From an uncultured Campylobacterales bacterium (GTDB lineage: Bacteria > Campylobacterota > Campylobacteria > Campylobacterales > Sulfurimonadaceae): 50,966 nt of DNA. The stretch is taken from the NCBI GenBank assembly GCA_903892995.1, contig CAITKP010000045.1, positions 1 through 50,966 on the forward strand, read 5' to 3'. Below, one piece after another: positions 1 through 50,966 of this stretch. The notes beneath the pieces are model-generated. The model ran no database searches. It was not told where the DNA came from and worked only from the letters and a program-made list of their open reading frames with translations. The stretch's first letter is position 1; each line of letters starts with the position of its first letter. The translations under genes and the position numbers were made by a program.

Positions 1-39
1 AAAGGTCCATCGATGAGAGAAATATTAGCTTCCTCATAA
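1..39 (+). CDS. C-terminal tail of an IstB-like transposase helper (partial)
   Basis: Frame 1 is open from the window edge to a TAA at 37-39 and reads KGPSMREILASS. A Gly-x-Ser-x-Arg ending is similar to the C-termini of IstB ATP-binding helper proteins of IS21-family elements. Only 12 residues are visible, so the call rests mainly on the IS21-like repeats that follow directly. It could equally be a chance open frame. Confidence 0.3.
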   Translation, partial: KGPSMREILASS

Positions 40-151
40 TTTATTTGGCCACCTATGTTACAATGACGTAAGAATATTTTTTACTTTTTTAACTGGCCAA
101 GTGTTTATGCGCAGAGGTGGCCAAGTGTATGCGTGTGATCAGGCAGATAAT
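1..151 (+). mobile_element. Terminal part of an IS21-like insertion sequence
   Basis: After the istB-like stop there are direct copies of TGGCCAAGTGT followed by TATGCG at 94-112 and 118-135, and a related TTGGCCACCT at 45-54. Tandem subterminal TGGCCA-type boxes are typical of the multiple terminal repeats of IS21-family elements. The outer boundary cannot be fixed. IS21 ends usually finish in CA, and a CA at about 151 is one possibility. The rest of the element would lie upstream of the window. Confidence 0.4.
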
Positions 152-268
152 CAGGTTATAAAATAAGCGGTAAAAGTTCGACAAAAGTTCGGTAGAAAAT
201 TAGTGTGAGAGATATAACTTTTAAGTTAAAAAATCATATTATTCTTAACATAATTAATATAAATTTGT

Positions 269-297
269 TATAGTAGTTAGAAAAATATTAAAAGGGC
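269..297 (+). promoter_or_regulatory. Probable promoter and ribosome binding site of the zinc-ribbon gene
   Basis: TATAGT at 269-274 fits a -10 box and AAAAGGG at about 291-297 is a Shine-Dalgarno sequence just ahead of the ATG at 302. No clear -35 box is seen, as is common in Campylobacterota. A direct repeat of AAAAGTTCG lies upstream at 172-191. Confidence 0.4.
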
Positions 298-301
298 TCA
301 A

Positions 302-802
302 ATGGCATTGACGACTTGTATTGAATGCGGAAAAGAAATTAGCACTAGCGCAAAAGTTTGTCCTCACTGTGGGACTCCAAAACCGCACAAGGAAAAAACA
401 ACTCCTTTGACATGGTTTGTATTGCTCGCAATTATTGCTATTGTAATTTCTGCAATTAGCGGAGGCGGAACAAGTAGCCAGCCAGTAAGCGCACCTACGC
501 CAGCAGAAACGGCTGCATCGAGTAGAGACACTATAAATATACAAAATGGAGTTAAGGCGAGACGATTACTAATAGAGTCTCTTCGTGATCCTGACAGCCT
601 TAGCATAGATAATGCGTTTGCCACAACTGATGGCGTTATTTGTTTAGACTTTAAAGCAAAGAATGGCTTTGGAGGAATGAACGTGAGCAATGCGATTTAT
701 ATTCCATCTTCGGGTGCATTTGCGACAAGCGAGATGAAAGGTTTTGCTAAAAAATGGAATTATGGTTGTGCAAACAAAAAAGGAACAGAACTTTATTTAT
801 AG
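302..802 (+). CDS. Zinc-ribbon, single-pass membrane protein of unknown function
   Basis: A 166-residue protein. It opens with a C4 zinc ribbon (CIEC at residues 6-9, CPHC at 20-23), then a short basic linker, one hydrophobic helix at about 36-53, a Ser/Thr/Pro/Ala-rich linker, and a C-terminal domain from about residue 85 containing DPDSLSIDNAF and KNGFGGMN. That C-terminal part resembles a small domain found in many phage- and island-encoded zinc-ribbon membrane proteins. The topology suggests a cytoplasmic Zn ribbon and an exported C-terminal domain. The ATG has an AAAAGGG ribosome site. It stands alone beside an IS21-like remnant, so it may be part of an acquired segment. No function can be assigned. 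Confidence 0.75.
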   Translation: MALTTCIECGKEISTSAKVCPHCGTPKPHKEKTTPLTWFVLLAIIAIVISAISGGGTSSQPVSAPTPAETAASSRDTINIQNGVKARRLLIESLRDPDSLSIDNAFATTDGVICLDFKAKNGFGGMNVSNAIYIPSSGAFATSEMKGFAKKWNYGCANKKGTELYL

Positions 803-1143
803 AACGAATTAACTAATCTATCTTTCCGTAAATGGAAGATAGAAATATTTTAATTACTATAAATTAACAATCTCTTTTTAATAATTATTCTAGCTTAAAA
901 AAAATATACATTACAAAAAAATCCTCGATAGAAATTAAAGCAATTTTTGCATATAATAAACTTTGCAAGTATAGTTCTCAAAAAAGAGAACCGCACTCAA
1001 GCGGAGATGAAAAGGTACATTAAAAGGTACATTTCAAAATAAAAAATGATTGAAGCTCCTACTTATAGGCTTTAGAAAGACTATGTTAGAGAGAGGACGT
1101 CTCCACCAAAAATCATTTAAACTACTTAATTAGGAATGCCTCT
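803..1143. other. 341-bp gap with hairpins, possible small structured RNA
   Basis: No convincing gene. CTATCTTTCC at 818-827 and GGAAGATAG at 834-842 form a hairpin with one bulged base, probably the terminator of the zinc-ribbon gene. TATAAT lies at 952-957, followed by small hairpins (GTTCTC/GAGAAC around 975-991, CCGC/GCGG around 992-1005), a repeat of AAAGGTACATT at about 1011-1033, and an 8-bp pair AAATGATT (1044-1051) with AATCATTT (1111-1118) closing a roughly 60-nt loop. A TATAAT ahead of closing stems is what a small RNA could look like, but no known family is recognised. Confidence 0.4.
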
Positions 1144-1959
1144 GTGCAGTTCATCAAACTTACAACTATCTATCTTCTCACAACTTTGACTCTCTTTGGC
1201 GCTTCGACTACATGTAAAGGCATTTACTTTTTAAATACAGCTCCCGATTTTTTAAACACAAAACTCAAAGCAAAAACAAAAGAGCTTTGTTTTGCAGAGT
1301 TTGCCATCATGCATTCAGGTGTCTCTAAAACACCTCTTTGGAGTGCGCAACATCTTACAAAAGATATGCTCATAAGAAAAGGTTCAAGAAGTACGAACTT
1401 TCACGCAGAAGAGCGACTGCATGAAAATGAGAGAGCCGAGATTATTGATTATATCGGAGCCCATTTTGATAGAGGACAACTCTCCTCTAGTACAAATTTT
1501 AGTGATGACATAGCATATAAAGAATCCTTTAGTCTCGCTAATATTGTCCCACAAAACCACACTAATAGAGTTGGTGTCTGGGCTAAAATTGGAGAAAACA
1601 TAAATACTCTTGTAAAAAAATATGGGGAAGTCTATGTCATTTCAGGCCCACTCTTTTTAAGCAATACGCCAGAGCGCATACACAACAAAGTCCTCGTGCC
1701 AACAAAGCTTTTCAAAGCGATTTATGTTCCTTCTACGGGCGAAGGAAGCGCATATTTGACGAAAAATACAATGGATAAAGAGTATGAGGTGATCGGTATT
1801 GCAGAACTAGAAAAGATATCTGGAATCAGTTTTTTTCCAAGAATGAACATGAATGCGAAGATGTTTGTCATGGATCTTCCCACAATAGAGAACTCTAAAG
1901 ATAAGAGCTCACAATGGAAGAGTATAACAAAAGAGAATATCTCAAAAGATCATCTCTAA
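1144..1959 (+). CDS. Exported DNA/RNA non-specific endonuclease family protein, altered DRGH motif
   Basis: A 271-residue protein starting at GTG with AGGA at 1132-1135. The first 20 or so residues form a signal peptide ending near Ala-Ser-Thr-Thr-Cys. The rest matches the NUC (Serratia nuclease/EndA-like) fold: KTPLWSAQHLT at 62-72, DRGQ at 109-112, and SLANIVPQNHTN at 130-141, which holds the Asn that binds the metal in this family. The family motif is DRGH, whose His is the general base; here it is Gln112. The protein is therefore either catalytically weakened, uses another base, or has a different role. In the family it would cut DNA or RNA outside the cytoplasm. It ends 3 bp from the convergent corA gene. 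Confidence 0.8.
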   Translation: MQFIKLTTIYLLTTLTLFGASTTCKGIYFLNTAPDFLNTKLKAKTKELCFAEFAIMHSGVSKTPLWSAQHLTKDMLIRKGSRSTNFHAEERLHENERAEIIDYIGAHFDRGQLSSSTNFSDDIAYKESFSLANIVPQNHTNRVGVWAKIGENINTLVKKYGEVYVISGPLFLSNTPERIHNKVLVPTKLFKAIYVPSTGEGSAYLTKNTMDKEYEVIGIAELEKISGISFFPRMNMNAKMFVMDLPTIENSKDKSSQWKSITKENISKDHL

Positions 1960-1962
1960 AAT

Positions 1963-2922
1963 CTATATCCACCCTTTTTTCTTAAAGATATATATCGGTG
2001 TCACAGATGAGAGAATCATTAAAAATATAGAAACAAGATATCCATAATCCCAGTGCAACTCTGGCATAAAGTTAAAGTTCATACCATAAATACTTGCGAT
2101 AAGCGTTGGCGGAAGGAACACAACATTTACAATCGTAAAGATTTTAATTACCTTATTTTGCTCAATACTCAAAATACCAAGGAAGATATTTTGTAAATAA
2201 TCGAGACGTTCAAAATTAAAATCTGTATGTTCGATAAGTGATTTTAAATCTTTAAGCATGATGATAATCTCATTTTTAAGACTGCTGTCATATTTATTTG
2301 ATTTTAAAAGCGAGGTTAAAATACGCTGTTTATCTACAAGGTTTTCTCGAATTTTCATATTTAAATCTTCAAATAAAGAGATCTTTTCAAGTATCTCTTC
2401 ATCATCATTTGAGTAATCTGTAAAGACATGGCGACGCACTTTTGTAATCTCTTTTGCAAGATTTTCAATAGTATCGGCATCGGCATCAATTCGAATATCA
2501 ATGATCTGACAAAAAATATCATATCCATCTTTAAACTCTTTTGGAGTGCTCGTAAATCTTTTAATAAACTCATTAAAACTTTTTAATTTATTGTAACGTA
2601 TTGAGATAAGCAGTTTATCTTTTAAGATAAAAGAAACCGTTTCATTGTAAGGATGTTCAGCATTACTTACAAGGAAATAGCTATTGATCTCTATCTTTTC
2701 ATTCTCTTCCCAATAGCGAGAGGAGATCTCAATCTCTTCACTCTCCTGTTTGGTCGGGAATTTTATATCAAACATCTCTTCGACATAAGTACGCTCTGCT
2801 GATGTTGGCTGAAGCATATCGATCCAGATGATAGACTCTTTTGTGTTTTCACCACTCTCTAAAAAAGTCAAATCTTCTAAGACTTCTATTCTGTTAAATT
2901 TCTTTATAAAATATTTGACCAT
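1963..2922 (-). CDS. corA: Magnesium/cobalt transporter CorA
   Basis: A 319-residue CorA-type divalent cation channel of the inner membrane. The acidic N-terminal cytoplasmic domain is followed by long helices rich in charged residues. The C-terminal membrane part carries the signature GMN at 280-282 in the context YGMNFNFMPEL, which forms the selectivity loop between two transmembrane helices (about 258-279 and 293-313), and ends in a basic tail KKKGWI, all as in classical CorA. The length is typical. The gene is divergent from galU across about 139 bp and converges on the nuclease gene. Confidence 0.93.
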   Translation of the reverse strand: MVKYFIKKFNRIEVLEDLTFLESGENTKESIIWIDMLQPTSAERTYVEEMFDIKFPTKQESEEIEISSRYWEENEKIEINSYFLVSNAEHPYNETVSFILKDKLLISIRYNKLKSFNEFIKRFTSTPKEFKDGYDIFCQIIDIRIDADADTIENLAKEITKVRRHVFTDYSNDDEEILEKISLFEDLNMKIRENLVDKQRILTSLLKSNKYDSSLKNEIIIMLKDLKSLIEHTDFNFERLDYLQNIFLGILSIEQNKVIKIFTIVNVVFLPPTLIASIYGMNFNFMPELHWDYGYLVSIFLMILSSVTPIYIFKKKGWI

Positions 2923-3005
2923 GGAAGAGTCCTTTGATGAAAACTTGAAATGGGATTATAGCATCACAATGCGTAAATAAGGTAACAGAACTGTTATTAT
3001 AAAAC

Positions 3006-3055
3006 TTACATTAAAACTATATCAAGTATAATTACAGCCTTATTAAAATTCAGGA
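3006..3055 (+). promoter_or_regulatory. galU promoter and ribosome binding site
   Basis: TATAAT at 3027-3032 is a consensus -10 box and TTACAT at 3006-3011 is a possible -35 at a short spacing of 15. CAGGA at 3051-3055 is the Shine-Dalgarno sequence for the ATG at 3062. A small palindrome AACAGAACTGTT lies just upstream at about 2985-2996. Confidence 0.5.
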
Positions 3056-3061
3056 TATTTT

Positions 3062-3898
3062 ATGATTAGAAGATGTTTATTTCCCGCTGCTGGCTATGGT
3101 ACAAGATTTTTACCTGCGACAAAAGCGATGCCAAAAGAGATGTTACCAATTCTCACAAAACCACTTATCCAATATGGTGTAGAAGAGGCGATAGAAGCTG
3201 GATGTGATGTCATGGCAGTTGTAACAGGACGTGGAAAACGTGCCATTGAGGATCACTTTGATATCTCTTATGAACTCGAACACCAAATCAAAGGGACATC
3301 AAAAGAGCATTATCTTACTGAAATCCGCTCAGTTATTGATAAGTGTACTTTCTCCTACACAAGACAAATTGAGATGAAAGGACTTGGGCATGCGATTCTA
3401 TCGGGAGAGCTTCTTATAGGAAATGAGCCATTTTGTGTGATTCTTGCAGATGATTTATGTGATCACCGCGATGGTGCAGGCGTTCTTTCTCAAATGACTG
3501 AACTTTACAACAAATACAAATGTTGTATCGTAGCAGTTGAAGAGATCGAGATAGAAAACTCAAACAAATATGGAATCATCGCTGGTGATCTAATAGAAGA
3601 TGGCGTACTCCGTGTTCATAATATGGTCGAAAAACCAGATCCAAAAGATGCGCCGACAAACCTCGCTATTATCGGACGTTACATCCTTACGCCTGAGATT
3701 TTTGATGTGATCCGTGAGACAAAACCTGGTAAAGGCGGAGAGATACAGATTACCGATGCACTCTTAGCAATGGCAAAAGAGGGAAAAGTCATCGCTTACA
3801 AATTTAAAGGAAAAAGATTTGACTGTGGAAGTGTTGAGGGATTTGTAGAAGCTACAAACTACTTTTTTGACAAAGAAAAAGATAATCTCGAAGCATGA
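3062..3898 (+). CDS. galU: UTP-glucose-1-phosphate uridylyltransferase
   Basis: A 278-residue enzyme that makes UDP-glucose from UTP and glucose-1-phosphate, feeding surface polysaccharide synthesis. The nucleotidyltransferase signature LFPAAGYGTRFLPATKAMPK lies at residues 6-25; later come ILADDLCD (metal-binding acidic pair), GIIAGD, VEKPDP and GGEIQITDAL, all as in bacterial GalU. The length is typical. Its TGA stop overlaps the ATG of the next gene (ATGA), so the two are translationally coupled. It could cooperate with the phosphomanno/glucomutase at 7493-8863, which supplies hexose-1-phosphates. Confidence 0.95.
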   Translation: MIRRCLFPAAGYGTRFLPATKAMPKEMLPILTKPLIQYGVEEAIEAGCDVMAVVTGRGKRAIEDHFDISYELEHQIKGTSKEHYLTEIRSVIDKCTFSYTRQIEMKGLGHAILSGELLIGNEPFCVILADDLCDHRDGAGVLSQMTELYNKYKCCIVAVEEIEIENSNKYGIIAGDLIEDGVLRVHNMVEKPDPKDAPTNLAIIGRYILTPEIFDVIRETKPGKGGEIQITDALLAMAKEGKVIAYKFKGKRFDCGSVEGFVEATNYFFDKEKDNLEA

Positions 3899-4137
3899 AA
3901 ATAGAAAATCCTTTTGAATCTGGACAGATCAAAAACTATCTTCTTTTTTATGCCGCAATTGTAGTTATCATGATCCTCTTTTTCATAGCTTCTTCACTTT
4001 TCAATGATATAAAAGAGGAGAAGCCAAAAGTTTTTGATACGCATATCTCTGTAAAAAAAGTTTTGAACTCACCTGAGATAAACGCTACTAAAGAGAAAAA
4101 CTCTTCTATTGGTTTAATGAAAAAAAATATCTACTAA
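3895..4137 (+). CDS. Small single-pass membrane protein coupled to galU
   Basis: An 80-residue protein whose ATG overlaps the galU stop by 4 bp. One strong hydrophobic helix spans about residues 14-35 (LLFYAAIVVIMILFFIASSLF); the C-terminal 45 residues are charged and low in complexity. No known domain is recognised. Overlap with galU and the strong terminator right after its stop make it a true end-of-operon gene rather than a chance frame. A role in envelope polysaccharide synthesis is only a guess from context. Confidence 0.65.
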   Translation: MKIENPFESGQIKNYLLFYAAIVVIMILFFIASSLFNDIKEEKPKVFDTHISVKKVLNSPEINATKEKNSSIGLMKKNIY

Positions 4138-4164
4138 AAGTGCCTTACACCCATAAGGCACTTT
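4137..4164. terminator. Bidirectional terminator between galU operon and exbD
   Basis: AAAGTGCCTTA (4137-4147) and TAAGGCACTTT (4154-4164) form a perfect 11-bp stem with a 6-nt loop, with A-rich flank on one side and T-rich on the other. It separates two convergent operons. A copy of the palindrome TTACATGTAA (4163-4172) overlaps its last two bases. Confidence 0.85.
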
Positions 4165-4176
4165 ACATGTAAGCTT

Positions 4177-4557
4177 TTATTCTTTAGTTATTATATAAAG
4201 CTGCTCATGATTGAGACGCTTTAAAATATTCATAACGCTCACAAAATCCTGAAATCTCGACTCTTTATCACTTCTAAGCACAACAGTTTGCGATGCTGGG
4301 ATTGCGGAGAGTTTTTGCTCTAATTCCTCGATGCTTACTTTACCTTTATCATAAAAAATCTCGCCCTTAGAGTTTACATAGATAGCAACCTCTTTTTGTT
4401 GGTCATTTTTTTCACTTGCTTTTGCCTCAGGAAGATCAACTGGGATGATCCCCTGCTTTACAAAAGTTGCAGTTGTAAGCACCATAACAAGCAAAACGAG
4501 CATAATATCGATAAAGGGAATAACATTTATCTGATCAAACTTTCTTCTTGGACGCAT
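4177..4557 (-). CDS. exbD: ExbD-type energy-transducing protein
   Basis: A 126-residue ExbD/TolR family protein. Basic residues RPRRKFDQ precede one transmembrane helix at about 12-33 (INVIPFIDIMLVLLVMVLTTATF), which carries the conserved Asp needed for proton coupling, followed by a periplasmic domain starting PVDLPEAKA. With ExbB it forms the motor that uses proton motive force to drive a TonB- or TolA-like protein. The gene starts directly after the exbB stop. No tonB gene follows, because the gene is last in its operon before the terminator. Confidence 0.9.
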   Translation of the reverse strand: MRPRRKFDQINVIPFIDIMLVLLVMVLTTATFVKQGIIPVDLPEAKASEKNDQQKEVAIYVNSKGEIFYDKGKVSIEELEQKLSAIPASQTVVLRSDKESRFQDFVSVMNILKRLNHEQLYIITKE

Positions 4558-5007
4558 CTATTTTTTTGCCTCTTGCAAGATATCAAACTTCACAACAATC
4601 TTCTCCATTTTACGAAGCAAAATCGTATAAAATGAGATCGCAGGAATCGCCACGACAAGTCCAAGTGCCGTCGCTTTGAGTGCAAGAGCTAGTCCCATCA
4701 TAATCTTTTTCGCATCAACAGTTCCGATATCGCCTAAAGAGTAAAATGTAAGCATAATCCCAATAACCGTTCCAAGCAATCCAACATAAGGAGCATTTGC
4801 ACCAATGGCACTGATAGTTGAGAGGTTGTCACTCAAGTCAAGTTCTAGAGCATCCTTGTTTTCATAATCCTCTAATCTCAAAGATTTGTAATACATCAAT
4901 CTCTCAATAAAAAGCCAAAGTGTCACGACACTCATCAACAAAAGAATTCCCATAATCCCATAATCAAGTGCATTTTCAGCGTAAGCAATAAAATCTGCGT
5001 TTTCCAT
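4558..5007 (-). CDS. exbB: ExbB-type proton channel protein
   Basis: A MotA/TolQ/ExbB family protein of 149 residues from the ATG at 5007, which overlaps the stop of the kinase gene as TAATG and has AAAGG seven bases upstream. A TTG two codons earlier is possible but less likely. Three membrane helices are visible (about 15-35, 75-100, 108-132), with the conserved APYVGLLGTVIGIMLTF segment and LALALKATALGLVVAIPA. It assembles with ExbD in the inner membrane. It is shorter than E. coli ExbB (244) and nearer the compact Campylobacterota form. Confidence 0.9.
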   Translation of the reverse strand: MENADFIAYAENALDYGIMGILLLMSVVTLWLFIERLMYYKSLRLEDYENKDALELDLSDNLSTISAIGANAPYVGLLGTVIGIMLTFYSLGDIGTVDAKKIMMGLALALKATALGLVVAIPAISFYTILLRKMEKIVVKFDILQEAKK

Positions 5008-5837
5008 TAACAACCTTTAAAATCTAAAAATATCGTTGTACCCTGCTCTTTTTTTGACTCAATATTGAGCTTAATACGATTGGTATCGCAAAACCTTTTT
5101 ACCATCGAAAGACCTATCCCAAATCCAGGCATAGAGTCATCATTTTGATAATATCTGTCAAAAATTTTCAGTAACACAACCTCATCGATACCGATGCCTT
5201 GATCTTGAATACTCAAAACACCATTTTTCAAAGATATAGTGATCTTTTTACTCTCTTTGGAGTATTTCACACCATTATCGATGAGATTGTCTATTACTTT
5301 TGCAAGGCCAATTTTATCCATATTTATAACAAAATTTTCCAAATCAGAAGTAAACTCTACACCCCCGTAAAGATTGCTTAAAAATGTAACTCTCTGCTCT
5401 ACAAGTTCTCGTAGCTCAAATCTTTGTAAAATCTCTTTTTTGGTCTGTTTTTTGATCATATAATCGAGTTCATTATATCTTTGAGAAAGCATCTCGCAAG
5501 CTGTCTTAATTCTATAAAGCCGCTTTTTTGTCTTTTCATCCGCGCTATTTTTTTCTATCATATCAACATTGGTTACTATTGTGGCTATAGGAAGATTGAG
5601 TTCATGAAGTGTGTCACGAGAGAGCTCTTCAAGATTTGTCACATACTCTTCTAAAAGTTCAATTGCAAATTTTGAGATCACGATTCCAGCAATAATCACA
5701 AGGATAAAAAAAAGTGAGCCAAGCAGAGTGACATCTTGAAAGTTTTGCACATCTTTGATATAGTAAAAACTCACCCCAAAAAGTGTGACAGTTATAAAAT
5801 AGTATAAAAATATAATGCGCCTGAGATTATAAAACAA
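5007..5837 (-). CDS. Sensor histidine kinase
   Basis: A 276-residue kinase with two N-terminal membrane helices (about 8-27 and 38-58) separated by only some ten residues, so there is almost no periplasmic sensor. The H-box is LHELNLPIATI with His78. The HATPase domain has the N-box NLIDNGVKYS (184-193), DQGIGI (212-217), Phe226 and GFGIGLS (238-244). The start is TTG, overlapping the response regulator gene by 11 bp. It most likely phosphorylates that regulator; a signal from within the membrane or cytoplasm is more probable than a periplasmic ligand. Confidence 0.9.
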   Translation of the reverse strand: MFYNLRRIIFLYYFITVTLFGVSFYYIKDVQNFQDVTLLGSLFFILVIIAGIVISKFAIELLEEYVTNLEELSRDTLHELNLPIATIVTNVDMIEKNSADEKTKKRLYRIKTACEMLSQRYNELDYMIKKQTKKEILQRFELRELVEQRVTFLSNLYGGVEFTSDLENFVINMDKIGLAKVIDNLIDNGVKYSKESKKITISLKNGVLSIQDQGIGIDEVVLLKIFDRYYQNDDSMPGFGIGLSMVKRFCDTNRIKLNIESKKEQGTTIFLDFKGC

Positions 5838-6483
5838 GCCGATACCCTAAACCGCGGATGTTTTCTATCATCGCATCATCCAAAAAGTGTTTCAATCTAT
5901 TGATATATACGCGGATCGCACCATCACTCATATCTTCGCTGTTATGCCACAACTCTTCTAGGATCATCTCTTTTGTCACGACTTGATTTACATTTTTTAT
6001 AAAAAGAGCAAGTAACTGATACTCTTTTACAGAGAGATCAAGCTCCTCATTTTTATAAAAAATACGCTTTCTTTTTTTATCATGACAAAGAGAGCCAATA
6101 CACTCATTTTCATCCCCTTTTGTGCGTTTTAAGACCGCTTTGATGCGTAAAAGAAGTTCATTGGAGTCAAAAGGTTTTTGAATGTAATCATCTGCTCCAC
6201 TCAAAAATCCTTCACAGATCATCTCTTTTTCTTTATGAGAAGTTAAAAATATTGTGGGAGTTTTATCAGCGGCATTTCGAAGCTCTTTGAGAAGGTCTAT
6301 TCCACTGATGAAAGGAACGTTTATATCTAAAAGATAAAGATCAAAACGCTCTTTAAATGTCAGTTCAAGCACCTCTTGGCCATTTGTACAATAACAAATA
6401 GAGTAATTTTCCTCTTCAAGCAGATCAACAAGTGTCTCTCCTAAAAGAGTGTCATCCTCTAAAAGTAGGATTTTACTCGACAC
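5827..6483 (-). CDS. OmpR/PhoB-type response regulator
   Basis: A 218-residue regulator with a receiver domain (acidic pair Asp10-Asp11, phospho-acceptor Asp53, Lys103) and a C-terminal winged-helix DNA-binding domain ending in [15 protein letters not shown] and [10 protein letters not shown], the usual OmpR-family recognition and wing segments. The start is GTG at 6483, overlapping the pyrC end by 11 bp. It partners the kinase encoded directly downstream. Targets are unknown; exbB-exbD in the same transcript are candidates by context only. Confidence 0.92.
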
Positions 6484-7480
6484 TTTGAATCGACCAGCCT
6501 ATAGTTTCACCCGCATACATCGGCACAACATGAGAGTAGTTGTGAGGAACAACAAATGGTACTTTTTCCAAAACAATCTCTTTAAACTCTGGACAGATTC
6601 CATAGATGCTTTGTGCGTTATCGCTCACGAAACTTTGTAGATTATCTAGGGCATCATATTTGTCAAACACTTCACATAAGAGTTGCAATGCAATCGGCGC
6701 TGTAAAAACACCAGCTGCACATCCGCAAGACTCCTTTTTATGCTGTGGATGCGGCGCTGAATCTGAACCAAACATCACTTTTGGATGTGCACTAAGCGCT
6801 ACATGTAAGAGTGCTTCTCTATCCTCTGGACGCTTTGCGATAGGTTTACAAAACAGATGGGGTTTCATCATGCCACCTACAACATCATCAAGTGTAATGA
6901 TAAGATGGTGGATGGTAATAGTGGCATAGAGATTTTTATGTTTATCTAACATATCCACAGCAGCTTTTGTCGTGATATGCTCCATGATAATTTTTAAATC
7001 AGGAAAATTTGTCGCAAGAAGTTCATAAATACTCATAAACTCCGCTTCTCTATCCATCACAAAACCATCAGTCTCGCCATGGATACAAAGAGGAATCCCA
7101 AGATCACTCATCGCTTGAAGTGTCGGTTTCATAGTCTCGATATCAAAAGAGGAAACACCGCCCTCAGAGTTTGTCGTAATTCCAGCAGGATAGAGTTTGA
7201 TAGCTAAAATAGAATCACAAACACTCTCTAAAAAGGCTTTGTCATAGTTTTTATAAAAAAGCGACATATAAGGTTCAAAATAATCATTTGGAACTGCCGC
7301 CATAATACGCTCTTTATAAGCTTCAAGCTCCTCTTTTGTCGTGACTGGAGGAACTAAATTTGGCATCACCAAACCTCCGCTAAAACTATACGCACTCAAA
7401 GGTGCGATATCTTCAAGCATCACTCCATCACGAAGATGAAGGTGCATATCAAGTGGCATTAAAAGAGTATGAGTTTTCAT
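6473..7480 (-). CDS. pyrC: Dihydroorotase, class II
   Basis: A 335-residue amidohydrolase that interconverts N-carbamoyl-aspartate and dihydroorotate in pyrimidine synthesis. The zinc motif MHLHLRDG (His13, His15), the [14 protein letters not shown] segment with the Lys that is carboxylated, CIHGE, EHITT and FGSDSAPHP are all present, as in E. coli PyrC (348 residues). It sits between phosphomutase and two-component genes in one tightly packed operon, a housekeeping passenger rather than a functional partner. Confidence 0.95.
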
Positions 7481-7492
7481 ATTTTTCCTTAT

Positions 7493-8863
7493 TTAATCGT
7501 GGTTTATTATAGCTTGCTGTGCTTTTTGAATCAATCCATTTAAAGATGTTTCATACAAAACTGCATCTTCTTTACATGTAGATTCAAAACGTGTTACTAA
7601 AACTGGTGTCGTGTTACTCGCGCGCACAAGTCCCCAGCCTGTGTCAAAGATCACACGAACGCCGTCCACATCGATAATATCTTTGATATGCGGAAAATCT
7701 TCTGGAGGATTTTGCAGTAGAACTTTGAGTTTATCGATAATTAAAAACCTCTCTTTTTCTGTAGTCTCTACTTTGATCTCTTCAGTTGAAAAAACCGCAG
7801 GAAGCTTTGCGAGTTCCGCATCCAAGTCTATGCCATCGTGAACAAGCTCAAGCATACGAAGTGTCGCATAGATGGCATCATCATAGCCAAAGTAACGATT
7901 TTTGAAAAAAACGTGTCCGCTTACTTCGCACGCTAAATCAGCACCTACTTCTTTCATCTTCACTTTGAGATTTGAGTGTCCTGTTTTGTACATGATCGCT
8001 TTTGCACCGCGACGCTCTAACTCATCATACATCACTTGAGAACATTTCACTTCGCCGACGACTGTTGGTTTATCCATCTTCATCGCATACAAAAGCGCCA
8101 TCATATCGCCTTTGATATTATTTTTATGTGTCAAAACAGCGATGCGATCTGCATCTCCATCATAAGCAAAAGCGATATCACCCTCTTTTTCTAACAAGGC
8201 TTTGACATCTTCAAGGTTGTGCTCGACCGATGGATCTGGATGGTGGTTTGGAAAAGTGCCATCTGGATCGACGTAAATTCCCTTTACATGTAAGCCAAGT
8301 CCTGCAAATATCTTCTCAGTCACGATCCCAGCAACACCATTGCCACAATCATAAACTATACGCTCCTTCATCCCTTTAAGATGTGCAAATTCGCTCAGCA
8401 TAAAATCGATATAACGGCTCACTGCATCAATTTTTACAACTGCACGTTCAACGCTCTGAGGCATCGCCATTGTCGCGATTTCACGTCCTAAAGCATAAAT
8501 ATCCTCGCCAAAAAACGGGCTTTTATCGATTGTGATTTTAAAGCCGTTGTACTCACTTGGATTGTGTGAACCTGTAATCATCACAGAAGCACTCGGAGTC
8601 ACACCATCCCAATCTTGATAGTTTGTAAAGTAGTTCACAGGCGTTGGAACCATGCCCATATCAAGTACTTTTTTCCCACCGGCATTGAGTCCACGAACAA
8701 GGTATTCAAACAAAATAGGAGAATGACTTCTTGCATCATACCCAACAGCTACAACCTCTCCATCAATACGGCTTGCAAGTCCATAACCAATTCTAACTAC
8801 ACTTGCTTCATTGAGTTCCTCTTCAAAAATCCCACGGATATCATACTCTCTATAAATACTCAA
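7493..8863 (-). CDS. Phosphomannomutase/phosphoglucomutase
   Basis: A 456-residue alpha-D-phosphohexomutase interconverting hexose-6- and hexose-1-phosphates for surface polysaccharide precursors. The phosphoserine loop is TGSHNPSEYNGFK with Ser99; the Mg-binding loop DGDADR lies at 235-240; GEVSGHVFF-like sugar-binding residues appear as CEVSGHVFFKNRYFGYDDA; the C-terminal phosphate-binding loop is RASNTTPVLVTRFE. This matches the AlgC/ManB group. The start is TTG with AAGGAG upstream. It carries a copy of the TTACATGTAA palindrome, read as LHVK at 191-194. Confidence 0.93.
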   Translation of the reverse strand: MSIYREYDIRGIFEEELNEASVVRIGYGLASRIDGEVVAVGYDARSHSPILFEYLVRGLNAGGKKVLDMGMVPTPVNYFTNYQDWDGVTPSASVMITGSHNPSEYNGFKITIDKSPFFGEDIYALGREIATMAMPQSVERAVVKIDAVSRYIDFMLSEFAHLKGMKERIVYDCGNGVAGIVTEKIFAGLGLHVKGIYVDPDGTFPNHHPDPSVEHNLEDVKALLEKEGDIAFAYDGDADRIAVLTHKNNIKGDMMALLYAMKMDKPTVVGEVKCSQVMYDELERRGAKAIMYKTGHSNLKVKMKEVGADLACEVSGHVFFKNRYFGYDDAIYATLRMLELVHDGIDLDAELAKLPAVFSTEEIKVETTEKERFLIIDKLKVLLQNPPEDFPHIKDIIDVDGVRVIFDTGWGLVRASNTTPVLVTRFESTCKEDAVLYETSLNGLIQKAQQAIINHD

Positions 8864-8874
8864 ACACTCTCCTT

Positions 8875-11739
8875 TTAAAATTTAAATTTTACTCTATTTC
8901 TACCATTTTCTTTTGCTTCATACAGCGCTTCATCGGCACGTTTTATCGCTTTTAAGATATCTTCGCCCTTTGCATAGCTACTCAGTCCAAAGCTACATGT
9001 AAGCGTTCCTACAGCTTCAAACACTTCCGCCTCAACAGCTTCTTTAAGTGTGTTGGCGATTTTTACCAAGACATTCATAGAGTTCACATATAAAAGGATG
9101 ATAAACTCCTCTCCGCCCCAACGAATTATAATATCTTGCGAGCGTATATTTTTCTCTAAAATACGAACAAATTTTTGTAAAACCGCATCGCCCACTTCAT
9201 GCCCATAAGTATCATTTACTTTTTTGAAAAAATCTATATCACAAAAAATGATTCCAAGATGGGAACCATTGCGTTGAGAGTTGATTATTTTTTCTATATT
9301 GGTATTAAAATACTCTCTATTGTATGCGCCTGTGAGTGCATCTGAATAGGCTTTATTGATATAATTATATTTCTCTCTTACCGTATCAGTAATATCAGAA
9401 AGCTCAAGAAGATAGTTTTCATCGATCCTACTCTCTTTGATAGAAAAGTAGTGCACTTCACCCTCTTTATCCATCATAGAAACGATCTTTTGTGTATTAT
9501 CCATTTTAGAGAGTTCCTCTATCCACTCTCTTTTATTTTCAATCTTTTGCAGATGAAATGTTCTGCTGTCATTTAAAAATTTATCCGAAATACATCTATC
9601 ATGAAGTCTAAAAGCTTGGAGCGAAATAACTCCAAAGAAATCAAGAAACTTTTTGTTACTATCTAAAAGACCATCCCTGCCTACAATCACAACAATAGAA
9701 TCCTGTGCATCTAAAATGCGCTGCGTCTTGCGGAGTAAGACTCTATACTCTTTTTTAATACTTACCTCTTTGTACATGTATAAAAATATAAATAGAAGAA
9801 AAATAAATCCCACAAGGTAAGCGATCTTCATACTATTGTGCATACTTAAAAGCATCATCTTATCTTTTTGTAAAATCAAAACAGCGACTATCTCTTTAGA
9901 GACTGGATTTTGCAAAGGTAAAAAGGTAAAAAGGTAATCGCCGTTTTTATCATTTATGGAAAAGACTTCCCCTTTTTCAATCATCTCCCTTATATAGGCA
10001 TGATCTTGAGGAGCAATTAAAGAGATATCTGCATCCATAGAGAGGTTGTTGAGTTTATCTGTCACAGCTTTGTCAAATGACCATCCATCATAAAGAGAAT
10101 CTGTATAGTTTGACTTTTGGCTCTCAAAGAGTTTAGACTGTAGCACATCCGATTTGATTAAAAAACTTCCTTTACATTTATTGCTACGGATAAGATCTTG
10201 TATAAAATTAAAAGAGCTAAAAGAGATCTCAACACTTCCCATGTAAAACTTATTTGATGGGTCATATTGATAAAAGAGTGGAAAAATGTGCCTAAAACCA
10301 TTATAGACACGCCCCTCTTCAAAGCCATCGACTCTTTGATGATTTGCATTCACCCATCTTACTGTCTCTCTTATATTTGTCAGATCATCGCCATAAAATT
10401 CAGGCTTGTGCATCCTCAAGAAACTCTCATTATTTGAAAGATGAAAATGCAACTCTTTTACGCCAAACTTTTTAAAATCCTCATATTTAGTTGCTAATCG
10501 CTCATATAACTCTTTACGTGCTGCATCTTTTTGACTTGGATTTTGCGCTTTTTTGAGTATCTCAAATACTTTTACATTTTCAAGTTCTAAGCGATAGATG
10601 ATATCTGCAACGGTTGAATACTTATTTGAAATGTTTTCAAAATCTGTTTTGATAGCTCCATTATAAGATTTTAAAAAGGATTTTTCTTGCTCTTTATAGT
10701 AAGAATATACACCGATAAAATAGAGTCCATAAGAGAAGACAAATAAAAGAAAAAAAGTAAAAAATGTAATGTTGAGCTCTAAAATAGGAGTTGAACTTCG
10801 AAACAAGGTATATAAACCGACACTAAAAAAGAGTATAAATATCGCTAAAACTATATACACTCTATCATGAATCTGCTTCTCTTCTAAAGCCTTAAAAGCC
10901 AAGATATCTTTAGCAAGTAAAATATTTCCGAGAAAAACATCTTTTTGATCAAAAATAGCATAATTAAAAACAGCTATATTTTTATCAATCACATAACTAT
11001 AATAGGGAGAAATAAATTTTTCTACTCCTTTAGCTTGAAGCATAGATACTATCTGCTTATCAGCATCTTTGTTAGAGAGGTAATAATCTCCTATAAATTT
11101 TTTACTCACTGGATAGACAAGCTGTTGTTTATAGGATTTATCGACTAAAACTAAAGGCTTATAACCCATATTTTTAAGTTCATTTGCAATCGAATCAAAA
11201 TTTGATATCAGCTCAATAGAACCAATAAATACGCTTTGATCATCATAAACTGGGATCATTGTCTTAAAAGTCATATCATATTTTCCAACACTGATATTAC
11301 TGCTGATTCCTGAAGATCTTAGCATACTCGCAGCATCACTGCGAATTTTTGCCAAATTATCTCCCGTTTTAGAATCCCAGCTTCTCCAAAGACTTATGCC
11401 CTTATTGTCTATAAATTGGATCCATGAATTGCTCTCATCTCCATAAAAACTCAATTTTTTAAATATATATTCATATTCTGAAGCATCAAATTTTTTATTT
11501 TTAACTGCCTGCGATATTTTTTTGTCTGAAATAAGTTCTTGAAGAATAGCTAATTGTCGTGCTTGTTTTTCGCGGATAAGTGTATTAATTTTTGTGTTGA
11601 GTTCTGCGGTACTTGTATTGAAATATTCACTCTGTTTTGTTTGAACGAATTCCTCTACATAAGTGTCTGAGATGCGGATCACTGCGAATATTACACAGAT
11701 GAAAACAGCAAGATAAATTAATTTAATAAATTTACTCAA
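8875..11739 (-). CDS. Membrane diguanylate cyclase with two extracytoplasmic sensor regions
   Basis: A 954-residue protein. Order: membrane helix about 5-23; a long extracytoplasmic region to about 285; two adjacent helices at about 290-345; a second extracytoplasmic region to about 635; a helix near 640-660; a PAS-like segment about 680-790; and a GGDEF domain 798-954. The active site is GGEEF at 875-879, and RSQD at 866-869 is an intact inhibitory site for c-di-GMP. It should synthesise c-di-GMP in response to two external inputs, an unusual double-sensor layout. The start is TTG preceded by AGGAG. It heads the seven-gene operon and is divergent from another diguanylate cyclase gene. Confidence 0.88.
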   Translation of the reverse strand: MSKFIKLIYLAVFICVIFAVIRISDTYVEEFVQTKQSEYFNTSTAELNTKINTLIREKQARQLAILQELISDKKISQAVKNKKFDASEYEYIFKKLSFYGDESNSWIQFIDNKGISLWRSWDSKTGDNLAKIRSDAASMLRSSGISSNISVGKYDMTFKTMIPVYDDQSVFIGSIELISNFDSIANELKNMGYKPLVLVDKSYKQQLVYPVSKKFIGDYYLSNKDADKQIVSMLQAKGVEKFISPYYSYVIDKNIAVFNYAIFDQKDVFLGNILLAKDILAFKALEEKQIHDRVYIVLAIFILFFSVGLYTLFRSSTPILELNITFFTFFLLFVFSYGLYFIGVYSYYKEQEKSFLKSYNGAIKTDFENISNKYSTVADIIYRLELENVKVFEILKKAQNPSQKDAARKELYERLATKYEDFKKFGVKELHFHLSNNESFLRMHKPEFYGDDLTNIRETVRWVNANHQRVDGFEEGRVYNGFRHIFPLFYQYDPSNKFYMGSVEISFSSFNFIQDLIRSNKCKGSFLIKSDVLQSKLFESQKSNYTDSLYDGWSFDKAVTDKLNNLSMDADISLIAPQDHAYIREMIEKGEVFSINDKNGDYLFTFLPLQNPVSKEIVAVLILQKDKMMLLSMHNSMKIAYLVGFIFLLFIFLYMYKEVSIKKEYRVLLRKTQRILDAQDSIVVIVGRDGLLDSNKKFLDFFGVISLQAFRLHDRCISDKFLNDSRTFHLQKIENKREWIEELSKMDNTQKIVSMMDKEGEVHYFSIKESRIDENYLLELSDITDTVREKYNYINKAYSDALTGAYNREYFNTNIEKIINSQRNGSHLGIIFCDIDFFKKVNDTYGHEVGDAVLQKFVRILEKNIRSQDIIIRWGGEEFIILLYVNSMNVLVKIANTLKEAVEAEVFEAVGTLTCSFGLSSYAKGEDILKAIKRADEALYEAKENGRNRVKFKF

Positions 11740-11857
11740 ACAAACTCCTAAGGGAGAAGTATTCTACATAAAAATCTATAAATTTTGCATTACATAAAGA
11801 ACTCTTCATCACAATAAAGATAAAATTCTCTACTTACAATTTTGGAGTTACTATATT

Positions 11858-13099
11858 ATGCAAAGAATCTTAATAGTTGAGGATAATAAAGCTCTAGCAA
11901 AGCTCATTTCACTCAAAATGCAAGCAGAACTCAATTTTGAGATAGATATCGCCTACACACTTCAAGAAGCAAAACTTTTTATCAAAAAATACACCTACTT
12001 TCTTGCCCTTCTTGATCTTAATCTTCCCGATGCTCCAAACGGCGAGATTGTTGATTATGCGCTTGAAAACAGTATTCGCCCAATTGTTTTAAGTGGAATT
12101 GTCAATAAAGCTATCAGAAAGCAATTGATGCAAAAAGATATCATCGATTATATACATAAAGATGGAATCGAATCGATTGAATATATCATCTCTACCATCA
12201 TGCGCTTATATCAAAATCAACAATATAAAGTCCTAGTTGTAGATGATTCCATGCTTTTTAGACATAAAATGCAAAAACTTATTCAAAATATGTTTTTTCA
12301 AGTTTACACTGTTGCGCATGGCGAAGAAGCCCTTGGTATGCTTCATACACATCCTGATATCAAAATCATTATTACGGATCATTTTATGCCTGTCATGGAT
12401 GGACTCGAACTCACAAAAGAGATACGAAAAACCTACTCCAAAAATGATCTTGGTATCATTGCTATCTCTTCAAACCAAGATGAAGAGATCACAGCACTCT
12501 TTTTGAAAAATGGTGCAAATGACTATCTTTATAAGCCATTTTCTAAGGAAGAGTTTACATGTAGGCTCAACAACACCATCGAAGCTTTAGAAAATATAGA
12601 AAAAATCACCAACCATGCAAATCGAGATTTTTTAACAGGAGTCTATAACCGCAGATATTTCTATGCCAATAGTGAAGAGTATTTTCAAGAAGCAAAAGAG
12701 CGTGGAGAAAATTTTGGAATCGCGATGATAGATATAGATAATTTCAAAAATATCAATGATACTTATGGGCACGATGCCGGTGATAAAGTGATCGTCACTC
12801 TTTCTCAAATACTCACAACAAGTGTTGATGCAAAAGATATCGTCGCAAGATTTGGAGGCGAAGAGTTTTGTATTGTTTTAAAAGATATGCCTCAAAATGC
12901 CATCAAAGAAAAATGTGAATTTATTCGTAAAAAAGTTACAAAAACATCCATAAAAATCCATGACACACTTCTTACATTTACCGTTTCTATAGGGGTTGCA
13001 AGCTCACCTGAAGACACTTTAGAAGAGAGTATCAACACAGCAGATATGTATTTATATAATGCAAAAAATAGCGGAAAAAACAGAGTCGTATCGAGTTAA
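11858..13099 (+). CDS. Two-receiver diguanylate cyclase response regulator (PleD-like)
   Basis: A 413-residue cytoplasmic protein with receiver 1 (Asp53 in LLDLNLPD), receiver 2 starting near residue 124 (acidic pair in VVDDS, Asp174 in TDHFMPVMDG) and a GGDEF domain with GGEEF at 333-337. The inhibitory-site position reads DAKD rather than RxxD, so product inhibition is probably lost, unlike the neighbouring cyclase. The layout is that of PleD-type proteins, activated by phosphorylation-driven dimerisation. GGAG at about 11842 supports the ATG. No cognate kinase lies next to it, except that the divergent operon also holds a kinase. Confidence 0.9.
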   Translation: MQRILIVEDNKALAKLISLKMQAELNFEIDIAYTLQEAKLFIKKYTYFLALLDLNLPDAPNGEIVDYALENSIRPIVLSGIVNKAIRKQLMQKDIIDYIHKDGIESIEYIISTIMRLYQNQQYKVLVVDDSMLFRHKMQKLIQNMFFQVYTVAHGEEALGMLHTHPDIKIIITDHFMPVMDGLELTKEIRKTYSKNDLGIIAISSNQDEEITALFLKNGANDYLYKPFSKEEFTCRLNNTIEALENIEKITNHANRDFLTGVYNRRYFYANSEEYFQEAKERGENFGIAMIDIDNFKNINDTYGHDAGDKVIVTLSQILTTSVDAKDIVARFGGEEFCIVLKDMPQNAIKEKCEFIRKKVTKTSIKIHDTLLTFTVSIGVASSPEDTLEESINTADMYLYNAKNSGKNRVVSS

Positions 13100-13100
13100 A

Positions 13101-14291
13101 TCATTCTATCACTAGCAATCTTCCAAAAGGGATTTCACTCTCTTTTGGAGCAATCCAGAGCACTTCAAAAAGTGGTTCCTCTTTTGGAAAAAATCCATCT
13201 AAATCAGTAAAATAAAGCAACAGTGTTGTGTCATAGAGATGAAGTTCTATATACTCAAAAACAGCTCTAAAATCGGTTCCGCCTCCGCCTTTGAGCTTAC
13301 ATGTAGAGCTTTCGTTGGCTGTAAGCATATCTCCCTCATAAAAAGTCTCATGCGATTGCACCTTTGCGTCTGCTACAATAATATCGATCTCATAGTTAGA
13401 AATACTCATCATAATAGCTTGCACTTCGCTCATAAACTTTCCTAAAAGCACCTCATCAACAGAGCCAGAAGAGTCAATAGCAATGCTCAGCTTAAAACGC
13501 TTACTCGTGAGCGAGGGCAGATAAGTGCCAAGATAGAGCAGTTTTTTGCTTGGTGGCAAAGTCTGATAATCATCTTTGTAAAATCTATCTATCGCGGAAC
13601 TTAGCTCATCTCTCCAATCATGCTTACATGTAAGCGCTATTTCAAAAAAACGATCCATCCCAAGAGGCAACGCTCCACGCCTTAACTCCTCTTGAATGAG
13701 CTTTTCATTTAGTTGTGCAAGAAGCTCTTCATTGACAACATTTTCAAGCTCCATTTTAGGAGCATTTTCATCTTTTTTATCATCTTGGTTTTGCTGATTT
13801 TGTCTATTGTTTTGACGTTTAGAGTTTTCATTGAAGCCCGTTTCATCGCTCTCATCGTCGCTAAACTCTTCGTTTTTTATCTCTTCTTTTAGGATTTCAT
13901 AAATCTCTTCAGCATACAAACCATCAAATCGCACCTCATAGTTTGCGCCATAAGGCATATCTAAACCATTCTCTACAAGCATTGTATTGATAGCATAATC
14001 AGTAGCTAACTGCCACAACCAGCTTAAACGCGAGTTTTTACGATTTTGATGTCCTAAAACTGCGTGCATCGCGCCATTGCTAAGGGCAAACTCAAGCTCG
14101 CCGATCTCTAGTGCGCTGAGATATTCATCATTATATTCAAGCCTCATTCCATCACTTAAAAATGAACCGATGTTCTCATTTTTCACTAACTCCAAACGGC
14201 TTGCAACTGTTCCAAAATAGGGATAATCCACTAAAAGTTTCGCCTTAGCTTGCGATATTTTTGCCTCTAAAAGAGTTACATGTAAGCTCAT
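13101..14291 (-). CDS. VWA-domain protein with metallopeptidase-like N-terminus
   Basis: A 396-residue protein whose ATG overlaps the stop of the MoxR gene (ATGA). The N-terminal half resembles the putative metallopeptidase region seen with such VWA proteins, but the zinc motif is degenerate: HAVLGH (76-81) without the Glu of HExxH. A highly charged linker lies at about 140-175. The C-terminal VWA domain has the MIDAS residues DSSGS (273-277), GGGTDF near 336-341 and FTDLDG. A MoxR/VWA pair normally acts as a chaperone-like remodelling machine. Exact palindromes write LHV at residues 3-5 and LTCK in EIALTCKHDW. Confidence 0.85.
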   Translation of the reverse strand: MSLHVTLLEAKISQAKAKLLVDYPYFGTVASRLELVKNENIGSFLSDGMRLEYNDEYLSALEIGELEFALSNGAMHAVLGHQNRKNSRLSWLWQLATDYAINTMLVENGLDMPYGANYEVRFDGLYAEEIYEILKEEIKNEEFSDDESDETGFNENSKRQNNRQNQQNQDDKKDENAPKMELENVVNEELLAQLNEKLIQEELRRGALPLGMDRFFEIALTCKHDWRDELSSAIDRFYKDDYQTLPPSKKLLYLGTYLPSLTSKRFKLSIAIDSSGSVDEVLLGKFMSEVQAIMMSISNYEIDIIVADAKVQSHETFYEGDMLTANESSTCKLKGGGGTDFRAVFEYIELHLYDTTLLLYFTDLDGFFPKEEPLFEVLWIAPKESEIPFGRLLVIE

Positions 14292-15286
14292 GAGAGAAGA
14301 TAACTAAACTTTCTAACCCATGTTTTAAACACTTCGCTATGCTCCATTCGAACGCCATTTCGCTGTAACTCCTGCACGATCATCACGGCAAATTCACTTT
14401 GAAGTGAAAGAGTATAGTTTAAAAGATTTTCCAAATAGCTCTCATTTTGAAGTGTCTTGCTCACAAGCCCAGCACTAAGTGCATACAAAACATCCACATC
14501 ACTTGGATACTCGCCCTCTCCGCTTTCTAAGATGCTTTGAATATCAGGAAGCCTTGTCGCCACTTTGCAAAAACCCAGAAAATCTACGGCAATATCATGC
14601 CCGATAGCTCCGCCAATGGCGCTAATTAAAAGGGAAGTGTTCATCGAAGATTTAAGGATTTTATCTACATATTCCCAGCTTCTAGGTGTTGCAAAACTCT
14701 TCTCATTTTTTGTCGCATCAAAGCTAAAGAGGTTCTCATTTTTATAAGATATATACGCAATAATGCGCTCATCTATGCCACTTTTATAAGCCCATGATTT
14801 ATAATCATCCACATCAACACCCATCTCTAAATGCACAAAACGGTTTGCCAGCGGTGAGGGCATACGGTACACAACTCCTCGATCGCTCTCTCTGTTTCCA
14901 GCTGCTACTATTGCATAGCCATCTGGAAGTACATATTCACCCACTCGTCTATCTAAAATAAGCTGATACGCGGAAGCCTGCACCGCAGGAGGCGCGGAGT
15001 TAAGCTCATCTAAAAACAAGATCCCCTCGCCATCGCGCGGTAAAAATGAGGGAGAAGCCCAGATGGCTGAGTGTTCATGTTTATCGTAAAAAGGGATCCC
15101 TTTGAGATCGGTTGGATCCATCAAAGAGAGACGTAAATCGATAAATTCTATCTTTTTTTCTTGCGCTATCTGTTTGATAATAGAGGATTTTCCAATCCCT
15201 GGAGCGCCCCAAAGAAAAGTAGGAATATGTTGCTCTATCATCGCTTCTATCGTCGTGCGTATCTCACTTGCTCTCATATTTTCCAT
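14288..15286 (-). CDS. MoxR-family AAA+ ATPase
   Basis: A 332-residue AAA+ protein with Walker A GAPGIGKSS (27-35), Walker B ILFLDELNS (89-97), sensor segment VAAGNRESD, and the arginine-finger region MPSPLANRFVHLE. The second ATG at 15277 is a good alternative start because it overlaps the upstream stop as ATGA and has AGGA eight bases away. MoxR ATPases work with VWA-domain partners, here the next gene, to insert cofactors or remodel complexes. The substrate is unknown; the upstream repeat protein and exonuclease in the same operon are the obvious candidates. Confidence 0.9.
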   Translation of the reverse strand: MENMRASEIRTTIEAMIEQHIPTFLWGAPGIGKSSIIKQIAQEKKIEFIDLRLSLMDPTDLKGIPFYDKHEHSAIWASPSFLPRDGEGILFLDELNSAPPAVQASAYQLILDRRVGEYVLPDGYAIVAAGNRESDRGVVYRMPSPLANRFVHLEMGVDVDDYKSWAYKSGIDERIIAYISYKNENLFSFDATKNEKSFATPRSWEYVDKILKSSMNTSLLISAIGGAIGHDIAVDFLGFCKVATRLPDIQSILESGEGEYPSDVDVLYALSAGLVSKTLQNESYLENLLNYTLSLQSEFAVMIVQELQRNGVRMEHSEVFKTWVRKFSYLLS

Positions 15287-16617
15287 CCTAAATTTTGTGT
15301 TTTTATATACTCGCCAAAGCTCTCATTTTCACTCACTAAGCGATCGAGTCTTTGATCGAGTCTCAACTCATAAAGGAGTGCTATGGGAGTTTTTGTATTT
15401 GTGCATAATGCTTGTAAAACCGCAAACTCTTTTGAACTTCCCAATTTCTCCAAAACATCTACAGGTGTGTTCTCATTTTGCGCCAATGAGAGATGATATT
15501 TTTGCTCACTGTAGGCTTGATAAAGGTACTCCTCTTTGAGCACTGGATTTGCAAAAAGCAGAGTATTTACCGCATCATCGCTTAGTTGCAACAGCCTCTT
15601 TGCCACAGTTTCACAAAGCTTAGCGTTACATGTAAGCCCTTTTGCAACATCTATGTTTGTAAGTTCTAAAAGTTTCTCTTGCATCTTACATGTAAGCGTT
15701 GTATTGAGTGCCAAAGCCAAAGGGGACTTTTGCAAAAACATCTCAAATAGGCTCTCGTCTAAACGCAGATATTGCGCCAAAAGGTCGGGATATTTTTCTT
15801 GAAGTTTTTCTATTAAAGAGGGGTCGATATTTTCATTTTTGCAAAGCGCCTCGCTAAGTGTTTCATCATTTTGTAAAAAGATCAGTTGTTGAAGATTTGC
15901 ACTCAAATTTTTTCTCGAAGCGATAAGATACTTCATCTCTAAAGTACCATTTTTTAAAAACATCTTGAGCACTGAATCTGGCGTGGCTACATTTCTTGCG
16001 ATTGCAAGCAGGACTGCATAGAGGCTTTGATTTGAAAAACCCTTTTTTAGTGGCTGCAAGGAAGCGATAACCTCGATAAGATCGCTGTTTTTTGTCTGCT
16101 CTACCAAGTGCATCAGTCCTAAAGTCGCATACTGAACATTGTGATTTTGTTCTATATTTTCATAAAATCTCGATATAAGTGCGGCGGTAATATCACGGTT
16201 TTCATCATTATCAAAAAACCCCTCATCCTGCCAATCATAGAGTTTGAGAAGTTTTAAAAAAAGTGTGTCGTTGATTTGTGAATTTTTCAAATAGCTCGCT
16301 AAACGATCTTTGTCATGTGAGAGTTTGAGACTCATAAGCAGAGTATCTTCATCAATATTTTCAATCAGCAGAGTTTCAAATGCGTCAATAGAGATAAACT
16401 TCTTTTGATGACCTAGTTCATACAAGCTATCCAACTCATTTTGCTCATAAGGAGTGAGTAATCTTCCCTCGACAATGAGAGAAACAGAATCCTCATAGCT
16501 TTTTACAAGGCTAATGCCAGAGTCTTGAAGCTGGTAGGTAAACTCTTGGGCATCAAAAGCTCTTGGCTTCCCAAAAAGAAGGATATTTTGATCTTTCAAA
16601 CTCTCAATACTACGCAT
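15274..16617 (-). CDS. BRCT-like domain plus leucine-rich-variant-type repeat protein
   Basis: A 447-residue protein not matching a named family. Residues about 1-90 look like a BRCT domain (LKDQNILLFGKPRAFDAQEF, then SLIVEGRL and KKFISIDAFETLL). The remainder is all-helical with units such as NENTPVDVLEKLGSSKEFAVLQALCTN and NTKTPIALLYELR, the N-x-x-TP-x-x-(V/A)L pattern of leucine-rich-variant solenoids. It could be a scaffold linking the exonuclease to the AAA+/VWA machine; this is inference. It begins one base after the exonuclease stop and overlaps the ATPase gene. Two palindromes encode LTCN and LTCK in it. Confidence 0.65.
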   Translation of the reverse strand: MRSIESLKDQNILLFGKPRAFDAQEFTYQLQDSGISLVKSYEDSVSLIVEGRLLTPYEQNELDSLYELGHQKKFISIDAFETLLIENIDEDTLLMSLKLSHDKDRLASYLKNSQINDTLFLKLLKLYDWQDEGFFDNDENRDITAALISRFYENIEQNHNVQYATLGLMHLVEQTKNSDLIEVIASLQPLKKGFSNQSLYAVLLAIARNVATPDSVLKMFLKNGTLEMKYLIASRKNLSANLQQLIFLQNDETLSEALCKNENIDPSLIEKLQEKYPDLLAQYLRLDESLFEMFLQKSPLALALNTTLTCKMQEKLLELTNIDVAKGLTCNAKLCETVAKRLLQLSDDAVNTLLFANPVLKEEYLYQAYSEQKYHLSLAQNENTPVDVLEKLGSSKEFAVLQALCTNTKTPIALLYELRLDQRLDRLVSENESFGEYIKTQNLGWKI

Positions 16618-17358
16618 CTATGGTGCCAAAACTTTTTCTATCGAATATTTTAAATCCGCATCAAGTGTGTCCATAGATTTAAGCATCCAGCGCAGATAAG
16701 AGGCATCCTCATGCGCTACATCAACAAGATCTTTTCCCTTATATTTTCCAAATCGAAAAGTTTTTATAAAGATCGGCTCTTTGGTGAGTTGTACCATCTT
16801 TTCAACTGGATTTTCTCCCACAAATCTCTCTAAAACCGCTTTTTTCAGTTCACTTAAAAAGAGTTTGAGCGTCAAAACATCCCCAATCGCATCATGGGCT
16901 TTGACTTCGATACCTAGTTTTTTTGCTTCTACCTCTTCCTCTTTATAGAGTCCGAGTTTGTATCGAAAATATTGTAAGCGGTGCGCCTCTTCATCAGCAA
17001 AAATATGTTTAGCACAGCGGAGAGTGTCGATAAGCTTCATATTGAGTGAAAAGCCCTCTTTTTCAAGCATCCCGATATCAAAAGGCGCATTATGGATAAT
17101 CATATAATTTTCACGAGTATTGAGCTCAAGAAGTGTTTTATAGGCTTGTGTTTGCGTACATGGCAGCTTATTTTCTATCATATCAGGCGTGATATGATGA
17201 ACCTCCATCGCTCCAAAAGAGATGGGAACTTCTGATGAGCAAAACTCATTGTAAACCTCTGGTTCTTTGCCTCCAAGAACCATATATCCAAGCTGAATGA
17301 TGCGATCATTTTCGCCTGCGCCCGTTGTTTCTGTGTCTAAAATAATATATTTTGCCAT
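16618..17358 (-). CDS. DEDDh 3'-5' exonuclease, ExoX-like
   Basis: A 246-residue protein. Exo I motif LDTETTG (Asp8, Glu10), Exo II IHNAPFDIG, and Exo III with HDAIGD give the full DEDDh catalytic set. The C-terminal part FGKYKGKDLVDVAHEDASYLRWML matches the small domain at the end of E. coli exodeoxyribonuclease X (220 residues). It should degrade DNA 3' to 5', in repair or another DNA-processing pathway. It is the first gene of a four-gene operon with a BRCT-like repeat protein, a MoxR ATPase and a VWA protein. GTGAGG precedes the ATG. Confidence 0.85.
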   Translation of the reverse strand: MAKYIILDTETTGAGENDRIIQLGYMVLGGKEPEVYNEFCSSEVPISFGAMEVHHITPDMIENKLPCTQTQAYKTLLELNTRENYMIIHNAPFDIGMLEKEGFSLNMKLIDTLRCAKHIFADEEAHRLQYFRYKLGLYKEEEVEAKKLGIEVKAHDAIGDVLTLKLFLSELKKAVLERFVGENPVEKMVQLTKEPIFIKTFRFGKYKGKDLVDVAHEDASYLRWMLKSMDTLDADLKYSIEKVLAP

Positions 17359-17436
17359 TAGGCCTCACTTTAATGTTTGATAAAAATATAATTATTATCT
17401 CACATCAAAGCTTATGCTAGGATTTGCTTTTTTTCT

Positions 17437-18699
17437 TTACGCCAATCCAAGCAGTGCGATTAAAAGTACGGGAGGCGTGATAATGAGCCCTACTTTCATA
17501 TACTCGCCCCAAGTGATTTTCACGCCCTTTTGTGCGAGTACATGTAACCATAAAAGTGTCGCAAGCGAGCCAATAGGTGTCATTTTAGGGCCTAGATTTG
17601 CACCTAAAATATTGGCATACACTAAAGCTTCATTTCCAAGATATCCCACATGATCGATAGAGATATCCATTAGCATTATCGTTGGCATATTGTTCATCAC
17701 AGAACTTATAATCGCAGATAAAAATCCTGTTCCAATGATCCCAACCAGCTCGCCCTGCTCTTGAAAAAAACCTATCCATGAAGCGATCACATCAGTTAGT
17801 CCTGCATTTTTAAGACCATACACAACAACATAAAGTCCTATGGAAAACCAAACGATCTGCCAAGGTGCAGCTTTGATGGTCATCATAGGTTTGGTCGCCT
17901 TAAAATAAGTAGCAATAAGCAAAAAGAGTATCGCACCGCCAAGCGCAAAAAGCGAGATAGGAAGATGATACCGCTCACCCATAAAATAAGCAAACATCAA
18001 AACGCTCAAGAAAAACCAAGAGAGTATAAACATAGGTTTGCTTTTAATCACTGACTCAGGCGATGCAAGCGATGAAATATCGATAGTGCGAGGAATATCT
18101 TTCCTAAAATAGAGCCACAAAACTCCAATGGATGCAACGATGCTCAGAAGATTTGGCAAAAACATATGAGTAGCATATTCGCTAAAGCCTATATGAAAAT
18201 ATCCCGCTGTGACGATGTTTGTAAGATTTGAGATCACTAAAGGATTTGACGCGCTATCGCCGATAAACCCGCCCGCCATTAAAAATGCAAAGACGCTTAG
18301 TGGCTTTAGTTTGAGATGTTTTATCTTTGCAAGAACAATTGGAGTCAAGATAAGAGCCGCTCCATCATTTGCAAAAAGTGCCGAAACAACTGCGCCTAAA
18401 AGAAGGATATATACAAACATCAACTGCCCATTTCCACGACTCAAACGCGCCATTTTAAGCGCAGCGTATTCAAAAAAACCGATCTCATCGAGTATCATAG
18501 AGAGAATAATAATCCCAATAAACGCCAAAGTCGCATCCCAAACGATAGCGCTTACGTCTAAAATATCGCCAAAGCTCACAACCCCAAAAAGTAAACTAAC
18601 AACTGCCCCGATAACCGCACTTGTACCAATTTTTAGTCCCTTTGGCTGCGAGATAATAAAAAGCAGTGTAAGAAAAAATATCGAGCTTGCTAACAACAT
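17437..18699 (-). CDS. arsB: ArsB-type arsenite efflux permease
   Basis: A 420-residue protein made almost entirely of membrane helices, with the ArsB/NhaD-type signatures SALFANDGAALILTPIV near residues 106-122 and a second inverted copy SAIISSVMNNMPTIMLM near 310-326. It should export arsenite or antimonite. The context supports this: a divergent ArsR with a Cys-x-Cys metal site, and a small Cys-rich protein whose gene overlaps its start by 10 bp. A near copy of the palindrome gives LWLHV. A general dicarboxylate or sodium transporter is the alternative, but less likely here. Confidence 0.88.
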   Translation of the reverse strand: MLLASSIFFLTLLFIISQPKGLKIGTSAVIGAVVSLLFGVVSFGDILDVSAIVWDATLAFIGIIILSMILDEIGFFEYAALKMARLSRGNGQLMFVYILLLGAVVSALFANDGAALILTPIVLAKIKHLKLKPLSVFAFLMAGGFIGDSASNPLVISNLTNIVTAGYFHIGFSEYATHMFLPNLLSIVASIGVLWLYFRKDIPRTIDISSLASPESVIKSKPMFILSWFFLSVLMFAYFMGERYHLPISLFALGGAILFLLIATYFKATKPMMTIKAAPWQIVWFSIGLYVVVYGLKNAGLTDVIASWIGFFQEQGELVGIIGTGFLSAIISSVMNNMPTIMLMDISIDHVGYLGNEALVYANILGANLGPKMTPIGSLATLLWLHVLAQKGVKITWGEYMKVGLIITPPVLLIALLGLA

Positions 18700-18956
18700 T
18701 GTGTATTTAGTACAAGCGATTTTGACAGAGCCTCTTCGATCTCCTCTTTTTTTATCTCTCCATTTATATCAAGAGCCACATCTCCATCTTCTCCACTTAT
18801 CTGTATATCTTTGATTTTTTGTTTTGTTGCTTCACTCATACAGCTACAGCCACCGCTTTGGCAGTTTTGCACCATTGCGACAATACTCTCTTTTTTCACT
18901 TCACCAACAAAAGATATCTTTACCCCGCTTTGCGTTGCATCTACTTTTCTTTGCAT
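18690..18956 (-). CDS. Small cysteine-rich protein of the arsenic operon
   Basis: An 88-residue soluble protein overlapping arsB by 10 bp. Cysteines occur in a CQSGGCSCM cluster (about 32-40) and as a terminal CC pair, suggesting thiol binding of As(III) or another soft metal. The rest is acidic and repetitive in feel (VKKESI, IKKEEIEEA; ISFVGEV, DVALDINGEI), perhaps two copies of a beta-alpha unit. No known family is recognised. GAAGGA precedes its ATG. It is the first gene of the operon facing away from arsR, so it should be arsenic-induced. A metallochaperone role is inference. Confidence 0.7.
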   Translation of the reverse strand: MQRKVDATQSGVKISFVGEVKKESIVAMVQNCQSGGCSCMSEATKQKIKDIQISGEDGDVALDINGEIKKEEIEEALSKSLVLNTQCC

Positions 18957-19015
18957 TTTTTTTATCCTTCACTTTACATGTAAGCGTACTATAACATAGT
19001 TTCAATCAATAAATC

Positions 19016-19049
19016 AATATATCTTGATATATTAAAAATATGTTATAAT
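19016..19049 (+). promoter_or_regulatory. arsR operator overlapping the promoter; leaderless start
   Basis: AATATAT (19016-19022) and ATATATT (19027-19033) form a perfect palindrome with a CTTG spacer, a plausible ArsR operator. TATAAT lies at 19044-19049 with a weak -35 (TCTTGA, 19022-19027) inside the operator. The arsR ATG is at 19056, only 6 bp after the -10 box, so the transcript should be leaderless; no Shine-Dalgarno is present. In the other direction TTGATT and TATAGT, 18 bp apart, can serve the arsB operon, so one operator could control both. Confidence 0.6.
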
Positions 19050-19055
19050 CTTCGC

Positions 19056-19385
19056 ATGGAAATATTTTTACAAACAGTATCAGCACTTAATGATGAAACA
19101 CGCGTCAAGCTTCTGCGTTTTATCGATGAAAATGGTTCGATGTGCGTGTGCGACCTCCAAGAGTCCTTTGGCATGATCCAATCTCGTCTTTCACGCCATC
19201 TTAAAATCTTAAAAGATGCAGGATTTTTGAGAGTCGAGCGGCAAGGAACATGGGCGTATTACTCTATTAGAACACCTTTAGATAGGTTTCGAATACAAGC
19301 ACTTCAAGAGATAAAAACACTCGATATCGCACTTCCGATATTTCAAAAATGCGCAGCACAAAACACAGGATGCCCCACCCAATGA
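19056..19385 (+). CDS. arsR: ArsR-family arsenical resistance repressor
   Basis: A 109-residue winged-helix repressor. The metal site is CVCDL at the start of the recognition helix region (SMCVCDLQESFGMIQSRLSRHLKILKDAGFL), as in E. coli-type ArsR, where Cys-x-Cys binds As(III) and releases DNA. It has further cysteines near the C-terminus (KCAAQNTGCPTQ). It is divergent from the arsB operon. Its TGA overlaps the ATG of the next gene (ATGA), so a YihY-type membrane protein is co-expressed with it. Confidence 0.93.
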   Translation: MEIFLQTVSALNDETRVKLLRFIDENGSMCVCDLQESFGMIQSRLSRHLKILKDAGFLRVERQGTWAYYSIRTPLDRFRIQALQEIKTLDIALPIFQKCAAQNTGCPTQ

Positions 19386-20206
19386 ACAAAAAAATAAAAA
19401 AATTTATCTTTGATATAAAATATATCTTAGAGGGATTTGTCGATAAAGAGCTCACACTTTTTGCCGCAAGTCTTAGCTTTTATACCATTTTTACCATTAT
19501 TCCGCTTTTGATGATCGTTATGGCGCTTATCACCTCTTTGCCAAATTTTAGCGACCACTATATAACCATTAAGACATTTATTTTCTCAAATCTTATGCCA
19601 GTAAATTCTGAAGCGATGATGGGGTATATCGATGGATTTTTACAAAACTCGGTGAAGATGGGAGTTATTGGTTTTGCCAGTGTTATCGTCGCTTCTTTGC
19701 TCTTTTTTCAAAATTTTGAGTACATTGTCAACCGTATTTTTCATGCGCAAAAAAGAACTATCTGGGAATCTGTAACGACCTATTGGACGCTTATTACCCT
19801 CACACCCATCGCACTTGGAGTTTCATTTTATATCTCAACACAGCTAGCCCTTATCGTTGATGAAAGCGTTTTTTCTGGCTGGATCAATATCATAAAAATC
19901 TTTCCGTACATCATTGTCTGGGCGCTTTTTTTTCTCATATATCAAATCGCAGCAAATATCAAAATAGAACCAAAAGCCTCGCTCATCGCATCTTTTGTCA
20001 CCTCTAGTATCTTCTCTATTGCAAAAGCCTCTTTTATCTACTATGTGATTTACAACAAGACCTATGCAACTATTTATGGCTCATTTGCAATGGTCATCTT
20101 TCTCTTTTTATGGATCTATCTTTCATGGATCATCTTTATCTACGGCATGAAACTATGCTACATAATAGATCGCATATATGAACAGCGCAAAACTTTCAAA
20201 CACTAA
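19382..20206 (+). CDS. YihY/UPF0761 family inner-membrane protein
   Basis: A 274-residue protein from the ATG at 19382, chosen because it overlaps the arsR stop (ATGA) and is followed by MNKKIKKFIFDIKYI, the normal N-terminus; a frame 11 codons longer is open but lies inside arsR. The family signature TLFAASLSFYTIFTIIPLLMIV is present, with about six membrane helices. Proteins of this family were once called ribonuclease BN, wrongly; the function is unknown. Coupling to arsR is unusual. Its last 54 bp overlap the end of comEC on the opposite strand. Confidence 0.85.
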   Translation: MNKKIKKFIFDIKYILEGFVDKELTLFAASLSFYTIFTIIPLLMIVMALITSLPNFSDHYITIKTFIFSNLMPVNSEAMMGYIDGFLQNSVKMGVIGFASVIVASLLFFQNFEYIVNRIFHAQKRTIWESVTTYWTLITLTPIALGVSFYISTQLALIVDESVFSGWINIIKIFPYIIVWALFFLIYQIAANIKIEPKASLIASFVTSSIFSIAKASFIYYVIYNKTYATIYGSFAMVIFLFLWIYLSWIIFIYGMKLCYIIDRIYEQRKTFKH

Positions 20207-21406
20207 AAGATAAAAAAAGTTCCGCCATTTCACAGCCAAAAGTGATAATACCAGATGGAGATACAAGAAAAAATAGCTTACATGTAAGCTATTTTGCGTA
20301 TCACTCAAAGACAGAAGTTTTAAAAGCAATGGATCTAAAACTCCCCCAAAACCGCTTACATGTAAGAGAATACTCAGAGGATAAAAGAGAATAAAAATCT
20401 CATCCCAAACAATAGAGAGCGGATGCACCAATGAAAATATTCCAAATATAGTGAGTGAAAATGGCAACATTGCCAAATATACAAAAATAGGAAACAAAAA
20501 GAAAAAGAGAACTTTGTTGATTTTTTCATAATAAAGCGAAAAAAGAAAGATATAAAAAACGCCGCTCGCAGAGAGCCAAAAAGAGAGCGAAAATAAAAGT
20601 CTTGGAAAAAATGCAAGAAGCAATAAAATCGTTAAAAGAAGTGTCGCCATTGAGAGTAGCTTAAAACCTCTGTCATACAACAAATAGCCTACAATCAACA
20701 TTCCAAACGAGCGAAGCAGCGGAGGAATAAAACTCAAAAACCAAACATAGGTAAATAAAAAGATTATCACTATCAAAAAAAGATCACGAGAGCTATTTCT
20801 ATAGGGAAAATAGCGAGAATGTATTGGACGGTAAAATGCCCCAAAAAGAAAAAACAAAACCCCACTCAACAAACCAAGATGAAAACCGCTAATCGAGACT
20901 GTATGGCTAAGCCCTAAAGTGGCAACCTTTTGACGCAAAACCAAATCCTCTGGAGCAGCTGTATAGAGTGCTTTATAAATGGTGGCTACCTCTTTATTTT
21001 CATGTTGCGAGGCGATATCGGCGTTTAGCTTTGCTTTAAAACTTTCATCTTCAAATGCATAAAAATCTCTGCTCTTTGCGTAAAAACCTTTGAGATATCC
21101 CAAAAAATCAAGATGACTCAGATCAAACTCGGCTCTTACATTTTTCTCCATCACATCGCCGATTTTCAAAGGCTTTGCCGTGTAAATATTTACCTCACCG
21201 CAATCGAGTTTAAGCATATAGAAATCTCTAAACTTATGCTTTATATACTGATTTGTGACCTTACATGTAAGGGTTACATTTCCATCAGAGGCAAATTTTT
21301 GATACGAGTAATATTCATAAGAGAGTGAAAAAAGAAAGATAAGGAGAAACACACCAAGTGCATAGAAAAACTCACGCCCACGAAAAAGTTCGGGGCGCTT
21401 TAACAT
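20153..21406 (-). CDS. comEC: ComEC/Rec2-type DNA uptake channel, short form
   Basis: A 417-residue polytopic membrane protein with the competence-domain segment LGLSHTVSISGFHLGLLSGVLFFLFG and then several hydrophobic helices; the N-terminal part holds a small beta domain between a membrane helix and it. The metallo-beta-lactamase domain of B. subtilis ComEC is absent, as in other Campylobacterota, where proteins near 420 residues are usual. It should carry single-stranded DNA across the inner membrane. It starts 2 bp after the dnaB stop. Three exact palindromes fall in it (LTCK, LHVSG, LHVSY). Confidence 0.82.
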   Translation of the reverse strand: MLKRPELFRGREFFYALGVFLLIFLFSLSYEYYSYQKFASDGNVTLTCKVTNQYIKHKFRDFYMLKLDCGEVNIYTAKPLKIGDVMEKNVRAEFDLSHLDFLGYLKGFYAKSRDFYAFEDESFKAKLNADIASQHENKEVATIYKALYTAAPEDLVLRQKVATLGLSHTVSISGFHLGLLSGVLFFLFGAFYRPIHSRYFPYRNSSRDLFLIVIIFLFTYVWFLSFIPPLLRSFGMLIVGYLLYDRGFKLLSMATLLLTILLLLAFFPRLLFSLSFWLSASGVFYIFLFSLYYEKINKVLFFFLFPIFVYLAMLPFSLTIFGIFSLVHPLSIVWDEIFILFYPLSILLHVSGFGGVLDPLLLKLLSLSDTQNSLHVSYFFLYLHLVLSLLAVKWRNFFYLLVFESFALFIYAIYYVA

Positions 21407-21408
21407 CT

Positions 21409-22863
21409 TTAAAGTGTCGGCATCGACACGCTGTCGTTACCAATACTGATATTTGCCGAGCGTGTATCGATATTTTCATACACAGTCTCGATCCCTTTTG
21501 CAAAGGATGGAGCATCCACAAAGCGAGTAAGTTTTTTCTGAAACATCAATTTCACATGTCCAGTTGGACCATTACGCTGTTTACCGATGATGATCTCAGC
21601 TTCCTCTTCCTCTTTTTCGACATACGAGCCTTTGAACTCTTTACCCTCGGCTTTGGCTGCTTTTTCGCGCTCTTTTTCCTCTTTATAGAGATACACATCA
21701 TCACGATAAACAAAGAGGATGATATCCGCATCCTGCTCAATAGAACCCGACTCACGGATATCGCTGAGCATCGGGCGCTTGTCATTTCTTGACTCTAATC
21801 CACGGTTGAGCTGAGAGAGTGCGATGATAGGAATACCAAGCTCACGAGCGAGCATTTTAAGTCCGCGCGAGATTTCGCTGACCTCTAAGTGACGATCTTT
21901 TCCACCCGTTCCGCTCATAATCTGCAAGTAGTCAATAACCGCCACTTCGATCTCTGGATGCTGGTTTTTGAGTTTACGAAGTTTTGAACGGAGCTGGTTA
22001 ATATTTACAGAACCCTGATCGTCCACAAAAAGTTTTGCTCTGTTCATCTTATCGATCGCACCGCTTAAACGTGTCCACTCATCATCATTGAGATCTCCAA
22101 CACGAAGTTTTTGCAAAAAGATAGAGGTTTGGATAGAAAGAAGACGCAACATCAGCTGTTCTGCTGGCATCTCAAGCGAGAAAAACGCCACTCCCTTGCC
22201 CTGAACTATGAGATTGTTAACAGTGTTTAAGACGAAAGAAGTTTTCCCCATCGCAGGCCTAGCTGCAATGATGACTAAATCCCCTTTTCCAAAACCCGTC
22301 GTCATCTCGTTTAGTTTATCAAAACCTGTATCGACACCGACGAGCTTTGTATTGCCACGCGCTTTCATCTCTTTGATGTATTCCATCGTGTCAAATGTGA
22401 CAGTTACAGAGTCTTTAAAGTCGCTTGATTGGGAGTTTTGCGTGATTTGGTAGAGTTTTTTCTCCACCATATCAACCACATCTTCACTTGGCAAATCCTC
22501 TTCTAAAGTTACCCTTTTTATCTCTGTTGTGAGCGTCAAAAGATGGCGTTTGAGTGATTTATCTTTGAGCACATCCACATAGGCTTTGATATTTGCAATC
22601 GGATTTGCTGAGAGAATATCGAGCATAATACTTTCATCAAACTTCTTCTCACGAGAGAGCTCTTTTTTGATAAACTCCTCATCGATTGGTTCATTTTTTT
22701 GCGTGAGCGAGAGCATTGATTTAAAAATATCTTGGTGAGCAGGAAGGTAAAAATCATCAAATTTTAAAATGCTTGAGAGTTCATCAAACTGTTTAGGATC
22801 AAAGACAATCGAGCTAAGAACCGACTTTTCAAAAGTCAAATTATATAGGTTGTTATCACTCAT
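21409..22863 (-). CDS. dnaB: Replicative DNA helicase
   Basis: A 484-residue DnaB with the N-terminal helical domain, a linker, and a RecA-type ATPase core: Walker [16 protein letters not shown], Walker [22 protein letters not shown] and the [13 protein letters not shown] segment, then a C-terminal KQRNGPTG motif. It unwinds DNA as a hexamer at the replication fork. A charged insertion ([20 protein letters not shown]-like) lies before KQRNGP. Its ATG overlaps the ispG stop by 8 bp. Confidence 0.97.
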
Positions 22864-23914
22864 CTTCAGCCATTTTTTCTATTTCATTTACAAATCTATC
22901 TACAAGTTCATGCTCATCCAAGTTTGCCACGACTTCGCCTTTTACCATTACAAGTCCTTTGCCTTTTCCATACGCAATGGCAACATCTGCATGCTGCGCT
23001 TCACCGATGGCGTTTACCACACATCCCATCACTGAGACATTGAGCGGTTTTTTGATATGCGCTGTTCGCTTTTCTATCTCGCTCACCGCACTCACCAAAT
23101 CCGCCTCAATACGCCCGCAAGTCGGGCAAGAGATGATGTTGAGTCCATCAGGAGCAGCGCCACTGTCTTTGAGGATAGCGCGTCCAACTTTGATCTCCTC
23201 TTCAAGTTCTCCTGTAATAGAGACTCTCAAAGTATCGCCGATGCCATCAAGCAAAAGAGCCCCAAGACCGATGGCGCTTTTGACTGTTGCATGAAAGATC
23301 GTCCCTGCTTCTGTGACACCCAAATGAAACGGATAATGATTTTTTGGACGAAGCATTCTGTACGCATCGACGGTTCTTTGCACGTCGCTGGCTTTTAAAG
23401 AGATTTTAATATCATCAAATCCAAGGTCTTCTAAAAATTTGATGTTGTACTCAGCGGATGCTACCATCGCCTCTGCTGTAGGGCCATATTTGTTATCAAA
23501 CTCTTTTTCTAAACTTCCCGCATTGACACCAATACGAATCGGAAGATTGCGCTCTTGGCAGGCTTTTACAACTTCGCGCACTTTCTCTTTTGAACCGATA
23601 TTTCCTGGATTGATACGGATACAATCAACCACCTCAGCCGCCACAAGAGCAAGCTTATGGTTAAAGTGAATATCTGCAATAAGCGGCAAAGAGATGCGCT
23701 CTTTGATCGCTTTGAGTGCAAGGGCATCTTCCATATCAGGAACTGCCACACGCACGATATCACATCCTGCAAAGTGAAGGCGATTTATCTGCTCAACAGT
23801 TGCCTCTACATCGCGTGTATTTGAGTAGGTCATAGACTGCACGCTAATAGGCGCATCCCCACCAACAGCCACATTTCCGACATATATTTTTTTAGTTTCA
23901 TATCTTTTTATCAT
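22856..23914 (-). CDS. ispG: 4-hydroxy-3-methylbut-2-en-1-yl diphosphate synthase
   Basis: A 352-residue iron-sulfur enzyme of the MEP isoprenoid pathway. The start chosen is the ATG at 23914 giving [22 protein letters not shown], the standard N-terminus; the open frame extends 35 codons upstream to 24019 but that part is low-complexity and runs into the repeat block. Conserved [18 protein letters not shown], the cluster ligands SCPTCGR and GCVVNAIGE are present. No clear Shine-Dalgarno precedes the ATG. It opens the ispG-dnaB-comEC run. Confidence 0.95.
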
Positions 23915-24479
23915 GAAGAGATAGTATCTTTTTTGGTCTAAAAAACTGCTTTTAGTTTTTTTTTCAGTAAATTTTTTATGACTTCTCTTTTGTACTTTTT
24001 TTCGCAAAGTTTCTCTCATACTTTTTTCTCCGAGAAAAAAGTATGCAAAAAAGCTCGTGTCAGCAGTTGGATTTCTTTACGCCTTTTTTCGGTCGTTGCG
24101 TCTAAAAATGCAAAACTCGGTCGTAAACTCCCTCAAACAGTTGCATTTTTTTCACGACTCCACTCGGTCAAAAAGACTAAAATCCAAAGTGACACAAAAA
24201 TGCCGTAAAAACTTTTATGTCAGTTGCGACACCTGCAGAGCCAAGAGATAAAAATGTAATGACGTTAAGAAAATTCAACTGTTTGAGGGCGAAGCCCGAG
24301 TTTTGAATTTTTAGGAATGGAGTTTTTATCTCTTGGGAACCTAACGAAGTTAGGCTCGAAGCCGTTGCAAGAGCTTTTTGGTACTTTTTTTGCGAAGAAA
24401 AAAGTACAGAAGAGTTTTTGCAGTAAAAACCTTTACATGCGAAGTGCCCTCTGGGTGTAAGCTTTTTTAGACAAAAAAA
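23915..24479. repeat. Non-coding block of nested inverted repeats
   Basis: No gene is supported. The outer parts are two hairpins that are also inverted copies of each other: 24017-24045 (CATACTTTTTTCT stem, 13 bp) and 24381-24407 (GTACTTTTTTT stem), each followed or preceded by an AAAAAGCTC sequence. Inside, 24104-24150 and 24270-24312 are near-identical in opposite orientation, sharing CAAAACTCGG and CCCTCAAACAGTTG, and each folds on itself. A third pair is CCAAGAGATAAAAATG (24241-24256) and GTTTTTATCTCTTGGG (24322-24337). It resembles a mobile or REP-like miniature element rather than simple terminators. Confidence 0.7.
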
Positions 24480-26336
24480 CTACGCAAACTCCGTAGGATC
24501 CATATCAATTTGCGCTAAAGGAGTCTTACATGTAAGAAGTGCTCGGATGAGATCGGTGCTTTTACTTGAACGCAAAAGTATCATAAAACGGTATTTCTCA
24601 GCTATCTTTTCTATGGCCGAAGCGCCATATCCAATCACTTCAACCCCGCTAAAATCTTTTAATCGCTCCACCATCTCTTCCATCTCATTTTGTGCTTTGA
24701 GTCCATTTTTGTGAGCAAAAAGTACACGGCAAAGCTTTTTAAATGGTGGATAAACACCTCGGCGAAACTCTAATTCATCTTTTAAGAACTGCTCATAATC
24801 ATCAATGTAACTCTCAAAAAACTCTCTGTTAAAAGTTTGTACAATCACTTTTGCCTCTTTTTTTCTTCCACTTCTGCCAGCGATTTGGATCAGGCTTGAG
24901 AGCGCTTTTTCTCTGGCTCTATAATCACTCATTGTGAGCATATTATCAAGTCCCAAAACAACTGCCAAAGTTACATCATGATAATCATGCCCTTTGCTAA
25001 GCATCTGTGTTCCGACAAGCACGTCGATCTCTTTGTCGTTAAAACGCTTGAGAGTTTTGATAAGTTTACTTTGAGTTGTAATCACATCTCGATCAAACTG
25101 CTCTACATCTAAGAAATCATATTTTTCTTGAAGCTGTTTCACAGCCTCTGCGGTTCCAAGTCTACTACTTTTGAGCGCGTGATCGTGGCACTTTGGACAG
25201 ACTTGTGGAATTTGGGTCGTGAAGTTGCAATAGTGGCATTTGAGAAGTTTATGTCTTTGATGAATACTCATACCAACACTGCAAAATGGGCACTCTATCT
25301 TCTCTCCACAACTCGAGCAAATAAGATACTTAAAATTCGCACGAGTAGGAATAAAAAGAATCGTTTGCTCCTCTTTTTGCTTAGTTTTTATAATCTCTTC
25401 TTCAATAAGTGGTGTGATGGCTTCAAGTGAAGTTTGGTAAATAAACTCTTTTTTTGACTCAAAATGTCCTCCGCGAAGGCGAAATGCTGGAAATTTTGCA
25501 TAGCTTGTGAGTGAGGGAGTCGCACTTCCTAGCACTACTTTTGCCCCTAAAAGTTTTCCCATATAGATAGCGATATCTCGTGCATTGTAGCGAGGACGAC
25601 TAGAGGATTTGTAGCTTTCATCATGCTCCTCATCTACGACAATGCATCCAATATCACAAAGTGGCGTAAAAAGAGCCGATCTTGCCCCTGCTACGATATC
25701 AACACTTCCCTCTTGGATACGCTTGAGTATTTTTTCTTTTTGCACCTTGGTGATTTTGGAGTGCCACATTACCACTCGCTCACCAAAATGGTTTTTAAGA
25801 CGGCTCTCCATTTGCGGAGTGAGTGAGATTTCGGGCATCAAAAAGATCGCTCTTTTTTTCTCTTGGATCATTCGCCAAATGAGTTTCATATATATCTCAG
25901 TCTTTCCGCTTCCCGTATCTCCAAACAGCAAGGAAACATCTTTTGAGTTGATAAACTCTAAGGCCTCATTTTGTTTTTTTGAGAGTGTAATAGTGTCAAT
26001 AAAATCGTTCTCTACATCCTTTGCATATTGCCCTTTGGGTATAAGTGTTTTCTCAAAAGGCACAAGCAAAGAGAAGGCTTCGCCAAGGGAGCAAAGATAG
26101 TATGAGGCTATAAAATGGGCTAATTTTATTTGCGTTTCACTGAAGTAAAAATCACTTACATGTAAGAGTGTGTGAGTATCAAAATCAGGTTTATCAACCT
26201 TTGCGATCACAACAGCAGTAACATTTCTATTTTGAAGTGCGACCTCTACATGGTAGCCATTTTCAAGAGAGAGTTCACTTTGGTAGGTCAGAGGTGAAAG
26301 TGGAGAGTTTAAAAGAGCGAGTTGGTAATAATTCAT
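24480..26336 (-). CDS. priA: Primosomal replication-restart helicase PriA
   Basis: A 618-residue superfamily 2 helicase. Walker A DTGSGKTE, DEEH box IVVDEEHDESYK, LGSATPS, and motif V/VI segments VLVGTQMLSKGHDY and QIAGRSGRK are present. Eight cysteines (CSSCGEKIECPFC, then CHYC and CPKC) form the two zinc sites. It reloads DnaB at stalled forks. The length is near that of other Campylobacterota PriA and shorter than E. coli (732). Two palindromes encode LTCK near the C-terminus and LHV in LLHVSDF. It follows a pilin-like gene by 29 bp. Confidence 0.95.
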   Translation of the reverse strand: MNYYQLALLNSPLSPLTYQSELSLENGYHVEVALQNRNVTAVVIAKVDKPDFDTHTLLHVSDFYFSETQIKLAHFIASYYLCSLGEAFSLLVPFEKTLIPKGQYAKDVENDFIDTITLSKKQNEALEFINSKDVSLLFGDTGSGKTEIYMKLIWRMIQEKKRAIFLMPEISLTPQMESRLKNHFGERVVMWHSKITKVQKEKILKRIQEGSVDIVAGARSALFTPLCDIGCIVVDEEHDESYKSSSRPRYNARDIAIYMGKLLGAKVVLGSATPSLTSYAKFPAFRLRGGHFESKKEFIYQTSLEAITPLIEEEIIKTKQKEEQTILFIPTRANFKYLICSSCGEKIECPFCSVGMSIHQRHKLLKCHYCNFTTQIPQVCPKCHDHALKSSRLGTAEAVKQLQEKYDFLDVEQFDRDVITTQSKLIKTLKRFNDKEIDVLVGTQMLSKGHDYHDVTLAVVLGLDNMLTMSDYRAREKALSSLIQIAGRSGRKKEAKVIVQTFNREFFESYIDDYEQFLKDELEFRRGVYPPFKKLCRVLFAHKNGLKAQNEMEEMVERLKDFSGVEVIGYGASAIEKIAEKYRFMILLRSSKSTDLIRALLTCKTPLAQIDMDPTEFA

Positions 26337-26365
26337 AAAAGAATTATACTCATAATCAGCTTTTT

Positions 26366-26836
26366 TTATTTAGTCAGTTGCGTACAGAATTGCTCACCGC
26401 CAGTACAATCAAAAATTCCAGTATTTGGATCGTAAGTAAAAGTATTTGCAATACCAGAAACTTTATATTTATATGTATTTGTAGCCGTTCTCATCCAACC
26501 GCCATCTGAATCTTTTGTTGTAATGGCATAGGTTAGAATTGTTCCGTTGTTTTTATTTGTATCATTATCATCAAATATCAAGCTCCCCGATGGAAGCTGA
26601 CCTGTCACAGAAACATTTTTATCTAACGCAGATATGTATGTACTGCTTCCTTGCATCAAACGCTTTTGTCTTTCTGTGGAAATCGCCGTGCGAATCGCCA
26701 TAACATCGGAATGACCATTTGAGATAACGGCTTGCTCAGAAACTCCAGCGAATTTTGGAAGGGCAATAGCAGCAAGCACGCCCAAAATAATAATGACAAA
26801 AATGAGTTCTATCATTGTGAACGCTTTTTTATTCAC
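26366..26836 (-). CDS. Type IV pilin-like/pseudopilin protein with A|F leader site
   Basis: A 156-residue protein with the prepilin N-terminus MNKKAFTMIELIFVIIILGVLAAIALPKF: a short basic leader, the Phe-Thr-x-x-Glu start of the mature protein, and a hydrophobic helix. The residue before the cut is Ala rather than the usual Gly. The start codon is GTG with GGAG upstream. The C-terminal domain ends in a possible disulfide loop DCTGGEQFC. It likely forms part of a pilus or type II-like fibre, perhaps for DNA uptake or secretion. It lies between another pilin and priA. Confidence 0.85.
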   Translation of the reverse strand: MNKKAFTMIELIFVIIILGVLAAIALPKFAGVSEQAVISNGHSDVMAIRTAISTERQKRLMQGSSTYISALDKNVSVTGQLPSGSLIFDDNDTNKNNGTILTYAITTKDSDGGWMRTATNTYKYKVSGIANTFTYDPNTGIFDCTGGEQFCTQLTK

Positions 26837-26903
26837 ACAGACTCCAAAAAAATTTAAATTTTATGAAGCACACAATTGTGACTCGTAAAATATAAATTAA
26901 GGA

Positions 26904-26926
26904 GTATCCTCCACTAAGGAGGATAC
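26904..26926 (-). terminator. Hairpin terminator behind the first pilin gene
   Basis: GTATCCTCC (26904-26912) and GGAGGATAC (26918-26926) form a perfect 9-bp stem with a 5-nt loop. On the minus strand it lies directly after the pilin stop at 26941 and is followed by a T-rich stretch, as expected for an intrinsic terminator. Confidence 0.75.
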
Positions 26927-26940
26927 GTCAAGAAGTAAAA

Positions 26941-27417
26941 TTATGGAAGTTTAATCTTCGTATCATCTAAAACTGTATTCACGACTGGTGCAGCACCTGA
27001 ATACCAAAATTTTGGCGCATTTGATGCATTTCCATCACGACAAATAATATAATAATTACCATCCGTTGTTTTAGCAGCAAACTTAGTTGCAGCAGTCACT
27101 TTTGTAGCATACGAAACTTCACACTTAGAAGTATTTACATCTCTAACAGAAAAACTCGCAGGAAAATCTGTATCAGTAGCATTAACATCATACTTTGAAG
27201 TTACACTTATTAGACTCCCGTTATCTCCATTTGCAATTGACGCACTCCATTTTGTTGGAGCAACAGTACGGTTTAGTGTACCAACGAAACCTTTAACGAG
27301 TCCCTCATCCGCTTGAGATTTCACACCGATAAGTTTCGGAAGTGCGACAGACGCAAGAATACCTAAGATAACGATAACGAAGATCAATTCGATCATTGTA
27401 AAACCAGTTCTTTTCAT
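26941..27417 (-). CDS. Type IV pilin-like/pseudopilin protein
   Basis: A 158-residue protein with a canonical prepilin leader MKRTG|FTMIELIFVIVILGILASVALPKLIGV, so it should be cut after Gly5 and methylated by a prepilin peptidase. The first mature 25 residues match the second pilin closely, while the C-terminal domains differ (here one Cys pair, SKCEVSY and IICRDG). AAGGAG precedes the ATG. Two different pilins in a row suggest a major and a minor subunit, or two separately regulated fibres, since a terminator lies between them. Confidence 0.87.
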   Translation of the reverse strand: MKRTGFTMIELIFVIVILGILASVALPKLIGVKSQADEGLVKGFVGTLNRTVAPTKWSASIANGDNGSLISVTSKYDVNATDTDFPASFSVRDVNTSKCEVSYATKVTAATKFAAKTTDGNYYIICRDGNASNAPKFWYSGAAPVVNTVLDDTKIKLP

Positions 27418-27530
27418 AAGAACTCCTTATAACTAAAAAATTGGGTTACACCTGCAACCTTAGTAAGCATTATGAGTTAGTTCCTCTTAAACTCATCTTA
27501 AAGTGAGTGTTTTGCTTTTTTACCATCTTT

Positions 27531-27547
27531 TTGGCACAAAAATTGCT
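27531..27547 (+). promoter_or_regulatory. Sigma-54 promoter of flgBC-fliE
   Basis: TTGGCACAAAAATTGCTT has GG at 27533-27534 and GC at 27545-27546 with exactly 10 bases between, matching the TGGCAC-N5-TTGC consensus. It ends about 37 bp before the flgB ATG. Rod genes such as flgBC are RpoN-dependent in Campylobacter and Helicobacter, so flagellar rod expression here is probably under FlgR/RpoN control. Confidence 0.88.
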
Positions 27548-27583
27548 TTTCTAAAAATAATAAATTCACAAAAAGGTTTGTAG

Positions 27584-28015
27584 ATGAGTCTCGAAATATC
27601 CAAAGCTCACTCTTTAATGGAAGAAGCGCTCAACTTTCGTGGAATGCGCCAAGATATGATTGCATCTAATATTGCAAATGCAGATACTCCATTTTACAAA
27701 CCTCGTGATGTTCGTTTTGAGTCCACTCTCGCACAAAAACAAAAAGAGATAATGGGAGAAAACTCTCAAACGCTTCGTATGGCAAAGACTGATGGAGAAC
27801 ATCTTGATGCCTTGCCTGATCTAAGTAGTGCAACTGCCTCTTTGTTTTATAGAGATGGGCATATGGCAAAAAATGATGGCAACAGCGTTGATATCGATGT
27901 CGAAACAACAGAGATGAGTAAAAACTCGACTATGTATAATGCAGTTATTGCAGCTATGAAAAAAGAAAAAATGATGTATGAAGCGGTCGTTGACGCATCT
28001 GCAAAATTAAGCTAA
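27584..28015 (+). CDS. flgB: Flagellar basal-body rod protein FlgB
   Basis: A 143-residue rod protein. The N-terminal rod motif RQDMIASNIANADTPFYKPRDVRF and the C-terminal coiled segment NAVIAAMKKEKMMYEAVVDAS are typical. It is exported through the flagellar type III apparatus and forms the proximal rod in the periplasm. It is first in flgB-flgC-fliE, directly behind a sigma-54 promoter. Confidence 0.95.
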   Translation: MSLEISKAHSLMEEALNFRGMRQDMIASNIANADTPFYKPRDVRFESTLAQKQKEIMGENSQTLRMAKTDGEHLDALPDLSSATASLFYRDGHMAKNDGNSVDIDVETTEMSKNSTMYNAVIAAMKKEKMMYEAVVDASAKLS

Positions 28016-28024
28016 GGATAGATT

Positions 28025-28519
28025 ATGAGTAATTTTTTAAGCAGTTTTGACATTAGCGGTTATGGGCTTTCAGCGCAGAGAACCCGTGTCGATATCATCT
28101 CATCAAATATCGCAAACGCTCAAACAACTCGTACCGAAGAGGGTGGTCCATACCGCCGTAAACAAGTCATCTTTAAAGCGATAAATTTTAATGACGCAAT
28201 CAATAAAGCGATCAACAACCAAACATCTTCACTCAAATATGAAGATCCTCTTGATGAGGGACAAGCAGGCCGTAAAGTTAATCCTGCTATAATGAGCGTA
28301 AAAGTTGATAAAATATCACGTGATGATTCAAAGCCTCAGATGAAGTATGACCCTACAAGTCCTGATGCAGATTCAAAGGGATATGTAGCATATCCAAATA
28401 TTAATCCTGTTATAGAAATGGCCGATTTGGTAGAAGCGACTCGCTCTTATCAAGCCAATGTTGCTGCATTTGAAAGTGCTAAAAACATGGCGACAAGTGC
28501 AATTTCTCTTTTACAATAG
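28025..28519 (+). CDS. flgC: Flagellar basal-body rod protein FlgC
   Basis: A 164-residue proximal rod protein. It has the rod N-terminus GYGLSAQRTRVDIISSNIANAQTTR and the C-terminal VEMADLVEATRSYQANVAAFESAKNM pattern shared by FlgC proteins. It lies 9 bp after flgB and 15 bp before fliE, in a rod operon. AAGGATAG precedes the ATG. Confidence 0.96.
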   Translation: MSNFLSSFDISGYGLSAQRTRVDIISSNIANAQTTRTEEGGPYRRKQVIFKAINFNDAINKAINNQTSSLKYEDPLDEGQAGRKVNPAIMSVKVDKISRDDSKPQMKYDPTSPDADSKGYVAYPNINPVIEMADLVEATRSYQANVAAFESAKNMATSAISLLQ

Positions 28520-28534
28520 ACAAAGGAATAGATT

Positions 28535-28834
28535 ATGGCAATAAACAGTATTAACGCTCTCTCGACAGCGGATATTTTAAATAATAAATCCTCGATTGTA
28601 CAACCATCTTCTGGTGATGCTTTTGCAAAGACACTCAAATCAGCTATGACTGAGGTTAATGATCTTCAAGTCAGCAGTGAAAAAGCTATGAGCGATATCG
28701 CAACTGGACAGGTAAAAGATCTTCATCAAGCAGCACTTGCGATTGATAAAGCAGAAATCAGTATGAAATTGATGCTAGAAGTGAGAAGTAAAGCATTAAA
28801 TGCTTACCAACAAATCAGCCGAACTCAGATGTAA
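28535..28834 (+). CDS. fliE: Flagellar hook-basal body protein FliE
   Basis: A 99-residue protein with the FliE C-terminal signature LHQAALAIDKAEISMKLMLEVRSKALNAYQQISRTQM. FliE joins the MS ring to the rod and is the first protein exported. The length is usual. It ends the rod operon; the next gene follows after 15 bp and may be read from the same promoter. Confidence 0.95.
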   Translation: MAINSINALSTADILNNKSSIVQPSSGDAFAKTLKSAMTEVNDLQVSSEKAMSDIATGQVKDLHQAALAIDKAEISMKLMLEVRSKALNAYQQISRTQM

Positions 28835-28849
28835 GCAACCTCTTTTTTA

Positions 28850-30658
28850 ATGCAAAATATCTCTTATAGAACAAAATCAAAAAAGACTTTTATACTTTTT
28901 TCGATCATCTCTCTTGGCTTTCTTATTTTTTTAAGTGTTATGCTTTTTACTGCAATCAAACCAAGAGATCTCCCATCTCTTTTTGCTTCGGAAACCTCTG
29001 TTGCAAAAAGAGGAAGTATTATCAGTGCCGATGGCTTTCACCTTGCCACAACTCAAAAACTTTACAAAGCTATCGTTAATACCTATTTCATCGATCCAGA
29101 AAAAATGGATCTTTTTATACAACTTTATAGCATTTACAGCGATGTCGATCCGCAAAAAGTCGCAGCACTTTTAAGGAAAAAAAAGGGTGCAGTCGTTTTA
29201 AGCTATGATCTTAACTCCAAGCAAGCACAAAATCTTAAAAGTTTGGGTTTTGAGTTACGAAGATATAAAGTTTTTAAAGAGATTGAAAATCCAAATACAC
29301 ACATACGCACCACACAAGGTCTCAATGTCATAGAAAGCGGTGAAGCACGAATATATCCATATGACACTTTACTAACACCCATCATCGGCTATCCGCATAA
29401 AATCGAAGAGGATGGATACACAAAGATTCGTGGTGTAAAGGGGATAGAAAAACGCTACGAAGATGAACTTTCATCTAAAGAGGATGCAAAACAGTTTGCA
29501 CCTCGCGATGTCGCTAATAATATGATCCTCAATAAAGACAGTTACACAAAACCACAAACAGATGGGCTTGATGTCAAGCTAAATATTCCTGTTACTTTAC
29601 AAGTTAAAGTGGAAAAAATCCTAGATAAAATGAAAATAAATCTTGATGCAGATCACATTATGAGTGTTGTGATGTCCTCCAAAAATGGTAAGATTATCTC
29701 GCTTGGAAGTTCAAATAGATTTCTCCCTCAAAATATACGAAAAGAGGATTATTCATCTCTTAATACTTGGGCAACAGAGTATGCTTTTGAACCAGGTTCT
29801 GTTATTAAACCGCTTACATTTACACTTCTTTTAGAAAAAAATCTTATCAACCCTTATGATATGATCAATGGTCATAATGGAAAATTTTTAATGGGCAAAA
29901 AAGTGATAACAGATGAACATCCATTTGCGATGCTCAGTGCTGAGGATGTCATAGTCTTTTCATCAAATGTTGGTATGGCACAACTTGCGCAAAAGCTTAC
30001 AGGAATAGACTTTTACGAGGGGCTTAGCAATTTTGGACTTGCGCATAAAACAAATATAGACCTTGCCTATGAAAAAGAGGGTTCCATACCTAACTCATCG
30101 CAACTCTCAGATGAGATATACAAGGCTACAGCGTCGTATGGATATGGAATGAAAGTCACACTTATGCAGCTTGTAAATGCCTATAATGCTTTTAATAACA
30201 ATGGGCGAGAGGTCATACCGACATTGGTAGATTCTCTTATTGATAAGTATGGGAAAGTGACACCTATTCCAATCGATCCAGGAAAACAAGTGATCGACCC
30301 GACAACTGCAAGCAGAATGAAAAAGATTTTGATTAAAACTGTTATGGAAGGAACGGGAACAAAAGCAATAACTCCTGGTTTAGAAATCGGCGGAAAGACG
30401 GGAACGGCACACATCGTTGAAGAGGGAAGTTATGTTTCAAAATACAATACCTCATTCATTGGATTTGTCAATGATGGAAAACACTCTTATACAATTGGTG
30501 TTGTGGTGATTCAGCCAAAGCGAGCTCACTTTGCTGCTGAGAGCTCAGTTCCTGTATTTAAGCAGATTGTTGACACACTTATAGAGGAAAAATACCTAAA
30601 GCCAAATGTTATCCAACAAGCGAGTGTTCCCGACAACAGCCTCAACCAAAATCATTGA
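28850..30658 (+). CDS. ftsI: Penicillin-binding protein 2/3 (FtsI-type septal transpeptidase)
   Basis: A 602-residue class B penicillin-binding protein. A short cytoplasmic tail and one membrane helix (about 13-34) lead to a dimerisation region (RGSIISADGFHLA) and the transpeptidase domain: the active-site Ser in EPGSVIKPLTF, SSN in FSSNVGMAQ, and KTG in GGKTGTAHIV. It cross-links septal peptidoglycan in division. There is no good Shine-Dalgarno before the ATG, and it follows fliE closely, so it may be read through from the sigma-54 promoter, an odd link of rod and division genes. Its last 63 bp overlap panC on the other strand. Confidence 0.9.
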   Translation: MQNISYRTKSKKTFILFSIISLGFLIFLSVMLFTAIKPRDLPSLFASETSVAKRGSIISADGFHLATTQKLYKAIVNTYFIDPEKMDLFIQLYSIYSDVDPQKVAALLRKKKGAVVLSYDLNSKQAQNLKSLGFELRRYKVFKEIENPNTHIRTTQGLNVIESGEARIYPYDTLLTPIIGYPHKIEEDGYTKIRGVKGIEKRYEDELSSKEDAKQFAPRDVANNMILNKDSYTKPQTDGLDVKLNIPVTLQVKVEKILDKMKINLDADHIMSVVMSSKNGKIISLGSSNRFLPQNIRKEDYSSLNTWATEYAFEPGSVIKPLTFTLLLEKNLINPYDMINGHNGKFLMGKKVITDEHPFAMLSAEDVIVFSSNVGMAQLAQKLTGIDFYEGLSNFGLAHKTNIDLAYEKEGSIPNSSQLSDEIYKATASYGYGMKVTLMQLVNAYNAFNNNGREVIPTLVDSLIDKYGKVTPIPIDPGKQVIDPTTASRMKKILIKTVMEGTGTKAITPGLEIGGKTGTAHIVEEGSYVSKYNTSFIGFVNDGKHSYTIGVVVIQPKRAHFAAESSVPVFKQIVDTLIEEKYLKPNVIQQASVPDNSLNQNH

Positions 30659-31417
30659 GTTGCCTGTCTGGATTGTTGCAATTGGTATAAACTCTCGACT
30701 TACAATGGCAATATAGGAAACATCCAGCGGCTCTAAAATCATCTTCATTTCATCTATAATTGTTTTAGTTTCATACACTCCTGATACAACTAAACTGGTA
30801 GCTTTTTTAAGTGCCGATGGGATCTTTAGAGCTTCTACCTTTTCTTCTGCATTCAAATACTCATTTCTGCTACTTAAAGCAAGCCCGAGATTATCACGCA
30901 TTGTCTCAACAGGAACAATATTGACATCCATAAACATCTGTTTTACCATCAAGCTAATCAGCATTAACTGTTGGGCATCTTTTTTGCCAAAATACGCGTT
31001 TGTTGGATTTACAATATTTAAAAGCTTCATCACAACTGTAAGCACTCCGCTAAAATGTCCCGGACGTGTTTCTCCCTCTAAGATATAGCCTCTTACATCA
31101 GGAGCACAAAGCTTAACTTCATCCTTTTCATAAATATCTTCTGCATTTGGATAAAAAAGATAATCAACGCCCGCGAGTTCACAAATACGCTTATCAGCTT
31201 GCTCTTTACGCGGATATTTATCAAGATCTTCCCCTTTTAAAAATTGAGTAGGATTAACAAAGATGGAGACAACAACGATCTCATTTTCCTCTTTTGCCTT
31301 TTTTATCAGTGAGATATGTCCATTGTGCAATGCGCCCATTGTAGGTACAAATCCAATGCTTACATGTAAGCCTCTCAGCTCTTTTTTGAGCTCGTGGGGG
31401 GATTGAAAAACTCTCAT
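30596..31417 (-). CDS. panC: Pantothenate synthetase
   Basis: A 273-residue ligase that joins pantoate and beta-alanine with ATP on the way to coenzyme A. FVPTMGALHNGHISLI carries the HIGH-like nucleotide motif; VSIFVNPTQF, YFGKKDAQQLMLI and SSRNEYL are also standard. The length is typical. It is divergent from prfB and its 3' end overlaps the ftsI gene by 63 bp. An exact palindrome near the N-terminus is read as LHV in RGLHVSIGF. Confidence 0.96.
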   Translation of the reverse strand: MRVFQSPHELKKELRGLHVSIGFVPTMGALHNGHISLIKKAKEENEIVVVSIFVNPTQFLKGEDLDKYPRKEQADKRICELAGVDYLFYPNAEDIYEKDEVKLCAPDVRGYILEGETRPGHFSGVLTVVMKLLNIVNPTNAYFGKKDAQQLMLISLMVKQMFMDVNIVPVETMRDNLGLALSSRNEYLNAEEKVEALKIPSALKKATSLVVSGVYETKTIIDEMKMILEPLDVSYIAIVSREFIPIATIQTGNSMILVEAVVGNTRLLDNIWL

Positions 31418-31435
31418 TTTTAAGCCTCTGTAATA

Positions 31436-31453
31436 TATAATCGCAATTATACT
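31436..31453 (+). promoter_or_regulatory. prfB promoter region
   Basis: In the 54-bp gap between divergent panC and prfB there are two candidate -10 boxes on the plus strand, TATAAT (31436-31441) and TATACT (31448-31453). GGATAG at about 31462 is the weak ribosome site for the ATG at 31472. Confidence 0.4.
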
Positions 31454-31471
31454 ATATGACTGGATAGAAGC

Positions 31472-32572
31472 ATGGACAATTATGAATACACAGAACTTTT
31501 AAAAACTTTACAGCTCAAGATGAAAAATATTGCAGGAGTCGTTGAACCCTCAAAAATCGAAGCAAAATTACAAGAGATCAATCTGCTTGAAAATGATCAG
31601 AGTTTTTGGAACGATGCGGCCAATGCTGCTGTAGTTCAAAAAGAGAAAACACAACTAGAGAGAAAACTTCAAAAATACCAAGATGCGGCCTCAGCTGTTG
31701 GGGACGCACAAGAACTCTACGAAATGGCTCAAGATGAAAAAGATGATGAGACAATAGAAACTCTATTTAGTGAATCCGAGCATCTTGAAAACTATGTAAG
31801 ACAAATGGAGATAAGCGTACTTTTAAGCGGTGAAACAGATGGAAATAATGCTATCCTCTCAATTCACCCTGGAGCTGGGGGAACTGAATCTCAAGACTGG
31901 GCTTCGATCCTTTTGAGAATGTACACAAGATGGGCTGAGCGTCATGGATTTAAAGTGGAGACTCTTGACTATCAAAATGGTGATGAAGCGGGGATCAAAG
32001 ATGCTTCTATCTTGATTTCTGGTGAAAATGCTTATGGATATCTCAAAGTTGAGAGTGGCATCCACCGTCTGGTTCGTATCTCTCCGTTTGACTCTAATGC
32101 AAAACGCCACACCTCTTTTACTTCAGTCGTGGTCTCTCCTGAGATAGATGATAACATCAATATCGTCATAGAGGATAAAGATATCCGCGTAGATACTTAC
32201 CGTGCTTCAGGCGCTGGTGGGCAACATGTCAATAAAACTGAATCTGCAATCCGTATCACGCATATAGCAACAGGTGTCGTTGTTCAATGTCAAAATGACA
32301 GAAGCCAACATAAAAATAGAGCAACCGCTATGAAAATGTTAAAGTCTCGCTTGTATGAGTATGAGCTTGAAATTCAAAAAGCAAAAGAAGCTGGTGTAGA
32401 AAAGAGTGAAATCGGCTGGGGTCATCAAATCCGTTCATATGTTCTACAGCCTTATCAACAAGTCAAAGACACGCGTAGCAATGAAGCATTTTCAAATGTC
32501 AATGCTATTTTAGATGGCGATATCGATGCAATGATTGAGGGCGTTTTGATCGCTCAAAACAGAGCAGTATAA
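31472..32572 (+). CDS. prfB: Peptide chain release factor 2
   Basis: A 366-residue class I release factor that reads UGA and UAA. The stop-recognition motif SPF is in [15 protein letters not shown] and the catalytic GGQ in [14 protein letters not shown]. The open frame runs without a break, so the programmed +1 frameshift known from E. coli prfB is absent here. The neighbours are panC and bpt. Confidence 0.97.
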
Positions 32573-32610
32573 AAAATTTTTACAATTATATTTTTATATA
32601 AAACACTCTG

Positions 32611-33324
32611 ATGAAACTTCTTAATGAATGCACCTTTACAGATAAATGCTCCTATCTTAATAACCAACAGCAAACTGCACATTACAAAATCCTCTCAGAG
32701 TGTAGCATTGCTTATTGTACAACTCTAATACAGCGAGGCTGGAGAAGATTTGGAAAGATGTTTTTTAGACCTATTTGCTGTGATTGTCAGGAGTGTCAAA
32801 GTCTTAAAATAGATGTCAATAACTATAATTTTTCCAAATCTGAAAAACGAATTATCAACAAAAACAGCCAAATTAAATTACATGTACAAAAGCCAACTGT
32901 TAGTTATGAACATGTGGAGCTGTTTAATAGATATCATCACTATATGCATTCATTTAGAGCATGGGACAATAATCAAACAGACGTTAAAGGTTATTACAAC
33001 TCTTTTGTTCAAGGAGCTAATGATTTTGGGTATGAGGTTTTATACTATGACAAAGAAAAACTGATTTGTGTTGACCTAATCGATATTTTAGAAGATGGGA
33101 TCTCATCTATTTATTGCTATTATGATCCAGAATATAAAAATCTTTCACTGGGAAAATACTCACTTTATCGCCAAATCAGCTTAGCAAAATCACTGCAAAA
33201 GCCATGGATCTATTTAGGATATTATGTAAAAGATTGTCAAAGTCTTACGTATAAAAGTCAGTTCAAGCCCTACCTTACTTTACAAAATAGAGCTACTGAT
33301 ATTCAAAAAGATATATGGATTTAA
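32611..33324 (+). CDS. bpt: Aspartate/glutamate leucyltransferase
   Basis: A 237-residue leucyl-tRNA-protein transferase of the bacterial N-end rule pathway, adding Leu to proteins with N-terminal Asp or Glu so that ClpS/ClpAP degrades them. The signature RGWRRFGKMFFRPICCDCQECQSLKI and the later YYDPEYKNLSLGKYSLYRQI and KPWIYLGYYVKDCQSLTYKSQFKP are typical. There is no clear Shine-Dalgarno. The stop overlaps the convergent neighbour by 4 bp. A near-palindrome gives LHVQ. Confidence 0.92.
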   Translation: MKLLNECTFTDKCSYLNNQQQTAHYKILSECSIAYCTTLIQRGWRRFGKMFFRPICCDCQECQSLKIDVNNYNFSKSEKRIINKNSQIKLHVQKPTVSYEHVELFNRYHHYMHSFRAWDNNQTDVKGYYNSFVQGANDFGYEVLYYDKEKLICVDLIDILEDGISSIYCYYDPEYKNLSLGKYSLYRQISLAKSLQKPWIYLGYYVKDCQSLTYKSQFKPYLTLQNRATDIQKDIWI

Positions 33325-33941
33325 TTACTATTTTTTCTACTTGCAAGTATTGATTCTAATTTAGCTTTTAAAGAGTCAGAGGAGTTTTTATCCTCTTCTC
33401 TGAGGTTTTGTATCTCGGCAAACTCATCGTTGTTCTGAGATATCTGTGCTGCACTAGAGTCACTATAATGATCTTTATAGTAAAGAGTCTCTTTTAATTC
33501 TCTTACATGTAAGGCTATAAAATCTTTTAATTTATCTGATATATTTTCTTTATCAACAATAGACAAATCAACTAAATCGATAAAAAGTTTAGTATTTTCA
33601 CTTTCTATAGCTTCAAAAAATTTATCATTTGCCAATTTAATGTAGAGATCATTTTCAATCGATAAAGTTCTTAGCTTGTTGTAATACTCATTTGAATTAT
33701 ATTTTTTGTCTCCATTATCTATTAAAAAACCTTCAGATTTACATTTATTACATCGCAAAATATAGTCGTTAATCTTTAATTTTTTATCTTGGAATGAACT
33801 CAATTGAGAGAGTTTTTCTAAATCTTGAGTATTGTTATAAATAACATTACCAAGTAAAGCATAGCTTTTTGGATTTAAACCAATAGAAGTAGAAGCAAAA
33901 ATTTGAAGGGAAAAAAATATAATTAAAAAGAGTTTGAACAT
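33321..33941 (-). CDS. Exported protein of unknown function
   Basis: A 206-residue protein with a clear signal peptide (MFKLFLIIFFSLQIFA, cut near residue 16-17). A CNKC pair occurs at about residues 64-67. The mature part is charged and mostly helical, ending in an Asp/Ser/Lys-rich tail that looks coiled or disordered. No known family is recognised. It follows fusA after 54 bp containing a hairpin, so it may be a weakly expressed tail of that operon or independent. A palindrome writes LHV in ALHVREL. Confidence 0.65.
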   Translation of the reverse strand: MFKLFLIIFFSLQIFASTSIGLNPKSYALLGNVIYNNTQDLEKLSQLSSFQDKKLKINDYILRCNKCKSEGFLIDNGDKKYNSNEYYNKLRTLSIENDLYIKLANDKFFEAIESENTKLFIDLVDLSIVDKENISDKLKDFIALHVRELKETLYYKDHYSDSSAAQISQNNDEFAEIQNLREEDKNSSDSLKAKLESILASRKNSN

Positions 33942-33967
33942 TAAGATTCCATTGGAGGAAGGTACTC

Positions 33968-33986
33968 TCCTCCTCTAAAAGGAGGA
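33968..33986 (-). terminator. Hairpin behind fusA
   Basis: TCCTCCT (33968-33974) and AGGAGGA (33980-33986) form a perfect 7-bp stem a few bases past the fusA stop. The downstream minus strand is not T-rich, so it may be a weak terminator or processing hairpin. One arm, AGGAGG, is also an ideal anti-ribosome sequence. Confidence 0.5.
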
Positions 33987-33994
33987 AAGAAAAA

Positions 33995-36085
33995 TTAGCC
34001 GTTACGTTTTTTGATAATCTCTTCAGAAACGTTTCTTGGAACCTCTTCATAGTGGTGGAATTCCATAGAATAAGTAGCACGTCCTTGAGTTGCTGAACGT
34101 AGGTCAGTTGAGTAACCAAACATCTCAGAAAGTGGAACATATGCATCAACAATTTTGTTACCTGAACGGTCACCCATATTGTTAATTTGTCCACGACGAC
34201 GGTTAAGGTCACCGATAACATCACCCATATAATCTTCAGGAACTTCAACTTCAACTTTCATTAATGGCTCTAAAATTGAAGCACCAGCTTTTCTACATCC
34301 CTCTTTGAATCCCATTGAAGCAGCAAGTTTAAACGCCATCTCATTAGAGTCGACTTCGTGGTATGAACCATCATATACAGAAACTTCAACATCCTCGATT
34401 GGGTAACCAGCAAGTACACCGCCTTGCATTGCTTCAACAATACCTTTTTCAATCGCTGGAATATACTCTTTTGGAATAACCCCACCTTTAATATCATTGT
34501 TAAATTTGAAACCAGCACCAGCTTCATTTGGTTTGATACGTAAATATACGTGACCAAATTGTCCGCGTCCACCAGATTGTTTTGCGTATTTGTACTCTTG
34601 AGAAACTTCAGATTTGATCGCTTCACGGTAAGAAACTTGTGGAGCACCAACTTCTGCTTCAACTTTGAACTCACGTTTCATACGGTCAACGATGATTTCT
34701 AGGTGTAACTCACCCATTCCAGAAATAATAGTTTGTCCTGTTTCTTCATCTGTGTGAACACGGAAAGATGGATCTTCAGCAGCAAGTTTACCGAGAGCTA
34801 GTCCCATTTTTTCTTGGTCAGCTTTTGTTTTTGGTTCAACCGCAACAGAGATAACTGGCTCAGGGAATACCATACGTTCTAGAATAACTTTATCATCTTC
34901 ATTACATAGTGTATCACCAGTAGTTGTATATTTTAAACCAACAACTGCACCGATTTCACCAGCAAAAATCTCTTTTACTTCTTCACGCTTAATAGCATGC
35001 ATTTTAACGATACGGCCGATACGTTCACGTTTGTCTTTTGTAGTATTGTGTACAAATGAACCAGCTTCTAAAGAACCACGGTAAACACGGATAAATGTTA
35101 AAGTTCCAACGAATGGATCTGTCATAATTTTAAATGCTAATGATGCAAATTTACCATCATCAGTTGAAGGAACGATAACTTCAACATCTTCATCATCCAT
35201 CATCGTACCTTTAATCGCAGCACATTCTGTTGGTGATGGAAGGTATGCTACTACTGCGTCAAGTAGTGTTTGAACACCTTTATTTTTAAATGCAGTTCCT
35301 GCAGTCATTGGAACAATTTCCATTGCCAAAGTTGCTGCTTTGATTCCCGCGATAATCTCTTCTTCAGTAAGTTCGATACCTTCAAGGAATTTTTCCATAA
35401 GCTCTTCATTACCATCAACACTTGAGATTGACTCAATCAATTTTTCACGGTACTCTTCAGCTTTATCTTGCATATTTGCAGGAATCTCTTCTACGTGGTA
35501 GTTTGAACCCATCGCAGCATCTTGATCCCAAACGATAGCTTTCATTTTAACTAAGTCAACGATACCAGCAAATGTATCTTCAGCACCAATTGGAAGTTGA
35601 ATAGGTACTGGATTTCCTTTTAAACGATCACGGATTTGATTTTCAACATTGTAAAAATCTGCACCTGTTCTATCCATTTTGTTAACGAAAACGATAGATG
35701 GTACACCATAACGATTTCTTTGTCTCCAAACTGTTTCAGATTGAGGTTGAACCCCACCAACAGCACAGAAAACTGAAACAGCTCCATCAAGTACACGCAT
35801 AGAACGCTCAACTTCAATCGTGAAGTCAACGTGGCCCGGAGTATCGATGATATTGATCTGTTTACCAGCCCATTCACAAGTTGTAGCAGCAGAAGTAATT
35901 GTAATACCTCTCTCCTGCTCTTGTTCCATCCAGTCCATTGTTGCAGCACCATCATGAACCTCACCAATTTTGTGCTCAACACCCGTATAGAATAAAATAC
36001 GCTCCGTTGTTGTTGTTTTTCCTGCATCAATGTGCGCAGCAATACCGATATTTCTTACATCTTCTAGCTTATGTGATCTTGCCAT
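33995..36085 (-). CDS. fusA: Elongation factor G
   Basis: A 696-residue translocation GTPase with G1 AHIDAGKTT, switch [14 protein letters not shown], and all later EF-G domains; the C-terminal part [16 protein letters not shown] is domain V. The length is standard. It is the last core gene of the rpoBC-rpsL-rpsG-fusA run, separated from rpsG by two unusually strong hairpins. Confidence 0.98.
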
Positions 36086-36120
36086 ATTTTTACCTTAAAA
36101 AACTTTGATTTGAAGAGCTG

Positions 36121-36195
36121 AACCTCTTTTTTAAAATGAAAATTTCATCTTAAAAAAGAGGTTTACATGTAAGAACTTCACATAAAGTGAAGTTC
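36121..36195 (-). promoter_or_regulatory. Two strong hairpins between rpsG and fusA
   Basis: 36121-36163 folds into a near-perfect 21-bp stem (outer arms AACCTCTTTTTTAA and TTAAAAAAGAGGTT). Its only mismatch (A/C in plus-strand terms) becomes a G-U pair in the minus-strand transcript. 36173-36195 is a second perfect 9-bp stem (GAACTTCAC/GTGAAGTTC, loop ATAAA). A TTACATGTAA copy (36163-36172) sits between them. They lie in the 124-bp leader of fusA and may act as attenuator, processing site or translational control. Confidence 0.65.
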
Positions 36196-36209
36196 GACAA
36201 AAGTCTATC

Positions 36210-36689
<480 letters not shown>

Positions 36690-36781
36690 TTATCTTCAAT
36701 TTTTGTCAAATTTACTCAAAACGTTTCCTCTTTTAGAAAGTGGATTCATCCTGTGCTCGCTTGAATCTTTTATTTGCGATT

Positions 36782-36798
36782 ATCTCAAATTTTGAGAT
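36782..36798 (-). other. Small hairpin at the rpsL stop
   Basis: ATCTCAAA (36782-36789) and TTTGAGAT (36791-36798) form a compact inverted repeat overlapping the end of rpsL. It could slow exonucleases or reduce read-through into rpsG. No T-run follows on the minus strand, so a strong terminator is unlikely. Confidence 0.4.
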
Positions 36799-37178
36799 TA
36801 TTTAGCAGCTTTAGGTCTCTTAGTTCCGTATTTAGAACGAGCAACTTTACGGTCTTTAACACCAGCACTATCAAGCGCACCACGTACGATATGATATTTA
36901 ACCCCTGGTAAATCTTTAATACGACCACCACGAACTAGTACTATTGAGTGCTCTTGAAGGTTGTGACCCTCTCCACCGATATATGAAATAACTTCAAAGC
37001 CAGAAGTTAAACGAACTTTTGCGACTTTACGTAAAGCCGAGTTTGGTTTTTTTGGTGTAGTAGTGTAAACACGAGTACAAACACCACGACGTTGTGGACA
37101 CGAAACAAGCGCAGGTGATTTAGATTTTTTAACCACTTTTTTACGCTCATTACGAATCAATTGGTTGATTGTAGGCAT
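36798..37178 (-). CDS. rpsL: 30S ribosomal protein S12
   Basis: A 126-residue decoding-site protein. [13 protein letters not shown], the Lys-rich [28 protein letters not shown] region (streptomycin site, wild-type Lys in TPKKPNSA) and [19 protein letters not shown] are standard. The residues at both common resistance positions look wild-type (Lys). Confidence 0.98.
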
Positions 37179-37332
37179 ACAATTCCTTTCTTAAATGTTC
37201 CAGTAGAATTTAACTCTTCTGCATCTACTAAAGATGAGAGAATTATAAACGCGTAATTTTACATAATAAGCGATTAAAGTTTGCTTATTTTAAGTATTTA
37301 TTAAAGTGAAGAAAAAGAAGTGAATAGAAAGT

Positions 37333-37362
37333 TTACATGTAAGCCATAATGCTTACATGTAA
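37333..37362 (-). repeat. Twin-palindrome hairpin behind rpoC
   Basis: Two exact TTACATGTAA copies (37333-37342 and 37353-37362) are arranged so that TTACATGTAAGC, loop CATAAT, and GCTTACATGTAA make a perfect 12-bp stem. It lies 12 bp past the rpoC stop in the gap to rpsL. It may terminate or stabilise the rpoBC transcript. Terminator function is inference, since only a mildly T-rich tail follows. Confidence 0.7.
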
Positions 37363-37373
37363 GAGAAAAAGAA

Positions 37374-46032
<8,659 letters not shown>

Positions 46033-46144
46033 CTACCTCTATGTAAGTTAGTGCACAATCTATTGAAAATAGATCGCATTTATCGTGTTCAAGCGTCCTT
46101 GAACTGAACCACAATTAAAGCAATTATGGATATAAACGACAGAA

Positions 46145-46188
46145 AGGCACTTTTATAGTATGACATAAATCATACCACAAAAGTGCCT
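46145..46188 (-). terminator. rplL-rpoB attenuator-like hairpin
   Basis: AGGCACTTTT (46145-46154) pairs perfectly with AAAAGTGCCT (46179-46188), and an inner GTATG/CATAC stem (46158-46162/46171-46175) stacks in the loop. It lies between rplL and rpoB. In many bacteria a partial terminator here lowers rpoBC transcription relative to ribosomal protein genes, and that is the likely role. Confidence 0.75.
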
Positions 46189-46228
46189 GTTTCTTAATTG
46201 AAGGCGAATGCCCTCAATAGAAGTTAAA

Positions 46229-46597
46229 TTATTTAACTTCTACTTTAGCACCAGCTTCTTCAAGTTGTTTTTTTGCATCTTCTGCAGTTGCTTTATCTAC
46301 ACCCTCTTTAATTGTTGAAGGAACGTTTTCAGTTGCATCTTTTGCTTCTTTTAGTCCAAGACCTGTAAGAGCACGTACAACTTTAATTACGTTGATTTTT
46401 TTATCACCTGAATCTACGATGATAACATCAAATTCAGTTTTTTCTTCAGCAGCTTCAGCAGCTACAGCTACACCAGCAACTGCAACAGGTTGTGCAGATA
46501 CACCAAATTTTTCTTCGAACTCTTTAACAAGTTCAGACAACTCAAGTACAGATAAGTTAGAGATAAACTCTAATACGTCTTCTTTAGTAACAGCCAT
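46229..46597 (-). CDS. rplL: 50S ribosomal protein L7/L12
   Basis: A 122-residue stalk protein from the ATG at 46597 ([11 protein letters not shown]), which has GGAGAA upstream; an open frame four codons longer exists but uses the Shine-Dalgarno itself as coding. N-terminal dimerisation domain, Ala/Val-rich hinge ([15 protein letters not shown]) and the factor-binding C-terminal domain [24 protein letters not shown] are standard. Confidence 0.97.
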
Positions 46598-46647
46598 AAT
46601 GTTCTCCATTAATTTTATTTTAGTTTCTTATTTTTAAAGAAAGCAGA

Positions 46648-47127
46648 TTATGCTTCCTCTTTTTGTCTTTTTAATGCATCTAAACCGATTGTGAAGTTTC
46701 TGATTGGACCCATCCAAACAGAAGCAAGCATACCAAGAAGTTCTTCACGACCTGGAAGTTTAGCAAATGCAGCAATTTTAGCAGCGTCAGCAGGTACTTT
46801 ATCTAAGTAACCAGCTTTAACTGAAAATTTATCATTTCCTTTAGCAAAATCAGATGCAACTTTAGAAGCAGCAATAACATCGTTTGACCATACAAAGATA
46901 TTAGTATCTTTAAGTTCTAAACCAGTCATACCAGCTTTTTCAAGTGCAATTTTTGCCAAAGTGTTTTTAACAACCTGAACACTTGTATCTTTTGCTTTTG
47001 CTGATTTACGTAAATCTTCTAGATTAGCAACTGTCAAACCTTTGTAATCACAAACTACAACTGCAGTTGAATTTTCCAAAGATGACGCTAATTTTTCAAT
47101 TACTTCAGCTTTTTTTGACTTTAACAT
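46648..47127 (-). CDS. rplJ: 50S ribosomal protein L10
   Basis: A 159-residue stalk base protein: N-terminal rRNA-binding domain (AVVVCDYKGLTVANLEDLRKSAK, VQVVKNTLAKIAL) and the C-terminal helix that anchors L7/L12 dimers. It is preceded by a 198-nt leader, where L10 usually regulates its own translation. AAAGGAG precedes the ATG. Confidence 0.97.
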   Translation of the reverse strand: MLKSKKAEVIEKLASSLENSTAVVVCDYKGLTVANLEDLRKSAKAKDTSVQVVKNTLAKIALEKAGMTGLELKDTNIFVWSNDVIAASKVASDFAKGNDKFSVKAGYLDKVPADAAKIAAFAKLPGREELLGMLASVWMGPIRNFTIGLDALKRQKEEA

Positions 47128-47325
47128 ATAATCTCCTTTCCAGACATAACTTCAAGATGGGAGGGAAAGGCCTATTAAGCTACTACATAAAGTAGATGCC
47201 CCAAACTATCTTTAGTCCAAGTAATTCAGATTTTCATATTTGAAAACCTTTACTTTAAGATATTATTATCACAAAGTAAAAGCTTACATGTAAGGAGATT
47301 TTTGCCAAGGAATCTTGGCAAAAAA
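47128..47325 (-). promoter_or_regulatory. Probable L10 leader
   Basis: The 198-bp gap before rplJ contains a hairpin with CTACT/AGTAG arms (47180-47195) and a purine-rich GGGAGGGAAAGGCC stretch (47159-47172), consistent with the autoregulatory RNA leader found ahead of rplJ in many bacteria. A TTACATGTAA copy lies at 47284-47293, near the rplA end. The RNA family match is inferred from position and general structure. Confidence 0.45.
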
Positions 47326-48021
47326 CTATCTAATATCCGCTAATTCCATAATATCTAATTTAATTGCAGGACTCATTGTAAGACTTAAAACACCATTTTT
47401 GATGTAACGTCCTTTTGCAGTTGATGGTTTATGCTTGTTAATTGCACCAACAAAAGCTGAGATGTTTTCTGCAAGTTTTTCAGATTCAAAACTTACTTTA
47501 CCAATACCAGCGTGAATATTACCTTTTTTATCTACACGGAAAGTAACTTGACCGCCTTTTACATTTTTAACAGCTTGAGCTACATCAGGAGTAACTGTAC
47601 CTGTTTTAGGGTTAGGCATCATACCTTTTGGCCCTAGAATACGACCGATTTTACCAACAAGACCCATACAATCAGGTGCTGCAACAACTACATCAAAATT
47701 GAAGATTCCCTCTTGTATTTGCTCAACAAGATCATCAGTACCAACGATATCAGCGCCTGCTGCTTTTGCTTCATCAGCTTTAATACCTTTTGCAAAAACT
47801 GCAACACGTACAGTTTTACCTGTACCATGAGGAAGAACAACTGCCCCTCTAACCATTTGGTCTGCATGTCTTGGATCAACATTTAAATTTAATGCTATCT
47901 CAACTGTTTCATCAAATTTTGCTGATTTTAAATCTTTGATAGTTACCGACGCATCAGCCACTGAGAAGCTTTTTGCAACATCTATTTTTTCTTTTAATTG
48001 TGTATAACGTTTTCCTGCCAT
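47326..48021 (-). CDS. rplA: 50S ribosomal protein L1
   Basis: A 231-residue protein with the rRNA-binding segments [41 protein letters not shown] and VEKLAENI-type C-terminal part. It forms the L1 stalk and represses the L11 operon. It follows rplK across 109 bp with a strong hairpin. Confidence 0.97.
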
Positions 48022-48056
48022 TGAATATCTCCTATGATTTCTGCCGCAAATAAAGG

Positions 48057-48080
48057 TCAGATAAATTTTTATTTATCTGA
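48057..48080 (-). other. Hairpin between rplK and rplA
   Basis: TCAGATAAAT (48057-48066) and ATTTATCTGA (48071-48080) form a perfect 10-bp stem with a TTTT loop. It could be an RNA-processing or attenuation site separating rplK and rplA expression. No T-run follows, so it is not a classical terminator. Confidence 0.5.
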
Positions 48081-48130
48081 TAAACTCTATTAAATCACCA
48101 ATGCGGTCGTTGATGAATAGATTTTAAAAT

Positions 48131-48556
48131 TTAGTCTACTATCTCTACACCCATAGAACGAGCTGAACCAGCGATTGTATTTGCTGCCATTTCTATATCT
48201 GTAGTATTCATATCTTCCATTTTAGTTTTAACGATTTCCATAAGTTGGTCTTTTGTTATTTTACCAACTTTATTTTTCAATGCGTTATCTGTACCTTTTT
48301 TAAGGCCTGCTGCTTTCATAATTAACTGTGATGCAGGCGGTTGTTTAGTGATAAATGAAAAACTTTTATCACTATAAACTGTAATAACAACAGGAACTTT
48401 AAATCCCATTTTATCTTTTGTTTTTTCATTGAATGCTTTACAGAATTCCATAATATTAACACCACGCTGACCTAATGCAGGACCTACTGGAGGTGCTGGA
48501 TTAGCTGCACCAGCATTTATTTGTAGTTTGATGTAACCAGTGACTTTTTTTGCCAT
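48131..48556 (-). CDS. rplK: 50S ribosomal protein L11
   Basis: A 141-residue protein starting [43 protein letters not shown], the conserved proline-rich N-terminal domain, with the RNA-binding C-terminal domain ending in [12 protein letters not shown]. It forms the GTPase-associated centre with 23S rRNA. It follows nusG by 20 bp. Confidence 0.98.
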
Positions 48557-48576
48557 TTTGCTTCCTTTTGTTGAGT

Positions 48577-49107
48577 TTAAATTATTTTTTCGACTTGAGT
48601 ATACGATATATCTACTGGCGTTGCACGTCCAAAGATAGAAACATTAAGTTTCAATGTTCCATGTTCTAAATCATACTCATCTACAGTACCAGTAAAGTTT
48701 GCAAATGGTCCATCAATGATACGTACCATCTCTCCAGAATCGAAGAAAACTTTTGGTTTTGGAGCAGCACGATTATTTGCACGATCAAGAATAACTTGAA
48801 TATCACTTTCACTAAGTGGTGTTGGATGATTTGCTTCGCCTACAAAACCTGATACGCGTGGTAAAGACTGTATTAAGTGTTGCAGTTCTTTACTCAAATC
48901 AATATAAATAAAAACATAACCTGAGTATAAAGATCTTTCAGATATTTTTTTCTTACCCTCTTTAACTTCGATAACGTCTTCAGTTGGAACAAGAAGGTCT
49001 TTAATCTCTTCTTGTAATCCTCTTTCTATAATAATATTTTGTATTGCAGCTTTAACACTACGTTCACTTCCAGAATATGTCTGAATCGAATACCATTGAT
49101 GTGCCAT
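48577..49107 (-). CDS. nusG: Transcription termination/antitermination factor NusG
   Basis: A 176-residue protein with the NGN domain ([35 protein letters not shown]) and the C-terminal KOW domain ([19 protein letters not shown]). It binds RNA polymerase and couples it to the ribosome or Rho. It lies between secE and rplK as in most bacteria. Confidence 0.97.
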
Positions 49108-49116
49108 TATATATCC

Positions 49117-49299
49117 TTAACCTAGTAAAGCTGAAACAGTAGATGACATTATAAAATCTACCAATGCTAAAAATAGTGATATAAATGTTACAACAATAAC
49201 AACTGAGATATATGCTTGTTTTACTTGCATTTTATTTGGAAAAATAACTTTGCTAAGTTCTAACTTTGCATCTCGTATATAACTATTAATATTCTTCAT
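49117..49299 (-). CDS. secE: Preprotein translocase subunit SecE
   Basis: A 60-residue protein from the ATG at 49299 (MKNINSYIRDAKLELSKVIFPNK), which has TTTAGGA upstream; the open frame extends eight codons further but lacks a good ribosome site. It has one transmembrane helix (about 32-54) after the conserved amphipathic ELSKVIFP segment, as in short bacterial SecE. It stabilises SecY. It follows tRNA-Trp. Confidence 0.93.
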   Translation of the reverse strand: MKNINSYIRDAKLELSKVIFPNKMQVKQAYISVVIVVTFISLFLALVDFIMSSTVSALLG

Positions 49300-49326
49300 C
49301 GATAATCCTAAATATATCTGCAATTA

Positions 49327-49370
49327 CATTTTCAATTAATAAGTCTCTAAAGATTCATTAATTGAAAATG
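49327..49370 (-). other. Long perfect hairpin between tRNA-Trp and secE
   Basis: CATTTTCAATTAAT (49327-49340) and ATTAATTGAAAATG (49357-49370) make a perfect 14-bp stem with a 16-nt loop. One arm reaches into the encoded CCA of tRNA-Trp. It may direct 3' processing of the tRNA out of the common transcript, or attenuate secE-nusG. Confidence 0.6.
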
Positions 49371-49444
49371 GCAGGCGAAGGGGGACTCGAACCCGCAACC
49401 ATCGGATTTGGAATCCGGCGCTCTACCATTGGAGCTATTCGCCT
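49369..49444 (-). tRNA. trpT: tRNA-Trp (CCA anticodon)
   Basis: The minus strand gives acceptor arms AGGCGAA and TTCGCCT followed by G and an encoded CCA, a D-arm AGCTCCAATGGTAGAGC, anticodon loop TTCCAAA (anticodon CCA), and T-arm GGGTTCGAGTCCC. A total of 76 nt. It sits between rpmG and secE, its usual place in Campylobacterota. Confidence 0.96.
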
Positions 49445-49487
49445 ATGTAAATCAAACAAGTAGATTCAACTCTACTTGCAGATTAAA

Positions 49488-49640
49488 TTATAATTTCATC
49501 TCTTTATGAACAGTATGCTCACGACAAAATTTACAAAATTTACGTACTGAAAATTTTTCAGTATGAGTTTTTTTATTTTTAGTTGTGTGGTAGTTACGAC
49601 GAGTACACTTTTCACAACCTAAGTGGATATTTTCTCTCAT
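49488..49640 (-). CDS. rpmG: 50S ribosomal protein L33
   Basis: A 50-residue protein. It reads MRENIHLGCEKCTRRNYHTT and ends in HTVHKEMKL, with both zinc pairs present (CEKC at 9-12, CKFC at 36-39), so this is the zinc-binding form. Start ATG at 49640, stop TAA at 49488-49490. It lies between tuf and tRNA-Trp. Confidence 0.96.
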   Translation of the reverse strand: MRENIHLGCEKCTRRNYHTTKNKKTHTEKFSVRKFCKFCREHTVHKEMKL

Positions 49641-49665
49641 AGTGTTAACCTAATTTAAAAATTTA

Positions 49666-49682
49666 CTTCCACCAAGTGGAAG
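49666..49682 (-). terminator. Hairpin terminator behind tuf
   Basis: CTTCCAC (49666-49672) and GTGGAAG (49676-49682) form a perfect 7-bp stem with a 3-nt loop just past the tuf stop. On the minus strand it is followed by TAAATTTTTAAATT, so partial termination before rpmG is likely. Confidence 0.7.
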
Positions 49683-49691
49683 CAACATCAA

Positions 49692-50891
49692 TTACTTGAT
49701 GATTTTAGAAACAACACCTGCACCAACTGTACGTCCACCCTCACGAATAGCGAAACGAGTTCCCTCTTCCATCGCGATCGGGTTGATTAGTGTTGCAGTA
49801 ATTTTAACGTTATCACCTGGCATAACCATCTCAGTACCTTCTGGTAAAGTGATAGCACCTGTAACGTCAGTTGTACGAACATAGAACTGAGGACGGTAGT
49901 TAGAGAAGAATGGAGTATGACGACCACCCTCTTCTTTACTTAGTACATAGATCTCAGCTTCGAAAGTTGTATGTGGAGTAATTGACTTTGGTTTACAAAG
50001 AACTTGTCCACGCTCAACAGCTTCTTTAGCGATACCACGTAGTAGAACACCACAGTTATCACCAGCTTCACCTTGAGTCATCTCTTTACGGAACATCTCA
50101 ATACCAGTTACAGTTGTAGTTTGTGTATCACGGATACCAACGATTTCAATTGTATCACCGATTTTTACAAGACCACGTTCGATACGACCAGTAACAACAG
50201 TTCCACGACCAGAGATTGAGAAAACATCCTCAACTGGCATTAAGAACTCTTTATCAGTTTCACGAATTGGATCTGGAATATACGCATCAACTTCAGCCAT
50301 CAATTTTTTGATTTTATCTGACCATGCACCTAAAGTACCAGTTTTTGCTTCTTCAAGAGCTTTAAGAGCTGAACCTGCAACTATTGGAGTATCATCACCT
50401 GGGAATTCGTATTGATCAAGAAGTTCACGGATTTCCATTTCAACTAGTTCAAGAAGTTCTTCGTCATCAACCATATCTTCTTTGTTCATAAAAACAACGA
50501 TGTATGGTACACCTACTTGTTTAGATAGAAGAATGTGCTCACGTGTTTGTGGCATTGGGCCGTCAGCAGCAGAAACAACTAATATAGCGCCATCCATTTG
50601 AGCAGCACCAGTAATCATGTTTTTAACATAATCCGCGTGACCTGGACAGTCAACGTGTGCATAGTGACGGTTATCAGTTTCGTACTCAACGTGTGAAGTA
50701 GCGATAGTAATACCACGCTCTCTTTCTTCTGGAGCATTATCGATTTGATCATAATCCATCATTTTTGCACCATTTGTTACCGCAAGAACAGCAGTAATTG
50801 CTGCAGTTAAAGTAGTTTTACCGTGGTCTACGTGACCAATAGTACCAATGTTAACGTGTGGTTTGGTACGATCAAATTTCTCTTGAGCCAT
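49692..50891 (-). CDS. tuf: Elongation factor Tu
   Basis: A 399-residue GTPase that delivers aminoacyl-tRNA to the ribosome. G1 GHVDHGKTT, switch [14 protein letters not shown] and the SALKALEE segment are present, with domains 2 and 3 complete and the C-terminus [13 protein letters not shown]. It is followed by rpmG, tRNA-Trp and secE. Confidence 0.98.
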
Positions 50892-50942
50892 AGCTTTACT
50901 TGTTTATTTATTTGATTAATAATCAGCATTTACTTTTTTGTG

Positions 50943-50966
50943 AGCTGTTGACGGGAGTTGAACCCG
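50943..50966 (-). tRNA. 3' part of a tRNA, probably tRNA-Thr (cut by window edge)
   Basis: On the minus strand the last bases read as a T-arm 3' half (GGGTTCAACTCCC) and an acceptor arm CAACAGC with discriminator T; no CCA is encoded. A tRNA-Thr precedes tuf in Campylobacterota, so threonine is the likely identity; the anticodon is outside the window. Confidence 0.6.

Follow-up and report, generated by a model that had tools for sequence, protein, structure and literature searches.

A three-gene MoxR-VWA unit with a predicted BRCT-LRV component in Campylobacterota

The described systems closest to the present locus are pairs of a MoxR ATPase and a VWA protein. In NorQD, the adaptor NorD has its VWA domain at the C-terminal side, joined by a linker to an N-terminal domain (PMC9976466, PMC13036017), and it docks on NorQ with a pore finger and with its extreme C-terminus (PMC13036017). 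Published precedents for such pairs also include CoxD/CoxE (PMC4240915) and RavA-ViaA (PMC10585395), while ternary MoxR-vWA conflict systems with differing third components are known as well (PMC7159879). The locus that we compare with them lies in a window of 50,966 nt, by which we mean the whole stretch of DNA analysed, where four minus-strand ORFs fill the span 13101-17358 (Table 1). The gene row and its tight junctions, on which the original prediction of a single four-gene unit was built, were confirmed from the ORF coordinates: the exonuclease and 447-aa genes abut with 0 bp between them, the 447-aa and MoxR genes overlap by 13 bp, and the MoxR and VWA genes overlap by 4 bp (ATGA).

Table 1. 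Features of the gene row in the window
Feature	Position	Strand	Basis or remark
DEDDh exonuclease, ExoX/DnaQ type, 246 aa	16618..17358	-	RNase_T and ExoX-like_C (Pfam); flanks the unit but is not conserved with it
BRCT-LRV protein, 447 aa, new third component	15274..16617	-	AlphaFold pLDDT 92; orthologues limited to Campylobacterota in the genomes searched
BRCT domain (predicted), residues 1-88, beta-alpha-beta-beta-alpha-beta-alpha	16354..16617	-	Predicted fold and structural matches
Helical middle region, residues 89-195	16033..16353	-	Best-conserved stretch is 89-130
LRV-type alpha solenoid (predicted), residues 196-447	15277..16032	-	1lrv match; Pfam LRV_2/LRV in orthologues
MoxR-type AAA+ ATPase, 332 aa	14288..15286	-	PF07726; Walker A GAPGIGKSS, Walker B ILFLDE
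DUF2201 protein, 396 aa: DUF2201_N, acidic linker, C-terminal VWA	13101..14291	-	PF13203 and PF09967
Degenerate zinc motif NGAMH (HExxH position)	14064..14078	-	Comparison with other DUF2201 members

Among 200 genomes of the order Campylobacterales, 48 have a clear relative of the 447-aa protein (E no higher than 2e-10), 56 a close relative of the MoxR ATPase and 54 a relative of the VWA protein. In 41 of the 48 genomes, the 447-aa gene has MoxR beside it in the same orientation (within 500 bp in 32 and within 3 kb in 9, the larger gaps being partly caused by shortened alignments), a pairing conserved far beyond chance, and the VWA gene lies on the same strand at a distance of up to 3 kb in 33 of them. 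In some genomes (G106, G141) the VWA gene is far off, and the three genes therefore need not share one operon. The original prediction was to be abandoned if the gene order proved not to be conserved in relatives; because the order 447-aa protein, MoxR, VWA is kept across Campylobacterota, the proposed linkage withstands this check for three of the four genes, and fails it for the exonuclease, which adjoins the 447-aa gene in only 4 of the 48 genomes. The conserved unit is thus made up of the 447-aa, MoxR and DUF2201 VWA genes, with the ExoX-like gene mostly a bystander. The genes flanking the unit differ between families (fusA/rpsL/rpsG with an ankyrin gene, an NhaA-like antiporter with an epimerase, pqi-like and argF-like genes, all named by eye), which again delimits the unit to the three genes, and its chromosomal position is stable within families. 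It is found mainly in chemolithotrophic genera.

The exonuclease itself is present in 110 of the 200 genomes, usually away from the unit, and about 74 of these 110 have no 447-aa protein. In 4 of the 48 genomes it sits directly beside the 447-aa gene, in 1 more at up to 3 kb from it and in 6 at up to 15 kb, while in the rest it is elsewhere or without a match; the genomes that have it next to the unit are those of the window's genus, Sulfuricurvum-like ones and a few more from that family. Such distribution and position across the 200 genomes rule out its candidacy as a fourth component. Although it scores 92.5 bits against the ExoX equivalog NF005937 (NCBIfam), below the threshold of 202 bits, it is by its domain matches a DEDDh exonuclease with an ExoX-like C-terminus all the same. 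Upstream of it, the window contains the gene of an ArsB arsenite pump together with a small gene, and after these a divergent ArsR-like regulator (17437-19385); the same block precedes the exonuclease in L035 and L036. At the other end of the row, a GGDEF-domain response regulator (11858-13099) is convergent with the VWA gene and occupies the same place in L035, L036, L037, L039, L041 and L043.

The palindrome TTACATGTAA, for which the operon had been called the densest in the window, is indeed present in the gene span in four exact copies (at 13624, 14276, 15626 and 15686), out of 18 in the window (these four, 4163, 8284, 18974 and 11 more). The span is expected to hold 1.32 copies at the genome rate (P(>=4) = 0.045), and of the 935 overlapping segments of this length along the 51-kb stretch, 92 hold four copies, so that the density is near chance and the label adds little. 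In the genome as a whole there are 756 copies, as compared with 1 of the reversed control; other members of the genus have 48-485, three other genera of the family 354-1061, and genomes elsewhere 0-6. It is, in other words, a lineage-restricted and highly iterated palindrome, its inner eight bases having almost no one-mismatch variants, and its extended form is CTTACATGTAAG. An apparent orientation bias (18 of 18 copies in the window followed by G) vanishes on 466 kb, with 110 left C versus 120 right G. Its iteration is reminiscent of cyanobacterial HIP1; in the literature searched, no paper with the TTACATGTAA sequence was found.

To look beyond the phylum, a MoxR profile was run against the contigs of 84,980 species, and the best 80 loci were taken, of which 68 are from Campylobacterota and 12 from other phyla. 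In 52 of the 68, which include loci of Sulfurimonas, Sulfuricurvum, Sulfurovum and Arcobacter, a BRCT-LRV gene lies immediately upstream of MoxR, and most of the remaining 16 belong to a nif-type paralogous group or are without upstream sequence. All 12 outside loci among these 80 have MoxR and a DUF2201 protein with no BRCT-LRV gene within the flank covered; the scan, being keyed on MoxR, covers BRCT-LRV genes near MoxR outside the phylum and could miss those away from it. Since the outside loci have the pair without its companion, the MoxR-DUF2201 pair is widespread, and the third component is, as far as searched, known here from Campylobacterota only. Pairwise distances of the three co-inherited proteins are correlated (r 0.87-0.91), an effect that shared vertical descent would also give, and the third component evolves fastest (mean distance 0.66, as opposed to 0.40 for MoxR). 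The literature searched yielded nothing relevant on DUF2201, nor on BRCT combined with LRV or MoxR, and as far as it shows, the BRCT-LRV-containing MoxR-VWA variant is real, conserved and undescribed.

For the window's 447-aa protein, no Pfam family scores above cut-off. The protein had been described from the sequence as a BRCT-like N-terminus joined to LRV-type repeats, and structure prediction was proposed as a check. The AlphaFold model, built with 28 orthologues, bears out both parts: it has a BRCT fold at its N-terminus, and residues 1-88 folded alone reach a pLDDT of 90.5. When this predicted domain was used as a query, all 50 of the 50 re-aligned structures among the matches listed were BRCT domains, with the LigA BRCT (9a6z_B) at the top (Z 9.5, rmsd 2.0 Å over 77 residues) and RFC1 next; Foldseek matched it to the RFC1 BRCT at E 3.6e-4. 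An hhalign comparison of the N-terminal profile with the LigA BRCTs of relatives, weak if taken alone, gave E 1.4e-4 and a probability of 52%. The Pfam BRCT model PF00533 picks up LigA-sized proteins in relatives and misses the 447-aa protein, reaching 1 of 28 orthologues at E 0.056, and a profile search of solved structures with the 447-aa family yielded nothing significant. The predicted model thus identifies the N-terminal domain as a BRCT fold.

The BRCT domain of Rfc1 holds a 5' phosphate through Thr166, Gly167, Arg174 and Lys209 (PMC9359705). As judged by sequence alignment rather than superposition, Gly alone is kept of this pocket in the BRCT-LRV orthologues, the Thr position being occupied by F, L or V, and the Arg and Lys positions not being conserved. 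The domain accordingly lies outside the phosphate-binding class of RFC1 and LigA, and because the pocket is reduced to Gly, protein docking appears likelier than DNA-end binding. The same observation bears on a DNA-directed machine, in which the BRCT domain would bring the MoxR-VWA pair to DNA ends or the replisome to remodel DNA-bound proteins, possibly together with the ExoX-like nuclease. The closest BRCT structures among the matches listed, LigA and RFC1, both act on DNA, and the exonuclease abuts the unit in the window's genus and is close by in Sulfuricurvum; it is, however, mostly elsewhere in other genomes, and with the phosphate pocket so reduced we regard such a machine as quite unlikely. 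That BRCT-LRV founds a family of bacterial BRCT proteins steering MoxR-VWA to a nucleic-acid or replisome target, which would make this the first MoxR-VWA system in DNA metabolism, seems very unlikely. The DNA-damage role entertained originally finds no support in a BRCT domain devoid of the T, R and K phosphate-binding residues or in positions stable within families.

The C-terminal rest of the 447-aa model is an alpha solenoid that matches 1lrv, an LRV protein of Azotobacter, with Z 9.1 and an rmsd of 9.6 across 200 residues. Of the 28 orthologues, 22 have a Pfam match to LRV_2 and 11 one to LRV, while the window's own protein has an LRV score below cut-off; together, the LRV_2 matches in orthologues and the structural match place the repeats in the LRV class. 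Mean majority identity is 0.62 at residues 89-130, 0.46 in the BRCT domain and 0.37-0.39 in most repeats, making residues 89-130 a candidate docking surface. An 827-aa LRV-MoxR "fusion" in locus L028, considered as a sign of interaction, proved to be an assembly gap of Ns.

The identification of the two remaining genes as a MoxR ATPase with its VWA partner stands. The ATPase matches AAA_3 at 32.6 bits (cut-off 27), and its P-loop and Walker B motif, invariant in 12 orthologues, are those of a MoxR AAA+ ATPase. Its partner matches PF13203 at 96 bits and PF09967 at 78 bits, and the MIDAS of its VWA domain (DSSGS, T, D; the DxSxS form), encoded beside MoxR, is conserved in 23 of 23 proteins compared. 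In most DUF2201_N members compared outside Campylobacterota, HExxH is intact, whereas the HE pair is gone in all Campylobacterota members compared, which typically have N(G/A/C)xMH; the window protein, despite its Pfam domain match, thus does not carry the metallopeptidase motif, and its N-terminal domain is best described as a putative pseudo-zincin.

According to Pfam, the VWA domain runs to the last residue, 396, with no C-terminal effector domain following it. This bears on another possibility, namely that the unit belongs with the ternary MoxR-vWA systems of phage defence or biological conflict. Such systems are already known (PMC7159879), and the fast evolution of the third component would fit them, yet their hallmarks, an effector C-terminal to vWA and a VMAP, iSTAND, FtsH or beta-propeller third component, are both absent here, and the main text of that paper mentions neither BRCT nor LRV. 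The unit also has stable positions within families and a vertical pattern, there was no match to it in 72,556 plasmid records or 50,697 phage records, and PADLOC returned generic nuclease and ATPase matches only and no specific defence system. We consider a conflict system highly improbable, and the anti-invader role first proposed is unsupported on the same grounds.

The window's genome has a second MoxR-DUF2201 pair, without BRCT-LRV, beside nifE, nifN and nifX (G000:C80:44530-46613; L115 6522-8632), and paralogous pairs of relatives are likewise found in nif clusters, some by NifQ, and again all without BRCT-LRV (L119, L120, L122, L127, L131). The nif-linked pair is possibly a nitrogenase-maturation machine. 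In the MoxR tree, the BRCT-LRV-linked proteins do not form one clade, and the nif-type group B is nested within them with strong support; under a midpoint root, this nesting suggests that the three-part state came first and that the BRCT-LRV partner was lost in group B. Ankyrin-repeat genes recur both by the BRCT-LRV unit and by nif-linked pairs (L045 8887-9381, L047 7883-8383, L115 9026-9268, L120 14746-15177; two of these were identified by eye).

We propose, with a probability of roughly 55%, that the unit encodes a three-part MoxR-VWA machine for client remodelling, NorQD-like and equipped with a BRCT-LRV scaffold, which would most likely serve cofactor insertion or reactivation. The MoxR hexamer would be the source of ATP-driven motion, and the DUF2201 protein, with its N-terminal pseudo-zincin, flexible acidic linker and C-terminal VWA domain, would be the adaptor, its MIDAS gripping an acidic patch on the client as in the model proposed for NorD with NorQ. 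BRCT-LRV would be a dedicated scaffold, in which the solenoid groove takes hold of the client, or of an accessory factor, or brings it into position, and the BRCT domain would act as a protein-docking module, not as a DNA reader. The machine would remodel a specific protein complex, with cofactor insertion or reactivation favoured because the sister MoxR-DUF2201 pairs sit in nitrogenase gene clusters. Conservation of the genes, their co-inheritance, the predicted folds, the state of the motifs and the nif linkage of paralogues are what the analysis shows, and from these we infer a physical complex, client capture and metal maturation; metalloenzyme maturation is our leading guess in view of NorQD, CoxDE and the nif linkage of the paralogues, while no client gene was found linked to the BRCT-LRV-containing unit itself, nif linkage being a property of paralogues without BRCT-LRV only. 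The client is not cNOR, as NorB is absent from the window's genome: the single COX1 is CcoN by its size and by the CcoO-like gene beside it. The unit might instead be a RavA-ViaA-like stress-chaperone module of broad clientele, with BRCT-LRV anchoring the machine on a membrane or on a respiratory complex and selecting no single client. Fumarate reductase and complex I are reported partners of RavA-ViaA (PMC10585395, PMC3893208), and the prevalence of the unit in chemolithotrophs would be in keeping with this, but respiratory genes are not consistently found beside it, and we view such a module as unlikely.

Comparison with known proteins and systems places the unit as follows. The 447-aa protein shares LRV alpha-solenoid repeats with Azotobacter 1lrv, and differs from it by the BRCT domain in front and by its MoxR operon; with the LigA and RFC1 BRCT domains it shares the predicted fold and strand order, but it lacks the phosphate-binding T, R and K, is fused to repeats, and is missed by the Pfam BRCT model. 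As in the ternary conflict systems, MoxR, vWA and a third protein are encoded together, although this third protein is unlike all four of their classes and the VWA protein has no effector. CoxD/CoxE, CbbQ/CbbO and RavA/ViaA are MoxR-VWA pairs that mature or remodel a particular enzyme, as proposed for the unit; as described in the literature, they are set apart by a different VWA-protein architecture and by having no BRCT-LRV partner. NorQ/NorD, which inserts iron into cNOR, is similar in combining MoxR with an adaptor of N-terminal domain, disordered linker and C-terminal VWA with MIDAS, whereas in the unit the N-terminal adaptor domain is DUF2201_N, BRCT-LRV is added, and the genome has no NorB. 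Since nif-linked paralogues are present in the same genomes, the two kinds of locus lend themselves to comparing how such machines select their clients, and to the MoxR-VWA theme the unit adds a third component, with a BRCT domain overlooked by the Pfam model and tied to the machine throughout a large group of Campylobacterota that oxidise sulfur and hydrogen.
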